From NCBI GenBank assembly GCA_030431975.1, contig JAUIHP010000006.1:186001-250000 (forward strand): DNA of 64,000 nt. The letters run 5' to 3'. The position numbers were made by a program, and so were the translations under genes. The stretch comes from a bacterium (GTDB lineage: Bacteria; Eisenbacteria; RBG-16-71-46; CAIMUX01). The notes under the pieces were generated by a model. The model searched no databases. It was not told the DNA's origin and saw only the letters and a program-made list of their open reading frames with translations. Positions 1 through 64,000 of this stretch are shown in pieces. How positions within the stretch are numbered: position 1 is the stretch's first letter; every line of letters starts with the position of its first letter.

Positions 1-586
1 TCCCGTCCAGATGCTTGACCAACGCCCGAAGACTGTTTCCATGCGCGGTAATGAGCACCCGCTTCCCCGAACGGATGACGGGTCCGATCTCTTCTTCCCA
101 AACCGGAAGAAACCGCTCGACGACGTCCTTCAAACACTCACTGGCGGGCTGCGCTTCAGGGCCGAGGTCGGCGTAGCGTGGATCGAACTTGGGATGCCTC
201 TCGTCAGTCGGCTCGAGCGCCGGTGGCGGCGTTGCGTAGGAGCGCCGCCAAACCAGGACCTGTTCGTCGCCGTACTTCTCGGCGGTTTCGGCCTTGTTCA
301 ACCCGGCGAGGGCTCCGTAGTGCCGTTCATTCAGGCGCCAGCGACGAACGACCGGGATCCACATGAGATCCATCTCATCGAGGGTCATCCATAGCGTGCG
401 AATGGCCCGCTTCAGCAACGACGTGTAGGCGATGTCGAAGCTGAGCCCTTCCGCTTTCAGGAGTTCACCGGCGGTCTTCGCCTCGGCGCGCCCTTTGTCC
501 GTCAGGTCGACATCGACCCATCCGGTAAAACGGTTCTGCTGGTTCCAAACGCTCTGGCCGTGGCGCAAGAGAACGACGGTGTACAT
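1..586 (-). CDS. gpmA: 2,3-bisphosphoglycerate-dependent phosphoglycerate mutase, C-terminus cut by window edge
   Basis: Interconverts 3-phosphoglycerate and 2-phosphoglycerate in glycolysis and gluconeogenesis, in the cytoplasm. The N-terminus carries the phosphohistidine motif [10 protein letters not shown]; further in come the family signature [13 protein letters not shown] and, near the window edge, the second active-site histidine in [12 protein letters not shown]. 195 codons are present; the family is usually about 230-250 residues, so the last 40-50 residues lie outside the window. Start ATG at 586 is chosen because GGAGG sits 5 nt upstream. The gene stands alone, with no co-directional neighbour closer than about 260 nt. 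Identity is clear from the motifs; only the missing C-terminus is unknown. Confidence 0.96.
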
Positions 587-844
587 TCATGCCTCCCGGA
601 TCTTCGTACGCGCGGGATCGCGGTACCGACTGCTGGATTCGCTTCGATGTTACATCACCGCAATGGAACGTGCTCAGCGACAATAGGGCGCTCGCACTTT
701 CCCCGCTCCAGCCTGGAAACGGGTGGCGCGCCTGGGAACCACGGGAACGCACAGGGAACGCACGGCAACCGCTCGGATCATCTCGGCCCAACTCGACTTC
801 GACTCTTCGGGGAACGCTCCCTGTGACGACGCAAGAGGCCGACG

Positions 845-1132
845 CTAGTCGTGGGCGTAGCCGCCGCCTCCGCCGGACCGGGGACGGGGCTGCCTTTCCC
901 GCGCCTCGTTGACCCGGACGGACCGGCCTCCGAACGGGCTACCGTTCAACGCCTCGATGGCTTTGTGCGCTTCCTCGTCGTTGGGCATTTCGACGAAGCC
1001 GAATCCTTTGGAACGGCCTGTGTCTCGGTCGAGAATGACGCGGGCGGACGACACTTCACCGTGCACCTCGAAGACTTCGCGGAGTTCACCATCGTCCGTC
1101 GTGTATGGAAGATTGCCAATGTAGATATTCAT
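845..1132 (-). CDS. Single-RRM RNA-binding protein (glycine-rich tail)
   Basis: A 95-residue protein that is almost entirely one RNA recognition motif. RNP2 is seen as IYIGNLP (residues 3-9) and RNP1 as KGFGFVEM (residues 42-49), with the aromatic residues that stack on RNA bases. The tail is short and Arg/Gly-rich (RPRSGGGGGY). Small proteins of this type are common in cyanobacteria and other bacteria and are often cold-induced RNA chaperones; that role is inferred from the family. It lies between the stop of the M24 peptidase and gpmA, all on the minus strand, but gaps of 218 and 258 nt suggest its own transcript. No strong Shine-Dalgarno site precedes the ATG. Confidence 0.93.
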   Translation of the reverse strand: MNIYIGNLPYTTDDGELREVFEVHGEVSSARVILDRDTGRSKGFGFVEMPNDEEAHKAIEALNGSPFGGRSVRVNEARERQPRPRSGGGGGYAHD

Positions 1133-1350
1133 CGGTCAGCTCGGTTCTGCGCCGCTGGCGAATCGACGGTTCCGGGCGTGGCGCCAGTCCCGCAACCGTT
1201 CCCTCTCTACGGATCGGGGACTCAACGTCAATTCTCGCCAACGAGTCGCACGCACCGTCCGACACCGCGGGAATCACAACGACGGTCGAATCCCCCTCAA
1301 CGAGTGTCCGCCCGGCGACGGCTCTCAGTCCAGTGTGGAAATCGATCGTG

Positions 1351-2637
1351 TCAAAGAAGAACAAGTGACGTTTGGCGTCCGTCGATGTACTTCATGCCTT
1401 CCGGTCCAAGATAGGCGTCTTCCTCGAGCATGATGAGAACGTCGCGACCCCACTCGGAAACGTGGCACTGCGTGTTCAGTTCGATCGACCAGGCCGTGTC
1501 AGCCCAAACGCGATAGTCTCCCGAGCCCGAGACTCCGTCCTGTTGATCCCACAGACCAACCGTGGCTCCGGCGGCGTGTCCGTGCACGCCGAGCGGATGC
1601 GTGTAGATGCTCGGCCGAAGCCCGGCCTCCATCGCCCGCCTGCGTGCGGCGGCCAGCACCTCGTTTCCCGTTCGACCGGGATGGAACTCTTCGAGCAGCA
1701 GATCCTGAACGCGATTGCACGCCGACATGGCTGCCCGGAGCCCCTCGGGAGCTTCCGACTCTCCCGGCAACAAGACGTAGGCGTGCTGCTGTGTGTCGGT
1801 GTGCAGCCCCATGTAGACGATCCCAAGATCGACATGAACGAGGTCGCCGGGCTGGATGACCTCCTCTTTATGCTTGTCCTGGAAGGCGCGGTCTTTGTCG
1901 GCGGGAAGCGCTCGCTGCAACTCCACGGTGGGATGAAACCAGGCATGGAATCCGAGCGCCCGGATCTTTTCCCGGTACCACCAGACGAGATCGGCCGTCG
2001 TCGTCTTGCCGGGCATGATGACTTCGCGGCTCAATCCTTCGTGGATGATCTCCCGGGCCAGACGGCAGAGCCCGGGATAGACCTCCATCTCCTCGGGAAT
2101 TCGTGTCTCCAACCAACCGACGGCGAGGGGTTCGGCGGAAACGACCCGGCTTTCGAGATATCCGGACGGCAACGCGGCGAACAGGTCGTCGCGATCGGTC
2201 GCGGCCAAACCGTCGGCGTGGGCGAAGCTCTTCGACATGTTGACGGCGATGTTCTTGGGATCCTGTTCGCGGATGACGCGGGCCAGACAGGCCCACTGAT
2301 CGGGCTCGACTGCGGGATCCCAGGCAGCTTCGAAGAAGTCTCCCACGGCGTACCGGGCAACGGCGGTCCGAGTCACCTCGCCGTCGCCCCTGCGCGAGAA
2401 AACCAGGATCGTGCGTCGCCGCGCCGAGAGCCATTCGGTCGGAGCCATCGTCGCAAAGACAGGGTCTTCGTTGTACTCGCGCGCGATGATGATCCACATC
2501 GCGATGTCCGCCCGTTCCATGAGCCTGGGAACGACGGTGTTCAGGCGGGTTCGAATCCATTCGTTGCGAAGCTGCGCCTGCTCGCGCAACGGAAGCGGCT
2601 TCAGCCGGGAAACGTCGGGGAATCCATGAAGTGCCAT
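1351..2637 (-). CDS. M24 family metallopeptidase (Xaa-Pro aminopeptidase-like)
   Basis: Probable metal-dependent aminopeptidase of the creatinase/prolidase (M24) family. The C-terminal pita-bread domain shows the five expected metal ligands in order: two Asp in HVDLGIVYMGLHTD, His in THPLGVHGH, Glu in WSIELN and Glu in MLEEDAY. The N-terminal half resembles the creatinase-type domain. The frame stays open to 2739, but ATG at 2637 (MALHGFPDVSRL) gives a normal N-terminus without low-complexity leader and is preferred; neither start has a strong ribosome site. About 428 residues, normal for the family. No signal peptide is apparent. It is divergent from the TPR gene at 2889, so the 2638-2888 interval should hold both promoters. 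Exact substrate cannot be told from sequence. Confidence 0.88.
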   Translation of the reverse strand: MALHGFPDVSRLKPLPLREQAQLRNEWIRTRLNTVVPRLMERADIAMWIIIAREYNEDPVFATMAPTEWLSARRRTILVFSRRGDGEVTRTAVARYAVGDFFEAAWDPAVEPDQWACLARVIREQDPKNIAVNMSKSFAHADGLAATDRDDLFAALPSGYLESRVVSAEPLAVGWLETRIPEEMEVYPGLCRLAREIIHEGLSREVIMPGKTTTADLVWWYREKIRALGFHAWFHPTVELQRALPADKDRAFQDKHKEEVIQPGDLVHVDLGIVYMGLHTDTQQHAYVLLPGESEAPEGLRAAMSACNRVQDLLLEEFHPGRTGNEVLAAARRRAMEAGLRPSIYTHPLGVHGHAAGATVGLWDQQDGVSGSGDYRVWADTAWSIELNTQCHVSEWGRDVLIMLEEDAYLGPEGMKYIDGRQTSLVLL

Positions 2638-2888
2638 ACCGCGAAGTCTATCGAGACTCACGACGAAGGGCACGCTCAAAGCCGGACTCGGACGATTCAC
2701 GAAGGAATTCTGCGGGGACGACCTTGACGCGGAGTCCACCCGAAAACCCGGCGCCCAAAGAGACCGAAAGGGCTGCTATTCTTTATGGTTCCGCGCCTCG
2801 AGGCTTCGACTGCTTGTGATGGTCGTAGCCCTTTCGTGAACTTCGCGAGTAGACCAGGCCGGGAATCCGACGGGAGCGTCCGAATCAA

Positions 2889-5225
2889 ATGAGCCTCTGG
2901 AGTGAAAGCCTGGAACGCAGAGTTCCTCAGTACGTCGGCGGCTATCTCGTCGGCGCCTGGGGCCTTTTGCAATTCATCATCTTCATCGAGTCCCGGTACC
3001 GGCTGGCCGGCAACCTCGTCGAGCTGGTCGGCGGCATTCTTGTCCTTCTGTTCCCGTCGATCGTGATGCTGGCCTGGTCGCATGGAAGACCGGGCAAAGA
3101 CAAGTGGACCCGCACCCAGGGCTGGACGACAGCAGTCAACCTCTTCATCGCCGCGGTCGTCGTCTTCGTCTTCTTTCGCGGAAAGGAACTCGGGGCGGTC
3201 ACTCAAACGATCGAAGTGACGGATGAAAACGGGGAAACGATTGCGCGTGAAGTCCCCAAGGCGGACGTCGTTCAGCGACTGACGATCTTCCCCTTCGTCA
3301 ACGAGATCGGAAACGACAACGGTGCCGATACCGGAACTGATGCCGAGGGGAATCTCGACTGGATTGCGTTGGGATTTCCCGAAGTTCTTGCCGTCGACCT
3401 TTATCAAACGCCGTTTCTCGACATCAAGTCTCCGGCTCACTTCCCGGCCGACCTTCGGGACACGGACTTCGACCCTGTCGCGGGGCGGCTTCCGCGTCCC
3501 ATTCAGTTGGAAACGGCCCGTCGGTTCAACACTCCATGGTTCGTCACCGGTGTGCTTTCCAAGTCCGGCCCCGACTTCGTGGCAGAGACCGAAATCCTTT
3601 CGACGACAACGGGACGCCTCAAGACGAGCTTCATCGAGAAAAGTCCGACCTTGATGGGACTGGTCGATCGGGTCTCGAAGAGACTGCGGGAAGAGAGCGA
3701 ACTCCCTGCCTGGGCCGTGGAGGAAAGCGTCGACCTGCCGGTGCGGGATCTGCTGAGTGAAAATGACGAAGCGACCCGGGGTCTCTTTGAGGGGCTGCAG
3801 CTCGTCTATCTGGATCGCAAACTGGAAGAAGGTTCGCAACGAGTCGATGAGGCCGTCGCCCTCGATCCCGGCTTTGCCATGGCCCACCTTGTCCGATTCA
3901 CCTTCAAGGCTCTGCTGCAGGACGGCGCCGCGGCGAACGAATCGGTGACGCTCGCCGTCGAGAATGACTACCGGCTTCCCGAACGCATGCAGTTCATGGC
4001 CCGCTCCAACTACTATTTTCGGGTCAAACAGGATCCGGACCGGGCGCGGGCGGTCGCCGAAATGTGGGCGAAGATCTATCCCTACGACATGGACGCCCAG
4101 CGCATTCTGCTGACCTTTCACTTCCTTCGCGGAGAACAGGCCGAAGCAACGGAACGTTTGAAGCGCATGGTCGAGTTGTCCCCGTCCGACCGGGAACTGA
4201 CCCGCGCCCTCGGCCAGGCGCAACGGCGCGCGGGAAACCTCGACGAGGCGGCCCGTACGTTTCAGGACTACGTCGAGATGCATCCCAAGGATTGGCAGGG
4301 TTACTACCAGTTGGGAGAACTCGAACTTTCGCGAGGAAACCTGGAGGCTGCGGCAGAGCAACTCGAGAAGGCGACCCTCATCGAGACCGACAACGTGAGG
4401 ATTCTCCTCGAACTTGCCGAGGTGGAAAAGAGGCAGGGTCACTACGACGAACACTTCAAACAGCTCGGGGAGGCGCTCGAAGCATCCAAGACTCCCGACG
4501 ACAGCCTGGGCGTGTGGAATGAGTTCCGGGATACGCACCGACTTCTCGGCCAGTACGACACGGCGGTGCAGTACCAGGAGCAGGCGGCGGATCTGATCCG
4601 GCGCGTTTACGATCCGTCGACCCGCGCGGAGCGGACCAGTGCGTCGATGTGGCTTTACAGCGAAGCTGGACGGTTCGCGGAGGGCCGTCGACTCATGTCT
4701 GAAGCGGAGTCCCTGCTGGATCCACAGTTTCGCGCGCTCGCCTCGGCCGGAGTCGCGATCCTTGCGATCGGCGAGAGACACTTTGACGAGGCAGAAGAGC
4801 GGATCCAGAAGGTTCAGGCTCTCGGGGATCAATTCAAGTTGGCCGACCTTCAGAACTTGGCCAAGCTCCTCCGGGGCGAGTTGGCGCTGGAAGCCGGGGA
4901 CCCGGCAGCCGCGGCGTCCCTGTTCGAAGAACTTCTCGAATCGACCGGCGACAGCACCACCAACCGTCGACGCCTTTCACGCTGCTACCTCGAGCTGGGA
5001 CGCTATGACGACGCCCGGAAGCAAATCGACCAGGCGCTGCAAAGCTTCCCGGCCAGTCCACGAAGTCAGCTACAGTTGGCGCGAGTGCTAAAGGCCCAGG
5101 ACGATGCAACCGGTGCCATCGCCGCCTTGGAGATCGCCCTGCAGGGTTGGGAGGATGCGGACGAGGGTCACGAGCAAAAGACCGAAGCCGAAGCGATGAT
5201 GCGAGATCTGAAGGGCGCGCCATGA
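2889..5225 (+). CDS. Membrane-anchored TPR protein with CadC/cyclase-like N-terminus
   Basis: 778 residues. The N-terminus has three hydrophobic segments (about residues 17-35, 41-61 and 79-98) with a layout similar to the membrane part of TPR-containing CadC-like or adenylate-cyclase-like proteins. Next comes an acidic linker, then a region with an 'LTIFPFVN' strand (about residue 136) as in TolB-like domains that precede TPRs. From about residue 290 to the end it is helical TPR repeats (for example ALGQAQRRAGNLDEAARTF and LGELELSRGNLEAAAEQLEK). No DNA-binding or cyclase catalytic domain is seen, so the protein looks like a sensor or scaffold lacking an output domain. Its stop overlaps the next gene's start (ATGA), implying co-translation with the YdeI-like protein. 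Function unknown. Confidence 0.82.
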   Translation: MSLWSESLERRVPQYVGGYLVGAWGLLQFIIFIESRYRLAGNLVELVGGILVLLFPSIVMLAWSHGRPGKDKWTRTQGWTTAVNLFIAAVVVFVFFRGKELGAVTQTIEVTDENGETIAREVPKADVVQRLTIFPFVNEIGNDNGADTGTDAEGNLDWIALGFPEVLAVDLYQTPFLDIKSPAHFPADLRDTDFDPVAGRLPRPIQLETARRFNTPWFVTGVLSKSGPDFVAETEILSTTTGRLKTSFIEKSPTLMGLVDRVSKRLREESELPAWAVEESVDLPVRDLLSENDEATRGLFEGLQLVYLDRKLEEGSQRVDEAVALDPGFAMAHLVRFTFKALLQDGAAANESVTLAVENDYRLPERMQFMARSNYYFRVKQDPDRARAVAEMWAKIYPYDMDAQRILLTFHFLRGEQAEATERLKRMVELSPSDRELTRALGQAQRRAGNLDEAARTFQDYVEMHPKDWQGYYQLGELELSRGNLEAAAEQLEKATLIETDNVRILLELAEVEKRQGHYDEHFKQLGEALEASKTPDDSLGVWNEFRDTHRLLGQYDTAVQYQEQAADLIRRVYDPSTRAERTSASMWLYSEAGRFAEGRRLMSEAESLLDPQFRALASAGVAILAIGERHFDEAEERIQKVQALGDQFKLADLQNLAKLLRGELALEAGDPAAAASLFEELLESTGDSTTNRRRLSRCYLELGRYDDARKQIDQALQSFPASPRSQLQLARVLKAQDDATGAIAALEIALQGWEDADEGHEQKTEAEAMMRDLKGAP

Positions 5226-5848
5226 CCATGATCACCGAGATCGAGGACTACTTCACAAAGGGCTGCGGCCGCTGCGAACGTTTCGACACCGCGGACTGCT
5301 CGACTCGGCAGTGGAACAAGGGTCTGGCGGAACTACGCCGCATCTGCCTGGACGCGGGGCTCGACGAAGTCGTGAAGTGGGGACACCCTTGCTACATGCA
5401 CGGGGATCGCAACATCGTCATCTTCGGAGCGTTTCGAAACGACTTTCGCCTTACCTTCTTCAACGCAGCTTTGATGAAAGACCCGAAAGGCGTTCTGGAG
5501 AAGCAGGGCCCCAACACTCGACATCCCGACATGATCCGGTTCACCCGGAACGACCAGGTTTCCAAAGCGAAGGCAACGATCGTTTCATACCTGAAGGAAG
5601 CCGCTGGCTACGCGGAAAAGGGGATCAAACCGACGAAGGAGCCGGGCGAGCTCGAGTTGCCGGACGAGTTGGTCGAGGCGCTGGACGCGGACCCGGAGCT
5701 TGCGGAAGCATTTCACGCCCTGACGCCCGGCCGGCAGAAGAGCTATGTGATACAGGTGCAGTCCGCGAAGAAGCCGGAGACGCGGTTCAATCGGATCGCC
5801 AAGTACCGGGACAAGATCCTGGCCGGGAAGGGCGCCCTCGAACGATAG
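5222..5848 (+). CDS. YdeI/OmpD-associated family protein (DUF1801 plus OmdA-type C-terminus)
   Basis: 208 residues. The N-terminal two thirds match the DUF1801 fold by motif (DEVVKWGHPCYMHGDRNIV, then FFNAALMKDPKGVLE), and the C-terminal part carries the OmdA signature LTPGRQKSYVIQVQSAKKPE followed by a basic helix. Homologues are small cytoplasmic proteins of poorly defined role, sometimes tied to peptide or bacteriocin resistance; no specific function should be assumed. The start ATG at 5222 overlaps the stop of the upstream TPR gene by 4 nt (ATGA). An in-frame ORF extends upstream into the TPR gene, but that part is out-of-frame shadow. The Cys-rich start (CGRC, then CS) is unusual for the family. 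Confidence 0.85.
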   Translation: MTMITEIEDYFTKGCGRCERFDTADCSTRQWNKGLAELRRICLDAGLDEVVKWGHPCYMHGDRNIVIFGAFRNDFRLTFFNAALMKDPKGVLEKQGPNTRHPDMIRFTRNDQVSKAKATIVSYLKEAAGYAEKGIKPTKEPGELELPDELVEALDADPELAEAFHALTPGRQKSYVIQVQSAKKPETRFNRIAKYRDKILAGKGALER

Positions 5849-5898
5849 CGTCGACCAGTCCCGTGTCGTCGGTCAATGCGTGCCCCGCAGACCGGCGG

Positions 5899-6129
5899 CT
5901 ACTCTTCGTCCTGCGTCGGAAAGAGGGACTCCTCGACGATAAAGGTTTGGCCGCCGAACTCGATTTCATCACCCGGACGCAGTCCACGCCCACGGCGGGT
6001 TTCGACATCTCCGTTGAGCTTCACTTCGCCGGACTGGATCCGCACTTTGGCCTCACCACCCGTTCCGACCAGCGCCTGTAACTTCAGGAACTGATCGAGT
6101 CGCAGTTTCTTCTTGGGCGTTTCCGACAT
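5899..6129 (-). CDS. S4-domain RNA-binding protein (YbcJ/YaaA-like)
   Basis: 76 residues forming one S4 domain: the helix LDQFLKLQALVGTGGEAK is followed by the RNA-contacting segment IQSGEVKLNGDVETRRGR and the closing GDEIEFGG strand. Stand-alone S4 proteins of this length (YbcJ, YaaA) are thought to bind structured RNA, often rRNA. Minus-strand gene convergent with the YdeI-like gene (50 nt between stops) and followed upstream by a terminator belonging to the Fn3 lipoprotein, so it is likely monocistronic. Family assignment is firm; biological target is unknown. Confidence 0.92.
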   Translation of the reverse strand: MSETPKKKLRLDQFLKLQALVGTGGEAKVRIQSGEVKLNGDVETRRGRGLRPGDEIEFGGQTFIVEESLFPTQDEE

Positions 6130-6154
6130 CGGTCCTCACATTGGAATCGAAGGG

Positions 6155-6190
6155 AAAAAGAAGCGGGCGCCCGTCCTGGACGCCCACTTC
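6155..6190 (-). terminator. Rho-independent terminator of the Fn3 lipoprotein gene
   Basis: Read on the minus strand, a 10-bp stem with one mismatch (GAAGTGGGCG paired with CGCCCGCTTC, arms at 6181-6190 and 6160-6169) is followed directly by a run of five T. It lies 67-100 nt past the stop codon of the lipoprotein gene and just before the S4 gene. Confidence 0.8.
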
Positions 6191-6256
6191 GATCTCACAT
6201 CCGGCTGCTCTCGTCACGCTGTTCGACGGCGTGAAGACGAGCCTGTTCGCCGGGGT

Positions 6257-7129
6257 TTAGAACCGCGCGAAACCAGCGATCGGCTGATAGGTCCAGTCGA
6301 TGCTGAGGCTGCGGCCCTGAGTGTCCTCGTCGAAGGCCAGGACCTCGAGCTTGCCGTAGTGGATACCGCCACCCTCTTCCTCGAGACGAACCGCAATGAC
6401 CTTGCCGTCAATCTCGTCGTCCGGTCCGAGGTCGATGGACAGCGCGGTGAAGGAGGTGGAGGCGGCGAACGAAACGTCGTCGCTTTCCAGCTCGAGGAAC
6501 CGAGCGCTCTTCCACGCGGAGTCATCGCTGACCAGGTCCGGTGATTTGAGGACGAGATTACCCGTGGCCGTGTCGTCGGCCGTGCCGAGGTAGAAGTCGA
6601 CCATGGCCGCGTTGGCAACCATCATGCTGACGGCCATGCCTGCCGAAAGATCGATACCGCTCGGATCGGGTGAGGCGAACTCACCGAACTCGATGACGTT
6701 GCCGGACAACACCGAAGCCGAGGAAACCTCGTTGGTCGGAGTCGAGACGTTTCCGTTCGTGTCGACACCACGTACGACGTAGTAGTAACGCGTGCCGGCG
6801 GCGGCCGCGCTGTCGGTGTAGTTGAAATCACCCGGCTCGACCGGACTCGACGTGATGCGGAACGCATCGATCTCGTCTGCTTCCAGGCCGCTCATCGTCT
6901 CGGTGCTCTTGTAGACGTAGTATCCGGCGAACTCCGTATCGCCGTCCGAAGCGGAGGATCCCCAGCGAAGTTCGACCTCGCCGACGTCATTCCGAAAATC
7001 GAGCTCTCCCGGCTTTTCGAGGGTGAAGGTGTCCTCATCGTCGTCGCTACATCCCGCGACGAAAACCGTCGCGGCTACGGCGAGTACGGTCGCCCCCTTG
7101 GTGAGTCCGCGCAACAGCTTGCTATTCAT
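6257..7129 (-). CDS. Lipoprotein with fibronectin type III domain
   Basis: 290 residues. The N-terminus is a lipoprotein signal peptide with lipobox VAGC (cysteine about residue 27) followed by an Asp/Glu-rich linker (SDDDEDTF), typical of surface-sorted lipoproteins in FCB-type bacteria. Residues about 40-145 form an Fn3 domain (VELRWGSS, GYYVYKS, GTRYYYVVRGVDTNGN, then STPTNEV). The C-terminal 145 residues are a beta-rich domain I cannot name. No catalytic motif is visible; a structural or binding role on the envelope is inferred. It ends in a good terminator, stands 165 nt from tamB, and is likely transcribed alone. Confidence 0.87.
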   Translation of the reverse strand: MNSKLLRGLTKGATVLAVAATVFVAGCSDDDEDTFTLEKPGELDFRNDVGEVELRWGSSASDGDTEFAGYYVYKSTETMSGLEADEIDAFRITSSPVEPGDFNYTDSAAAAGTRYYYVVRGVDTNGNVSTPTNEVSSASVLSGNVIEFGEFASPDPSGIDLSAGMAVSMMVANAAMVDFYLGTADDTATGNLVLKSPDLVSDDSAWKSARFLELESDDVSFAASTSFTALSIDLGPDDEIDGKVIAVRLEEEGGGIHYGKLEVLAFDEDTQGRSLSIDWTYQPIAGFARF

Positions 7130-7293
7130 GACATTATCTCCTCGTCAGGTCCCTGAAACCCCTTCAGGGTCATTCCTAGATCTTTCCCTGAGACCCCTAC
7201 GATGGGTGGAAAGTCACCCGCTCGGTCGCGGGATGCTACCTGATAGGAGTCAAAGGAGCAACGAGACCCGGATGGCGGCTCCGTGCACCCGGC

Positions 7294-10200
7294 TCAGTAC
7301 TCAGAGATCCAGTTGAACTCGACTCCGGACTGACTGCGAGGCCCATAAAACGTTTCAAGTCTGAGATGACGGGTCAGCAGGTACTCGAGGTTGACGAGGA
7401 AGTCCGCGCTCGATTGGAGCGCTTGTTCGTATTTGAGAAGGATTCGCGGCGAGAGGTACTTCCCAATGACGAGCGCATTGCCGGAGTTGGGCTGGCTCCC
7501 CTGCTGAACGGAAACGAGATCAACACCGAGTTGCCCACTGAGACGCGCACCGAGCTGGGTCGCTCCGAATCCCGCGGCGACGTCGGCCGCACGACTCTCG
7601 AGAAGTTCCGTCTGATCGTCGTCCAACTGATCGAGCGTGCGTCCCAGCAGAAGAAGCGAGAGGATGTCCCCTTCTTCCATCTGCGGTTCCGAACGAAGCC
7701 GCAGTTGCGGCGAAAGAGCGGTTCCTGTGACCTCGACGAAGACCTGCGTCTCATCGACTCGCGCCTGCAGGACCAGATCGAGATCGGGATCGATCTCGGG
7801 CTCGCCATAGAATCCGACGACTCCCGATTGAATTTCGAAGTAGCGGCCCAGCAGACGGAAGTGGCCGGAGCGGGCCTCGAGGGTTCCGGTCAGGACCGGA
7901 ACTTCCTCGTAGGTCGCGCGAAGACTTCCTTCCAGCTCGACTTCGAGACCACGGCCCCGGATCCAAACGGCGCCGGGAATATCGATCGTGACGTCAAGGT
8001 CGGGAACGATCTCCGCCGGATTGATGGCAGCGCCGGATGTCTGGCCGGACGATGCGGCGACAGTTGAGTCCCGATGGGCAGAGCCGGTCGGCGCGACGAA
8101 ACTCGAGTCCCGATTGGCAGAGCCGGATGGTGAGGAGACACTCCCGTCCCGATTGGCAGGTCCGTAGACGGTCCCTCTTTCGCTGACTCGAAGTTCGAGC
8201 AACCGCGAGCTTCCCTCTGCGGGAAGTAGGTCTTTCTTCGCTTCGGGAACGACGAGCAACCCACTCGCAACGTCGACCTTTCCGGTCACGCGCGGTCGCA
8301 GAAGTGATCCGGACAGATTGAGTCGGGAAGACGCGGCGACGCGCGAACCGTCCGCCAGCTTCGCTTCCAACGCCGTCGCCCGGATCGCGCCTTCCAGGTT
8401 CGGGTTGTCGCGCGGACCGTCCACTTTCAGCGAGACCGTCGCCTGTCCGCGCACACTGAAGTCGGAGGGAAGCAGAGGCTCGAACTCCTGCAGGTTGAGC
8501 TTGTCCGCGGACAGACGTGCGGAGATATCCGCGTCTTCGGGCAGCTCGAGAGAAACCGGATAGAGACTGAGCGCCACCGGCACGCGTGCAGTTCCAACCA
8601 CCAACGAATCGGCCGAAGCCGGCGAGCCGTTGCGCTTCAACGCCGCCAACCGAATGGCCGCCACACCAGACTCGGACGCGTACCGCGCAGTTGCGACCGC
8701 ACGCAACTGCGACATCTCCGGCCAATCGGGAAAGGTCGCCTCGAAATCTCCCTGAAACTGCGGGGCCGACGCCAAACCATCGGCAAGCATCTGGCCGGAG
8801 AGAATCATCTGCTCCGGCTCTTCCTGATCCCGAGCGGGAACGGGGACGGGAAACTCTTTCAAGTCCACGAGAAGTTCGACCGGACCGTCGCCGCCTTCGA
8901 CACGAGTCGGCAGAATCTGTACCGATCCCGGCGCCGCGCCTTTGACCGTCAGAAGCGAGTCGTCCTCTTGCGTCACGAACGCCGACAGAACAAAGCGCTC
9001 GGCTTCGGTTCGAATCTGCGCCTGGGCATCCAAAGGCGTCTTTGTCCAGGGAACTCCTTCCATCAACAGGTCGAGGTTCAAACCCGAAGTTCCCTGCACA
9101 CGGAAGTCCATCCGGACACGCTCGGCCCACGCCCAGTCGGGAAGCTCGAGTTCCTCCGGCCGTTCGGGCAGGCGAAGGTCGGCCGTCGCTTCGAGATCCG
9201 AATCCATGGGCTGCAGAACCCCATCCATCGTGAGCGAACCGATGTCTCCCTCCAGCCGAAGGTCCGCAACCTGGTAGCGCTGGGCAGCCGGATCGACGAC
9301 CAGTTGAAAGACCTCACGACTGGAAAGACTTCGACCGCGAACAACGACGTCGAGAGCGTCTCCCCGAATGCGCCAAACACTCTCGGAGGAATCGGTCGCT
9401 GCCGACTCCACCCAGATGTCGGCGGAGGCGGCCAACTCGGGCCCTTCGGCGCGGAAGGAAAGGTCAACCGGCAGTCCGCTCGACGAAGCGGAGGAGAGGG
9501 ACAACTCCGCCGACGAAACGACCAGAGGCAATCCCGTCACACCGGTGGGAAGATCCAAGTCCGCATCCAATCGGGAGGAGTCCCGTTGAGCGCGCAACGT
9601 CCACGCTTCGATCGCCAGGGGCTCACCGCCTTCTTGCGCTTCGCGGCCGGCGCTCCCCGTCATCGCGACTTCCAACTGAGGATTGTCGGCGGAGCCACCC
9701 ACGACAACAGTGCCGTCGACAGACGCGGAGAGTCCCGCGGTCGGCTTCGGAAACACGGACTTCAACCGATCGAGATCCGCCATTCGAAGCTCGAAGAGCA
9801 GATTGTTGTTCCGCCCCCAGTTTCCACCGCCTTCAAGGTGCGCACCCAACACGGAAAGTTCGGCCCGCTCGACCGCCCACTCTTCGCCGACCTGGGAAAC
9901 GTTCGCGTACAGTGAGTCGAGCCAGGCCTCACCCGCAAGATGCGCGACCAGGTTCAACTGGTCCTTGGACTGCCGGAAATCCGCGCTTCCCCGAATCGAT
10001 CCCAGTCCTTCGGTGTTCGACGAATCCGGGAGGAGCGAGGCCAACGTGTGCGGCCCAGGTAGATCGAGCCGAAGTCGACCTGCCATCGTTTCGCCCGTTC
10101 CCTGAACGTTGCCGGAGACCTTGAACGGCCCGTCCCGACCCCAGGCCTGACGAAGCGTGTCAGCGAGTCCGGGTCGAAGCTCGAGCCGGTCGGAGAGAAT

Positions 10201-11946
10201 CTTGGGCGCCGTCGGCCATTGCGCATCGAAGTTGGCTGTCAGGTCGCCGCTCTCGGCGACGGTCAGGTCAGCCAGCACCCGACCCAGATCGCCGACGACA
10301 CGAAGTCCACGAACTTCGACGCCCGAAGCCCACGCAATCCGGGCCGGGTTCGCGGCCCCGCCCAACGCGGGGTAGGACGGCCGCGACACGGGGCCGGTCA
10401 TCGGAACGGCCGCATCCAAACCCGAAACGGCGAGAACCTTTCGCGCGCCCGGTCGGGACAGCACTCGCAAAGGAGCAGTTCGAAGACTTTGAAAGTCCGC
10501 CGCCAATTCGCCGCGGACATCCGCCTGCAGGTCCTGCGAAACGAGCCCGACCCAAAGGTCGAGCGGCGTCTCTGTAAGGCGATCCGTGTCGGCCCGCAAA
10601 CGAGCGTCGTTCAGTTCGGCTCCATTGATCGTGCCGGAACCGTTGAGGGAAAGTGCGAGCCCAGGCTTGTTCGACGTGCCCGTGATCCGGGCTTGAGCCG
10701 CGACCTGCAAGTCTTCGGTCTGGGGAGGCGACGGCATCCATGGTTCGAGGAACGTGAACGAGTCGGCCCAGGCTTGAACACCGACGTCCATGGTTTCGGA
10801 GTCGCCCGCTCCCGATGCTTCGAGCTTGAGGCCCCGTGCATCGACCTCGCTCTCTCTAAGTTCCCATCGACCTTCCGAGAATCGTCCGTCCACCTGGACC
10901 GCATTCCACAACTCGTTCGAACCCAACGAAAGCTTGGCTTGGTACGAAGGCGTTCCCTCGAGTTCGATCCTTCCTTCGATCTGCGCCTGCGTCGCGGACT
11001 TGAGAGGAAGCTCCGGAAGGTCGCGCAGTGGGGGACGTTGTCTCAGAACATCGACTCCCGGGATCTCGATTCCTCCGTCGATGTTCGTCGCCGTGAGTTC
11101 CGTGGGGGACTTACGTTCGATGACGAAGTTCAGGTTCGCGTCCAGTCCGCGAACACCGGCGACCGAGTCGGTCAGTTGCAGCCGGATCGTCCTCGGTTGC
11201 GGACTGGAAAGCTCGAGCTGGGCTTTCCAGTCTTCTGCGAGTTGGACTTCGGCCTGACCCTGGGCGGTTGCGTTCAGAAGATGCAACGAGAGATCGGAGG
11301 TCAGCCGGGGGTCCGTCGGCCGGTCTCCTCGAATATCGGCCTTGAGTGCGAACGCCCCACCGCCTGCGGTCGACAGGTCCGCGGAAAGATCCACCCGCCC
11401 ACGCAGGACGACCGTGTCGGAAACTCGAACGCGATCGAGACCGACGATGAGTTCGTCAACGACGAGGCTCGGCACGCCCTGCAATACACCGGGATTGAGG
11501 AACGGAATGCCGCCGCCTTCCTCTGAGGACGCGGGCTTCGGCTTCGGTTCCTTCTTGGGCATGGAAGCCAGAGTCCGCTGCAGTGCCGGCAGGTCGAGAT
11601 AGAGCGAGTCGGCCCGCAAAGTTTTCACTCGCAGGTTTCGGCCGAAAAGAGCATCCACATCCAGGTCGAGACGCAACGCGTCCGTCTGCACAAGCAGGGT
11701 GTCGCCCTCACCAAACCAACGAAAGTTTCGAACCTCGACCGCTCCGGAGTGCGACGAACGCACATCCGCGTGCGCAAACTTACCGGGAAGGCTGCGGTCG
11801 GCCTGAGCCAGTCCGCGTTGGACTGCCGTCGTTCGAAGAGGCGGATAGAAGACCCAACTCAGCACGGTCAGGCCAGCCAGCCCGATGAGGCTCGCCACAA
11901 TGAGGAAGACCGTAAAGGCCGCCCGTTTCCAAACCTTGCCCGTCAC
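7294..11946 (-). CDS. tamB: TamB-family translocation and assembly module protein (DUF490)
   Basis: 1550 residues. One N-terminal membrane segment (about residues 11-33) is followed by a very long beta-rich repetitive body of AsmA/TamB type and a C-terminal DUF490 region ending in NLEYLLTRHLRLETFYGPRS and a terminal SEY. Such proteins span the periplasm and work with TamA/BamA-family barrels in outer-membrane assembly or lipid transport. Start is GTG at 11946; its G is shared with the tamA stop (TAGTG), so the two genes are translationally coupled. An odd low-complexity insert with three 13-residue units (ANRDSSFVAPTGS type) sits at about residues 1264-1302, encoded by 39-bp DNA repeats. Assignment is strong from length, context and C-terminus. 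Confidence 0.93.
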   Translation of the reverse strand: MTGKVWKRAAFTVFLIVASLIGLAGLTVLSWVFYPPLRTTAVQRGLAQADRSLPGKFAHADVRSSHSGAVEVRNFRWFGEGDTLLVQTDALRLDLDVDALFGRNLRVKTLRADSLYLDLPALQRTLASMPKKEPKPKPASSEEGGGIPFLNPGVLQGVPSLVVDELIVGLDRVRVSDTVVLRGRVDLSADLSTAGGGAFALKADIRGDRPTDPRLTSDLSLHLLNATAQGQAEVQLAEDWKAQLELSSPQPRTIRLQLTDSVAGVRGLDANLNFVIERKSPTELTATNIDGGIEIPGVDVLRQRPPLRDLPELPLKSATQAQIEGRIELEGTPSYQAKLSLGSNELWNAVQVDGRFSEGRWELRESEVDARGLKLEASGAGDSETMDVGVQAWADSFTFLEPWMPSPPQTEDLQVAAQARITGTSNKPGLALSLNGSGTINGAELNDARLRADTDRLTETPLDLWVGLVSQDLQADVRGELAADFQSLRTAPLRVLSRPGARKVLAVSGLDAAVPMTGPVSRPSYPALGGAANPARIAWASGVEVRGLRVVGDLGRVLADLTVAESGDLTANFDAQWPTAPKILSDRLELRPGLADTLRQAWGRDGPFKVSGNVQGTGETMAGRLRLDLPGPHTLASLLPDSSNTEGLGSIRGSADFRQSKDQLNLVAHLAGEAWLDSLYANVSQVGEEWAVERAELSVLGAHLEGGGNWGRNNNLLFELRMADLDRLKSVFPKPTAGLSASVDGTVVVGGSADNPQLEVAMTGSAGREAQEGGEPLAIEAWTLRAQRDSSRLDADLDLPTGVTGLPLVVSSAELSLSSASSSGLPVDLSFRAEGPELAASADIWVESAATDSSESVWRIRGDALDVVVRGRSLSSREVFQLVVDPAAQRYQVADLRLEGDIGSLTMDGVLQPMDSDLEATADLRLPERPEELELPDWAWAERVRMDFRVQGTSGLNLDLLMEGVPWTKTPLDAQAQIRTEAERFVLSAFVTQEDDSLLTVKGAAPGSVQILPTRVEGGDGPVELLVDLKEFPVPVPARDQEEPEQMILSGQMLADGLASAPQFQGDFEATFPDWPEMSQLRAVATARYASESGVAAIRLAALKRNGSPASADSLVVGTARVPVALSLYPVSLELPEDADISARLSADKLNLQEFEPLLPSDFSVRGQATVSLKVDGPRDNPNLEGAIRATALEAKLADGSRVAASSRLNLSGSLLRPRVTGKVDVASGLLVVPEAKKDLLPAEGSSRLLELRVSERGTVYGPANRDGSVSSPSGSANRDSSFVAPTGSAHRDSTVAASSGQTSGAAINPAEIVPDLDVTIDIPGAVWIRGRGLEVELEGSLRATYEEVPVLTGTLEARSGHFRLLGRYFEIQSGVVGFYGEPEIDPDLDLVLQARVDETQVFVEVTGTALSPQLRLRSEPQMEEGDILSLLLLGRTLDQLDDDQTELLESRAADVAAGFGATQLGARLSGQLGVDLVSVQQGSQPNSGNALVIGKYLSPRILLKYEQALQSSADFLVNLEYLLTRHLRLETFYGPRSQSGVEFNWISEY
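8041..8157 (-). repeat. Three 39-bp in-frame tandem repeats within tamB
   Basis: The core gtcccgattggc recurs at 8068, 8107 and 8146, exactly 39 nt apart (the first copy has one substitution). The units encode A(N/H)RD followed by a Ser/Thr/Ala-rich stretch, 13 residues each, just before the DUF490 part of TamB. In frame, so they lengthen a linker without breaking the protein. Confidence 0.85.
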
Positions 11947-13817
11947 TAGAACGGATGCCCCACGAGAAGGTGAAAGACCACGTTGGGGTCGCCGGACTCA
12001 GAGGTCGGACGATCCAGCGGAAAGCCGAAGTCGACGCGGACCGGACCGACCGCGGTTGACCAGATGATCCCGAATCCCGCAGCGGTTTCCAAATCCGTCA
12101 GCCCCATCGCCTCGCGATTTTCCCAAACCTGAGCCGCGTCGAGGAAAGCCGCGGCACGAATCGCTTTCCAGACCGGAAACCGAAGTTCTGCGCCCAACTC
12201 CAGTTTGGCCTCTCCTCCGGTCGGAGTGTTCGTGGAGTCCAAGGGTCCGAGACGATTGCGCTTGTAGCCACGCATCGAACTGGCGCCGCCAGCAAAGAAA
12301 CGTTCCGTTGCAATCAACTCATCTCCGCTCGGATCGGCCCAGCCCAGAAAGGCGCGAGCGGCAAAGACGGAGCTGGTGCTGACGGGCATGTAGTGCGAGA
12401 TCGAAGCCTCGTAGGCAACGAATCGGGTGTCGACAAACTGCGTCGGCAGCACGGTGCGCACCTGGAACCACATCGTCTGACCACGGGACGGATCGAGACG
12501 GTCGTTGGTGTTGTCGTAGGCGACGTTTCCGAAGAGCCGAAGCTGGGTTTCGTCGGTGTCTGCCCTCTGCCCCGGCTCCAGTTCACCGAGAAGCTTCGTG
12601 CGAACACGCTCGAGTTCGACACCGCCCCGAATCGTCGTGTCGAATCCGCGCCTGAGAACAAGGGAGATGTCTCCACCCTGGGTCCGCGCTTCGTACGCCT
12701 CTTCATACTCCCAACCGACCTTACCGGTCAGTTCACCGCGCACATTCGCACGGAAGAGAGCCGGCCACCAAACGGACGACTCGACTCCACGACGCGGAGC
12801 CGAGAAGAGTCCGCCGACTTCAAATCCCCGTCCGCGCCGGAAAATGTTGCGATGCTGCCAGCGTCCCTGTACCCGCAGCAGTTCCTCCGACCAAAAACCG
12901 ACACCCGTCTCGAGGCTTCGCGGCGGACGGTCGACCAAACGAATGATGACGTGAACGGTTCCGGTCTCTGCATCGCGATCGAACGATTCGTCTTCCACGA
13001 TGTCGACGCGAACCTGTTTGAAAAGGCCGAGCAGTCGCAGACGGTTCCGGGCCTGCTCCAAACGCTTCCTCGAGTAGAGCGTACCGCCCTGAATTCCAAA
13101 GACGCGCCGAACCAAACCTTCCAGATCGGTTCGCGTTCCCTTGACTTCCAGCCAACCGAAGCGACAGAGCGGTCCCGGGTCGGCATCAAAGACGACTCGA
13201 ACGTGCGTCGTATCGATTGGAACGACGCGAGCTTCGGTTTCTGCGCGCGCGTAGCCGCGATCGACCAGCGCCGTCCAGAGGGAGGTCTCGCTTCCGTCGA
13301 CCGACGCATCGGTGAACCGGTCTCCCCTTCGGATCGTCAGCCAGTCACTTTCCTTGATCCCACCGGGAACGCCCGTCGTTTCGATCTCCGCCACTCGCAC
13401 CGGCAATCCCGGATCGATTTCCAGGCGCACCGAAACGACGTCTTTCTTTTTCTTGGCGCTTTCGACGATGACATCGACCTGCGCATTGGGATACCCGTTG
13501 CGAGCCATGAAGAGCCGAGACCGTTCCAGGTCCTGCGAAAGTGTCTGGGGATAGAAGGTGGCCTTCTCCTGCGTCAGAAACTGTTTTTCGCCGGACAAAG
13601 CCAAGCCCTTGGTCAGCCTGTCGGCCAACTCGTCGTCGATACCTCGGACGCGAAATGACTCCACTTGAGATCCGCGGAAGCGGCTGTATTCCCGGTCGAT
13701 GTCCTGAGCCGTCCACTCCTCGGCCAGGGCGGTGGAAGAATGGAGACAAGCGCAGAGCAACATGACGAAGACGAAGAAAAGGACAGGGACGGTCCCCATG
13801 ACGGGACTCGGCAGCAT
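11946..13817 (-). CDS. tamA: TamA/BamA-family outer-membrane barrel (Omp85)
   Basis: 623 residues. A hydrophobic signal peptide (VPVLFFVFVMLLCACLHSS) is followed by about three POTRA-like domains (for example PVRVAEIETTGVPGG, then GWLEVKGTRTDLEGLV) and a C-terminal 16-strand barrel with the Omp85 lid-loop motif in the form FFAGGASSMRGYKRNRLG, ending in aromatic HPF. Inserts and assembles outer-membrane proteins, with TamB as partner; the genes are fused by a TAGTG overlap. The frame is open far upstream into the antiporter gene, but that part is shadow; ATG at 13817 or 13799 gives a proper signal peptide. The start lies inside a set of 24-bp repeats. A general BamA role is possible, but adjacency to tamB favours TamA. 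Confidence 0.92.
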   Translation of the reverse strand: MLPSPVMGTVPVLFFVFVMLLCACLHSSTALAEEWTAQDIDREYSRFRGSQVESFRVRGIDDELADRLTKGLALSGEKQFLTQEKATFYPQTLSQDLERSRLFMARNGYPNAQVDVIVESAKKKKDVVSVRLEIDPGLPVRVAEIETTGVPGGIKESDWLTIRRGDRFTDASVDGSETSLWTALVDRGYARAETEARVVPIDTTHVRVVFDADPGPLCRFGWLEVKGTRTDLEGLVRRVFGIQGGTLYSRKRLEQARNRLRLLGLFKQVRVDIVEDESFDRDAETGTVHVIIRLVDRPPRSLETGVGFWSEELLRVQGRWQHRNIFRRGRGFEVGGLFSAPRRGVESSVWWPALFRANVRGELTGKVGWEYEEAYEARTQGGDISLVLRRGFDTTIRGGVELERVRTKLLGELEPGQRADTDETQLRLFGNVAYDNTNDRLDPSRGQTMWFQVRTVLPTQFVDTRFVAYEASISHYMPVSTSSVFAARAFLGWADPSGDELIATERFFAGGASSMRGYKRNRLGPLDSTNTPTGGEAKLELGAELRFPVWKAIRAAAFLDAAQVWENREAMGLTDLETAAGFGIIWSTAVGPVRVDFGFPLDRPTSESGDPNVVFHLLVGHPF

Positions 13818-13926
13818 CCCACTGACGAACCTTGGCGAGGTCCCACTAATGCGTCTGCGCGTGGTCCTGCTGACCAACCCGGGCGTGATCCCTCTAGCGC
13901 ATCTCGGCGTGGTCACGCGGTCGATG
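13807..13926. repeat. Five degenerate 24-bp tandem repeats at the antiporter-tamA junction
   Basis: Units start at 13807, 13831, 13855, 13879 and 13903, each 24 nt, sharing the pattern cTcGGCgtGgTCCC-CT-acgaac; a weaker sixth unit precedes them at 13783. They cover the last codons of the antiporter gene, the 95-nt gap and the first codons of tamA. Seen directly by aligning the units by eye; conservation is partial. Confidence 0.7.
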
Positions 13927-16024
13927 GGTCTTCGGGAAGAGGCTCCCAACCCCTCGACTCCAGCCAATCCCAGGATTCGCGACTCTCTTCCTCGTGGATG
14001 GCGAAGAAGACCTTGTCTCCCTTTTTCGGTGTGTACTCGCCACCATAAGGAGTGCGTCGGCTTCCACGCTGAAGCGCGAGAGGAAGCATCGTCTCGGGGA
14101 AGAGAAAGCGGCGGACGGTCGCGGCGCCAACGATCGGGGACGGTCGCGCATCCTTTTTCTTTGTCTTCGCCTCGTCGTCGCGACTGCCGTCTTGTGGTTC
14201 CGTCTGAGCGGAGTCCACTGGATGGGGGTCCTTGGACGCACTGCTCTGCTCCGCGATCGGACGCTCGTCCGCATTCGAGTCCGCAGCCGAGTCCTTGCCC
14301 GTCGCGCCTCCCGAGTTCGCCGCGTCGGCGCCCGCCTTGCCCGGGCTCTCCTCGGCCTTGGTGAACGCCTTCGGATCCTTGAATTCGTAGGCCTCGATGG
14401 TGACCGTCTTTCGACGGAAGCGGACGTCCCACAGTTCCAGGTCCCGCTCCCTCGAGAAGAGGATGCTCGCCCCGATGGCATGCACCATCTCGTCGGTGAC
14501 GGTACCGTGGCCACGCTGCAGTCCGACGAACATCCGCGGGACTTTGTGCTCTTCCATCACCCTGCGGGCAAAGAGGAGATTGATTTCTTCGTTGGACGTA
14601 GCTGCGATACATGCGTAGCGAGAGTCGATCTGAGCGCGGGCCATGGAGCGCTCTTCCAGGGCGTTTCCGTAGACGACGCGAAATCCGTCGGCCTCAGCGG
14701 CCTTCGAGTTATCGGCGTTCGAATCCAAGAACACGACTTTGCTGCGTTGTTCTCCCGCAAGAACGCGGCCCATGGCGCGAGCCAGGTCGCTGGCCCCGAG
14801 AATGGCGTAACCCTGGTTCGACGGACGGGTCAAACCCAGGGCCCGCGCCACCAAGCCTCCCGTCAGTCCCTGAACCAGCACGGTTCCCGCGATGACCGCG
14901 AAAACCATGGCCCGCAGCTGGGTACCGCCTTCGATCCCAACGTCATCCAGGGATTGGGCGAAGATCGAGGCCACGGCCGCGGCCACGATTCCTCGGGGCG
15001 CCAACCAGCTGAGGAAGGCCTTGTCCCGCCAGGTGAGTTTGGATCCCCAGGTCGATGACAGGATGTTGAGCGGACGGACCAGGAACATGATGGCCAGGAC
15101 CGCATAGATTCCCGGCATGCCCAGGGCCATGACATCGGCGATGCGAACATCGGCAGCCAGCAGGATGAAGAGCAGGCCGATGAACATGACGGTGAGCTGC
15201 TCTTTGAACTCGAGCAGATCTCGCGAAACACGCGAACGAACGTTCCCCACAACAACGCCGGCCACGGTCACGGTTCCGATTCCGCTCTCGGGCATCATGT
15301 GGTTGCTGATCTGAAAGAGGAACAGGACGATGCCGAGAACGAAGATGTTCTCGAGCCCTTCGGGGATCAGCCTTCGCGGTTTGAGGAACAGGGCGATGAC
15401 GCCCCCGCCGACCAGGCCGCAGACCACTCCGATCGCAAGTCGCCCTCCGATCCCCGTCACTCCCGCCATGAGCGGTCCGCTGGGCTGGACTGCGATCGTC
15501 AGCGCAACGATGGCAATGATGGCGCCGACCGCGTCGATGAAGACGCCTTCCGCCTCGAGAATGGTCTCCAGGTTGTGTCGGATCTTGATTCGGCGAAGTA
15601 GCGGAGTGACCACCGTCGGTCCCGTCACGATGACCAACGTTCCCAGCAGAATCGAGAGCTGCCAGTTCCAACCGAGAACGAACCTGCCGACAAAAGTTCC
15701 GCCGATTGCGGTGACCAGTGCACCGACGGTGACCAGAAGCCGAATGACGCGCGCTTCGTGACGCAGGCGGCTGATGTTCATGTTCATGCCGCCTTCGAAA
15801 AGAATGACGGCGACCGCGAAGCTGACCAGTCCGTGAACGACTCCGGGGATCCTGCCCGGGTCGATGATGCCCGCAACGTCGGGCCCCAGCACGACTCCGG
15901 CAAGCAGCAGGAGGACGATTCCCGGCACCCGGAGGTGGCGAGCCAGGGACTGCATGAGGACGCCGGCCGCAAGTGCGATGGCGACAGTTAGTTCAGCATT
16001 CGGTCCATGTGCTGGGTTGGCCAT
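13913..16024 (-). CDS. CPA-type cation/proton antiporter with TrkA-N domain
   Basis: 703 residues. Residues about 1-395 hold some 12-13 membrane helices of a Na+/H+ or K+/H+ exchanger, including the conserved FEGG segment and an ion-site Asp in EAEGVFIDAVGAIIA. Residues about 400-530 form a TrkA-N-type nucleotide-binding domain (ILGASDLARAMGRVLAGEQ, VVFLDSNADN) that gates transport in related proteins. A low-complexity acidic linker (about 560-625) leads to a short C-terminal domain. Acts in the inner membrane in cation and pH homeostasis. Located just upstream of tamA-tamB on the same strand, possibly one transcript. Ion specificity cannot be read from sequence. Confidence 0.92.
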   Translation of the reverse strand: MANPAHGPNAELTVAIALAAGVLMQSLARHLRVPGIVLLLLAGVVLGPDVAGIIDPGRIPGVVHGLVSFAVAVILFEGGMNMNISRLRHEARVIRLLVTVGALVTAIGGTFVGRFVLGWNWQLSILLGTLVIVTGPTVVTPLLRRIKIRHNLETILEAEGVFIDAVGAIIAIVALTIAVQPSGPLMAGVTGIGGRLAIGVVCGLVGGGVIALFLKPRRLIPEGLENIFVLGIVLFLFQISNHMMPESGIGTVTVAGVVVGNVRSRVSRDLLEFKEQLTVMFIGLLFILLAADVRIADVMALGMPGIYAVLAIMFLVRPLNILSSTWGSKLTWRDKAFLSWLAPRGIVAAAVASIFAQSLDDVGIEGGTQLRAMVFAVIAGTVLVQGLTGGLVARALGLTRPSNQGYAILGASDLARAMGRVLAGEQRSKVVFLDSNADNSKAAEADGFRVVYGNALEERSMARAQIDSRYACIAATSNEEINLLFARRVMEEHKVPRMFVGLQRGHGTVTDEMVHAIGASILFSRERDLELWDVRFRRKTVTIEAYEFKDPKAFTKAEESPGKAGADAANSGGATGKDSAADSNADERPIAEQSSASKDPHPVDSAQTEPQDGSRDDEAKTKKKDARPSPIVGAATVRRFLFPETMLPLALQRGSRRTPYGGEYTPKKGDKVFFAIHEEESRESWDWLESRGWEPLPEDPSTA

Positions 16025-16109
16025 TGCGGGATTGTAGGGGGTCCGGAACCGGAAGGGAAAGGAAGCTTGCCGGGCTCGGGATCCGAACTGAGGAAAGCGC
16101 CGGGGGTAG

Positions 16110-16170
16110 AAAAAGGCCGTCTGCTCGCGTCCCGGCTCCGCATCAACCGGTACGATCCGAGCAGACGGCC
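16110..16170 (-). terminator. Long-stem terminator of the spondin-domain lipoprotein gene
   Basis: A perfect 13-bp stem (GGCCGTCTGCTCG at 16115-16127 against 16158-16170) with a 30-nt loop. On the minus strand the stem is followed by five T (16110-16114). It starts 32 nt beyond the lipoprotein stop codon. Stem quality is high; the loop is longer than usual. Confidence 0.75.
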
Positions 16171-16201
16171 ACGGTCGATCGCTCGACCGTTCCGGGCGTC
16201 A

Positions 16202-17497
16202 CTAGTTCACGGTCAGCGTCACGCGGATGACGTCGTCCACCGCCGGATAGTCGTAACCATCCTGGACAGTCTGCACGATGCCCTCGGTCGGGCCGGAATT
16301 GGCTCCACTTTGGCGCGGAGCCTGGTACATCCCGACACCCGGCTCTTCGTTGATCTCGGTACCGGCATCCCAAAGCCCGACCATGGCGGTGACGTCTGCG
16401 GCGCCGTCACTTCCCAGGGCAACGCCGCCGGGGAAGAGCTCGATCCCAGCCATGCCAGGGGCATAGAAGAGGTCGTTCGACTGAACGAACATCGTCGCGA
16501 ACGAGAGCATGTTTCCGGCCTCGGCGTCGAAGCTGAAGCTGTAGCTCATTCCCGGACCGATCGGCGCGCTACCGAATGTCCCCGTGTCCTCGAGGTCGTC
16601 CCGCATGGAAAGGGAAGACTGAAGCGGAGCCGGGTCGCCGTCCTCGGCCAACTCCTCCAGACCCGCACCGTCGTCCGCCGCTCCCGCAGAGAAGTACGGA
16701 GCCATTCCGTTGTGGGTGACCCAGACTCCCGGAGCCAGCGGAGTCGACGAACCGGCGAGGTTCTCGATGGTCACCATGAAGTTGGCGCCCATCTCGTTTG
16801 GAGTCGATGTAACGCTGACGGAGATGTTCTCGCCGACGTCCGGATAGGTGAACCCATCGTCGACCGGCTGGACCACACCCTCGGTCGCTCCACCCATGTT
16901 CGGCGGCTGGTAGGAACCGGCGCCCGGCGCCTCATTGATCTCGGTGCCCGCGTCCAAGAGCTGGAGCATCGAAGTCACGTCTCCGGCGACCGGATCGTCT
17001 CCGTTGAAGAGATTGATCCCGGACTCGCTGGGCGAATAGAAGAGGTCATTCGAGGCCACGAGCATGGTGGCGAAGTGAAGACGCTCGCCGGGCTCGGCCT
17101 CGAAGGTCGCCGTGAACATCCCACCCGGCGCCAGTCCGCCGTCGTTGATGGAGCCGCTGGCATTGGTCGTGGGCTTCGCGGCGACGGCCGTGAGGAGGTC
17201 GGCATTCAGTCCGTCTTCGGCCAGGCCTTCCAAGCCCTCGCCGCGATCCCGGGCGCCGATGTCGAACAGTGCCGCCGATCCGTTGGTCGTGGCCCAGACT
17301 CCGGGAGCGAGCGGACTCGGCTCCGTCAGGGCGTCGGAAACATTCTCGACGGTGAGGGTGAAAGAGGTCGGTCCTTCCGGCTCGATGATCGGGTCGTCAT
17401 CGTCGTCACTACAACCTGCGGCCAGACAAACGGCGGTCACCATCAGCGACATCGCCGTCCATTGAGGCTTCCAGGCTTGGGTCTTCGAAAAGCGCAT
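16202..17497 (-). CDS. Lipoprotein with two tandem spondin-type domains
   Basis: 431 residues. Signal peptide with lipobox LAAGC (Cys about residue 29) and an acidic linker SDDDDDP. The rest is an internal duplication: two domains of about 190 residues each share NVS or NLAG strands, LAPGVWxTxNGxAxxF, LxELAEDG, a flexible GSINDG or GTFGSAPIG segment, LxFATMxVxSNDLFYxP and LxDAGTEINExPGxGxYQxP. The LAPGVW to SNDLFY layout matches bacterial spondin_N domain proteins. Probably an envelope-anchored binding or matrix protein; the role is unknown. The gene is monocistronic, with its own terminator. Duplication is plain from the sequence; the domain name is from memory of the family. Confidence 0.85.
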   Translation of the reverse strand: MRFSKTQAWKPQWTAMSLMVTAVCLAAGCSDDDDDPIIEPEGPTSFTLTVENVSDALTEPSPLAPGVWATTNGSAALFDIGARDRGEGLEGLAEDGLNADLLTAVAAKPTTNASGSINDGGLAPGGMFTATFEAEPGERLHFATMLVASNDLFYSPSESGINLFNGDDPVAGDVTSMLQLLDAGTEINEAPGAGSYQPPNMGGATEGVVQPVDDGFTYPDVGENISVSVTSTPNEMGANFMVTIENLAGSSTPLAPGVWVTHNGMAPYFSAGAADDGAGLEELAEDGDPAPLQSSLSMRDDLEDTGTFGSAPIGPGMSYSFSFDAEAGNMLSFATMFVQSNDLFYAPGMAGIELFPGGVALGSDGAADVTAMVGLWDAGTEINEEPGVGMYQAPRQSGANSGPTEGIVQTVQDGYDYPAVDDVIRVTLTVN

Positions 17498-17932
17498 GCG
17501 GAATCCATCTCCTGTCCAAAACGGGCCAATCCCCGGCGTTTGTCAGTCGCGATTCCGGCCGGATGGAGCAGGCCGGGGAGCGCTGGAAACAGACCACCCG
17601 GCCGGGACCGCACGGGGAGGTATCCGACCGATTCGAAAGTGTGACCGGACGGTGAGGATCCGGCCACGACCCGCCGGCGAGGTTTGGCGCGGGACGCCAC
17701 CGAATCTGCTCCGGTGCGGAACGCCGCCGAACCGGCCGATGAAGGGTGGAAGGTTTCGGCTACGGTTGGCCGGGCGGAGGGTTTGACGGGGTCGTGCTGG
17801 ACCGGCCGATGAACGAAGGAATGGAGTTGCAGGGATGCGGTTGCAGGAATGGGGTTGTAGGAGGATGGGGGTCTGTGAGCTATACTCGTCGGATTGGCCG
17901 AAAATCAATCCGAGGAAGGACGAAGGACCGAA
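17498..17932 (+). promoter_or_regulatory. Divergent intergenic region with a possible typA promoter
   Basis: 435 nt between the spondin lipoprotein and typA, which point away from each other. TATACT at 17881-17886 resembles a -10 box about 47 nt before the typA start; no convincing -35 at the right distance is seen. The string accggccgatgaa occurs twice, about 70 nt apart. A good ribosome site (AGGA) precedes typA. No gene found here. Confidence 0.4.
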
Positions 17933-19801
17933 ATGATGACTGAGACACCGACCGAAACGCTGACGCCGAAGGCGCAGACCCACCGCCGCGAGGACCGGCG
18001 GGCTCTGGCCATCGTGGCTCACGTCGATCACGGAAAGACGACGCTGGTCGACGCGCTGCTTCATCAGTCGGGAACCTTCCGCTCGAACCAGCAGGTCGCG
18101 GAGTGCGTCATGGACTCCGGTGACATCGAGCGCGAGCGCGGCATCACCATCCTTTCCAAGAACACGGCCATTCGCTACGGCGAGACCGTCATCAACATCG
18201 TCGACACCCCTGGTCACCGTGACTTCGGAAGCGAGGTCGAACGCATCCTCTCGATGGTCGAAGGCGTTCTTCTGTTGGTCGACGCTGCTGAAGGCCCCCT
18301 TCCGCAAACGCGCTTCGTTCTGAAGAAGGCGCTGGAAGGCGACAAGAAGGTCATCGTCCTTATCAACAAGATCGACCGTCACGACGCGCGGGTCGACGAG
18401 GTGGAGGAAGAGATCCAGGATCTGTTCCTCTCGCTGGCCACCGAGGAACACCACCTCGACTTCACGATTCTCTACGGATCCGGCAAGAACGGTTTCGCCG
18501 GACCGGACCCGGCCGCGACTTCGGGTGACTTGAAGCCGCTTCTGGATACGATCATCGAGCAGATCCCGGCGCCCACGATTACGAATCAGGCGTTCAAGAT
18601 GATCGTGGCCAACATCGAGTACTCCGACTATCTCGGACGCATGGCCGTCGGCCGGATTCAGTCCGGGACCGCACGGCTGGCGCAAAACCTTTCGACCGTC
18701 CATCCCGACGGCAAGGTCATACAGTCCGGCAAGCCCGGGAAGATCTATCTGTTCGAAGGGCTCCAACGAGTCGAAGTCGCGGAAGCCTCGGCCGGCGACA
18801 TCGTCGTCATGTCCGGCTTTCCCAAAGTCGAAATCGGACACACCATTCTCGACCCCGCAGACCCCGCGCCTTTGACCGGCATCCGCGTGGAAGAGCCAAC
18901 CTTGTCGATGGAGTTCCGCGTCAACGATTCTCCGTTCTCGGGAAGGACCGGCAAGTTTCTGACCAGTCGCCACCTGTTGGACCGTCTGGAAAAGGAGCTG
19001 GAGCGCAACGTCGGCCTTCGTTTGGAGCGGACCGAGCAGCCGGACTCGTTCCGGGTTCTCGGACGCGGTGAACTCTCGCTTTCGATCCTGGCCGAGACGA
19101 TGCGTCGGGAAGGCTATGAACTGGCTCTCGGCCGCCCGGAAGTGATTTTTCATCGGGACGAAAACGGAAAGCTTTTGGAGCCGTACGAGGAATTGGTCAT
19201 CGACTGCGCCGAGGAGTACTCCGGCACCGTCATCGCAGCCGTCGGCGAGCGCCGCGGCGAGCTACGGCATCTGGGCAAGCACGGCGACCGCGCGCGCATC
19301 GAGTTCTCGATTCCGTCCCGCGGCCTGCTCGGCTTCCGGACCGAGTTCCTGACCCTGACCCGGGGAACAGGAATGCTCAACCACATGTTCGACGAGTACG
19401 GACCGCACAAGGGCGCGCTGCCCAGCCGGAAGAAGGGCGCTTTGATCGCCAAGGAAACCGGCGACGTCACGTCCTACGCCCTGGAGCAGCTGTCCGACCG
19501 CGGGATCTTCTTCGTCAAGGCCACCGACTCGGTCTATGAAGGACAGGTCGTCGGTGAACATTGCAAGGACGACGATCTCGTCATTCAGATCTGCAAGAAG
19601 AAGCACCTGACCAACATCCGGTCGGCCACGCAGGACATCGAGGAAAAGTTGACTCCGCCGCGGGACATCACGATCGAGTCCGGGATCGAGTGGATCAATG
19701 ATGATGAACTGCTCGAGGTGACGCCGGACGCGTTGCGGGTGCGGAAGCGGCTGCGGGATTACAATCAGCGGCGGGCGGCGGAGAAGCGGGCCAAGGGGTA
19801 G
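17933..19801 (+). CDS. typA: Translational GTPase TypA/BipA
   Basis: 622 residues. A ribosome-associated GTPase of the EF-G family, involved in 50S assembly at low temperature and stress adaptation. G1 is [10 protein letters not shown], the switch II region is [11 protein letters not shown], and the specificity motif is NKIDR; the C-terminal TypA-specific domain ([20 protein letters not shown], then [12 protein letters not shown]) completes the family length of about 610. Start ATG at 17933 follows an AGGA site by 7 nt; the frame is open to a TTG at 17894, which would add 13 residues with no support. Convergent with the ATPase cassette (12 nt between stops). Confidence 0.97.
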
Positions 19802-19813
19802 ACTTGAAGCTCT

Positions 19814-22800
19814 CTAGGTGGGGTCCGCCGCAGCCCCCTCTGTCAGACTCTTCAATCGCTCAATTACTACTTCCGCGGGAAGATCCGTTTCTTTGAGTAG
19901 TGCTGCGTAGTTGTTTACGCAGACCATCAAGCGCGGGTGGTTGTATCCATTCGTCTGACCGAAGGCGGCAAGGATTTGCACCGCCCGACGCATCAGCGGC
20001 TCTGCCGCAGTTGGGCGATTGGTCTCCTGAAGTAGCGCCGCCAGATTGTTTAGGTCTCGCGCAACTTCCGGATGCTCAGCTCCAAAGGACTTCTCATCGA
20101 TCTCCAAGGCTCGGCGCATTAACGGCTCCGCCTCACTCATCCGGTTGGTTGCTTGGAACAGTTGAGCCAGGTTGTTCAGGTCTCGCGCGACTTCCGGATG
20201 CTCCGGTCCGTACGACGCCTCATCGATCTCCAAGGCTCGGCGCATTAACGGCTCCGCCTCACTCATCCGGTTGGTTGCTTGGAACAGTTGAGCCAGGTTG
20301 TTCAGGTCCCGCGCGACTTCCGGATGCTTCGGTCCAAACGACGACTCGTCTATCTCCAGAGCTCGAAGCATCATCGGTTCAGCCTCGTTCAAACGTTCTG
20401 TTTCTTGAAGCAACTGAGCCAGATTGTTCAAGTCCCGCGCGACTTCCGGATGCTCCGGTCCGTAAGACGCCTCGTCGATTTCCAAGGCTCGTCGAATCAA
20501 CGGCTCAGCCTCGTGTAAACGACTTGTGGCCTGGAGCAACGATGCCAGATTGCTGAGGCGCGTAGCGACTCTCGGATGGCTGGCTCCATATGACGACTCG
20601 TCGATCGCCAGACTTCGGCGCATCAATGGTTCCGCCTCGCCTAAACGATTCGTCGCCTGAAGGAGCGTTGCTAGATTGTTGAGGCGAATCGCGACCTTTG
20701 GGTGTCCCACCCCATAGTACGATTGGTCGATCTCCAAGGCTCGACGAATCAACAACTCAGCCTCATTCAGGCGGTTCGTCTCCTGAAGTAGAGTCGCCAG
20801 GTTGCTCAGATCCCGGGCAACTTCGGGGTGGTCAGCTCCGAGTAACGACTCGTCGATCTCTAAGGCTCGTCGAATCAACGGCTCAGCCTCGTTCGCGCGA
20901 TTTGTTGCCTGAAGCAGGGCCGCCAAGTTGCCGAGCGGAACAGCCACGCGGGGGTCGTTCGTTCCGTAGGATGACTCCGAGATCGCCAGGGCCCGACGCT
21001 GCAATCGCTCGGCCTCATCCAGTCGATTCGTCGCCTGAAGCAGCTGAGCCAGATTATTGAGCTGGACGGCAATCCTAGGGTGGTCTCCCCCGTGCGACGA
21101 CTCACCAGCCTCAAGTGCACGGAAAAGCAACGGCTCCGCGTCCTTGAACCGAGACTGCCGGAAGAGGGCCAGTCCTAAGGAATTCAGCGCTCTCGCGAGT
21201 TGATCTCCTGCGGACGGTTCCGTTTCTACTTCCTCCAGTACGAGGCGAAGATGTCGCTCTTCGTCCTTCCAACGGGACAGGGTTTGATAGAACTCCGCAA
21301 GACGGAATCGGACGCCGATCCGGCGATTGCCATCCGTTGTTTCCTCAAGAGCCTGCTCGAGAAACTCGGCCTTGATCGCGGAGTAGGACCCTATGGTCAG
21401 CTCCCCACCCATCTCCTCGAGTTTCGCCGAGAACCGCTCCATGTCACCGGTTCGGTAGGCGTCCCAGGCATCTATCATCTCCTCGACGTCGGCTAGATAG
21501 TCGACGGTCGGCTCGTTCGATTGCCAGCCATCAAAGCGCTCGACGATCCATGTGCCTACCGGGTCCGGACGAATCGTTCCGACTTCCCTTACGTAGCCAA
21601 CCGCCCTCTCTCCGTCGCCAGTCCGGGAGTAGTGGACTGCCAGATTCTGTTTCGCGACCGCCTTCTCATCTTCCAACCCGACTTCGGACAACAGATCGAG
21701 AGCGCTTCCTGCATTGCGATCGCCGCCTGCCTCTAAGCGCTCGCGCAGCTCTTGTCGTTTTCGGTCTCGCTCCTCGATCTCCGGGTAGAAGGTCTCGAAG
21801 AATCGCACCAGAAACGGCAAACGTCGCCGAGCACCTCTGGAAACATTCATCGCCAACCAGATGTCAAAGAAGCCTTCTCGGATTGTGTAGAGCCGCGACC
21901 GCTTGTCGGCGGGGTTTTCCCTGGAACGAAGGTATTGGGCTTTGGTCAGCCGGCCGAGGATCGCTGAAGCCTGGGACTGGCCTAGTCTCATCCGAGCCGC
22001 GATCGCGGTCGGCGTCTTCTCTTCGCCCCTCATACCGGCGATCGTCTCGAGAATGGCGCGCTCCTGCGGCGCAAGGTCGTTCATCCGATCCTGATAGAAC
22101 GGCGTCACGCGATCGAGCAGACTCTTGAACTGGCTCTGCACATCGAGCACGGAGTCGTTCGCGATCAGCTCATAGAGCATCGCCGTCAGTCGCGGGTTGC
22201 CTCCGGTCATTCGATAGAGGGCAATCAGCCGCGGGCGAAGAGTCTCGAACTGATCCAGAATGTCTTTCCGTTCGTCCCACTCCAGGTTCCGTTGGATGAG
22301 CTGCAACGTCTCTGCCTGGCTTAGGGAGTCGAGAAGCTGTGTGTCGAAGAAATCGTAGAATGGCTTCCCAACGTCGGTCACCGAATCGAAATAGAGCGGT
22401 GCGGTGGCCATCAGAAGGCATCCGTTGGGATCCATGAAGAACTTGCGCATCGCAGCAATGTCGGCCTCTGCCCGGATCTGCCGCGTGAACACTTCGTTCA
22501 GATTCTCCATCATGACGAGGATGGTTCGCTTCCGCTTTCGATTCTCCGTGCGCAGAAGCGGAACGATGGTGTCTACGATTCGGCGGTCATCCTCTTCTGT
22601 CCGCAGCGCCTTGTGGGTTTCTGCCCAAAAGGGTTCCTCGGGAAGCTCCGCCGCAAGGATCTCGCACAGTCCAAGCAGAAAGTCCGCGTACGACAGGACG
22701 CGGTTGGCCTCTTCGGGAAATCGCGCGATGACGTAGGACTTGGCCAGATCGTCATCATTCCTGACCTCGTCTGCGACCAGGTAGAGAAGATGGGTCTTTC

Positions 22801-22978
22801 CCGTCCCGCGCGGAGCAATGAACAGATAATGATGTTTCGAGCGCTTCGACGCGTTGGCCCGAAGCGTGTCGAGGATGTCGTCGACCACCGAGGCTCGGCC
22901 GACGGTTACAAAACGACGTCGCTCTCCACTCGTCAGGTCAGCCCGAAAGAGACCAAAGTCGGGATCCTTAGTTTGCAT
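19814..22978 (-). CDS. P-loop ATPase with winged helix and ten KLC-type TPRs (second gene of a two-gene cassette)
   Basis: 1054 residues. Residues 1-300: AAA/STAND-like ATPase with Walker A APRGTGKT (55-62), a degenerate Walker B ILVMMENLN (153-161) and a sensor-like strand CLLMATAPLYFDS. Residues about 300-380: winged helix (AIAARMRLGQSQASAILGRL), as in ORC/CDC6-type or archaeal ATPase families. Residues about 430-590: divergent helical repeats. Residues 598-1020: ten consecutive 42-residue TPRs of kinesin-light-chain type (AEPLMRRALEIDESSYGPEH pattern). Likely a ligand-sensing or scaffold ATPase; no enzymatic effector domain is seen. Overlaps the upstream ATPase gene by 11 nt, so the two products are probably partners. 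Base composition looks less GC-rich than the neighbours, suggesting transfer. Specific function unknown. Confidence 0.82.
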   Translation of the reverse strand: MQTKDPDFGLFRADLTSGERRRFVTVGRASVVDDILDTLRANASKRSKHHYLFIAPRGTGKTHLLYLVADEVRNDDDLAKSYVIARFPEEANRVLSYADFLLGLCEILAAELPEEPFWAETHKALRTEEDDRRIVDTIVPLLRTENRKRKRTILVMMENLNEVFTRQIRAEADIAAMRKFFMDPNGCLLMATAPLYFDSVTDVGKPFYDFFDTQLLDSLSQAETLQLIQRNLEWDERKDILDQFETLRPRLIALYRMTGGNPRLTAMLYELIANDSVLDVQSQFKSLLDRVTPFYQDRMNDLAPQERAILETIAGMRGEEKTPTAIAARMRLGQSQASAILGRLTKAQYLRSRENPADKRSRLYTIREGFFDIWLAMNVSRGARRRLPFLVRFFETFYPEIEERDRKRQELRERLEAGGDRNAGSALDLLSEVGLEDEKAVAKQNLAVHYSRTGDGERAVGYVREVGTIRPDPVGTWIVERFDGWQSNEPTVDYLADVEEMIDAWDAYRTGDMERFSAKLEEMGGELTIGSYSAIKAEFLEQALEETTDGNRRIGVRFRLAEFYQTLSRWKDEERHLRLVLEEVETEPSAGDQLARALNSLGLALFRQSRFKDAEPLLFRALEAGESSHGGDHPRIAVQLNNLAQLLQATNRLDEAERLQRRALAISESSYGTNDPRVAVPLGNLAALLQATNRANEAEPLIRRALEIDESLLGADHPEVARDLSNLATLLQETNRLNEAELLIRRALEIDQSYYGVGHPKVAIRLNNLATLLQATNRLGEAEPLMRRSLAIDESSYGASHPRVATRLSNLASLLQATSRLHEAEPLIRRALEIDEASYGPEHPEVARDLNNLAQLLQETERLNEAEPMMLRALEIDESSFGPKHPEVARDLNNLAQLFQATNRMSEAEPLMRRALEIDEASYGPEHPEVARDLNNLAQLFQATNRMSEAEPLMRRALEIDEKSFGAEHPEVARDLNNLAALLQETNRPTAAEPLMRRAVQILAAFGQTNGYNHPRLMVCVNNYAALLKETDLPAEVVIERLKSLTEGAAADPT
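20093..20328 (-). repeat. Near-identical tandem copies of a TPR-coding unit
   Basis: The 110 nt at 20093-20202 and 20219-20328 differ at only one position (20182 versus 20308) and are 126 nt apart, exactly one 42-residue TPR. The other units of the array are much more diverged, so this is a recent in-frame duplication. Confidence 0.9.
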
Positions 22979-24221
22979 AGAACTTCGCCCACCAAGCTTT
23001 GAGGATTCCGCTGGAAAAGTCGTACCCGCCCTCGTCGATTTCTACGACATAGAAGTCGTTCTCCAGGTGAAGCAGCAATTCGTTGAAGACCCTCTTCAGC
23101 TCGTACTCTTTCTCGTTTGACTGTTGCTGTTCCGTGACTCGAACGAACTCTGAATAAAGAGCGGCGCGACCTGCGGGACCTGACCTGCGAGAAATCATCG
23201 AGAGAAGGGCGTACGCCGCCGATCGCTGAGGCTCGGGGTAGTAGTTGCGGATCCGGGTGTAGAAGTGTTGGAACTTGTCGCGGGCTCCGCTCTCGCGAAC
23301 CAGTTCGTGGATGACCTCGTCGACATCGTCAGTCCCCAACGGGTCGACTTCTGTCTTCTGGGCAATCCGCCTCTTCCATCGCCGGTAAAGGGACTGCGTC
23401 GCCATCTGCATGAAGAGAGGGATTGGGCGACCGAGTTGCTCAGCCAAACGAGCCGGCACTTCGGCTTCGAACACGACTTCTCTACCCGCCAGCATGTCAT
23501 GGACAAACTGCATTACTTCGTCGCGAGTCAGAATGGGAAGCGTCATGTCCTCGAAGTCATTGATGAGATCCACAAATCCCATTCTATCCAAGGTCCCCTT
23601 GAGATTCACGGAGCCGCCGACCAGCCAGCGAATGTTGTCCTTGGAAGGTGTCGGCGACTGCCGCTGGCTGCGCCACCAAGCGAGAAAGGTCCGCAGGAGT
23701 TCCTCGTCTTTTCGTTGGATGTTGATGCACATGTCCGGCAACTCGTCGATGACCAGAAGGATCGATACGTCTACCTCCCGTACCTGCTGGAGGAACCGAC
23801 TTCCATGTTGCCTCCAGTTCTTCTCCCAGTTCGGATCGCTGTCACGTAGTGAGAGTTTGAACTCGCCGATTCCGAAGTCCTTTACGTGAGCTAAGGGCTT
23901 CTTGAGCAGGTCCCACCCCTTGGCCAGGGTGTCCCTCACGAAATCTGGGTAGGCATCATGGAGTGCATCGAACAGGGACTGAAAGAAATCTGCGGGATGT
24001 TCGAGATCCTGAACGTTGACCGCAATCGCCAGAGTCCCCGACCCCGGATTGGAGCAGATGTAGTTCATCACGCTGGTCTTGCCTGTCCGCCTGGGAGCCG
24101 TCAAGAGAACGTGCCTCGATAGCAGCGACTCTCGGACCTCCTCGATGAAAGCCTCTCGGAATCTAAGGTCCGCATCCTCGACGGGTGAGCCGGTATAGAA
24201 TTCTGGTAACGGGCGATCCAC
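22968..24221 (-). CDS. AAA/STAND-type P-loop ATPase (first gene of the cassette)
   Basis: About 417 residues. Walker A is APRRTGKTS (42-50), Walker B ILLVIDELPD (about 154-163, full Asp-Glu pair), sensor-1-like strand WLVGGSVNL, then helical and winged-helix-like C-terminal segments (RSAAYALLSMISRR, VFNELLLHLENDFYVVE). The pattern fits ORC1/CDC6-like and ATPase_2 proteins. Unlike its partner it keeps an intact Walker B, so it is the likelier active ATPase. Start: the frame is open to TTG 24239, but GTG 24221 lies 3 nt after AGGAGGT and is preferred, though the spacing is short. An 11-nt overlap with the downstream TPR-ATPase shows one operon. No nuclease, transposase or toxin domain is recognisable in either protein. 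Confidence 0.82.
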   Translation of the reverse strand: MDRPLPEFYTGSPVEDADLRFREAFIEEVRESLLSRHVLLTAPRRTGKTSVMNYICSNPGSGTLAIAVNVQDLEHPADFFQSLFDALHDAYPDFVRDTLAKGWDLLKKPLAHVKDFGIGEFKLSLRDSDPNWEKNWRQHGSRFLQQVREVDVSILLVIDELPDMCINIQRKDEELLRTFLAWWRSQRQSPTPSKDNIRWLVGGSVNLKGTLDRMGFVDLINDFEDMTLPILTRDEVMQFVHDMLAGREVVFEAEVPARLAEQLGRPIPLFMQMATQSLYRRWKRRIAQKTEVDPLGTDDVDEVIHELVRESGARDKFQHFYTRIRNYYPEPQRSAAYALLSMISRRSGPAGRAALYSEFVRVTEQQQSNEKEYELKRVFNELLLHLENDFYVVEIDEGGYDFSSGILKAWWAKFYAN

Positions 24222-24258
24222 AACACCTCCTGTGCACAACGACCTTGTTGGCTACCAA

Positions 24259-24287
24259 AACATACCAACAGATTCGTTGTCCATCAA
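24259..24287 (-). promoter_or_regulatory. Candidate promoter of the ATPase cassette
   Basis: On the minus strand TTGATG (24282-24287) and TATGTT (24259-24264) are separated by exactly 17 nt, a sigma70-like layout about 40 nt before the start codon. The TTGGTA element occurs twice around the -10 box, and GTTGG...CCAAC flanks it, which could be an operator. The stretch is clearly AT-richer than its surroundings. Confidence 0.55.
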
Positions 24288-24645
24288 AATCGTTGGGTAA
24301 TCCTCGGGGCATCGATCGAAACAATCCAACCAGACCATTAACCCACTGCTAAACAGTGATTTACGAGCACGTGGATGGAGTGGTCGCATCGATGGGTCGA
24401 CCTGAGATGGTGGCGGCGAGGAACGCCTTGGAGCGGAGTAAGCCTCAAAAGCAGAGGACGAGTGCTCAGCGGGGCAAAACCCGTGGACGAAAGGGAATCG
24501 AGCAATCGCAGGGCCCAAAAGCCGGCACCCTTGAGCGAGAACGAGCCGAACCTCAGTGGTCCGGCTCGTTCTCTTTCTTGCCGATGTCGACACTGACGGC
24601 TTTGCCCGACGGAAGGGCCTGCCGCTGTCGATCCTCGTGGTCTCT
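24288..24645. other. Intergenic stretch between the ATPase cassette and mscL
   Basis: No gene with recognisable features on either strand. A short hairpin CACTG-ctaaa-CAGTG lies just upstream of the cassette promoter. The only other structure is the 12-bp inverted repeat at 24537-24573, listed separately. Confidence 0.6.
24537..24579. terminator. 12-bp perfect hairpin downstream of mscL
   Basis: GAGAACGAGCCG (24537-24548) pairs perfectly with CGGCTCGTTCTC (24562-24573), 13-nt loop. It lies 72 nt past the mscL stop, so it probably ends mscL transcripts, but the T-rich tail (TTTCTT, 24574-24579) is on the plus strand. It may act in both directions or only stabilise RNA ends. Confidence 0.55.
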
Positions 24646-25047
24646 TTACTTCGACTTCAGCGCGTCGCGAATCTCGGTCAGAAGCACCTCTTCCTTCGAC
24701 GGTGCAGGCGGCGCCGCCGGCTTCGCTTCTTCCTTCTTCTTTGCGCTGTTCATGGCCTTGACGACCATAAAGATGGCGAAGGCAATGATGATGAAGTCGA
24801 TGACGTTCTGGATGAAGACGCCGTAGTTGAGGGTGACGGCCTCGATCTCTTCGGTGCCCTCTTTCAGGACCACCGCCAGATCCGAAAAGTCGACTCCGCC
24901 GAGGAGGAGGCCGATGGGCGGCATGATCACGTCCTTGACCAACGACGAAACGATCTTTCCAAACGCACCGCCGATGACGACACCGACCGCCATGTCGACG
25001 ACGTTGCCCTTCATCGCGAACTCTTTGAACTCAGACATCATACTCAT
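24646..25047 (-). CDS. mscL: Large-conductance mechanosensitive channel MscL
   Basis: 133 residues. An inner-membrane emergency valve opened by membrane tension. The N-terminal amphipathic helix and TM1 read [20 protein letters not shown], followed by GAAFGK-like GGAFGKIV, and TM2 is [17 protein letters not shown]. The tail is Lys/Glu then Ala/Pro-rich, ending in the cytoplasmic helix [10 protein letters not shown]. Length and motifs match the family. It is divergent from mscS, separated by 246 nt, giving a compact osmotic-shock pair. Start chosen at the first Met ([10 protein letters not shown]), which aligns with known MscL N-termini. Confidence 0.97.
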
Positions 25048-25293
25048 GGACTCAGCTCCTCTGAGAATCGAGCGTCATGTTGCTGCGGCACTTACGGAGC
25101 GAGATTCTAAGGTGGACGCGGACCGGCGTAAAGAAACACCGGACCGACGACCCGAGCCTGATTCCGGAGCTGTTTCCCGGAGGGGCGGCCGCGCGGGAGC
25201 CGACAAACGGCCTCCAAGCCACCTGGAGGGTTGTCACGCCCTCCACAATCTCACTACATTGACGACTGGCAGCACCCCCAAAGGAGGTCGGAC

Positions 25294-26118
25294 GTGGACT
25301 TTGACGTGGAGAAGTACATCAACGAGCTGGGGCCGGAGTTCATCAAGTACGGCATCAAGGCCGTGGGCGCCCTGCTCTTCCTCATCGTCGGTCGAATGGT
25401 GGCGGGATTCATCAAGAGTGCCGTGATCAAGTCGATGGAGAGCCGCAAGGTCGACAAGACGGTCACGTCCTTCATCGCGAACATCGTCTACACGCTCATC
25501 CTTCTCGGCGTCATTATTGCGGCCCTGGGACTCTTCGGCGTCCAGCCCACCGCATTCGTGGCAGTTATCGGTGCTGCCGGACTTGCCGTCGGACTCGCCC
25601 TTCAGGGCTCCCTGTCCAACTTCGCTGCGGGAGTGATGCTGCTTGTCTTTCGCCCCTTCAAGGTCGGTGATTTTGTCGACGCCGGAGGCGTCTCCGGAAC
25701 GGTGAAGGAGATTCAGCTCTTCAGCACCATGCTGGACACTGGAGACAACGTCCGCATTATCATCCCAAATTCGAAGATCTACGGCGGGATCATCAAGAAC
25801 TTCTCCTTCAACGATCGGCGCCGCGTCGACATCGTCTTTGGGATCGGCTACGAGTCGTCCATCGACGACGCGATCTCAACGATTTCCGAGATCGTCAATG
25901 CCGACACCCGCTTGATCCGTGAACCGGCCGAACCCTTCTACGCCGTCACGGAACTGGCCGATTCCAGCGTCAACATCGTTCTCCGAGCCTGGTGCAAGAA
26001 AGGTGACTATTGGGGAATGAAGTTCGACCTTACGAAGAAGATCAAAGAGGCCTTCGACCAGAAGGGCATCGAGATTCCGTTCCCGCAGCGGGTCGTTCAC
26101 CACAGGAACCAGGCATAA
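25294..26118 (+). CDS. mscS: Small-conductance mechanosensitive channel MscS
   Basis: 274 residues. Three N-terminal membrane helices; TM3 has the Ala/Gly-packed pore pattern FVAVIGAAGLAVGLALQGSL, then SNFAAGVMLLVFRPFKVGDF and the beta domain (VKEIQLFSTMLDTGDN, IIIPNSKIYGG) of the MscS vestibule, all in the canonical order. Releases solutes on hypo-osmotic shock. Start is GTG at 25294, set by a full AAGGAGGT site 5 nt upstream; the longer ATG-started frame from 25231 is rejected. Divergent from mscL; the following lipoprotein gene begins about 30 nt after the stop and may be cotranscribed. Confidence 0.96.
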   Translation: MDFDVEKYINELGPEFIKYGIKAVGALLFLIVGRMVAGFIKSAVIKSMESRKVDKTVTSFIANIVYTLILLGVIIAALGLFGVQPTAFVAVIGAAGLAVGLALQGSLSNFAAGVMLLVFRPFKVGDFVDAGGVSGTVKEIQLFSTMLDTGDNVRIIIPNSKIYGGIIKNFSFNDRRRVDIVFGIGYESSIDDAISTISEIVNADTRLIREPAEPFYAVTELADSSVNIVLRAWCKKGDYWGMKFDLTKKIKEAFDQKGIEIPFPQRVVHHRNQA

Positions 26119-26147
26119 CTCGGTCACCGTTTCGCCGGGACGCGGCG

Positions 26148-28328
26148 GTGCTCGCTGCAGTCTTCGGGCTGCTCGCGATGATCGCCGCTTTCGCCGGTTG
26201 CTCCAGCGACAGCCCGCAGCCGGATGTGACGCCGCCGGCCGCCGTCGACGACCTGATGGCGACTTTGGTCACTCCCGACTCGACCGTTCTCATGTGGACG
26301 GCCACGGGCGATGACGGAGACATTGGCGCGGCCATCTCGTACCGCATCAAGACCGACTCCGCCGCCCTTACCGAAGAGAGCTGGGACTCAACTGCGGTCC
26401 TCGTGGCCCAACCGTTCGCGGGCGGGAACGCGGGGACCGTCGAGACCCTCACCCTCTACAACCTGGAAGTCGGCCGCCAGTACCTGGCGTTGCGTTCCCG
26501 TGACGAGGCCAACAACTGGTCTCCCGTTTCCAATTCGGTTCGGATCGAAGTCGGCGCGCAGGACACCATTCCGCCGGCGGCGATCGCGAATCTGGGCGTG
26601 GTCGGTGAGCCTTCGGCCTTTGATGTGACCTTGGCCTGGACGGCTCCGGGTGACGACGGCACAACCGGGCGGGCCGAGAGCTACGAGATCCGTCAACATA
26701 CCGAGTCCTTCACCGAAGCAGAGTGGGACACGGTCGGGACGGTCGTGGGAACGCCACCGGCCGGGCCGCCGGGAACGCTCGAGGACTTCAACGTCGGCGG
26801 GCTGGAGCCGAAGGCGACCTACTACTTCGCGATCCGTACCTACGACGAGATCGGAAACCGATCGCCGATCTCCAATCTCGTTCCCGTGATTACGGCGGCC
26901 GAGGACGAGATCCCGCCGGCAGAAGTGACCGACCTCTCCGTGTCGCTGGACGGTCTCGACACCATCGTCGTGCAGTGGTCGGCATCGGGAGACGACGGGA
27001 GCCTGGGCTTTGCCTCGGCGTATGACCTCCGTTACGCAAACGACCCGGAGACCTTGGACGCATGGACGGGGGCGACTCGCCTGACCACGGGCGCTCCCCG
27101 CGCCCCCGGCGATACGGAAACGTACCGGCTGGAGGATCTACCTCGTCGGACGCCGTATTTCTTCGCCGTGGAAGTGCTCGACAATGCGGGCAATCGCTCA
27201 CCGAGGTCGGCCGTCGCGACGATCAGCACCTCCGACTCCGTCTGTGTCGTCCGTCCCGATGGTACCGGCGACTACCCGACCATCGGGGACGCCCTCGCCC
27301 TCGGCGGTGGCTGCGAGATTCAACTGGAGGACGGCACCTACCAAGGCGAAGGCAACGCTGTCTGGCCGGCGAGTTCCAGTCCGGCGATCTATTCCGCATC
27401 CGGACGACCCGCTGCCTGTGTCATCGACTTTGACGGCCGCAACGTCAGCCTTCCACCGGCCGTTCGATTGAACGGGATCACCTTCGAGGACGCGGGCACG
27501 TTGGTGGCACGGGCCGCCGATTCAACCGGCTTCGTGCTCGACGTGTCCGACTGCGTTTTCGACGGCCTGCGAATCGCCGTTTCCGCGCCTGTGGATCGGG
27601 GACCGGCCGCCACGTTCCGCAACTGCGAGTTCCGTGACTGCGTCGCAGGTCCGGTCCTCAATCTAGGTATCGTCGACCTTCAGGACTGTTCGTTCCATGA
27701 CAACGCCGCGACGTTGGTCGTCGCGTACGATCTGAACGTTCAGCGGTGTACGTTCGAGGAGAACTCGATCGGAACCGGAGCCCTTCTACGATCCTTCAAC
27801 GATCTGACCGGACCGAATCGCTTTCTGGTCGAGGACTGTCGCTTCCTCGATACGCAGGGCGTCGTCCTCAGCCCGTTAAATGGTTTGCTCGAGATCCGCG
27901 GCAGCCTCTTCGCCGGCGGCAACGGGAGCTGCGTCGTTCTGGAAGGATCCGCCGCGCAGGCGCGCATCTCGGAGTCGACCTTCGTGCGCAACTTCGCGTC
28001 TTCCGGCAGCGTCGTTCGGGCCCAGAGCCCGGGAACGACCGTCGACATCGAACGTTCGATTCTGGTCGGCAACGGAGGTGGACAGTTGCTCTCGCTGAAC
28101 TCGTCGCCGACCGTGTCGGTGGCCTGCACGGACATCTTCGGAAACGCGCTCGGCAACTGGATCGGCGTCCTGTCCGGGCTGGGCACGACGATGAACAACC
28201 TCGAATTGGACCCGGACTTCTGCGATTGGACCGGCGGCGACTACGGACTGCAGAAGTCCTCGCCGTGTGCGGCCGCGCAGCAACCGGAGTGCGGCCGCAT
28301 CGGAGCCTTCGACGCCGTGTGCCCGTAG
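26148..28328 (+). CDS. Lipoprotein with three Fn3 domains and a beta-helix domain
   Basis: About 726 residues. Lipobox FAGCSS follows a hydrophobic stretch, so the product is an exported lipoprotein. Three Fn3 domains follow, each starting with (D)xxPPAxVxxL and holding WTATGDDGD or WSASGDDGS-like strands and RDEANNWSPVS or DNAGNRSPRS ends. From about residue 370 a right-handed beta-helix begins (VRPDGTGDYPTIGDALALGG, a pectin-lyase-like start), with rungs such as CVFDGLRIAV and CEFRDCVAGPVLNL and several Cys. Probably surface-displayed and perhaps glycan-binding; no lyase catalytic residues can be assigned. Start is uncertain: GTG 26148 leaves the signal peptide without basic residues, while ATG 26010 would overlap mscS by 109 nt. 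Confidence 0.82.
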   Translation: MLAAVFGLLAMIAAFAGCSSDSPQPDVTPPAAVDDLMATLVTPDSTVLMWTATGDDGDIGAAISYRIKTDSAALTEESWDSTAVLVAQPFAGGNAGTVETLTLYNLEVGRQYLALRSRDEANNWSPVSNSVRIEVGAQDTIPPAAIANLGVVGEPSAFDVTLAWTAPGDDGTTGRAESYEIRQHTESFTEAEWDTVGTVVGTPPAGPPGTLEDFNVGGLEPKATYYFAIRTYDEIGNRSPISNLVPVITAAEDEIPPAEVTDLSVSLDGLDTIVVQWSASGDDGSLGFASAYDLRYANDPETLDAWTGATRLTTGAPRAPGDTETYRLEDLPRRTPYFFAVEVLDNAGNRSPRSAVATISTSDSVCVVRPDGTGDYPTIGDALALGGGCEIQLEDGTYQGEGNAVWPASSSPAIYSASGRPAACVIDFDGRNVSLPPAVRLNGITFEDAGTLVARAADSTGFVLDVSDCVFDGLRIAVSAPVDRGPAATFRNCEFRDCVAGPVLNLGIVDLQDCSFHDNAATLVVAYDLNVQRCTFEENSIGTGALLRSFNDLTGPNRFLVEDCRFLDTQGVVLSPLNGLLEIRGSLFAGGNGSCVVLEGSAAQARISESTFVRNFASSGSVVRAQSPGTTVDIERSILVGNGGGQLLSLNSSPTVSVACTDIFGNALGNWIGVLSGLGTTMNNLELDPDFCDWTGGDYGLQKSSPCAAAQQPECGRIGAFDAVCP

Positions 28329-28379
28329 GGTAGGGAGGCATCGGGTGACAAGTCCCGGCCGAATCGCCACAATAGCCCT

Positions 28380-30497
28380 ATGAAGCTCATCAAGATCGGC
28401 GCTGCCGTCCTCAACCAAACGCCTCTCGACTGGGACCACAATCGGGACAACATTCTGAGCGCGATTCGCCAGGCGCGGGGCGACGGGGTCTCCATCCTCT
28501 GCTTCCCCGAACTTTGCATTCCGGGCTACGGCTGCGACGACGCGTTCTACTCTCCCGGCCTTTGGGACACGTCCCTCGAGGTGCTGCACGAGATCCTTCC
28601 CGAAACGAAGGGCATGGTTGTCGGACTCGGTCTCCCTCTGCTTTACAAGAACGGGCTCTTCAACTGCGCGGCACTCTGCGTCGACGGGAAGATCGCCGGA
28701 TTCACGGCGAAGCGCCACCTGGCCGGGGACGGACTCTATTACGAGCCGCGCTGGTTCAAGCCGTGGCCGAAAGACGTCGCGGCCGAGATCGAGATTCATG
28801 GTGTCGACTATCCCATCGGTGACATCCACTTCGAGATCGGCGACGTCAAGATCGGATTCGAAATCTGCGAGGACGCCTGGGTCGCGCAACGACCAGGCAG
28901 CGAGCTCTCCTCGCAGGGCGTGGACATCATTCTCAACCCAAGCGCCAGTCACTTCGCCTTCGGGAAGTTCGAAGTCCGCAAACGTTTCGTGCTGGAAGGG
29001 TCGCGGTCGTTCGGCGTGACCTATCTCTACAGCAACCTGCTGGGCAACGATGCCGGGCGCATTGTGTATGACGGCGGAGCCTTGATTGCAACCCGCGGCA
29101 CCATGGTCGCGATGGGCCCCCGCTTCATCTACGAACCGTTCCACATTACACAAGCCGTCATCGACGTCGATGCGACCCGCATGACGCAGGTCCGCACCGG
29201 AAGTTACCGTCCGAGCGTGGAAGCGGATCCCCATTGCGTCGAACTTCCCTTCGCCTATCCCAAAGGCCGATGGGACATCACCGGCCCCGAGGACATCGCG
29301 GCGACCAAAGCATCCTGGGAATCGGCGCCGGATCAGGAAATGGAGGAGTTCTCGCGAGTCATCTCCCTCGGACTCTTCGACTATATGCGGAAGAGCCGCT
29401 CACGCGGGTTCGTCGTTTCCCTCAGCGGCGGTGCGGACTCGGCAGCGGTTTCATGCTTGGCCGCGTTCAGTGTTTTCTTCGGACTGCAGCAGCTGGGACG
29501 GGAGCGACTGGAAGCCGCGCTCGACTATGTCTTCGGAACGGCCGAGCGCCCGCAGGCTCCCGCGACGGTGGATGTTCCCGTCGACGTACCGGAGGAAGAG
29601 TCTCCCGCGACCACGAACGAAGTGCCCGCGCCGACCTACGACTCCGAGGACATTGCGCGCCTTCGAACCGAAGCCCACGAACTGACCGGTCACCTCTTGA
29701 CCTGCGCTTATCAGGCGACGCGAAACAGCAGTGACACGACGCGCAATGCAGCCCGGGATGTCGCCAAGGCAATCGGCGCACTCTTCTTCGAGTTGGACGT
29801 CGATCAGTTCGTCGTCGATTACCGTTCCATGATTGCAGGAGCGATCGGGCGGGACCTGACCTGGGAACGCGATGACCTGACTCTGCAAAACATTCAGGCC
29901 CGTGTCCGCGCTCCCGGCGTTTGGATGCTGGCCAACTTGCGAAGCGCACTGCTTCTGGCCACCAGCAACCGGTCGGAGGCCGCGGTCGGATACGCGACGA
30001 TGGACGGAGACACCTGCGGCGGACTGAGTCCTATCGCCGGCATCGACAAGGACTTCCTGCGGCGCTGGCTGCGTTGGCTCGAAGTCGAAGGACCGGACGG
30101 ACACGGCCCCATTCCCGAGCTGCATTCCGTAAACGTGCAGCAACCGACAGCGGAGCTGCGTCCCAAGGAGGCGTCCCAAACCGACGAGGGCGACCTCATG
30201 CCCTATGAGCTGCTCGACGAGATCGAAGACCTGGCCATCGGCGACAAGCTGATGCCACTCGAAGTTTGGCAGGAGCTTTGTCACGAGCACCCGCAGCAGT
30301 CTCCGCAGCAACTGGCGACGTGGGTGCAACGCTTCTTTCGAATGTGGTGTCGCAATCAGTGGAAGCGCGAGCGGTACGCGCCGTCGTTTCACGTCGATGA
30401 CAAGAATCTCGATCCCAAAACCTGGTGTCGGTTCCCCATTCTGTCCGGCGGCTTCGAGCGGGAACTGGCTGCGCTGAGAGAAGAGGCGGGAATCTAA
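28380..30497 (+). CDS. nadE: Glutamine-dependent NAD+ synthetase
   Basis: 705 residues. Converts deamido-NAD to NAD+ with ATP and glutamine in the cytoplasm. The N-terminal glutaminase (nitrilase fold) shows the triad E44 (CFPELC), K111 (FTAKRH) and C163 (EICEDAW). The synthetase domain has the ATP-binding SGGADS loop at about residue 346 and ATSNRSEAAVGYATMDGDT. Compared with other two-domain NadE proteins there is an extra Pro/Glu/Thr-rich segment of about 35 residues after the SGGADS helix (near residue 390). Directly followed by the SDR gene, 2 nt after its stop, so both are one operon. Confidence 0.96.
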   Translation: MKLIKIGAAVLNQTPLDWDHNRDNILSAIRQARGDGVSILCFPELCIPGYGCDDAFYSPGLWDTSLEVLHEILPETKGMVVGLGLPLLYKNGLFNCAALCVDGKIAGFTAKRHLAGDGLYYEPRWFKPWPKDVAAEIEIHGVDYPIGDIHFEIGDVKIGFEICEDAWVAQRPGSELSSQGVDIILNPSASHFAFGKFEVRKRFVLEGSRSFGVTYLYSNLLGNDAGRIVYDGGALIATRGTMVAMGPRFIYEPFHITQAVIDVDATRMTQVRTGSYRPSVEADPHCVELPFAYPKGRWDITGPEDIAATKASWESAPDQEMEEFSRVISLGLFDYMRKSRSRGFVVSLSGGADSAAVSCLAAFSVFFGLQQLGRERLEAALDYVFGTAERPQAPATVDVPVDVPEEESPATTNEVPAPTYDSEDIARLRTEAHELTGHLLTCAYQATRNSSDTTRNAARDVAKAIGALFFELDVDQFVVDYRSMIAGAIGRDLTWERDDLTLQNIQARVRAPGVWMLANLRSALLLATSNRSEAAVGYATMDGDTCGGLSPIAGIDKDFLRRWLRWLEVEGPDGHGPIPELHSVNVQQPTAELRPKEASQTDEGDLMPYELLDEIEDLAIGDKLMPLEVWQELCHEHPQQSPQQLATWVQRFFRMWCRNQWKRERYAPSFHVDDKNLDPKTWCRFPILSGGFERELAALREEAGI

Positions 30498-30499
30498 CC

Positions 30500-31315
30500 A
30501 TGTCCATCGAGCAATACCTTCCACAGGATCTGTTCAAGAACAAATCGGTGTTCGTGACCGGCGGCGGCAGCGGAATCAACCTGGGAATCGCTCGCGCGTT
30601 CGCCACGGTCGGGGCCAACGTCGCCATTTGCGGTCGCACCGAGAGCAAACTCGAGTCCGCGCGGAAAGAGCTGGAAGATCTCGGGGCCGAGGTCGTGACC
30701 TCCGTCGCCGACGTTCGCGACTACAAAGCGTTGGAGGACGCAGTCGAGCGAACGAAGCGGGACCTGGGACCGATCCACGTTTTGGTTTGCGGAGCGGCGG
30801 GCAACTTTCTCTGTCCGACCGAGCAGCTTTCGACGAACGGATTCCAGTCGGTCGTCGACATCGATCTCGTCGGCTCCTTCAACTCATGCCGGGCCGCCTT
30901 CGAGCAGCTCAAGGAAACGCGCGGCTCGATTGTCTTCGTCTCCGCCGGACAGTCCCTGATCCCCTACATGGCGCAAGCTCACGCCGGAGCCGCCAAGGCC
31001 GGTGTCGACAACCTCATGCGCAACCTCGCCCTGGAGTGGGGCGCTTACGGGATTCGGTCCAACTCCATCGTCCCAGGTCCGATCGAAGGAACGGAAGGCA
31101 TGCGTCGACTGGCGCCCGGTGAGATCGGGGAGAAGCTGAAGCACGCGATTCCGCTTCGTCGTTTTGGAACCACGGACGAGATCGGTTCCGCGGCCGTCTT
31201 TCTGGCGTCGCCGTTGGCCGCCTACGTGACCGGCGCCACGCTCTCCGTTGACGGCGGGATGAACCTGCCCGGGTCGGGACTCTTCGGTCAGATCGTCATG
31301 GAGGCCATGAGTTAG
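30500..31315 (+). CDS. Short-chain dehydrogenase, 2,4-dienoyl-CoA reductase-like
   Basis: 271 residues. Rossmann start VFVTGGGSGINLGIARAFA with the TGxxxGxG-type NADP(H) site, then CGAAGNF and the catalytic-region segment VSAGQSLIPYMAQAHAGAAK. The usual YxxxK is not present: the Tyr position is Ala/His, Lys is kept (HAGAAKAGVDN), and the following LEWGAYGIRSNSIVPGPIEGTEGMRRL is the signature of 2,4-dienoyl-CoA reductases, which also lack the classical Tyr there. So a role in beta-oxidation of unsaturated fatty acids is likely. ATG start 2 nt after nadE; its stop overlaps the S41 gene by 1 nt (TAGTG). Confidence 0.88.
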   Translation: MSIEQYLPQDLFKNKSVFVTGGGSGINLGIARAFATVGANVAICGRTESKLESARKELEDLGAEVVTSVADVRDYKALEDAVERTKRDLGPIHVLVCGAAGNFLCPTEQLSTNGFQSVVDIDLVGSFNSCRAAFEQLKETRGSIVFVSAGQSLIPYMAQAHAGAAKAGVDNLMRNLALEWGAYGIRSNSIVPGPIEGTEGMRRLAPGEIGEKLKHAIPLRRFGTTDEIGSAAVFLASPLAAYVTGATLSVDGGMNLPGSGLFGQIVMEAMS

Positions 31316-33978
31316 TGTTCCGGTCCAGGGCGGTCGCGGGTCTCTCGCGGATCGCACGTCTCTTTCTGGTCGCGGGGTCCGCGGTCGTCTGTTGTGCAAC
31401 GACGCCGGGCGCTGAGTTCACGGCATCGGCCCAGGTCCCTCGGGAGGCCCAGGCCCCGCAGACGCTACAGGCCAACGAAGAAGAGCGGCCGGTCCTGCTG
31501 GAAGCAGTCTTTGAAGGCAAGGCCACGGACGGCGGCACTGGACTTCCGGCCGGTTGGCAAGTGCCGGCTTCCATTCGCGAGGCCGGCGGCGACGCCGTGG
31601 TCATGCGCGATCTGCAGGACAGCTACCTTCGCGTCCTCCCTGCGCCGCGAGTTCCCGCAGGCAACTCCGTCGACCCCGCGCCGGTGTTTCGCTGGGCACG
31701 CGGATCCGTCTTCACCACGCTTCGGTGCGAACCGTGGCGCGGCCGGCTCCTTCGTGTGTTGGTCGAAGCGCGCAGTCAACCCGGGCCCGGACCGGGGAGG
31801 CGTGAGGCCGGGCGCTTTTGGATTCGACTCGACAATGCCCGTTCCGGACGAATCCCACTTTTCTACGACGACACGCGTCGGAACCTGAACGGTCGCGACT
31901 GGAAAACCTACGCCATCGACCTCCCGGTTCTTGGGGAAGCCGAGACCCTTCGCATGGGAATCGATCTTCGACAGGGCGCCATCGATGTTCGTCGGATTCG
32001 GATCGTCGATCTCGGTCCATCCGGAGTCACCGAGTCGCAACCACTGAACGCCGAACAAATCCGGAACCTGGAGATCTTCGCCCGCATCTTCGGCTTCGTT
32101 CGCTTCTTCCATCCCAGCGACGAGTGCGCCTCGGTCGACTGGAACGAGTTTCTCGTCGACGCCATTCCTCGTGTCGTGTCTGCCGCATCCGAAGATTCGG
32201 CCAGGCCCGACTTCTCCGAAGCATCTGCCGGGTCTGCTTCGTCTGCCGGATCTGCTTCGTCTGCCGGGTCTGCGGCCGCCGCCGAGGACCCATTGGTGAG
32301 TGTCCTGCGTGATGTCTTCGGACCCGTCGCACCGGCGTTGGAGCTTGGCGGAGAGACGGCGCGTTCCGATGCCTGGGGCGGCACGGAGTTTCGATCCGGA
32401 ACTCAGGTTCCCGAGGGTGCCATCGAGGTTGTGCGTTGGTACCACTACGGTCCCGGATTTCAGGAGGGGAACCTGCCGTATCGGAGCTACCGCGAACGGG
32501 CTCCCATCGACTCGACCGGTGCCGTTCAGAAAGGCAGGGCAAGGTGGGAGGACGTTTTCGGATCCCAATCCCCGGATGGATCTCGGGCTTCAGCAGGATT
32601 CATCGACGAGAGCTACCGCTACGTCGTCGAACTCGAAGGCATCCCGGTCGCCGTGCCTTTGCAGCTCTACTCCGACGTGAGTGCCACGCTGCCGCACTCC
32701 GATCCGATCGAGCACGGGATCGGTCGGGCTGGCGAACCCTCCAAGCCAGCCGGCTTTCGAATGGTCTCGGAGGATCGTACGACCCGGCTGGCGGCTGTCA
32801 TTCTGCTATGGAATGTGGCGCAACACTTCTACCCCTATTTCGATGAGGTCAAGTGCGACTGGATGTCCGAACTCGCGCCGGCTCTAAAGGCTGCGGCCAC
32901 CGCGCGCGGGCAGGCCGAATTCATCGCGACGATCGAAAGGCTGCTGGTCCCCCTCGAGGACGGTCACGCTGGGGTCTACCCCTACTATGCCCGCAACAGC
33001 GGTCGGCTACCTCTGGAACTGGTCTGGGTCGACGACCAGATCGCCGTCTCGTGGATCGATCGTGAGGACGGCTGGCAATGGAACTCCGGTCCTCGCGCCG
33101 GAGACGTCATCCTTGGAATCGATCTCGAAGACACAGGAAACATCGTCGGCGTCTCTTCCTTGGTGGACTCCCTTGCCCGACAGATCTCCAGCCCAACGGA
33201 AGATTGGCGTCGACAACAGATTCTCGATCGGCTCACTCACGGACGGATCGGCCAAGGACGCACCGTTCGTTTTCGATCCGCAGACGGCGACAGTTTCGAG
33301 ACGACCTATGCGCTCATCCCTACCCAGGAAGTCGAGTCGCGCCGGCACCTCCGGGGACCCGCCACGATTGCACAGCTGGGGGATGGACTTCTCTATCTCG
33401 ACACACGTCGCGTCGACGAAGCACTGTTGCGAAAGTACTGGAACGCGTTGGCGGCCGCCCGTGGTGTCATCGTCGACTTTCGCGGATATCCGGAGCACTT
33501 GACCCAACAGTTCTTCGGGCATTGGCTGGTGGAACCCGCAGTTTCACCGAGTTGGTTGGTCGCAGCCGATCGGGCACCGGACGGCTTCCTTCGAAAACAC
33601 CAGATTCGAGTGTGGACGGTAAGTCCCGCCCTTCCCCGCGTTACCGCACCTACCGTCTTCTTGACGGACGCCCGCGCGATCAGCAAGGCAGAGACGTTTC
33701 TGACGATCGTCGATGAACACGATCTCGGTCCTATCGTCGGGTCGGCCACGGCGGGAACCACCGGGAATCGATTCACGGTGGCCCTGCCCGGCGGCCTTCG
33801 GGTCACACTGACAGGGATGAAGGTGCGTAAGCAGGACGGGTCGGACTTTCATGGCGTCGGTGTGACTCCGGACGTTCACATCAAGCCGACCCTGGACGGC
33901 GTACGCTCCGAGCGGGACGAAGTGTTTGAGAGAGGGTTGCTCGAACTTCAGTCTTTGATCGAGACAAAGGCACCGTAG
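31315..33978 (+). CDS. S41-family (tail-specific/CTP-like) peptidase, exported
   Basis: 887 residues. GTG start shares its G with the preceding TAG. An N-terminal hydrophobic segment with Cys-Cys (RLFLVAGSAVVCCAT) suggests export. About residues 60-240 look like a beta-sandwich; at 270-640 a helical and PDZ-like part (WNSGPRAGDVILGIDLEDTG). The C-terminal S41 core has VIVDFRGYPEH, the nucleophile in DARAISKAETFL and the closing GSATAGTTGNRFTVALPGG. Between about residues 304 and 322 there is a Ser/Ala/Gly repeat from three 18-bp units. Last gene of the nadE-SDR-S41 operon; physiological substrate unknown. Confidence 0.88.
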   Translation: MFRSRAVAGLSRIARLFLVAGSAVVCCATTPGAEFTASAQVPREAQAPQTLQANEEERPVLLEAVFEGKATDGGTGLPAGWQVPASIREAGGDAVVMRDLQDSYLRVLPAPRVPAGNSVDPAPVFRWARGSVFTTLRCEPWRGRLLRVLVEARSQPGPGPGRREAGRFWIRLDNARSGRIPLFYDDTRRNLNGRDWKTYAIDLPVLGEAETLRMGIDLRQGAIDVRRIRIVDLGPSGVTESQPLNAEQIRNLEIFARIFGFVRFFHPSDECASVDWNEFLVDAIPRVVSAASEDSARPDFSEASAGSASSAGSASSAGSAAAAEDPLVSVLRDVFGPVAPALELGGETARSDAWGGTEFRSGTQVPEGAIEVVRWYHYGPGFQEGNLPYRSYRERAPIDSTGAVQKGRARWEDVFGSQSPDGSRASAGFIDESYRYVVELEGIPVAVPLQLYSDVSATLPHSDPIEHGIGRAGEPSKPAGFRMVSEDRTTRLAAVILLWNVAQHFYPYFDEVKCDWMSELAPALKAAATARGQAEFIATIERLLVPLEDGHAGVYPYYARNSGRLPLELVWVDDQIAVSWIDREDGWQWNSGPRAGDVILGIDLEDTGNIVGVSSLVDSLARQISSPTEDWRRQQILDRLTHGRIGQGRTVRFRSADGDSFETTYALIPTQEVESRRHLRGPATIAQLGDGLLYLDTRRVDEALLRKYWNALAAARGVIVDFRGYPEHLTQQFFGHWLVEPAVSPSWLVAADRAPDGFLRKHQIRVWTVSPALPRVTAPTVFLTDARAISKAETFLTIVDEHDLGPIVGSATAGTTGNRFTVALPGGLRVTLTGMKVRKQDGSDFHGVGVTPDVHIKPTLDGVRSERDEVFERGLLELQSLIETKAP
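32224..32277 (+). repeat. Three 18-bp tandem repeats inside the S41 gene
   Basis: Units tctgccgg(g/a)tctgcttcg at 32224, 32242 and 32260 (last one changed at its end), encoding SAGSAS-type hexapeptides in a linker. In frame. Confidence 0.85.
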
Positions 33979-34272
33979 CGGGCTACCCGTTCCCCGTTCC
34001 TCGTTCCCCGTACGCCCCCAGACGCCTCATTCGCCGCCTCATTCGCCGCCACCTACGCCGCAAAGGCCCCACGCCGAGCCCCGCACGGCCCCGCACCCGC
34101 GGCGACCACCAACTCTCACCCGCCGTGAAACCCAGTCGAAGAAGATACGCCATTCGACCCCGTCCCTTCCCTTGGAGCGCGCTCTGTTCGTGCGTGCCCA
34201 TCCACCTCACCTTCGAAGGGCGATCTTCTTCGACGGCTTGCTTATGTCGAATGCATCACTGCGAGCAGCGAG

Positions 34273-35499
34273 TCACTCCACGAAGCGTCCGACGAACTCA
34301 CAGAGCCATGGCCCCGGAGTGCAGACGACACAAGAGCCGCCGCCTGGTCGCTGGAAGGAGACCAAACTCAAGGACTCGTTGAAGGCCGAGCACAGCTGCA
34401 CGAAGCCGTGGTCTATTCGCTGATCGCGCGATACATTCGGCGTCGGCACGTGACCGCCGGCAAGGAGCCACTCTCCGAACTCCTCGCTGCCCAGAAGCTC
34501 GGCGATGTAGCGCCCTTCGCTTTCTAGGTTCACCGATGGGTTGGAGGTATTGCCCGTACCTGGCTGTTCGAATTCCTGGTAGCCCTCTACGACAAGTGGA
34601 GACTCCGGCGGTAGGAACTGACGGAAGGCTTTGGCGGCCTGAAACCACTCTTCAGGAGAGTTCGGGTCATAGGCGAGCAACAGAGACTCCAAGCCGTTCG
34701 GGCCGCGATACAGATAGTGTTCGCGTCGCCGGTTCTCCGCCTCTTTCCCGATCTCTTTCGCGGTGTCTTTCCCGATCTCTTTCTTGATCGCTTTCCCGGT
34801 CCCTTTCTCGACCTGCCTCGAAGCCGCTCCCGGGAAGATCCCGTCCAGACGCTCCCCACCGGCCTCCTGAAACATCTGACGGCCCGTCGGCGTCCAGGAC
34901 CAACCCCACTGCCAGGTGCTTTCGCCGGAGGGATCCAGGAATCGGGCCAGGACTGAGGAGCCCTCGGTCGAAGGTTCCACGCAGATCTCGAGTGTTCGTT
35001 GGATCGGACGCGCGAAGTCCTCCTGAATGAGAAGTGTCGCTCTGCTGCAGACGAGTTCGTCCTGACCGCCAGGTTCGATCGAGAGAAGCCGCACCCGACC
35101 CCAGTCGAAGTCGATGACAGGGTCGTTCGAGCCCGGAACGACCGAAACTATATCTGTAGCGAACCCGCCTTTGACCCGCGGTCCCGGTACCTGCTCGTCC
35201 GGGTAGATGATCGGGCCTTCCGACGCGTCGTCCGCGTCTCCGCCGGAGCTTCCTCGCGGATTCGAGGCGGTAACGGCTTCCGGTTTGTCGAGAGCGCATG
35301 CGAACCAGCCGGTTGCAAGCAGTGCGGCAAAGAGCAGGGCGACCGCGGCCGCCGCTGGGCGGCGGAGCACCCACGCCGCCGCGTTGCCGGTGCTACCCGA
35401 GCTGCCCGTGCTACCGGTGCTACCGGTGCTACCGGTACTACCCGCTTTGCCCGTGCTGCCGGTGCTGCCGCGGAATCGTGAACCTTTGTGACCGTGCAT
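34273..35499 (-). CDS. Membrane or exported protein with collagen-like Gly-Ser-Thr N-terminus, unknown function
   Basis: 408 residues. Residues 11-38 are nine GxT/GxG-type triplets (mostly GST), encoded by a 9-bp DNA repeat. A hydrophobic segment (about residues 49-68, AAAVALLFAALLATGWFACA) follows, with a Cys at its end that might be lipidated, though the lipobox is imperfect. The rest is a soluble domain with several Cys (CSRATLL, LEICVEP, CVVCTPGPWLC) and a charged repeat segment (KEIGK units, about residues 223-250). No database family is recognised. ATG at 35499 is chosen because AAGGAGG lies 5 nt upstream; an ORF extension to 35556 is rejected. Convergent with the S41 gene across 294 nt of low-complexity DNA that shows no gene. 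Confidence 0.75.
   Translation of the reverse strand: MHGHKGSRFRGSTGSTGKAGSTGSTGSTGSTGSSGSTGNAAAWVLRRPAAAAVALLFAALLATGWFACALDKPEAVTASNPRGSSGGDADDASEGPIIYPDEQVPGPRVKGGFATDIVSVVPGSNDPVIDFDWGRVRLLSIEPGGQDELVCSRATLLIQEDFARPIQRTLEICVEPSTEGSSVLARFLDPSGESTWQWGWSWTPTGRQMFQEAGGERLDGIFPGAASRQVEKGTGKAIKKEIGKDTAKEIGKEAENRRREHYLYRGPNGLESLLLAYDPNSPEEWFQAAKAFRQFLPPESPLVVEGYQEFEQPGTGNTSNPSVNLESEGRYIAELLGSEEFGEWLLAGGHVPTPNVSRDQRIDHGFVQLCSAFNESLSLVSFQRPGGGSCVVCTPGPWLCEFVGRFVE
35386..35469 (-). repeat. 9-bp minisatellite encoding Gly-Ser-Thr triplets
   Basis: About nine copies of a 9-bp unit (ctaccggtg on the plus strand, some variants) in frame with the coding sequence. Almost every unit gives G-S-T. Confidence 0.88.
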
Positions 35500-35782
35500 C
35501 CATTCCTCCTTGTCGCGGTGCGACGGCGAGTCGTCGCCACGAGGAAGACGGAGCACAAAACGTGCCGGGTTGACCTCTCACAAAGCACAAGCTTCATAGA
35601 CCTTCGGCGGCGTGGTCGGTTGGGCGTTCGGATTTGATGGAACGTCTGACTGTCCGGTTGAGCCGCAGAGTCCCCTATGGTTCGCCCGTTGAGGTCGTGA
35701 TATCGTGGCGCTCCGTTGGGGTCGATTCCAACGAGCCGAAACGACTCTCAGTCCAGTTCTTTTCGAAGCTGCGAGGCTCTCC

Positions 35783-37009
35783 ATGCCAACAAACAAACTT
35801 GATCCCGCGCTCATCGCCGAAGTTCAGGCCCTTCATGACGAAGGACGTACCAAGTCTCCGGAACGAGTCATTGTCGACTTCGTACCTCCGAGAGACGGGT
35901 TGGGACCGCGCTACAAGCTGGAGGGTTCCGATCAGGAGTTCCTCCGTCTCAATTCGAACTCGTACCTCTCTCTTTCACACCATCCGGAACTGATCCGCGC
36001 GGCTGACGAAGCGACCCACCGGTTCGGTGTCGGACCCGGCGCTGTCCGTTTCATCGACGGAACGTTCTCTCAGCATGTGTCTCTCGAGAATCGTATCGCC
36101 GCGTTCACCGGAAAACCGGCCGCCAAGATCTTCAACTCCGCCTACACCGCGAATCTCGGGCTGGCACTTTCGTTGGCCGGACCCACGACCTATTGGATCG
36201 GCGACGAACTGAATCACAACTGCATCATCCGCGGGATGCGCATCGCGAACGTTCCGCGGTCGAACCGCTCCATCTTCCAACACAACGACGTCACCCATCT
36301 GAAAGAACTCCTCGAATCGGTTCCGTCGGAAATGAAGCGCGTGGTCATCATCTTTGACGGCATCTTCTCGATGCGTGGTGATGTCACTCCACTCGCGGAT
36401 ATCCAGAAGCTGGCAGAGACGTACCACGACCGCTTTCCCGAAGGGGTCATTACGGTCATGGATGACTCGCACGGAATCGGAGCCTTTGGCAAGACCGGGC
36501 GAGGAACAGAGGAACACTCCGAAACAGCGGCCGACATCATCGTCGGGACCTTCGGAAAAGCCTTCGGCGTCAACGGCGGCTTCATCGTCGGGTCTCCCGC
36601 CGTGATCGAGATCGTTCGACAGAAGGCCGACACCTACATCTACACGAACCCACTTTCCGTCGCGGACTGCGCGGCAGCCGAAGCCTCCGTCTCCATCGTC
36701 GACGGACCCGAAGGACGCGAACGCCTCGACGGACTTCGGCAGCGGATCGCACAGTTCCGGTCCGGCGTCGATGCCATCGGGCTCGAATCGATCGACGGTC
36801 CGCATCCCGTCGTGCCGGTGCTCGTGCGTGACACGCTCAAGGTGAGGCAGCACGTATCCGCGCTCTTCGAGAAAGGGTTACTCGTCGTCGGCCTGACGTT
36901 CCCCGTCGTGCCCAAGGGAGACGAGACGATTCGCTTCCAGATCAATGCGGCGCACACCGAGGCCGATATCGACGCAGCACTCAAAGCACTTCGCGAAGTC
37001 GCCGGTTAA
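35783..37009 (+). CDS. Alpha-oxoamine synthase family PLP enzyme (glycine C-acetyltransferase-like)
   Basis: 408 residues. PLP-dependent Claisen condensation of an amino acid with an acyl-CoA. Visible: substrate loop LNSNSYLSLSHHPEL, GVGPGAVRFIDGTFSQH, cofactor Asp in VMDDSHGIGAFG and the Schiff-base lysine in VGTFGKAFG. Closest in pattern to 2-amino-3-ketobutyrate CoA ligase and serine palmitoyltransferase-type members rather than BioF, but sequence alone does not separate them. The frame is open to 35705; ATG 35783 (MPTNKLDP) is chosen from the presence of a GAGG site and normal family length. Followed 11 nt later by a SprT-like gene. Confidence 0.9.
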   Translation: MPTNKLDPALIAEVQALHDEGRTKSPERVIVDFVPPRDGLGPRYKLEGSDQEFLRLNSNSYLSLSHHPELIRAADEATHRFGVGPGAVRFIDGTFSQHVSLENRIAAFTGKPAAKIFNSAYTANLGLALSLAGPTTYWIGDELNHNCIIRGMRIANVPRSNRSIFQHNDVTHLKELLESVPSEMKRVVIIFDGIFSMRGDVTPLADIQKLAETYHDRFPEGVITVMDDSHGIGAFGKTGRGTEEHSETAADIIVGTFGKAFGVNGGFIVGSPAVIEIVRQKADTYIYTNPLSVADCAAAEASVSIVDGPEGRERLDGLRQRIAQFRSGVDAIGLESIDGPHPVVPVLVRDTLKVRQHVSALFEKGLLVVGLTFPVVPKGDETIRFQINAAHTEADIDAALKALREVAG

Positions 37010-37020
37010 GAGGAATCGTC

Positions 37021-37482
37021 TTGGACGCAAATGACGACACCACACCGACCGGCGAGGACGTGCGACGCCTCCTTCGTCACTGGGGAGCCCTGTGGGACGT
37101 CGATGAATTGGATCGCGTTCTCGTTCGGACATCGTCCCGAATGTTTACGACGCTCGGAAACTACCGGCCCCATCGCGACGAGATCCGGCTCGCCTCACAT
37201 CTCTATGAAGTCGGCGGCCCCGACCTGTGGCAGGAAGTGCTTTGTCACGAAGCTGCGCACGCCGCGGTTTGGCGAAAGCACGGCCGGAGCGTCGCGGCGC
37301 ACGGGCCGGAGTGGAAAGGCTTGATGAAGGCCGCCGGGTATTCCAGCAGGGCAACGTTGCCGACGACCCCGGAGTTGGCCGACTACATTCGACAACGGCG
37401 ACAGGCACGCCCACCACGACGGCGTCGTCGTCGTGTCAAGGTGTCGCTACCTAGGTTGCTGCGCTGGATGACGGCCGAGTAG
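37021..37482 (+). CDS. SprT-like zinc metalloprotein
   Basis: 153 residues. The core CHEAAHAAVWRKHG holds the HExxH zinc site, followed by the third-ligand region AAHGPEWKGLM, as in SprT/spartan-like domains. The C-terminus is extremely basic (RRQARPPRRRRRR), consistent with nucleic acid binding. SprT-like proteins are linked to DNA-protein crosslink repair in eukaryotes; the bacterial role is unclear. Start is TTG at 37021 with AAGAGGA 6 nt upstream. Cotranscribed with the oxoamine synthase gene. Convergent with the DUF4249 gene. Confidence 0.85.
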   Translation: MDANDDTTPTGEDVRRLLRHWGALWDVDELDRVLVRTSSRMFTTLGNYRPHRDEIRLASHLYEVGGPDLWQEVLCHEAAHAAVWRKHGRSVAAHGPEWKGLMKAAGYSSRATLPTTPELADYIRQRRQARPPRRRRRRVKVSLPRLLRWMTAE

Positions 37483-37494
37483 CCCGCGCTCGAG

Positions 37495-38463
37495 CTACGG
37501 CCGCGGCTTGACGAAGAATCCGATCGAATCGACCGCCGCGCTTCCGAAGAGTCCGATTCCGCCTTCGATATTGAAGATCGGCCGCTCGAAGTTGTCCCCG
37601 ATCTGCCCGCCGAAGCCCGGTCCGCCGCCGCTCAGCTCCGGGGCGGAGCGGACCAGGTCGTAGAAGTTCTGATCCATGGCGTAGATCTTGACCTTGTAGC
37701 GTCCTTCGAAGTAGATGGCAAACCACGGGAGGCGCAACGTCCCGTCCTCTCCTGCCAAGGGAGGCGAAGACCCGATGCGGTCCAGATCTTCGAAGTCTTC
37801 TTCCTCGAAGAAGTCGGGGTCGATCACGTAGTCGGAATCGAGATCGAGACTGAAGATCCCGACCTGAAACGCGGGCACGTCCGGACGCTCGAACTGAGCT
37901 TCGAGAAGTCCGACGGAATAGACGACCTCGTTCTCCTTGTAGACCTGATCCGGGAAAGTGACCTCGTCGTAGTGCGTCAGAGTTTGCATGGTCGACTCAC
38001 CCGCCTCGTCGAGAATAACCCACTCGGGAATACTGAAAGCAGGCGGCGTCGTGGTCGTTGCGGTGAGCCGTTCCTCCGCCCAGGTCACGATCTCGAGATC
38101 GTATCGCGTGTCCGGCAGAACACGATGAACACCTCCGACACCCGGGGCCGGCTGGTAGGCAAAGATGTTTGGGTTGTACCGATACTCGATAGGATCCCCC
38201 AACACTTGTCCATCCCGCCAGATCCGGACAAGAAAGCGGGCGACATCGGGGACCGTGATCTGTTCGAGTTCGAACGTGGCGTCTGGATTGGCCGTTCTCG
38301 TCAAGCGCATTGCCGGAAGTGGACGACCGACGACCAGGAACCCATCCAGGACGAGGACTCCGACGTCGTCGGGAACCAGCAGTTCGCCCAGGTTTCGGTC
38401 GGCGGAACAGCCTCCGACGAAGAGCCAGGCGGCGAGAAGACAGGAAAGAAATCTACGCGACAC
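37495..38463 (-). CDS. DUF4249-type lipoprotein partner of a TonB-dependent receptor
   Basis: 322 residues. Signal peptide with lipobox VGGC (Cys about residue 19) after a basic start (SRRFLSCLLAAWLFVGG). Beta-rich body with a carboxy-terminal Gly-rich end (FNIEGGIGLFGSAAVDSIG) as in DUF4249 proteins, which are often encoded next to TonB receptors of Bacteroidota. Start: GTG at 38463, AGAGG 5 nt upstream; the ATG-started longer frame to 38493 overlaps the receptor gene. It is separated from the receptor stop by 10 nt, so the two are one operon and probably one envelope complex. Ligand unknown. Confidence 0.84.
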   Translation of the reverse strand: MSRRFLSCLLAAWLFVGGCSADRNLGELLVPDDVGVLVLDGFLVVGRPLPAMRLTRTANPDATFELEQITVPDVARFLVRIWRDGQVLGDPIEYRYNPNIFAYQPAPGVGGVHRVLPDTRYDLEIVTWAEERLTATTTTPPAFSIPEWVILDEAGESTMQTLTHYDEVTFPDQVYKENEVVYSVGLLEAQFERPDVPAFQVGIFSLDLDSDYVIDPDFFEEEDFEDLDRIGSSPPLAGEDGTLRLPWFAIYFEGRYKVKIYAMDQNFYDLVRSAPELSGGGPGFGGQIGDNFERPIFNIEGGIGLFGSAAVDSIGFFVKPRP

Positions 38464-38473
38464 GTTTTCCTCT

Positions 38474-40807
38474 TTAGAAGTCGAACTCGACACCCAGACT
38501 CGGGATCAAGGGGAGCATCTTGAAAACCTCCGGCATCGTCGAAAGGTCTTCGGTGTTGTACTGGACGAACCATTCGTTACGTCGACTATAGATGTTGAAG
38601 ACTTGAACCATCCACTTGGCCTGCTTGCCGAACATGGTGAAATCGCGGGTCACGCTGACGTCCATCCGGTGATAGGGAAGAAGACGTGCAGAGTTGCGTT
38701 CCCCAGGGAGGACGAAGACTTCGTAGAGGTCCTCGGTCGGGTTCTGTAGAGCGTAGAGTGCTGTCGCCGGGGTGAAGGCCTGCCCCGTTCCGTAGACCAG
38801 ACTCGCGCCATACGTCCACGGTCCCCGCTTCCAGGTGGCGACGGCACTGAAGTCGTTCCTTCGGTCGTACTTCGGCGGAAAGGGATCTCCCCCGTTGAGT
38901 TCGGAGAATGTGCGCCGCGTCCAACCCAGGGTGTAGCCGATCCATCCGGTCAGATTGCCGACTCTGCGTTGAGCAAAGAGTTCGACGCCGGACGCCCAGC
39001 CCGATCCGTCGGTGACGAAGAGCGTCTCTGCGGTGATCTCCTCCTGATCCGGAGTGACGCGGTTGTCGAGGACGACGAGGTTGGCCAGATCGGTGAAGTA
39101 GTACTCCGCCGTGTACTGGAACTCGTCCGAAGGTTCGTACTCGAGTCCGAAGACGATCTGTTTGGACTGCCCCGGCTCGGCGGTTTCATCGATCGGCACG
39201 TAGAAGTCACCGGCACTGAAACCCTCGGTGGTGATGAGCTGCAGATACTGATTGTAGAGGCCACCTCCGAGCTTCATCCGCCATTGGTCGTTCAGACGTT
39301 GTCCGATGGAGAACCGAGGTTCGGCCAGATAGCGATCCCCGTCGCTGAAGTACCGGCCGCGAAGTCCCGTTTGGATCCGCGTCGTCTCCGTCGCCTGCCA
39401 GTCGTCCTGAATGTAGACGGACACGTCATAGGGAGTTCGCTCGTAGTCGAGTTGTTCATCTTCGTTGAACGTCTGTTTGAACTCGAACTTGTAGGTCGAC
39501 GCCAGCACTCCGGTCGTCCAGCGGCGGTTGGAGTTGAGTTCGTAGGTCACATCGGCTCTTGCCGAGAGATCGAAGAGTCGGTTGTCCACGGAGAACGGCG
39601 TCGTGAAGATCTGGACGTCGTTGTCGCTTCGGTACTCGCTCATTGACAAGCGGAAGTTAGTGAGGAAGGCGGTGGCGAAGATGTGGCTGTAGCTCGTGGA
39701 GAGCAGGGTGTTTCCCCAACGAAGGTTGATGAAGCTGTCTTCGTCCAGGTCGAAGCGAAGGTTGTCCCGTCCGTTGTAGGCCGAAACGGTGACCTGGTCG
39801 CCATCCCGCGACTCATAGAAGTACTTTCCGTTCAGGTCGTAGAAGTAGTAGGACGGGATCTCGTTGTCCTCGGTTCTGATGGCGCTGAGGAGAGGCTCGA
39901 GGAAGGTCCTGCGTGCGCCGAAGAGCCATCCGCCCCGCGAGCCCGCTTTGCCCTGCATGGTGACCCGACTCGTGATCGTGCTCAGTCCGGCGAAACCTTC
40001 GAACTCGTCGACCTTGGGATCCTTCGTTTGGATCTCGACAACCCCGCCCAGACGTCCGCCGTACTCCGCCGGGTAAGCGCCCTTGTAGAGTTTGACCCGG
40101 TCAACAAGGTCCCCGTTGAATGTGGAGAAGAATCCGAAGGCGTGAGTCGGGTTGTAGACCGGAACCTGGTCGAGCAGAACCAACGTTTGGTCCGGGCCCC
40201 CTCCGCGAATATAGAGGCCACTGGAGATGTCAGACGCCGCCTGCACTCCGGGAAGAAGCTGAAGGCTTCGGATCGGATCGAATTCGCCGATCGACGGCAG
40301 CGCCTTGAGCGCCTCGGTGTCCAGGGAGACCAGACCCGTCTGCACTTCCTTTTCCTTGGCCAGACGATCTCCGGTCACGTCGACCGGATCGAAGGGAAGG
40401 GCGCTTTCCGACATGCGAATGTCGAAGCGGGAGACCGGCTCGGTGACCCGGACCGTGTCCGTGCGTGTCTCGTATCCGATTCGACTCGCCATGACGCGGT
40501 ACGTTCCCGGTCGTAGCTTTTCGATGAGGTAGACACCGTCGCCATCACTGCTGGCTCCGCGACGTTCGTTTTCATCCGCCAAGAGGATGGCGACGACATT
40601 GACGAAGCCCAAGGCCTCCCGGGAGGCGCCGTCGGAGACTGTCCCGGTAAGGTTTGCTGCACGAGATGTGTGCGTAGCGCCCAGGGTGGTTGCGGCGATG
40701 AGCACGAGGAACGTGATGAGCCGGCGAGCTCGATTCATTCGCCGCATTGCGACAATGCGGCCCATCGCGACAGCTTTGATCGACGACATCTCGTCTGTTT
40801 CGGACAA
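38474..40807 (-). CDS. TonB-dependent outer-membrane receptor with carboxypeptidase-regulatory-like domain
   Basis: 777 residues. Signal sequence after a basic start (ITFLVLIAATTLGATHTSRAA), a CarboxypepD_reg-like domain (GTVSDGASREALGFVNV, TYRVMASRIGYETRTDTV), then the plug (RSLQLLPGVQAASDI, GLYIRGGGPDQTLVLLDQVP) and a 22-strand barrel to residue 777, ending in VEFDF. Imports a ligand using TonB energy; a cofactor or carbohydrate cannot be named. TTG start at 40807 has GGAGG 6 nt upstream; ATG at 40789 is the alternative. The DUF4249 lipoprotein follows. Confidence 0.93.
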   Translation of the reverse strand: MSETDEMSSIKAVAMGRIVAMRRMNRARRLITFLVLIAATTLGATHTSRAANLTGTVSDGASREALGFVNVVAILLADENERRGASSDGDGVYLIEKLRPGTYRVMASRIGYETRTDTVRVTEPVSRFDIRMSESALPFDPVDVTGDRLAKEKEVQTGLVSLDTEALKALPSIGEFDPIRSLQLLPGVQAASDISSGLYIRGGGPDQTLVLLDQVPVYNPTHAFGFFSTFNGDLVDRVKLYKGAYPAEYGGRLGGVVEIQTKDPKVDEFEGFAGLSTITSRVTMQGKAGSRGGWLFGARRTFLEPLLSAIRTEDNEIPSYYFYDLNGKYFYESRDGDQVTVSAYNGRDNLRFDLDEDSFINLRWGNTLLSTSYSHIFATAFLTNFRLSMSEYRSDNDVQIFTTPFSVDNRLFDLSARADVTYELNSNRRWTTGVLASTYKFEFKQTFNEDEQLDYERTPYDVSVYIQDDWQATETTRIQTGLRGRYFSDGDRYLAEPRFSIGQRLNDQWRMKLGGGLYNQYLQLITTEGFSAGDFYVPIDETAEPGQSKQIVFGLEYEPSDEFQYTAEYYFTDLANLVVLDNRVTPDQEEITAETLFVTDGSGWASGVELFAQRRVGNLTGWIGYTLGWTRRTFSELNGGDPFPPKYDRRNDFSAVATWKRGPWTYGASLVYGTGQAFTPATALYALQNPTEDLYEVFVLPGERNSARLLPYHRMDVSVTRDFTMFGKQAKWMVQVFNIYSRRNEWFVQYNTEDLSTMPEVFKMLPLIPSLGVEFDF

Positions 40808-40868
40808 CCTCGTCCTCCGAACCCGCCCGACTTTTCTCGCTCGTTGCTCAGCCCGGTCCTCGGGCTGC

Positions 40869-42581
40869 TTAGACCGGCAACTGTTCCAGTTCCTGAGCGA
40901 CCAGATCCATCAGCTCGCCGAGAAGCTGCGGTCCCAGATCGAATTTGCACCCGGCAACCTCGAAGAGCCGGGGCGCGCCCACGCTTCCGCCCAGGGTCTG
41001 CGCCTCGAGCAGCATGGTCACGGCTGCCCGCGGATCCTTCCGGTAGTTCCGGTAGACCTGTAGTGCGCCCAGCTGTGCGATGCCGTATTCGACGTAGTAG
41101 AAAGGAACGTGGTAGATGTGGAGCTGACGTTGCCAGCGGCGTTGAAGGACACCGTCCGCGACGTAAGAGTGGTCGAGAGGCGGCATATAGCGATCGTGCA
41201 GTTCGACGAACTTGGCGTTGCGCTCCTCATGAGTATGCTCGGGATTCGTGTAGAGCCAGTGCTGAAAGCCATCGATGACGGCGACCCAGCAGAGGATCCA
41301 AACCGTGCTTTCCCACTGCTCGCGTGCTGCCCGCTTACGATCCTCTTCGCGATCGTAGAACTGGTCGAGACTGTCGAGCATGAGAAGTTCCTGAGCCATG
41401 CTCGAGACTTCGCAGAACTCCATCGCAGCATGATCGAGCCAGATGAGCGGCTGCTCGCGACTCTGCACAGCGTGGATCGCGTGGCCCGCCTCGTGGACCA
41501 TAGTCGAGAGGTCGCGCTGCAGTCCGATGAAGTTTCCAAAGATGAACGGCCGGCGCTGCTCGCGCAACGTGGCTTGGTACGCGCCCGGCGCCTTTCCTTT
41601 GCGACTACCGATGTCCATGTTTTCGGAGAACGCATCGAAGCGGATGCCAAGTCGGGGATCGATTCGGTGGAAGAGCTGCGACGTCTTGTCTTTGAGAATG
41701 TCGACATCTTCGAAAGGGCGGAGCGGAGACCGGCCCTTTACATCCACATCCAGATCGAAAGGAGCCAAAGCGTCGACGCCGAGAGCCTCCCGACGCTCTT
41801 CGTGAATCTTGCGGAGAAGAGGCACGGCTGACTTCTCGATCGCATCATGGAACGTTTCACAATCAGATGGAGTGTAGTCCCGCCGCTTTTCTTTGAAGGC
41901 GACTTCACGATAGTCGGGAAGTCCGACGTTATCGGCCATCGCTTTCCTGAGTTCGAAAAGCTTGTCGAACTTGTGATCGAGTTCCGTTTCAACCGTAGCC
42001 AGCTTCTCGACCATGGCGACGAATGCACGACGCCGGAGGTCGCGGTCCGTGTTGTGGAAGAACTGCCTCATCTGTGGAGGCGTGTACTCCTTGCCATCAA
42101 ACTCGATGGTCATCCCACCCATGATTTCGTCGTACTCGTGGACGATTTCTTTGACCTGGGTTTCCAACGCCACGTTCTTCTCGTCGAACAACTCGACTTG
42201 CGTCGCAAGAACCCGGTCAACCTCGGCCCAACCCGACGTTTGGACGGACCGGCGGTGGGGAGAGTCGTAATAGCGCTTCGCCAACTTGAAGTCCCACTCC
42301 GTGGTCACCGGAGCGATGTTGCGGACGAAGTCCAGGTACTTTGCGCTTACGTCTTCGCTGATCGTGTCGCAGCTCGCGGCGATCTGGCGACGGGCGCGCT
42401 CTTCGTCGACGACGGACCGAAGTTCGCTCCAGCGAGTCAGCCACTGCTTAACGTCTTCCGGGGAATCCAGAGGAGTCTCGATAAGTCGTTCGTAGAGAGG
42501 CTTCAGTTCTTGGGCCGAGACCTCGAAATCAGCGGGGACGAAGGCGCGATTCAGAGGAGTAAGTTCGATCGTGGTCGTCAT
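40869..42581 (-). CDS. M3 family oligoendopeptidase (PepF-like)
   Basis: 570 residues. Zinc metallopeptidase cleaving short peptides in the cytoplasm. The active site HEAGH is seen in LSTMVHEAGHAIHAVQSRE, and the third ligand is in MEFCEVSSMAQELL. The layout with a C-terminal LGELMDLVAQELEQL fits M3B oligoendopeptidase F-like enzymes. An in-frame extension to 42731 is rejected because ATG 42581 has GGAG at normal distance and gives a regular N-terminus. Runs in the same direction as, but 61 nt upstream of, the TonB receptor. Confidence 0.93.
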   Translation of the reverse strand: MTTTIELTPLNRAFVPADFEVSAQELKPLYERLIETPLDSPEDVKQWLTRWSELRSVVDEERARRQIAASCDTISEDVSAKYLDFVRNIAPVTTEWDFKLAKRYYDSPHRRSVQTSGWAEVDRVLATQVELFDEKNVALETQVKEIVHEYDEIMGGMTIEFDGKEYTPPQMRQFFHNTDRDLRRRAFVAMVEKLATVETELDHKFDKLFELRKAMADNVGLPDYREVAFKEKRRDYTPSDCETFHDAIEKSAVPLLRKIHEERREALGVDALAPFDLDVDVKGRSPLRPFEDVDILKDKTSQLFHRIDPRLGIRFDAFSENMDIGSRKGKAPGAYQATLREQRRPFIFGNFIGLQRDLSTMVHEAGHAIHAVQSREQPLIWLDHAAMEFCEVSSMAQELLMLDSLDQFYDREEDRKRAAREQWESTVWILCWVAVIDGFQHWLYTNPEHTHEERNAKFVELHDRYMPPLDHSYVADGVLQRRWQRQLHIYHVPFYYVEYGIAQLGALQVYRNYRKDPRAAVTMLLEAQTLGGSVGAPRLFEVAGCKFDLGPQLLGELMDLVAQELEQLPV

Positions 42582-42825
42582 GAGGAAGGCTCCATTGGAG
42601 TGGCGTTCACCGGTCCGGCGAGGTTCTGCGGAAACGAGTTCTAGAGTTTCTGTTAGGGAGGTGGGGCGGGTCAACCTAAGAGGGCTCGGAGATGCGCGGT
42701 CACGCGGGTGCGGAGCATCAGTCAGAATCAAGCTAAGAGGCTGTGGGGCAATACTATAACCGCACCTGAGTCGGTAACTGTTCCTGGACCATCCAGGCGG
42801 GGGGAGGTCCAGATCTTGCAGGGCC

Positions 42826-42866
42826 GGAAAACAAACTCCTCGCCCGCATTTCAGTGGACGAGGAGT
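42826..42866 (-). terminator. Terminator of the carbonic anhydrase gene
   Basis: On the minus strand ACTCCTCG (42859-42866) pairs with CGAGGAGT (42835-42842), a perfect 8-bp stem with a 16-nt loop, followed by TTTGTTTT. Lies 31 nt after the carbonic anhydrase stop. The remaining part of the 315-nt gap to the peptidase (42582-42825) shows no gene. Confidence 0.75.
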
Positions 42867-42896
42867 CTCTACCTAACCCTGATTGGGCAAGACCAG

Positions 42897-43691
42897 CTAG
42901 TGATTGCCTCCGGCGTGGTCATGGCCCTTCGAGGCATCGCCGCCCGCGTGCTGCGGGTCCTTTGGCGGATTCTTGAGAATCGATCCGAGATTCGGGTGCT
43001 CGCCGAGCCAGCGAACCTTACCCGTTTCCAACTCATAGACGGCACCGACAACCTGCACCTTCCCCTGGTCGGCCAGCTTGTGGACTCCCGGGCTGTTGGT
43101 GAGCAGGTCTTCGATCGCCTGCATAACGTTGGAACGGACGGCAAACGGAACGAGGTCCTTGCCCTTCAACCGCGGATGTATCCGACGGGACTCCGCCACG
43201 GCCGGCTCGATGTTGTCAAGCAGGGCGGGGAGGCTGCCGTCGAGTTCAGCTCCCTCGACGACGGCGGTAACGGCTCCGCAACCCTCATGACCGAGGACCA
43301 TGACAAGCTGGGTGCCGAGGTGCTCCGCGCCGTACTCGATGGAAGCGATCTGATCCGTGTCGCAGACGTTTCCCGCTACGCGAATGATGAACGTGTCGCC
43401 GATGCCCTGATCGAACACCGTCTCGATCGGGACGCGCGAATCGGAGCAACCGATGATCGTGACGAACGGGTTCTGTCCTTTGGCGGTGTTGAAACGCCGC
43501 TGACGATCGAGGTGCGGATGCATCAACCGTCCGGAGACGAAACGTTCATTCCCCTCCTTCAGAATTTCCTGAGCCTCACTTGCGGACACGCTGGAACTGC
43601 TTCCTGCATCAGCCGGGGACGGAGCCGTCAAGATTCCAAGAGTGACGGCTATAGGTAGAACTTGGGCGGGACGGAACAGCTTTGATTTCAA
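42897..43691 (-). CDS. Beta-class carbonic anhydrase, exported
   Basis: 264 residues. Reversible CO2 hydration. Zinc ligands and active site: CSDSR (IIGCSDSRVP) and HxxC (LGHEGCGAV), with the Asp-Arg dyad in CSDSR. A cleavable signal peptide (FRPAQVLPIAVTLGILTAPSPADA) directs it to the periplasm, less usual than the cytosolic form. The tail is His-rich (GGDASKGHDHAGGNH) and may bind metal. Start is TTG at 43691, with AAGGAG 7 nt upstream; the frame is open to 43970 but that part overlaps the M16 gene. Ends in a good terminator. Confidence 0.93.
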   Translation of the reverse strand: MKSKLFRPAQVLPIAVTLGILTAPSPADAGSSSSVSASEAQEILKEGNERFVSGRLMHPHLDRQRRFNTAKGQNPFVTIIGCSDSRVPIETVFDQGIGDTFIIRVAGNVCDTDQIASIEYGAEHLGTQLVMVLGHEGCGAVTAVVEGAELDGSLPALLDNIEPAVAESRRIHPRLKGKDLVPFAVRSNVMQAIEDLLTNSPGVHKLADQGKVQVVGAVYELETGKVRWLGEHPNLGSILKNPPKDPQHAGGDASKGHDHAGGNH

Positions 43692-43867
43692 CGTGGGTCT
43701 CCTTGCTTTGCAGGGTGGGGTCTGACCTCCAACCCTCTCATGGCATCGTCGGGAAACCCTTATTCCTTTAGTTGCGGGAGGCAGGGCCCGCCGTCTCCGC
43801 GCGTGGGTCCTGTCTTTCGTTTTCTGAATCGGCTGGATCCGGCCATTTTCTACGGTAGGAGCTCGTC

Positions 43868-46800
43868 TTAGTCGCCCGGACCTCCTGATCCCGGCGCGAG
43901 CCAGAAGTCGCGCGGATAGATCCGGTGGAGCTGCGCCCCCGCATCGACACTTCCCAAGTACTGCTGCCACGAAGACAGCTGCGCTTCGGGCCCGATCACG
44001 AAGTAGTTTGCGTTGTGCATCGCGACAGCTTCGGCCGAGCTGGGACCGTAGCCGGGAAGCACAGTGCCGTAGATGTCTTTCATCCGCGAAGCAAGATCCT
44101 GAGGCAGCGCCTTCGAAGCGCCGATCTCCAGAATCCTCTCCCGGAATCCGCTGACCACTTCGGGAGTCAATTCGTCGGCGTAGTCCTCGGCCATGGCTTC
44201 ACCCCGCTCTTCGTAGCGGGAACCGGAGCGAATGCCGACAAACGCCTGCGCGATCGCATACTCGGCCAGGGACGGATCGTCGGGAGCGTTCTCCAACTGT
44301 TCGATGACGAACTTCAACGTTTGCGGAAGGTCCGGACAACGCTCGGCGTAGTAGAGCAGGCGGCCGACGTTTTCATTACTCCGCAGTCCGTTGGAGTAGG
44401 CAAGTCCGGCGGACCAGGTCTTCATGAACATGCTGTGCGCTCCGCCGCCCCCGTAGAGTCGCGCGGCAAGGAATCGCAGAAGTTCTTCCTCATCGCGTTC
44501 GAAGTAACTCGCGCAATCGGAGGTGTGAATATGGACACCGGCCCGTGTGCTTTCGTTGACGAGCCCGACGTAGACCGGAGCCTTTGCGCTCTCTCCCGTG
44601 ATCGCACTCCGCGACGCGAGCCGTGCATTGATCCGCGGGATACCCTCGTACTCGATTCGAGCGGAAGGCGTGGAGTCCAGCTCGGCGATCAGTTCGCCAA
44701 GTTTCTCTCCCAAGAGCGCCGTATCCTCCCGGTTTCCGACAACGAATGCGCGCGCGTTGTCCTGCCGGCGAATGAAGCCAAGCGACTCGTCGAGGCGAGC
44801 CAATGCTACGGTCGGCGGGGTCGCGAGATCCGCCACAATTCGTTCCGCGAGATAGCGCACGTCCTCTTTGAAAGCATCCGGAGACAAGTCGGCCAGGCTT
44901 CGCCTCAGATCCCGAATCGCGCCGTCGATGTGCTCGCCGGCCGATTCCGACAGCCGTGACCGGGCAGCCTTCCAAACAGCCAGGGTGCGAGTCTGTTCGT
45001 CCGCTTCCGTCAAAGCCCCTTCGGACGGCGATTCCGACCCTTCGGCGGCGAGCGCAGTGAGAAGAGCATCGAACTCTTCCCGTGACCCCGCTTCCGGACT
45101 GGTCGCCAAGTCGAGAAGAAACGCTCGCACATCGGCGAGGTCGGACTCGTTCGCTTCCGCAAACAGCCAGCGTAGACGGAGGAGGGCGTGAGTCTGCGTG
45201 AGAAAGGACGCCGCACTGAGAAAGAGCGGATTGTCCTGCCGCCAGTAGGCATCGGCCGGATCCCGAACCCAACTCTCTTCGGAGCGTCGCATGCGATTGC
45301 GAGACGCACCCAAGGCCTGATCGATCGCGTCACGAATCTGGGGAAGGTTGGCTTCATCGTGGTTCGGGCTCAGAAGGATGGTCCGGATCCATCCGAGCGC
45401 ACGAAGACTTTCCGTCTGATCGGTTCCGGATCCGCGGAAGGCAATCTCTGCCCGCTCGGTCCGAGTGTTCGTCGAGAAATAGACGTCGAGGTCGAAGATC
45501 TCCTCCTTCAAACGCCGATCCATCTCGTCGAACGAAACGCGTTTGCCATCTTCGATCGCTCCGACGCCGCGGAACAGAGTCGGCAGTCCGGCAACATAGA
45601 CGAGAAGGGACTCCGGTACCGCGTCCATGCGAAGGGCAAGTCCGGACGTGGCCGCCGTCATGTTGTCGAAGTAGGCCGAAACAAGGTGTCGTTCCGGAGC
45701 GAGCTCCACCGCATCGAAGTCGAGCGCATCGTCGAGGGTCATCGGAGGACTCTCGACGAGAGCGGGGACATCGATGCCCGCTGCGGTCTCGTCAATCTCG
45801 CGAGTCCGCTCTTCATAGTCTCCCTGGTAGCGAACGATCGCCGCGAGATCGCTTTCGACTTCGTACTCGGACCGAAGCTTGGCGGTGAACTCCTGGATGC
45901 GATCCTGGCGCGCCTGCTCACTTCGAGGAATCGCATCCGGGTCGGCCGTAGCTACGGCCACGAAGGGTTCTTTGGAAAGACCCCAATTCGAAAGAAGCTC
46001 TCCCCAGGGATTCCCTTCCGCCTGAAGGACAACCTCCGCAGAATCGAGAACCGACTTGAAGCTCAGGTCTCTGCGGAACCCGCCGACTTCGTGCAGCGCC
46101 TGCATCTTGTCGATGAGCGATGAGCCCTGTCCGCGGTAGCCGAAGCGCGGCGGAGAGTTCAACTCCGTTCGAATGGAGCGTCGACGTTGCAACAGGTTGC
46201 TTCGCGCCTGTGCCTGAAACGCCTCGAGTTCGGTGGAACCCGGTTCCCAGGCTGCCACAGTTTCCAGTGCCTGCATGACGCGGGTGCGAATGGCTCGCAT
46301 CTTTTCCGGCGCGGCGGCCGATGGGTCGATGCCGCTCATGCCGATGTAGAGCGGCTGTCCCAGGTCATCGTCCAACCAACCGAACACGGAGTTGGCACCC
46401 AAGTCCATCTCGCGGGTTCGCGAATCGATGAAAATCTTGTGCAGCGTCGACGTCTGTCCGTTCGCAAACGTCCCGAGGAAGAGGCGCAGCAGTTCCTGTT
46501 GTCCCAGACTCAGATCGCGCTCCGCCGGCCACGACATCAGGTAGACACCGGGTTCGTTCGGATTCTCGTTGGGAAAGTGGGTGTGGAGCACCGATCCCAT
46601 CGGGCTGGGACGCGGCTCGGGAAGACGGTCTTTGGCCGCAGCCGGATCCGTACCGGCCTTGCCATCGGGCTCGACACGCTCCAGAACGTCAGAGAGCCGG
46701 TTCAGACACTCCTCCAGGGTCACCTCTGCACCGATCGAAACCACCGCTCCCATATTGTTCAGGTGGTGAGTGTTCGCGTGAAAGACGCGAATCTCTTCCG

Positions 46801-47542
46801 CCGTCAGGTCGCGAATGCCCTCCGGAGTTCCTCCGGCAGAGTAGGAAAGCGGATGACCATCGCCGTAGATCATCTTCCCCATCTCGAGGAAGAGGTTTCC
46901 CCACGGGCGCTCGAAGGTGCTGACCATCTCGTTGTAGACGGTCCCCTTTTCTTCCAATCGAAGCTCACCATCCGGTCCGTCGGCGACACCCATGTTGCAG
47001 ACCTCGCGACGGATCTCTTCGTCTGAGTAGTTCGGATGGAGCATGGCGTGGAGCTTGGCCTCGAAGAGATCGAAGAAGGTCTGGGATCCGGCCGCGGTGT
47101 TGAAGTGGTAGCAGGTGCGACGTTGCTCGGTGTAGGCCGAGCTGTTGCCAAGCGACATCTCTTCGAGCGACGCCACCCGACGGCCCACGGTTCCCTTTCC
47201 CAAGAGGAGATGTTCAAGAGTGTGCGGCTCGCCCTTGTCCGACGGCGGGAACGAGTTCACCCACATGAAGGCCTGGGGCAGCGACTGGATGCGAAGGACG
47301 TCCAGAACGAAGCGGGTCGGGACGTGGCGGAACCGAGCTCCGATCTCGACACCGGCCTCATTCGTATAGAGTGCTTCCGTCCGAAAGTCGGCGACCCGTT
47401 CATTCGGTTCGAGCTCCGCGAAGTCGACTTCGGCTGCACCCGCGATCGCCGGACTCAGCAGGAACGTGATCGCGGCGACCACCCGCAACCAACGGAGCTG
47501 CGTTTTCCCTTTCAGCCGGGGCAAACCAACATCAGTTCCCAT
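43868..47542 (-). CDS. Exported M16-family metallopeptidase (PreP-like)
   Basis: 1224 residues. Signal peptide (WLRVVAAITFLLSPAIAGA). Inverted zinc motif HxxEH at residues 107-111 (PHTLEHLL) with a further Glu ligand region in EEKGTVYNEM. Four-domain M16C-like length matches presequence-protease-type enzymes that degrade oligopeptides in a closed chamber; the second half lacks a metal site, as expected. Probably periplasmic. ATG 47542 is chosen (GAGGG 4 nt upstream); the longer frame to 47629 is rejected. Lies between the AMP nucleosidase (123 nt) and carbonic anhydrase (176 nt), all on the minus strand. Confidence 0.9.
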   Translation of the reverse strand: MGTDVGLPRLKGKTQLRWLRVVAAITFLLSPAIAGAAEVDFAELEPNERVADFRTEALYTNEAGVEIGARFRHVPTRFVLDVLRIQSLPQAFMWVNSFPPSDKGEPHTLEHLLLGKGTVGRRVASLEEMSLGNSSAYTEQRRTCYHFNTAAGSQTFFDLFEAKLHAMLHPNYSDEEIRREVCNMGVADGPDGELRLEEKGTVYNEMVSTFERPWGNLFLEMGKMIYGDGHPLSYSAGGTPEGIRDLTAEEIRVFHANTHHLNNMGAVVSIGAEVTLEECLNRLSDVLERVEPDGKAGTDPAAAKDRLPEPRPSPMGSVLHTHFPNENPNEPGVYLMSWPAERDLSLGQQELLRLFLGTFANGQTSTLHKIFIDSRTREMDLGANSVFGWLDDDLGQPLYIGMSGIDPSAAAPEKMRAIRTRVMQALETVAAWEPGSTELEAFQAQARSNLLQRRRSIRTELNSPPRFGYRGQGSSLIDKMQALHEVGGFRRDLSFKSVLDSAEVVLQAEGNPWGELLSNWGLSKEPFVAVATADPDAIPRSEQARQDRIQEFTAKLRSEYEVESDLAAIVRYQGDYEERTREIDETAAGIDVPALVESPPMTLDDALDFDAVELAPERHLVSAYFDNMTAATSGLALRMDAVPESLLVYVAGLPTLFRGVGAIEDGKRVSFDEMDRRLKEEIFDLDVYFSTNTRTERAEIAFRGSGTDQTESLRALGWIRTILLSPNHDEANLPQIRDAIDQALGASRNRMRRSEESWVRDPADAYWRQDNPLFLSAASFLTQTHALLRLRWLFAEANESDLADVRAFLLDLATSPEAGSREEFDALLTALAAEGSESPSEGALTEADEQTRTLAVWKAARSRLSESAGEHIDGAIRDLRRSLADLSPDAFKEDVRYLAERIVADLATPPTVALARLDESLGFIRRQDNARAFVVGNREDTALLGEKLGELIAELDSTPSARIEYEGIPRINARLASRSAITGESAKAPVYVGLVNESTRAGVHIHTSDCASYFERDEEELLRFLAARLYGGGGAHSMFMKTWSAGLAYSNGLRSNENVGRLLYYAERCPDLPQTLKFVIEQLENAPDDPSLAEYAIAQAFVGIRSGSRYEERGEAMAEDYADELTPEVVSGFRERILEIGASKALPQDLASRMKDIYGTVLPGYGPSSAEAVAMHNANYFVIGPEAQLSSWQQYLGSVDAGAQLHRIYPRDFWLAPGSGGPGD

Positions 47543-47665
47543 CGATCCCTCTTTCCTATCGCTTCGCATTTGAAGGTGCCTCGTCACTTTGTGGAAGCCT
47601 TCCGTCGGCCGTCTTCGGAACTGGAGCACTTGGTCAGGATGTGCTCCACCGGGACTCGGAAAACA

Positions 47666-48463
47666 TCAGTACTGGAAGTGCTTGATCTGCTCGCCCTGAT
47701 CACCGATCTCGGTCATCGCTTCGATTCCGATCTCGAGGTGCGTTTGCGCCCAGGTCGCCGTGACATGAGCGTCCGACTCTTCGGTCTTGACCCCTTCGGG
47801 AGTGATCGGGACGTCCGATACCAACAGCAGAGCCCCGCGTGCGATCTCGTTGTGATGTCCGACAATGAAGACCGTCGCCGTTTCCATGTCGATACCGATC
47901 GCCGTCACCTTGGCCAGCTTTTCGCGAAAAACGTCGTCGTGTTCCCAAACCCGGCGGTTCGTCGTGTAGACGACCCCGGTGCGGTACTCCAAACCGCGCC
48001 CGACGATCTTCTCCGAAACAAACTTGTGCAGCTTGAACGATGGAAGCGCCGGCACCTCGGGAGGAAAGTAGTCATCACTGGTTCCTTCACCCCGAATGGC
48101 CGCGATGGGGAGGATGAAGTGACCGATCTCGGTCGACTCCTTCAGACCACCGCATTTCCCAAGGAAGAGGACGCCGCGTGGAGACCGCGCCACCAACAGA
48201 TCCATGATCGTGGCTGCGTTGGCAGACCCGATCCCGAAGTTGACCAGAGTGAGGCCCGCCGAATTCGTGGCCGCCTGCATCGGCCGGCCCAGCCCCTTGA
48301 TGTCGCAGTCAAACCGCTCACAGAAGGCCGTCAGGTAGTTAGAAAAGTTGGTTAGAAGGATGTAGTCGCCGAACTCGTCGATGGCCATTCCCGTGTAGCG
48401 CGGCAGCCAGTTCCTGGCAAGCTCCAGGCGGTCGACTTTGTCCGGATGCGGGGGAAGCGTCAC
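47666..48463 (-). CDS. amn: AMP nucleosidase
   Basis: 265 residues. Hydrolyses AMP to adenine and ribose 5-phosphate. Nucleoside phosphorylase fold with LVNFGIGSANAATIMDLL, VLFLGKCGGLKE and the substrate-end signature IGIDMETATVF. Matches the short AMP nucleosidase form found in Bacteroidota-like genomes (the E. coli type is longer). GTG start at 48463 with AAGGAGA 7 nt upstream. Some related proteins act on other nucleosides, so exact substrate is inferred. Gap to the next gene upstream (48464-48616) shows a short inverted repeat but no gene. Confidence 0.9.
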   Translation of the reverse strand: MTLPPHPDKVDRLELARNWLPRYTGMAIDEFGDYILLTNFSNYLTAFCERFDCDIKGLGRPMQAATNSAGLTLVNFGIGSANAATIMDLLVARSPRGVLFLGKCGGLKESTEIGHFILPIAAIRGEGTSDDYFPPEVPALPSFKLHKFVSEKIVGRGLEYRTGVVYTTNRRVWEHDDVFREKLAKVTAIGIDMETATVFIVGHHNEIARGALLLVSDVPITPEGVKTEESDAHVTATWAQTHLEIGIEAMTEIGDQGEQIKHFQY

Positions 48464-48616
48464 TATCCAATCTCCTTCGCGACTCGCGAGACCATCCGAT
48501 TCAGGATTCGTCGTACAAGTCTAGCCCAACAGGCTGCTCTAGACCGATCGATTCATAGAGGTCGGGCTAGCCTCGATTCGTCAATCCTTCACGGCTAATC
48601 GAAGCTGGGTGGGTCC

Positions 48617-48868
48617 CTACGTGCGGGTGGAGCGTCGGCCGGCTTTGAAGCCGCGCTCGTAGGCCTGGTTGAGAAGAGTCGCGTAGTGCTCGGCATTGTG
48701 ACGGCCGGAACAGACGATGACGGCCACTCCGTTCGCATCTTCGACGCGATAGCGGTCCGCCCCCGCCGTGTCCTCACGGATGGCGTATGCCGAGCTCTCT
48801 CCGCTTTCAGTGCTTTCGCTTTCCGAGCGCTTTCCGCTTCCCAAGGTCTCTCCGTTTTCCGGTGTCAT
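48617..48868 (-). CDS. Small hypothetical protein, translationally coupled to the thioredoxin-TPR gene
   Basis: 83 residues. Ser/Glu-rich start (GSGKRSESESTESGESS) followed by a small beta-alpha fold (YRVEDANGVAVIVCSGRHN, then AEHYATLLNQAYERGFKAG). No known family identified. The ATG overlaps the preceding stop by 4 nt (ATGA). The second half looks like a real small domain; the start-region sequence is low complexity. Confidence 0.68.
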   Translation of the reverse strand: MTPENGETLGSGKRSESESTESGESSAYAIREDTAGADRYRVEDANGVAVIVCSGRHNAEHYATLLNQAYERGFKAGRRSTRT

Positions 48869-50067
48869 CGCGCCCCACCGTCGCGGAATCGGGCGAGCTG
48901 ACGGCGGAAGTAGGGACGGTCGGGGGCTTCCTCGATGGCCTGCTCGATCAGGTCGACCGCCTCGTCGACGTTGCCGCGGAGAAACACGATCTCAGCCAAC
49001 GTATCGAGGACGTTGGCCTTCTCGACTCCCGGCTCCGCAAACTCGACACCTTTGCGAGCCAGCGCTTCTCCCTTTTCGAGTTGGATCCGGTTCTCGAAAC
49101 ACCACCAGGCGACGTTGTTCAGGTAGTACGACTTTTCGCGCCAACCCTCGGGTTGGTTTTCCTGCACAAGTTGGAACGCGCGGGTCGGATTCTTCTCGAC
49201 ATGCAGGGCATAATCCGGTGCCAGTCGGCTTCGGAACTTGTCCGCATACGGGCTGGTGCTGGTTTCGGCCTTCTCGTAAGCGGATTCGATGTATCCCGTC
49301 ACATCTTCGAGACGCCCCTGCTTGCGCGCCAACCGAACCAACGAGGAAGAGAGCTTGAAGTAATCAATGTCCGGCAACTCAGACAGTCCCAGTACCTGAT
49401 CCGCTTTTGCAGATGCCTCTTCGAACGAGAACAACCCAACGTAGGCGCCCTCGATCATGGCGGAGAGAATCCGCTCCTGATCATCGAGCGATTCCGGCTC
49501 CAGTCGAAGTCCCTGCCGGTAGTAGGCCACCGCCTCCGCAAAGTGCCCGCTCATGTAAGCCAGCTCTCCCAGCTTCCTCGCATCGGCAGGATCCTGCTGC
49601 ACCCGAAACCGCTGTTGCCGAACCTCGACCGGAATCGGGTCATGAAGAGCCGCTTCGAAGTGCTCGAGGAACTTCTCTTCGCCGGAAAAGCCGTACCACC
49701 GGTCCAGCAGGCGCGCCTGACCGTCAAGAAGCAGAAAGGTCGGATAGTGGCGCACATTCCAATTCTTGGCCCAACGCGGACCACTTCCCTTTTCCGCATC
49801 CAGTTCCAGGAAGTGAGTCTTGGTCAGAACCGGATCGCGCAGCGCCGGCGCGCGATGATACTTGTCCATGAAGGCGTTGCAGTCGACACACCACTCCGCC
49901 GTCATCATGACCAGCACCGGACGCGTGGTTTCGGTCGCACGATCGAAGAGCGCGATCAGCGGATCCTGATCCGCGCCCGCCGTTGTGTGGATCGGTGCAA
50001 GACAAAGCAGGATGAGTACAAAGATGGAAAGTCTGAGTCCAATTGTGCGCAAGCTCTTCTCCCGCAT
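48865..50067 (-). CDS. Exported thioredoxin-fold protein with TPR tail
   Basis: 400 residues. N-terminal signal/anchor (GLRLSIFVLILLCLAPIHTTA), then a thioredoxin domain with active site AEWCVDCNAF (CVDC) and a cis-Pro in VRHYPTFLLL, followed from about residue 155 by TPR-like helices (LGELAYMSGHFAEAVAYYRQ). Likely acts in periplasmic thiol redox chemistry, as DsbD C-terminal-like or TlpA-like proteins do. ATG 50067 is chosen over the long frame to 50391 because it starts the signal peptide. Divergent from the desaturase. Confidence 0.87.
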   Translation of the reverse strand: MREKSLRTIGLRLSIFVLILLCLAPIHTTAGADQDPLIALFDRATETTRPVLVMMTAEWCVDCNAFMDKYHRAPALRDPVLTKTHFLELDAEKGSGPRWAKNWNVRHYPTFLLLDGQARLLDRWYGFSGEEKFLEHFEAALHDPIPVEVRQQRFRVQQDPADARKLGELAYMSGHFAEAVAYYRQGLRLEPESLDDQERILSAMIEGAYVGLFSFEEASAKADQVLGLSELPDIDYFKLSSSLVRLARKQGRLEDVTGYIESAYEKAETSTSPYADKFRSRLAPDYALHVEKNPTRAFQLVQENQPEGWREKSYYLNNVAWWCFENRIQLEKGEALARKGVEFAEPGVEKANVLDTLAEIVFLRGNVDEAVDLIEQAIEEAPDRPYFRRQLARFRDGGAR

Positions 50068-50214
50068 GTCCCGGGGTGCTTCCCGAGGACGGTCTATATA
50101 GTAGACGCATAGTAGCGGCTGCAGTGTCGAAACAACACGACCGTTCCGTTTTCCCGCCGCCGCCTTGAATCCAGGCACCCCGATCCGGCGAATCCATCTT
50201 CGACGCGGGGAAGG

Positions 50215-51285
50215 ATGGAAACAGGTCATCAGGCCATCGCTGCCGCTGGCCCTCGTAAAGCTGATCACCGGCCAACAGCCGTGACTCAAATCAAGGTTTC
50301 CGATGTCGGAACCATCCCAGGAGATCCCAAACCCTTGCCTTCGCTCGTCACTCCCGAGACCAGCCCCAACGCATCGCAACCCGAACGTCATCTCGCGAAC
50401 TCAGGTTCCGGAACTCGTCAAAGCCGCTGGTCCCAGATCATGTGGGCCCGACTGATTCCCTACGTCGCTCTCCATCTAGTGTGTTTTGCGGTCATTTGGG
50501 TTGGCTGGAGTCCTGTCGCCGTCCTCACCGCGGTCGCCCTTTACGTCGTGCGGATGTTCGCCATCACCGGGTTCTACCATCGCTACTTTTCCCATCGGAC
50601 CTTCCGTACCTCTCGCCCCGCCCAGTTCGTCTTCGCTCTGATGGGTGCATCGGCCGCTCAGAAAGGTCCGCTCTGGTGGGCGGCCCATCACCGACACCAT
50701 CATCAGCACTCCGATCAGGAAGAGGACATTCACTCCCCCTCCCTGCAGGGATTCCTGTGGAGCCACGTCGGCTGGATCTGGACGGAAGAGAACTATCGCG
50801 TCCAGGAAACCACCGTTCGGGACTTCCGACGGTTCCCGGAACTCGCGTGGCTGGATCGTCACGCCCTGATTGTCCCCGTGATTCTGGCGGCACTCCTCAT
50901 TGCAGAAGGAGAGCTGCTTGCGCACTTCGCACCGTCCCTGGGAACGAATGGCGCACAAATGTTCATCTGGGGTTTCTGCATCTCGACCGTCGTCCTCTAT
51001 CACGGGACGTACACGATCAATTCCCTCGCGCACGCTTGGGGGACGAGGCGATACCAGACGACGGACGACAGCCGGAACAACTTCCTCCTCGCGCTGCTGA
51101 CCCTCGGAGAGGGTTGGCACAACAACCACCATCGTTATCCCGTGGCGGCGCGTCAGGGCTTCTTCTGGTGGGAGATCGACCTGACCTACTACGGCCTCTG
51201 GGTTCTTTCCAAGCTGGGCATCATCTGGGATCTGCGCGGAGTGCCCGATCGGGTTCGCTTCGAACACATTCCCCGTGAATCCTGA
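50215..51285 (+). CDS. Acyl-CoA/acyl-lipid desaturase (stearoyl-CoA 9-desaturase type)
   Basis: 356 residues. Membrane diiron desaturase: histidine boxes HRYFSH, HHRHHHQH and HNNHH (GEGWHNNHHRYP) in canonical order, with four hydrophobic stretches. Introduces a double bond into saturated acyl chains, supplying substrate for the cyclopropane/methyl fatty acid enzymes downstream. Start uncertain: ATG 50215 gives a long, Pro-rich N-terminus without homologous look; GTG 50281 and ATG 50440-50442 region are possible. Followed after 74 nt by the amine oxidase gene, with a candidate promoter at its stop. Confidence 0.92.
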   Translation: METGHQAIAAAGPRKADHRPTAVTQIKVSDVGTIPGDPKPLPSLVTPETSPNASQPERHLANSGSGTRQSRWSQIMWARLIPYVALHLVCFAVIWVGWSPVAVLTAVALYVVRMFAITGFYHRYFSHRTFRTSRPAQFVFALMGASAAQKGPLWWAAHHRHHHQHSDQEEDIHSPSLQGFLWSHVGWIWTEENYRVQETTVRDFRRFPELAWLDRHALIVPVILAALLIAEGELLAHFAPSLGTNGAQMFIWGFCISTVVLYHGTYTINSLAHAWGTRRYQTTDDSRNNFLLALLTLGEGWHNNHHRYPVAARQGFFWWEIDLTYYGLWVLSKLGIIWDLRGVPDRVRFEHIPRES

Positions 51286-51310
51286 TTCTCGCGTTCGACG
51301 AACCTAGTTT
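51283..51310 (+). promoter_or_regulatory. Candidate ECF-type promoter before the lipid-modification operon
   Basis: TGATTC (51283-51288, containing the desaturase stop) and TAGTTT (51305-51310) are 16 nt apart and about 50 nt from the oxidoreductase start. From memory the Rhodobacter sigmaE -35 is TGATCC, one base different. No matching element was seen upstream of the photolyase. Confidence 0.3.
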
Positions 51311-51359
51311 GTGAAAGACGGGGATGCACCCGTCTCGCAAAGACCCGAGGTACGTCCGC

Positions 51360-52658
51360 ATGAGAATCGCCATCGTCGGCTCCGGAGTCTCCGGACTCGT
51401 CGCCGCACACGAGCTTCACCAGGACCACGAAATCGTGGTCTTCGAAGCCAACGACTACATCGGCGGCCACACCCACACCGTCACCGTGGACGACCCTCGC
51501 GGTCCACTCGGCGTCGACACTGGCTTCATCGTCTTCAATGACCGGAACTACCCACTGTTCTCACAGCTGCTGAGCGATCTGGGAGTCGATGCTCACGACA
51601 GCGACATGAGCTTTGCCGTCAACTGTGAGAGAACCGGGTTGGAGTACCGGGCGAGTTCGCTGGACACGCTGTTCGCGCAGCGACGGAACCTGTTACGTCC
51701 TTCGTTCTACGGAATGATCCGCGACATCTTTCGCTTCTTCCGCGAAGCGCCCGCCCTACTCGACGAGCCGGATGACTCGACAACCCTAGGCGAGTACCTG
51801 GAACGAAACGGATACTCCGAGCTCTTTGTCGAGAAACACATCCTTCCGATGTGCGCCGCACTTTGGTCGGCATCCAAGGACTCGCTCCGGCGCTTCCCCG
51901 CCCGCTACTTTGTCCGATTCCTGGCCAACCACGGGATGATGGCCCGTCACGGCCGGCCGCAGTGGCGTGTCGTTACCGGCGGATCCGACCAGTACGTTCA
52001 GGCGTTGACCCAGCCCTTTCGGAAGCAGGTTCGTCTGCGGACTCCCGTCCGGTCGATTCGGAGACACGTGGATCGCGTCGACGTCCTCACGGACGATGTC
52101 GGTAGCGAGTCGTTCGACCGGGTCATTCTCGCCGTGCACAGCGATCAGGCGCTCCACCTGCTCGACAACCCGTCCGCCGAAGAACAGGCCGTCCTGTCTT
52201 CGATCCCGTACCAGCGCAATGAGGTCGTTCTCCACACCGATCCGACGATCATGCCCGCGCGACGCAAGGTTTGGGCGGCGTGGAATCACCATGTCCTGCG
52301 GGACTCCAGGGAAGAGGTCGCCGTCACCTACTGGATGAACAAGCTGCAGAGCCTGCAGACGGACCGGGACTACTTCGTCACTCTCAATGCCGCGGACAAG
52401 ATACGCGCAGAGAATGTCCTCGCTTCCTTCACGTATCACCATCCTGTCTTCACCCCGGAGGGAGTTGCGCAACAGCACCGGCAGCCGACTCTCGGAGTCG
52501 GGAATCGAACGCATTATTGCGGGGCCTACTGGGGCTTTGGGTTTCACGAGGACGGTGTCCGGAGCGCACAGCGGGCGGTGGCCTCGTTGCGCAACTTGGC
52601 CACGTCGGAACGTGTCTCGTACGAAGTGGTCAGCGTAGGTCAGGAGTCGATCCGGTGA
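51360..52658 (+). CDS. FAD-dependent amine-oxidase-like protein of the CFA cluster
   Basis: 432 residues. FAD-binding Rossmann start RIAIVGSGVSGLVAAHEL, then the NAD(P)/FAD_8-like region IGGHTHTV and the C-terminal FAD site GNRTHYCGAYWGFGFHEDG. This family is commonly encoded with DUF1365 and CFA-synthase-like genes and acts on fatty-acid or lipid groups, although its chemistry is not defined. ATG 51360 is chosen (GAGG 9 nt upstream); the longer frame from 51324 is rejected. Stop overlaps the DUF1365 start (GTGA). Confidence 0.9.
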   Translation: MRIAIVGSGVSGLVAAHELHQDHEIVVFEANDYIGGHTHTVTVDDPRGPLGVDTGFIVFNDRNYPLFSQLLSDLGVDAHDSDMSFAVNCERTGLEYRASSLDTLFAQRRNLLRPSFYGMIRDIFRFFREAPALLDEPDDSTTLGEYLERNGYSELFVEKHILPMCAALWSASKDSLRRFPARYFVRFLANHGMMARHGRPQWRVVTGGSDQYVQALTQPFRKQVRLRTPVRSIRRHVDRVDVLTDDVGSESFDRVILAVHSDQALHLLDNPSAEEQAVLSSIPYQRNEVVLHTDPTIMPARRKVWAAWNHHVLRDSREEVAVTYWMNKLQSLQTDRDYFVTLNAADKIRAENVLASFTYHHPVFTPEGVAQQHRQPTLGVGNRTHYCGAYWGFGFHEDGVRSAQRAVASLRNLATSERVSYEVVSVGQESIR

Positions 52659-53455
52659 AGTGGCAGAGCGGCATTTATGTCGGCTGGGTCCGACATCGAA
52701 GGTACCTGCCGAAACAGAACTCGTTTCGGTATCCGACCTTCATGATGTACCTGGACCTTTCGGAGCTTCCGAAACTCTTCGACAAGGTTCCGTTTTGGTC
52801 CGCGCGTGGACGCAACGTCGCCGAGTTTCGGCGGAGTGACTACCATGGTCCGCCCGAAGTTCCACTCGAGACTTCGATCCGAGCCTCGGTCCGGGAACGA
52901 ACCGGCGTCGCGCCGACCGGACCCATTCGCATGCTGACCCACATGCGCTACTTCGGGCACTGCTTCAACCCGGTTACTTTCTACTACTGCTACGACGATT
53001 CTGCGACGAGGGTCGAGACGGTGGTGGCCGAGATCGAGAACACTCCCTGGGGTGAACGTCACGCCTACGTGTTGCCGGCGCCCGATGATCAGGAGTCTTC
53101 GACTCTGAAGTTCGGCTTCGAGAAGGACTTCCACGTCTCGCCCTTCCAGGACATGGATCTCCGCTACGACTGGCGATTCCTGGAGCCCTCGGATCGACTC
53201 GCCGTCCACATGAAGAGCTTCGAAGACTCGAAGCTTTCGTTCGACGCCACTCTCTCCCTCCGCCGTGAGGAGATTTCGACGTCGGCGCTTCTCAGGAAAC
53301 TGGCGCGATATCCGTTTCTCACTCTGCAAGTTCTTGCCGCGATCTACGGCCAGGCCGCACGACTCAAGCTGAAGGGCTTTCGCTTCTATCCCCATCCCTC
53401 GAAGCGGGCCCGCGAACTGAACCCAACCAAGGATGCGATTCATGACCACGCCTGA
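52655..53455 (+). CDS. DUF1365 family protein
   Basis: 266 residues. Family signature: GWVRHRRYLPKQNSFRYPTF, then GPIRMLTHMRYFGHCFNPVT with YYC. Enzymatic role is unknown; always found next to CFA and amine-oxidase genes in related clusters. GTG start at 52655 overlaps the upstream stop (GTGA), so translation is coupled. Its 3' end overlaps the following CFA gene by 14 nt. Confidence 0.9.
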   Translation: MKWQSGIYVGWVRHRRYLPKQNSFRYPTFMMYLDLSELPKLFDKVPFWSARGRNVAEFRRSDYHGPPEVPLETSIRASVRERTGVAPTGPIRMLTHMRYFGHCFNPVTFYYCYDDSATRVETVVAEIENTPWGERHAYVLPAPDDQESSTLKFGFEKDFHVSPFQDMDLRYDWRFLEPSDRLAVHMKSFEDSKLSFDATLSLRREEISTSALLRKLARYPFLTLQVLAAIYGQAARLKLKGFRFYPHPSKRARELNPTKDAIHDHA

Positions 53456-54767
53456 CTTTGCCAGAACGATGCCGACCTCCAGCGAAGCAACGGCTCCGGG
53501 TATCTCGGGTGACATCTTCTCGCGGATCTGTCGCTCGGCGTTCCTTCGGATTCTCGGCGATCTCGAGGAGGGCACGCTGACCATTCGGGAGAACGGCCGA
53601 ACGATCACGCTGGATCACGGTCATTCCTCCGCGCGGCCACACAGATCCGGGAGTTCCGAGGCGTCCCTCTCGACCATCATCGACGCGTCCGGCCCTGAGG
53701 CACCCCTCTCGGCAGTCATCGACGTGTCCGACCCTCTGTTCTATAAGGAAGCCCTGCTCCACGGCAGCGTCGGCGCCGGCCGCGCCTACTTCGAGAATCG
53801 ATGGTCGAGTCCAAATCTGGTCGCGGTCATCCAACTCTTCGCCCGGAACGAGAACGTTCTTCGCCGCTGGCGCGAAGGCGCTGCCCGCGTCCTCGCTCCT
53901 TTCCAGTTCCTGTTTCATCGCCTCCGTCGGAACACGAAACACGGAAGTCGCGAGAACATCGGGTTCCACTATGACCTGAGCAATGAACTGTTCGCACAGA
54001 TTCTCGACGAGACCATGACCTATTCCGCCGCTCTCTTCGAGGAAGAGGACACGACGTTGGCCGAGGCGTCGACCGCGAAGCTCGATCGGATCTGTCGGTC
54101 GCTCGAACTTTCCGAACGCGACCACGTCCTGGAGATCGGGGGCGGTTGGGGCAGCTTCGCCATCCACGCTGCGAGGAACTACGGATGCCGGGTCACGACG
54201 ACGACGATCTCACAGGAGCAGTACGAGCTCGCCGTAGACCGAGTGCGCACCGCCGGCCTTGAGGATCAGGTGACCATCGTGCAGAAGGACTACCGCGATC
54301 TCGACGGCACTTACGACAAGATCGCGTCGATCGAGATGATCGAAGCCGTCGGTCACGACTACCTGGAAGGCTACTTCCGGCAGTGTGACCAAAGGCTCCG
54401 CCCCGGCGGACGTTTCTGTTTGCAGGCAATCACGATCCGGGACGAGCACTACGACAAGGCCCGGAAAACTCTCGACTACATCAAGCGCTACATCTTTCCA
54501 GGATCGGACATCCCGTCGCGCGGGATCATCCAGAAGTGTGTCGACAAGGTGACACAGATGGAGTCGGTAGACACGTTCGAGATGACCTACGGATACGCCC
54601 GCACGCTGGCCGAGTGGCGAAAGAACCTACTGCGAAACTCCGACTCCATTCTTCCCCTCGGCTTCGATGATCGCTTCGTTCGGATGTGGGACTTCTACTT
54701 TGCGTACTGCGAGGGAGGATTCCGGGAGTCGAGAATTCAGTGCTGGCAGTTGACGTTTCAGAAGTGA
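53442..54767 (+). CDS. Cyclopropane-fatty-acyl-phospholipid synthase-like methyltransferase
   Basis: 441 residues. Class I SAM methyltransferase of the CFA family: substrate-binding start GFHYDLSNELFAQILDETM, SAM motif VLEIGGGWGSFAIHAA, DYRDLDGTYDKIASIEMIE. By eye against the E. coli CFA synthase, the bicarbonate-site Cys (C139) is Ala here (TYSAAL) and the His corresponding to H266 is Gln (CLQAIT), while the Glu and Tyr look kept. Such changes suggest chemistry other than simple cyclopropanation. Residues about 70-95 hold a short Ser/Ala repetitive insert. ATG 53442 chosen (AAGGA upstream). Confidence 0.92.
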   Translation: MTTPDFARTMPTSSEATAPGISGDIFSRICRSAFLRILGDLEEGTLTIRENGRTITLDHGHSSARPHRSGSSEASLSTIIDASGPEAPLSAVIDVSDPLFYKEALLHGSVGAGRAYFENRWSSPNLVAVIQLFARNENVLRRWREGAARVLAPFQFLFHRLRRNTKHGSRENIGFHYDLSNELFAQILDETMTYSAALFEEEDTTLAEASTAKLDRICRSLELSERDHVLEIGGGWGSFAIHAARNYGCRVTTTTISQEQYELAVDRVRTAGLEDQVTIVQKDYRDLDGTYDKIASIEMIEAVGHDYLEGYFRQCDQRLRPGGRFCLQAITIRDEHYDKARKTLDYIKRYIFPGSDIPSRGIIQKCVDKVTQMESVDTFEMTYGYARTLAEWRKNLLRNSDSILPLGFDDRFVRMWDFYFAYCEGGFRESRIQCWQLTFQK

Positions 54768-55549
54768 TCCTCGCCGCATGGATCACATCCGCCCTCGTCA
54801 TGGCGGGACTCTGGTGGGTTCAGTTGCGGACGCGTAACGCCGGTTGGGTGGACTTTGGATGGACACTCTGCACGGGCGGCATCGGCCTGTGGTACGTCGC
54901 TGGCGGCGGTTCGCCCGCCGTCCCACGGTTCGTGCTTGCCGCGATGCTTCTGATCTGGACGTTCCGACTCGGCCTTCTCCTATGGGGTCGCCTTGTTGGC
55001 GAGGACGAAGACTCGCGCTACGTCGCGTTGCGAGCCCATTGGGGCGAGGCCGCGAACCGGAATCACTTCCTTCTTTTTCAGGGCCAGGCGTTGCTCGCTC
55101 TCGTTCTGGCCGTTCCGTTCTATGTCGCTGCCACGCGGAGCGGACCGAACCTGTCTGTGCCGCAGATGATCGGAGTCGCGCTCTTCGCCATCGGTTGGAT
55201 CGGTGTTTGGATCGCGGACCGGCAGAAGGACGCGTTTCGATCGCGGCCGGAAAACAAAGGGCAGGTCTGCGACATCGGGCTTTGGAAGTACTCCCGCCAT
55301 CCGAACTACTTCTTCGAGTGGATTCTTTGGTGTGGGTTCGGCCTCTACGGCTTCGTCGGCGGCGCCTGGATCAGCTGCGCCGCTCCGCTCGTGATGTTGG
55401 TGTTGCTCGTTTGGGTGACGGGAATCCCGCCGTCGCAGCGGCAGGCCTTGAAGAGACGCGGTGAGCTGTATCGGGAGTACATGAAGAAGACGAGTCCCTT
55501 TGTTCCATGGCCACCACGCCAGTCCGGCACGCGTTCCACGATTTACTGA
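54740..55549 (+). CDS. DUF1295 membrane protein (steroid 5-alpha-reductase-like)
   Basis: 269 residues with about seven membrane helices. The C-terminal LWKYSRHPNYFFEWILWCGF, then YREYMKKTSPFVPWPP, is the NADPH-binding signature of the DUF1295/ERG4-ERG24 superfamily (steroid 5-alpha reductase C-terminal fold). Likely reduces or modifies an acyl or isoprenoid lipid in the inner membrane. GTG 54740 is preferred, overlapping the CFA gene by 28 nt; a longer ATG start at 54686 is possible. Downstream methyltransferase starts 9 nt after its stop. Confidence 0.88.
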   Translation: MLAVDVSEVILAAWITSALVMAGLWWVQLRTRNAGWVDFGWTLCTGGIGLWYVAGGGSPAVPRFVLAAMLLIWTFRLGLLLWGRLVGEDEDSRYVALRAHWGEAANRNHFLLFQGQALLALVLAVPFYVAATRSGPNLSVPQMIGVALFAIGWIGVWIADRQKDAFRSRPENKGQVCDIGLWKYSRHPNYFFEWILWCGFGLYGFVGGAWISCAAPLVMLVLLVWVTGIPPSQRQALKRRGELYREYMKKTSPFVPWPPRQSGTRSTIY

Positions 55550-55558
55550 AGGAGTCGA

Positions 55559-56641
55559 ATGATGTCCGAAGCTCTTACACAAGATGGATCCCCGACGCTC
55601 CCCACCACACCGTGGTACGTGGATGCGATGCAGCGCGGACTTCTTCCGGACGCGCTGGTGCGGTTCGGTATCCGGCAGAAGCTCGCGCAGAGGCTTGCCC
55701 ACGAGCAACGTGGAACGACCGAGGAGCAGAGGCAGCGGATCCAAACTCTGGTTCAACGCCTCCGCAGCAGCCAGGTCGCGATCCATACCGACTCTGCAAA
55801 CAGCCAGCACTACGAGGTGCCGGCTGAGTTCTTCACGAAGGTCCTCGGATCCCACCACAAGTACAGCTGCGCCCTTTGGGAGCCGGATGTAACCACACTC
55901 GACGAAGCGGAGCGCCGGATGCTCGACCTCTACTGTCAAAGAGCGCAGCTTGAAGACCGGCAGAACGTCCTTGATCTCGGCTGCGGCTGGGGATCGTTCT
56001 CGCTCTACGCCGCACCGCGGTATCCGGAGTCAAAGTTCATCGCGGTCAGCAACTCCCATTCTCAACGGGAGTTCATCGAGTCGCGTGCGCGCGAACTCGG
56101 CATCCGCAACCTCGAGGTTCGAACCGCCGACGTCAATCAGTTCGATCCCGGCCGGAAGTTCGACCGGATCGTCAGCGTCGAGATGCTCGAGCACATGCGC
56201 AACTACGATCAGCTCTTCTCCCGCATATCGAGTTGGCTCACGAACGACGGCCGCTTCTTCGTCCATATCTTCACCCACCGGGAGACGCCTTACCTATTCG
56301 AGACGGAAGGCGGGGACGAGTGGATGGCCCAGAACTTCTTCACCGGCGGGATCATGCCTTCGGATCATCTCTTCTATCACTTCCAGGATGATTTGGTGGT
56401 CTATGACCACTGGCGCGTCAACGGAACCCACTACGAGAAGACGTCCAACGCCTGGCTCGCGAATATGGATCAGCGGCGCAGCGAGATCGATCCCGTCCTC
56501 GAGGCCACCTACGGTCCGGCGCGCGTCTCCGTCTGGCGAACGAACTGGAGACTCTTCTTTCTCGCATGCGCGGAACTGTGGGGTTACCGTGGCGGGAATG
56601 AGTGGATGGTATCGCACTACCTGTTTCGGCCCCGTCTATAG
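55559..56641 (+). CDS. CFA-type SAM methyltransferase (coclaurine N-methyltransferase-like)
   Basis: 360 residues. SAM motif VLDLGCGWGSFSLYAA. Keeps the SCALW cysteine, HIFTHR and tail AWLANMDQRRSEIDP, and the FFTGGIMPSDHLFYHFQDDL segment typical of plant CNMT-type enzymes and their bacterial homologues. So it is distinct from the first CFA homologue and may methylate a different double bond or group. ATG 55559 or 55562 follows AAGGAG. The next gene starts about 190 nt later, after a repeat patch. Confidence 0.91.
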   Translation: MMSEALTQDGSPTLPTTPWYVDAMQRGLLPDALVRFGIRQKLAQRLAHEQRGTTEEQRQRIQTLVQRLRSSQVAIHTDSANSQHYEVPAEFFTKVLGSHHKYSCALWEPDVTTLDEAERRMLDLYCQRAQLEDRQNVLDLGCGWGSFSLYAAPRYPESKFIAVSNSHSQREFIESRARELGIRNLEVRTADVNQFDPGRKFDRIVSVEMLEHMRNYDQLFSRISSWLTNDGRFFVHIFTHRETPYLFETEGGDEWMAQNFFTGGIMPSDHLFYHFQDDLVVYDHWRVNGTHYEKTSNAWLANMDQRRSEIDPVLEATYGPARVSVWRTNWRLFFLACAELWGYRGGNEWMVSHYLFRPRL

Positions 56642-56710
56642 GCCGACGCGTCTTCAATCCGGACATCGTGACGGTGCGCGAGCGCGGTCGTCGTCACGAG
56701 GTGGACGCGG

Positions 56711-56782
56711 CTCGCCGGGTGGGCGCGGCTTCCGGGGTGGGCGCGGCTTGCCGAGTGCGTGCGGCCTGTCGGGTGGGAATGG
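56711..56782 (+). repeat. Four 18-bp GC-rich tandem repeats
   Basis: Units at 56711, 56729, 56747 and 56765 share cttgccgggtgggcgcgg, becoming less alike towards the 3' end. They lie between the methyltransferase stop and the GPH gene start. Noncoding unless the GPH gene starts at GTG 56759. Confidence 0.75.
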
Positions 56783-56833
56783 GTCGTTCGCACCAGGCCC
56801 CCGGACCGACGTGAACACCGAGAAGCAACCCAC

Positions 56834-58333
56834 GTGAACTCCGAATCTACCCACGTGACTACGGAATCGTCCCTGGGGAACAACGAGCCTCGTCCCAAAC
56901 GCCTTTCCCGGATCCGGAAAGCCGGGTACGGATCCACGGAACTCGGCCTCGTCGCGGTCGAGGTCCTGGTTCAGGTCTACCTTCTGAAGTTCTACAACGT
57001 CGTCGTCGGACTGCCCGCGGGCCTGACCGGCCTGGCGTTGGCTCTCGGCATCCTGTGGGACGCCGTGACCGATCCCATGATGGGCGCCATCTCCGACCGA
57101 ACCCGCTCGCGATGGGGCCGCCGGCGGCCCTACTTCCTACCCGGCGCGCTCGCGCTGTCGCTGTTCTTCATTGTGCTCTTCAATCCGCCCGCGATGGACA
57201 GCAACGCCGTCAAGTTTCTCTACCTGATCTTCGGATTTCTGCTCGTCAGCACGTCGACCACGGTCCTGTCCGTGCCCCATGTCGCTCTCGGCGGAGAGCT
57301 CAGCTTTGACCGGAACGAGCGCACCGTCATCTACGGATACCGACGGCTCTTCAGCACACTCGGACTCGTATTGGGGACCGCGCTTCCCGCTGCGATCCTC
57401 GCCTATCTCGGAGACGAGTCCAATCCCGACGTCGTGGCGCGATCACGAGGAGTCACCGCGTTCGTTCTCGCCATCCCGATCATGCTGACGGCGTTTCTTG
57501 CCTTCGTTGCGACGAAAGGACGGGACTCCGGCGGCGTGAACCCTGGCCGCTCCCGTCATGCGGAAGCCGAGGCGAATCCCCCCTTCCGGTTTCTCGAACT
57601 CGCACTCGCGCAACGGGACGCTTGGAAGAACAAGATGTTCCTTCCACTGATCCTATCGTTTCTCGTCGCCGGGATCGCACGGACGCTGAACGGCTCGTTC
57701 GCGCTCTACTACTATGAGTACCGGCTTCAGCTACCCGAGTCGTTCGTAGTGCAGAGTATTCTCCTCCCCTTCTTTCTTTCGTTGCTGGTTTCGATTCCGT
57801 TGTGGATCTGGATCTCGCGGCGTTTCGGCAAGAAATGGCCCGCGTTCTGGGGAGCCCTCGGGCTCGGCGTACTCACCGTCGTCTTCTATCCCATCTTTGA
57901 GCCGGGGGAGACAACCGCACCCATCATCGTCGCGTTGGTCGGAGGCATCTTCGCCGGATCGATCGTGCTGCTCGACTCGTTGATCCCGGACACCGTCGAC
58001 TACGACGAGCTGAAGACCGGGCAGAATCGCGAAGGACTGTACTTCGGTGTTTGGAAGTTGGGGACGAAACTCTCTCGTGCGCTGGGGCTTCTCTTTGCCG
58101 GATTGCTGCTGCAGTTGATCGGCTTTCAGGAGGGGGCCGCGACGCAGTCGGAAGAAGTCGGGTGGCGGCTCGCGCTGTTGTTCGGCCCCGGTGTCGGCGT
58201 CTTCTTCGTGATGGCGGCGGTCATCTTTACGACGATGCCGCTGACGGATGAGCGGCATGCGAGGATTCAGCGTTTGCTGAGCCGGAAGAGGGATCGCCGT
58301 CGGGAACGGGAGTTGCAGGACAGCGGTGGGTAG
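56834..58333 (+). CDS. GPH-family (MelB-like) sugar or cation symporter
   Basis: About 499 residues with 12 membrane helices. MFS/GPH features: GILWDAVTDPMMGAISDRTR with the cation-site Asp, RWGRRRPYFL loop, DTVDYDELKTGQNREGLYF in the second half. The family usually transports glycosides; homologues inside singlet-oxygen/CFA clusters may have a lipid-related role. Start uncertain: GTG 56834 without strong ribosome site; GTG 56759 would add 25 residues inside the repeats. Last gene of the cluster, convergent with the photolyase. Confidence 0.9.
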   Translation: MNSESTHVTTESSLGNNEPRPKRLSRIRKAGYGSTELGLVAVEVLVQVYLLKFYNVVVGLPAGLTGLALALGILWDAVTDPMMGAISDRTRSRWGRRRPYFLPGALALSLFFIVLFNPPAMDSNAVKFLYLIFGFLLVSTSTTVLSVPHVALGGELSFDRNERTVIYGYRRLFSTLGLVLGTALPAAILAYLGDESNPDVVARSRGVTAFVLAIPIMLTAFLAFVATKGRDSGGVNPGRSRHAEAEANPPFRFLELALAQRDAWKNKMFLPLILSFLVAGIARTLNGSFALYYYEYRLQLPESFVVQSILLPFFLSLLVSIPLWIWISRRFGKKWPAFWGALGLGVLTVVFYPIFEPGETTAPIIVALVGGIFAGSIVLLDSLIPDTVDYDELKTGQNREGLYFGVWKLGTKLSRALGLLFAGLLLQLIGFQEGAATQSEEVGWRLALLFGPGVGVFFVMAAVIFTTMPLTDERHARIQRLLSRKRDRRRERELQDSGG

Positions 58334-58438
58334 GCGGAAGACCAAAACTCGAAGCTAGCCTGCTACCTACCCCGGCGAGCCAGGGAAGCGGCGCGACAGG
58401 ATACGGATTGGTAGGCTCAGAGGGGTCGGCAAGAAGCA

Positions 58439-60013
58439 TCAACCCCCACCCTTGATCTTGTCATACGCCGAAAGCGCCCGGTCGCGGGCGAATCCGTGTT
58501 CGACCAGCGGCTCCGGGTACGTCTTGCCCAACTTGATTCCCGCCTTCTCGAGAACTTCGTCGGAGGCCTCCCAAGGCGTATGCAGATGCTTGTCATCCAG
58601 CTTGGCGATCTCCGGCACCCACCGCCTGACGTATGCGCCGTGCGAGTCGAACTTCTTTCCCTGCAGGATCGGATTGAAGATGCGGAAGTAGGGCGCCGCG
58701 TCCGCTCCCGAGCCGGCCACCCACTGCCAACCAAGCGTGTTGTTGGCGAGGTCGGCATCGACGAGCGTGTCCCAGAACCACTTCGCACCTTCATGCCAGG
58801 TGATGAGTAGGTGCTTGACCAGAAACGAAGCCGTGATCATGCGCACTCGGTTGTGCATGTATCCCGTGTGCCACAGCTCGCGCATTCCGGCGTCAACGAT
58901 CGGGTAGCCAGTTTGTCCCTTCTGCCAAAGCTTCAGATTCTCGCCGCCGGATTCCCAGGGGAAGTCCGCAAAGTTCTCGCGTAGCGGCTCCCAGGTCGTG
59001 TGCGGGAAGTGATAGAGAAGATGATGTGCGAACTCGCGCCACACGATCTGTCGTAGAAACGCCTGTATGTTGTCGCTGGCCTTGCCGCGCGACTTACGAC
59101 GAAGGGCACTCAGATGATGCCAAAGGTCCCGCGGACCGATCTCGCCGAAATGAAGATAAGGAGACAATCTCGAAACGCCATCTTCGCCCGGAAGGTCGCG
59201 TCGGTCGTCGTACGCTCGGACGCCGTCCTGCGACCACTCCAGGACTCTTTGTCGGGCACCTGGCTCTCCGGGAGTCCATGCTTCGCGCATTCCCCCGGCC
59301 CAGTCGATCTTCGGCAACAGATTCAGGTCGTCGAGTTCGAGTCCATCCGGAAAACCCTTCGGCACGGGGATCTCCTTCGGAACTTCAAAGGCGGGGTGTG
59401 GATCGTCCTTCGCAAGCAATTGCTTGTAGAACGGAGTGAAGACTTTGTACGGATCGCCGGACTGCGTCTCGTGTGCGGTCGGCTCGAAGAGGAGCGACGC
59501 GTTGAAGCTCTTCACGTGAAGCCCGTCGTCCCGAAGAGCCTTCTTGATCTTCGTGTCCCGCTCGATGGCGGCCGGTTCATAGATGCGGTTCCAATAGACA
59601 GCATCCGCTTTGACCGACTTGGCAAGAGAACGCAGCTCGGACAACGACTCACCCGCTCGAAAGATCAACTTCTGGTCGTGCTTCGCGAGTTGTTCCTGGA
59701 GCGACGCGAGTGAGTGATGGAGCCACCAATCGGACGCTTCGCCCGGAGCCCACGGCTCTTCGCTACTGGGATCGTGGATGAAAACACAGACGACACGGTC
59801 TGCTTCGTTGGCGGCTGCAGAGAGAGCTGGGTTGTCGCGAAGGCGAAGGTCACGGCGAAACCAGAGGAGAACGGTATCCGGCGACTCATCCAGCGAGACA
59901 GACCGCGACGTATTCAACGACGCATGCGGCGACGAATCGGCCCCGTCGGTCTCCGATGAAGACTGGGAGGCGTTCTTTTTCTGGCTCGAGGAGTTTGAGT
60001 CCTTTGCGGACAT
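58439..60013 (-). CDS. phr: Deoxyribodipyrimidine photolyase
   Basis: 524 residues. Light-driven repair of cyclobutane pyrimidine dimers, FAD with an antenna chromophore. The first 40 or so residues are a Ser-rich extension not found in typical photolyases; the domain starts at VLLWFRRDLRLRDNP. The FAD domain contains SRLSPYLHFGEIGPRDLW, GYPIVDAGMRELWHTGYMHN and WQWVAGSGADAAPYFRIFNP. ATG 60013 is chosen; the frame extends upstream without support. Convergent with the lipid cluster and stop-to-stop at about 105 nt. Cryptochrome function is less likely since the repair-type motifs are intact. Confidence 0.95.
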   Translation of the reverse strand: MSAKDSNSSSQKKNASQSSSETDGADSSPHASLNTSRSVSLDESPDTVLLWFRRDLRLRDNPALSAAANEADRVVCVFIHDPSSEEPWAPGEASDWWLHHSLASLQEQLAKHDQKLIFRAGESLSELRSLAKSVKADAVYWNRIYEPAAIERDTKIKKALRDDGLHVKSFNASLLFEPTAHETQSGDPYKVFTPFYKQLLAKDDPHPAFEVPKEIPVPKGFPDGLELDDLNLLPKIDWAGGMREAWTPGEPGARQRVLEWSQDGVRAYDDRRDLPGEDGVSRLSPYLHFGEIGPRDLWHHLSALRRKSRGKASDNIQAFLRQIVWREFAHHLLYHFPHTTWEPLRENFADFPWESGGENLKLWQKGQTGYPIVDAGMRELWHTGYMHNRVRMITASFLVKHLLITWHEGAKWFWDTLVDADLANNTLGWQWVAGSGADAAPYFRIFNPILQGKKFDSHGAYVRRWVPEIAKLDDKHLHTPWEASDEVLEKAGIKLGKTYPEPLVEHGFARDRALSAYDKIKGGG

Positions 60014-60550
60014 CGACAGATTCCGTTCGTTAAATCCGCACAGCTCGGCGACGGTCGAACCTCGGGCCGTCCGCATCAACCCTACCGGCTGACGCGTCGC
60101 CTCGCTGAGCGAATCGGGGGGCCCCTCCCGGCCGGGGCTAGGACGGGAGAGGCAGACTCGGCTGCTGGCTCCGAGTCCGAAAACTTGTTTGGTGAGACGT
60201 CGAGTGGTGCGAGTGCATCGGGTGCCGGTGACCTTTCGACGTCTCATAGGGAAGTTCGGGGCCAGCCGGGAGGTTGGATGCGAAAATCGGCCGTTTATCG
60301 AGCGAAGTACCGACTTTTTTTGGGCGGGCTCGTTCGGGGGTGCTCGTGCGGGTTGCTCGCTCGGCGGCGCCCCTTTGGGTGCTCGTTCGGCGCACGACCG
60401 CGGCGAGATCAGTCTCCGTCCGTAGCGGGCTCCTGAATGTCAGGAGATCGACGAAAACCGGATCCTACCGGCTCATCGATCGGGGCGGGATGCCTACCGC
60501 TGAAGGCCTGTGAGTGCCGCAGACGGCCGATGACTCGTCTGGAATGGGCT
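60014..60550. other. Noncoding region with an 11-bp inverted repeat (60193-60246)
   Basis: 537 nt between the photolyase start and the aminotransferase stop, both on the minus strand; it should hold the photolyase promoter. TGAGACGTCGA (60193-60203) is the exact reverse complement of TCGACGTCTCA (60236-60246), 32-nt loop; each arm contains the palindrome GACGTC. Small ORFs here lack family features and are not accepted. Confidence 0.6.
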
Positions 60551-61780
60551 TCAGCGCGGCAGAAGCCGCTTCAGCGCGTCGGCGAGGTATTCGTATTCGC
60601 CCGGCGAGTTGTAAAGCTGCGCCGAGGCCCGCAACACCCGCCGCGGCCACTTCGGCCACAGAGAAACCGGGATCTGAATCTTCGCCTCCCGCATCAGTCG
60701 ATCCTGAAAACGGTCGAAGTGAATCGGCGCGCCCTTCTCCTCATCGTCCGGCAACGGAACCGCCGCCATCGAGCCCACCATGTTGGCGGGGGCCGGCACG
60801 TCGATTTCGAGCGCTTCGCTCATCTTTTGTTGGGCGATGAGAGCCAGCTTGCGATTGCGGCGGCGGATCTCGAGCCACCCCTCCTCGACCATGCCTTCCA
60901 TGAATCGCATGGCTTTGCTGATGGAGAGGACCGCCGTCGGGTCCGAGGTGCCCATCCAATCGAACTCCAGATGGAAACGCGACCGACCCGGCCACGTCTT
61001 GGTCGCACCATGACTGATGACCAGCGGACGCGTCCGCTCCCGCCAATCTTCGCGGACGTAGAAAAGCGCGCCCGACTTCGGAGAGCAAACCCACTTGTGG
61101 AAGTTACCCGAGTAGAACGCCGGCGCCATTTCGTCGAGTTGCAGCGGAACCTGACCCGGTCCATGCGCACCGTCGACGATGGTGTCGATTCCGCGCCGCT
61201 TGAATTCCTTGATGATGCGCGCGAGCGGAAGGACAAGTCCCGTCTGGCTCGTAATGTGGTCGACCAGTGCGAATCGCGTCCGAGTAGTGACCGCGGAGAG
61301 CAAAGACTCGACGATCTGGTCCTCGGACTCGACCGGGAAGGGCATGTTCGTTACGACCGGAACCGCTCCCGCCTCTTCGCAGACATGGAAGAGCGCGTTG
61401 CGGGAGGCCTGATATTCCTGATCGGCCAGGATCACTTCGTCTCCCGGCTTCAGGTCGAGTGCACGCAGCGCGGTGTTGACGCCCGTCGTAGCGTTGGCGA
61501 CGAACGCGACGCCTTTCGGATCCGCTCCGACGAACTTGGAAACATCGGCACGCACTTCGGTCAAAAGCTCCATCGCTTCGATCTCGAAGAAGCGGACGAG
61601 TTCGCGTTCCATCTGTGTCATCAGTGATTGCTGATAGGCTCGGACTTCGCGCGGGCAGGCGCCGAAGCTGCCGTGATTGAGGAAGACCACGTCGGGATCG
61701 AGGTCCCAGTGGTGCGCGAACTCAGAGCGAGCAGGCAGGTCGCGGGAGAAAGACTCTTTGGGTGTCGGATCTTGATTCAA
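60551..61780 (-). CDS. Class V aminotransferase (isopenicillin-N epimerase-like)
   Basis: 409 residues. PLP fold type I; VFLNHGSFGACP start, ANATTGVNTALRAL, TIVDGAHGPGQV with the PLP-ring Asp and the Schiff-base lysine in SGNFHKWVC. Closest to isopenicillin N epimerase-like/cysteine-desulfurase-family enzymes of unknown specificity. TTG start at 61780 with GAGGGG 5 nt upstream. A MerR regulator gene lies 187 nt upstream on the same strand and may control it. Reaction not assigned. Confidence 0.88.
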   Translation of the reverse strand: MNQDPTPKESFSRDLPARSEFAHHWDLDPDVVFLNHGSFGACPREVRAYQQSLMTQMERELVRFFEIEAMELLTEVRADVSKFVGADPKGVAFVANATTGVNTALRALDLKPGDEVILADQEYQASRNALFHVCEEAGAVPVVTNMPFPVESEDQIVESLLSAVTTRTRFALVDHITSQTGLVLPLARIIKEFKRRGIDTIVDGAHGPGQVPLQLDEMAPAFYSGNFHKWVCSPKSGALFYVREDWRERTRPLVISHGATKTWPGRSRFHLEFDWMGTSDPTAVLSISKAMRFMEGMVEEGWLEIRRRNRKLALIAQQKMSEALEIDVPAPANMVGSMAAVPLPDDEEKGAPIHFDRFQDRLMREAKIQIPVSLWPKWPRRVLRASAQLYNSPGEYEYLADALKRLLPR

Positions 61781-61967
61781 AGGAGACCCCTCTCGTTCTG
61801 GATAGAACGCTCGATTGCATCTGCCGCGGCATTCGGTGACTGCCTACCGAGTCCGTCAGCCGCCTCAATCATGATTACCGCGAGGGCAAGCGACTCAACC
61901 TCGGCGATGCGCCGGTTGGGGCAACGACGCTCGTTGAAACGGGTCGGTACGGAACGTCGTTGCAATC

Positions 61968-63113
<1,146 letters not shown>

Positions 63114-63202
63114 TTCGGCTCCCTCGACGGGTTCGGGTCTTCGGCGGGCCCGGTAGTGGCCGGTTCATCATGGCAGCAGCGACAGTGCCTGTAAGTTAGA
63201 AC

Positions 63203-63328
63203 AGTGGTGGTATGACCGACAAGTCGTACTTGCAGCGGTGGCGGTGATAGATCATCGCATATAGTTACTGCTGCCTTCTCTGGTGATGTTACTTCTGCGC
63301 AGTCCTCATCTTCAGTCGTACCACCACT
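63203..63328. repeat. Inverted repeat with 14-bp arms
   Basis: AGTGGTGGTATGAC (63203-63216) and GTCGTACCACCACT (63315-63328) match as inverted repeats at 13 of 14 positions, 98 nt apart, in a relatively AT-rich gene-free stretch between merR and parD. The rest of the 593-nt gap (63114-63706) has no recognisable gene. Confidence 0.7.
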
Positions 63329-63350
63329 TGTTTGTCGTTGGATTGCAGGT

Positions 63351-63367
63351 ATTTACTACTAGTAAAT
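63351..63367. promoter_or_regulatory. 17-bp perfect palindrome
   Basis: ATTTACTA-c-TAGTAAAT, 8-bp arms without mismatch, AT-rich in a GC-rich surrounding. Could be an operator or recombination site; no protein is known to bind it here. Confidence 0.5.
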
Positions 63368-63429
63368 CGGTGTCGCGCGCCAGAAGATCTGTCGAGACCT
63401 GCGTGATAGCTACAGAATCTGCACATGGG

Positions 63430-63585
63430 CGGAATCTACACCCGCCGCGGGTGCGGAACTGACACATAGGTCGGAGCAAGGTCCGTACTGACGGAATCTG
63501 CACCCGCTGCGGGTACACCGAACTGACAGATATGTCGGAGCGACGCCGTGCTGACGAAACCTGCACTCGCTGCGGGTTAGGCTCC
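63430..63585. repeat. Two and a half 62-bp direct repeats with palindromic cores
   Basis: Units begin cggaatct(a/g)cacccgc at 63430 and 63492, and cgaaacctgcactcgc at 63555 (partial). Each contains ACCCGC-n-GCGGGT or a one-base variant. A fragment of the start (gaatctgcac) also precedes at about 63414. Similarity between units 1 and 2 is clear over their whole length. Confidence 0.75.
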
Positions 63586-63646
63586 CGACGGATGTTTCGT
63601 GCCCTGGAACTCCGAATTGGGGATCGCCAAACCTCCTGATCATGAC

Positions 63647-63662
63647 GATATTAGTCAATATC
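63647..63662. promoter_or_regulatory. Operator-like palindrome upstream of parD
   Basis: GATATT-agtc-AATATC, perfect 6-bp arms, ends 44 nt before the parD ATG. Ribbon-helix-helix antitoxins usually bind such palindromes to repress their own operon, so this is the best candidate site. Confidence 0.5.
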
Positions 63663-63706
63663 CGACACGCCGTGATAAGCTCGCGACCTGGAGGTGTAGC
63701 CACACG

Positions 63707-63982
63707 ATGAGCAGATCCCTGAACCTTTCCCTCACAGACGAGCTGCGGAAATTCGTCGATGAGAACTCCGGCGACGGCACCCTCTTCGCAACCCCCAGCG
63801 AGTTTGTCCGATCCTTGATCCGGGAGAAGAAGTCCCGGTCTGAGATCACCGCACTTCGTGAAGCCATGCTTGAAGGATATGGAGACATTGCTCGCGGTCG
63901 AACCGTGGCGTTCTCCGGCAATCTCAGGACGGCAATGGCTGACGGCCGGCGCCTCGACAAAGACGGCGTCGATCAGGATTGA
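63707..63982 (+). CDS. ParD-like ribbon-helix-helix antitoxin
   Basis: 91 residues. Ribbon-helix-helix start RSLNLSLTDELRKFVDENSG with a following helix FATPSEFVRSLIREKKSR, the standard ParD N-terminal DNA-binding domain; the C-terminal part should wrap the toxin. Neutralises a ParE-type toxin and represses the operon. ATG 63707 is chosen (GGAGG about 13 nt upstream); a longer frame to 63599 lacks support. The stop overlaps the next ATG (TGATG). Confidence 0.88.
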   Translation: MSRSLNLSLTDELRKFVDENSGDGTLFATPSEFVRSLIREKKSRSEITALREAMLEGYGDIARGRTVAFSGNLRTAMADGRRLDKDGVDQD

Positions 63983-64000
63983 TGGCGGAGGTTCGACTTA
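63982..64000 (+). CDS. Start of a ParE/RelE-type toxin gene, cut by window edge
   Basis: Only 19 nt are visible: ATG overlapping the parD stop, then codons reading MAEVRL, a usual beginning of ParE toxins. Overlap and position right after ParD support the assignment; the protein itself is outside the window. Confidence 0.6.

Follow-up and report, generated by a model that had tools for sequence, protein, structure and literature searches.

A cyclopropane synthase homologue in an Eisenbacteria genome is a probable UfaM-type methyltransferase of a predicted furan fatty acid operon

Introduction

What does a homologue of cyclopropane fatty acid (CFA) synthase make when residues around its bicarbonate site have changed? 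The question is raised by a gene in a 64,000-nucleotide stretch of an Eisenbacteria genome (assembly GCA_030431975.1, contig JAUIHP010000006.1), which was analysed as a whole and is hereafter called the window. In Cfa, bicarbonate deprotonates the methylated intermediate to give the ring, and E239, H266 and Y317 contact it with their side chains, as described in the available text of PMC11387697. A sequence-only reading of the window had proposed that the homologue lost two residues of this site, the equivalents of E. coli C139 and H266, and that its product may be a methyl-branched or unsaturated methyl fatty acid on the way to furan acids instead of a cyclopropane. An enzyme of this kind is known in UfaM (RSP2144), which converts cis-vaccenate to 11-methyl-12-trans-18:1 (11Me-12t-18:1; PMC7380195). 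The UfaM family is bacterial and methyl-branches fatty acids of the membrane, which opens the route to furan fatty acids, compounds that act as antioxidants. Here we place the window protein by its residues, its relatives and its gene neighbourhood. Residues are given in E. coli Cfa numbering unless a three-letter window residue is named.

Results

A CFA synthase homologue with a partly altered bicarbonate site

The open reading frame of the window methyltransferase (Table 1) contains a second in-frame ATG at 53442, and because the corresponding methionine, M4, is nearly invariant in a 22-sequence alignment, this start fits as well as 53433; the sequence is compatible with either. Residues 94–443 match E. 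coli CFA synthase (phmmer E 2.9e-48). An AlphaFold2 model of the protein (mean pLDDT 87.4, pTM 0.86) had as its top structural match E. coli CFA synthase itself (6bqc; Z 40.9, rmsd 1.9, 336 aligned), and positions in the two proteins can therefore be compared; the structural match is an overall one, and the residue equivalences given here come from sequence alignments. Against the NCBIfam equivalog model for Cfa (NF008686, cut-off 400) the protein scored only 260.2 bits, which places it outside Cfa as that model defines it.

Both substitutions named by the sequence-only reading were recovered in pairwise and multiple alignments, with alanine at the position of C139 and glutamine at that of H266. 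The description of a site that has lost two residues was overstated, because H266 is the only one of the three named side-chain ligands (PMC11387697) to have changed. E239 and Y317 are present, I268 is kept as Ile333, and the site is thus not wholly lost; with E239 and Y317 in place, bicarbonate might still bind. Two further replacements, of G236 by Glu301 and of H240 by Ala305, had been missed, and they switch as cleanly as H266Q among the proteins compared below.

Table 1. Features of the window discussed in the text, with positions counted from its first nucleotide
Feature	Position	Strand	Evidence or remark
Fatty acid desaturase	50215..51285	+	PF00487, 77.2 bits; upstream of the ufa genes
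UfaD-like FAD/NAD-binding amine-oxidase-type oxidoreductase	51324..52658	+	PF01593; predicted methyl-fatty-acyl desaturase
UfaO-like DUF1365 protein	52655..53455	+	PF07103, 271.8 bits; predicted furan-forming oxygenase
UfaM-type SAM-dependent fatty acyl methyltransferase (probable)	53433..54767	+	444 aa; PF02353 (CMAS), 265.9 bits
Ala199, equivalent to E. coli C139	54027..54029	+	Pairwise and multiple alignments
Glu301, equivalent to E. coli G236	54333..54335	+	Alignment
Glu304 (E. coli E239, kept) and Ala305 (E. coli H240)	54342..54347	+	Alignment
Gln331, equivalent to E. coli H266	54423..54425	+	Pairwise and multiple alignments
Tyr388, equivalent to E. coli Y317, bicarbonate ligand, kept	54594..54596	+	Alignment
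DUF1295 protein	54686..55549	+	PF06966, 200.4 bits; weaker Steroid_dh PF02544, 28.3 bits
CMAS2, coclaurine-N-methyltransferase-like	55559..56641	+	PF02353, 152.2 bits; 6gkv, E 2.7e-84
MFS_2 (GPH-type) transporter	56759..58333	+	PF13347, 278.9 bits; possible last gene
Photolyase/cryptochrome-like gene	58439..60247	-	NCBIfam

Three residues switch together across the family

We aligned 96 proteins, namely the window protein, E. coli Cfa and those of 94 loci. Named genomes contributed 23 of the loci, relatives 9, the class of a Parvularculaceae genome (G071; class taken as Alphaproteobacteria) 30, genomes of one family there 2, and the class of a Marinomonas genome (G060; Gammaproteobacteria) 30. 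The alphaproteobacterial loci are the best 30 of the 219 genomes with a match, among 289, and the gammaproteobacterial loci, among them the UfaM-type L122, are the best 30 of 87 genomes with a match, among 143. Weak or own matches (L001–L004, L039–L056) and window or second matches (L029, L057–L058) were excluded before counting. When each protein was assigned to the query that it matched better in BLASTP, 64 were UfaM-type and 32 Cfa-type, in a set biased towards best matches.

All 64 UfaM-type proteins carry E236, A240 and Q266. Among the Cfa-type proteins G236 was found in 30/32, H240 in 30/32 and H266 in 31/32, and none of the 32 combined all three changes. With Q266 in 64/64 proteins of one type and 1/32 of the other, H266Q in the window is not a chance substitution. 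A column scan, in which a clean switch meant at least 90% agreement within UfaM and at least 85% within Cfa with at most one and two crossings, returned just four columns with an E. coli residue: 173 (D to E), 236, 240 and 266. The groups in that scan were defined through 236 and 266, and the BLASTP split yields identical counts.

Single residues served less well as markers. C139, which has a backbone role in Cfa, is cysteine in 32/32 Cfa-type proteins; the UfaM-type proteins have Ser in 38, Ala in 16, Cys in 9 and Gly in 1 (n = 64), and since MmaA1 and MmaA4 of the mycobacteria also have cysteine there, residue 139 was rejected as a family marker. The value of H266Q alone as a marker was weakened by L038: this Cfa-type protein, found in the order to which the window genome belongs, has Q266 as its single change and no UfaD or UfaO match within 14 kb. 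The other deviating Cfa-type proteins were L118 (A236 and A240), L119 (D236), L117 (Q240) and L112 (M268). From these alignments, the changes in the window protein appear to be the signature of the UfaM family. What stands of the original residue argument is H266Q, which is family-wide; the cysteine part falls, as Cys139 persists in 9/64 UfaM-type proteins and MmaA1 keeps both Cys and His. The argument would better read that Gly236, His240 and His266 are replaced together than that Cys and His are lost.

The window protein groups with UfaM, apart from the mycobacterial enzymes

A quick maximum-likelihood tree with SH-aLRT support was built from 95 rows; the 649-aa ORF L024 was left out of it while being kept in the counts. 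Here the 63 UfaM-type rows, including the window protein and L094 (see below), lay on one side of a branch supported at 99. A smaller tree of the catalytic domain likewise gave one group of UfaM-type rows (98), and the Cfa-type rows did not form one group. In the same tree UfaM and the mycobacterial enzymes were joined, with a support of 97, by L121, L123 and L125, all three of which retain G, H and H at the three positions.

Those mycobacterial enzymes carry parts of the signature. By alignment, MmaA4 (Hma) has G236E and H266Q with H240 kept and Cys at 139, and MmaA1 has G236E and H240A with H266 kept, Cys at 139 and Asp at 239. MmaA1 is a methyl-branching enzyme and MmaA4 gives a hydroxy-methyl product; neither product is a cyclopropane. 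CmaA1, PcaA and MmaA2, named as cyclopropane synthases in their PDB titles, keep G, H and H at 236/240/266, and UmaA, with A240 beside G236 and H266, goes against a simple rule, as do the H266 of MmaA1 and the deviating Cfa-type proteins listed above. In the catalytic-domain tree MmaA4 and MmaA1 branched apart from each other within the mycobacterial group, and both lay at a distance from UfaM, so their changes look independent; they share residues with the window protein in part, but belong to a separate tree group. An E. coli Cfa G236E mutant reportedly yields methyl-branched unsaturated fatty acids, through the same G-to-E change as in the window but as a single change in a Cfa background.

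Comparison with RSP2144 and other UfaM systems

The PufL encoded by one genome (G460) matches a reaction-centre L sequence of the PDB, presumably that of R. sphaeroides, at 100% identity. Two ORFs near the sole DUF1365 match of this genome measure 186 and 245 aa, as published for RSP1088 and RSP1087 (PMC7380195). On the grounds of the PufL identity and these ORF lengths we take G460 as Cereibacter sphaeroides and its single homologue of the window protein at E < 1e-10 (L094/L140) as RSP2144. The two proteins are 37.0% identical over 397 aligned residues and agree in E236, E239, A240, Q266, I268 and Y317; at 139 the RSP2144 homologue has Ser and the window protein Ala. The DUF1365 proteins of the window and of G460 share 34–35% identity. 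In C. sphaeroides ufaM stands apart from ufaO, whereas in the window all lie in one run. A photolyase-like gene occurs near ufaM in both: at L140 a photolyase-like ORF (6444–7931) adjoins ufaM (7965–9176), and for the window gene NCBIfam gave cryptochrome/photolyase models as the top five matches, of which four fell below their curated cut-offs, with phr2 also below.

Published systems resemble the window at the level of their descriptions. R. palustris RPA2569-2571 (ufaM, ufaO, ufaD), which suffice for production of the 9M5-furan fatty acid in an R. sphaeroides triple mutant (PMC7380195), comprise the same three gene types under consecutive tags; beyond these the window adds the desaturase, DUF1295, CMAS2 and the transporter. 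Halomonas sp. YLGW01 likewise has ufaM beside ufaD and ufaO, the three consecutive, and its ufaM gave a peak of 11-methyloctadec-12-enoate in E. coli, a host with its own cfa (PMC12089945). Also similar by description is an animal enzyme, FCMT-1 of C. elegans, a CFA-related methyltransferase that places a methyl branch on cis-vaccenate and that its authors compare with UfaM (PMC10876521).

The window protein is thus a member of the CMAS family that groups with the RSP2144 homologue, has the same active-site residues and is encoded in a genome with UfaD-like and UfaO-like genes. With E. coli Cfa it has in common the fold, E239, I268 and Y317, and it differs in C139A, G236E, H240A and H266Q, in its tree group and in its gene neighbourhood. 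We conclude that it is very probably a UfaM-type SAM-dependent fatty acyl methyltransferase and not a cyclopropane maker.

The gene lies in a UfaD-UfaO-UfaM run

In the window the UfaD-like, UfaO-like and UfaM genes are directly consecutive with overlapping ends, and we infer from the overlap with the UfaD stop that the UfaO-like gene starts near 52655. UfaD is described as NAD-FAD-binding (PMC7380195); the UfaD-like assignment here follows from domain and gene order, as distinct from comparison with the RSP1091 sequence. The order UfaD-UfaO-UfaM recurs in 20/23 named loci, the exceptions being L022 and L025, which are UfaM-type and have no UfaD or UfaO match in the stretch, and the Cfa-type L028. 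Across the alignment set a UfaO match was present in the flank of 50/64 UfaM-type proteins and 0/32 Cfa-type proteins, many of these flanks being only 1.5 kb long. UfaM can therefore stand apart from UfaO, as in the 14/64 UfaM-type loci where no UfaO match was found in flanks of mostly 1.5 kb.

The desaturase upstream of these genes is a candidate source of the cis double bond. Its two PDB matches at E up to 0.01 are the acyl-CoA desaturases 4ymk and 4zyo, and a homologue precedes the ufa genes in 3/23 named loci (L012, L013, L021).

In the window genome (97% complete) the only CMAS proteins above cut-off were the two in the operon; two more weak matches lay below it, and no other Cfa was found. 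PF12973 (ChrR-type cupin, singlet-oxygen regulation) had no match in that genome. Within the window, a relaxed sigma-E-like pattern was not enriched (8 occurrences against a mean of 12.15 in shuffles), and no Rfam family matched at gathering score.

DUF1295 and a second methyltransferase accompany the run

The ORF of the DUF1295 protein opens within ufaM, and because of this overlap its true start is probably later. DUF1295 and CMAS2 occur together in 6/23 named loci, not always on the same strand; the six belong to Planctomycetota, Myxococcota, Bdellovibrionota and Pseudomonadota, and three, two from Planctomycetota and one from Pseudomonadota, have the desaturase as well. CMAS2 proteins form a distinct group of 13 sequences with a support of 100, and E236, H240, H266 and F268 are found in 13/13. 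At E up to 1e-40, CMAS2 was detected in 6/142 genomes of the alphaproteobacterial class, and a DUF1295 or UfaD match lay in the short flank of the gene in all six, one of these matches being short and at the edge. By analogy, CMAS2 could carry out a second (furan) methylation in a FufM-like role. R. palustris, which makes furan fatty acids, has for its second methylation an additional SAM-dependent methylase of diverged sequence, FufM (RPA0924; PMC7380195), and it is by description that CMAS2 is likened to this protein.

Discussion

The position of the window protein in the tree, the residues that it shares with the RSP2144 homologue and the order UfaD-UfaO-UfaM all favour the product proposed by the sequence-only reading, a methyl-branched unsaturated chain en route to furan acids. 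By analogy with the described UfaM enzymes, we infer a methyl-branched trans-unsaturated acyl chain as that product. In what follows the chemistry of UfaM, UfaD and UfaO is taken from the literature on R. (Cereibacter) sphaeroides and R. palustris, and the family, residues and gene order are our own observations.

Other products would be conceivable for a CFA homologue in such a setting. The bfa operons also pair one with a nearby gene for an FAD protein (PMC7791843), and by that model the window enzyme would make a methylene-branched chain, which the upstream FAD protein would reduce to a saturated methyl branch, as in the 10-methyl/10-methylene pathway of Bfa or Tmp. We regard this as very unlikely. 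The bfa methyltransferases are characterised in the available text of PMC7791843 as Cfa homologues chosen with conservation in the bicarbonate site, whereas in the window H266 is replaced. Set against the description of Bfa and Tmp, as opposed to their sequences, the window protein has H266Q with E239 and Y317 kept, and the FAD gene lies two genes upstream; the DUF1365 gene in between is of the furan oxygenase type, and the protein groups with the RSP2144 homologue in a tree built without Bfa or Tmp sequences. The bfa enzymes bear on the residue argument in another way: because they show conservation in the bicarbonate site, and because MmaA1 keeps Cys and His, it seems that an enzyme need not lose that site to give a methyl-branched product.

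That the window protein is a cyclopropane fatty acid synthase which tolerates its changes and still closes the ring seems highly improbable to us. Among solved structures E. coli CFA synthase comes nearest to it, E239, Y317 and I268 are kept, and H266Q occurs alone in the Cfa-type L038, all of which would suit such an enzyme; yet the three changes come together in no Cfa-type protein (0/32), and UfaM is indicated by the tree group, by the operon and by the RSP2144 homologue. We give even less credence to a hydroxy-methyl product, in which water would capture the cation, as in Hma/MmaA4. G236E and H266Q are indeed common to MmaA4 and the window protein, but MmaA4 keeps H240 and falls in another tree group. 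Moreover, RSP2144, whose homologue shares the window residues, makes an alkene (PMC7380195).

For the preferred reading, a UfaM-type methyltransferase, the following course may be proposed. Since UfaM adds a methyl branch and leaves a trans double bond in a shifted position, the proton would be lost from the neighbouring CH2 of the chain and not from the new methyl, so that no cyclopropane would close; the chain would end up with its methyl branch next to a trans double bond. Desaturation and oxygenation by the UfaD-like and UfaO-like proteins would follow and turn this product into a furan fatty acid. If the desaturase of the operon is a delta-9 enzyme, the methyl group and the furan would lie closer to the carboxyl end than they do in the 11-methyl compounds known so far. 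Our confidence is high for the family and moderate for the mechanism.

Glu236, Ala240 and Gln266 may be what redirects the deprotonation, and these three nearby substitutions, invariant across the 64 UfaM-type proteins, are natural candidates for the product switch. The partial changes in MmaA4 and MmaA1, set beside the intact G, H and H of CmaA1, PcaA and MmaA2, lend support to this. More tentatively, and at somewhat less than even chances in our judgement, the UfaM family could be defined by the coordinated changes G236E/H240A/H266Q, which would move deprotonation off the new methyl, with Glu236 either displacing bicarbonate or serving as the base for the chain CH2; Hma and MmaA1 would have reached parts of this arrangement separately. 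Were the changes coordinated in this way, exchanging these residues should turn a cyclopropane synthase into an enzyme that makes methyl branches, and the other way round.

In a literature search in which subscription journals were poorly covered, we found, among the papers listed, no published description of the three-residue signature, and no paper on H266Q or on G236E. The word ‘bicarbonate’ does not occur in the available text of PMC7380195, nor does ‘active site’, and ‘bicarbonate’ does not occur in that of PMC10876521. The probable UfaM of the window belongs to a known family, to which the present analysis adds an active-site signature and, in the desaturase, DUF1295 and the second methyltransferase, extra genes.

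Furan fatty acid genes thus occur in clusters with additional genes. As positions 236, 240 and 266 separate the 64 UfaM-type from the 32 Cfa-type proteins of the set compared here, labels of ‘cyclopropane-fatty-acyl-phospholipid synthase’ could be re-annotated from sequence, and the signature offers a direct test by mutagenesis of how one fold picks between ring closure and methyl branching.

Genes flanking the ufa cluster

An acyl-CoA-desaturase-like gene lies ahead of the ufa genes in the window, and also in three named relatives (L012, L013 and L021). Close to the ufa genes, a DUF1295 gene and a gene for a second CMAS-family methyltransferase (CMAS2) were found in six named loci spanning several phyla. 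CMAS2 is a relative of the plant coclaurine N-methyltransferase, and a role of the type of FufM, the second methylase of the R. palustris furan fatty acid pathway, is possible for it.

On the minus strand, the protein of the MerR-family regulator gene has a long middle part rich in repeats, and a Pfam search of this protein returned no domain besides MerR. Light induces ufaM and phrB in Pseudomonas mendocina, probably via LitR regulators (PMC9758184).

Features of the window outside the ufa genes
Feature	Position	Strand	Remark
ORF of 1253 aa	43868-47629	-	HxxEH motif in translation
Acyl-CoA-desaturase-like gene	50215-51285	+	5' of ufa genes
DUF1295 gene and CMAS2	54686-56641	+	near ufa genes
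MerR-family regulator	61968-63113	-	adjoins aminotransferase gene and photolyase-like gene

The HxxEH motif is associated with zinc peptidases.

Related proteins in other genomes

Relatives 42-48% identical were carried on seven Acinetobacter plasmids and one Klebsiella pneumoniae record (among the matches listed: H1, H3, H5-H10); the latter is 550 kb, and its match touches an annotated DUF1365 gene. Two UfaM-type proteins, L022 (genome G069) and L025 (genome G071), had no UfaD or UfaO in the stretch around each. Genome G071 does contain DUF1365 matches, but away from the L025 stretch. Since genome G069 had no DUF1365 match at all, synthesis there may stop at the methyl-branched acid, provided that this genome is complete.

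L038 (L141:5406-6473), from the same order as the window genome, is a Cfa-type protein in which H266Q is the sole change among the seven positions compared, with no UfaD/UfaO matches within the 14 kb searched around it. The effect of H266Q by itself would be readable from the L038 product. A delta-9 specificity of the window desaturase, if it has one, would make the resulting furan acid a positional isomer of the known 11-methyl compounds.
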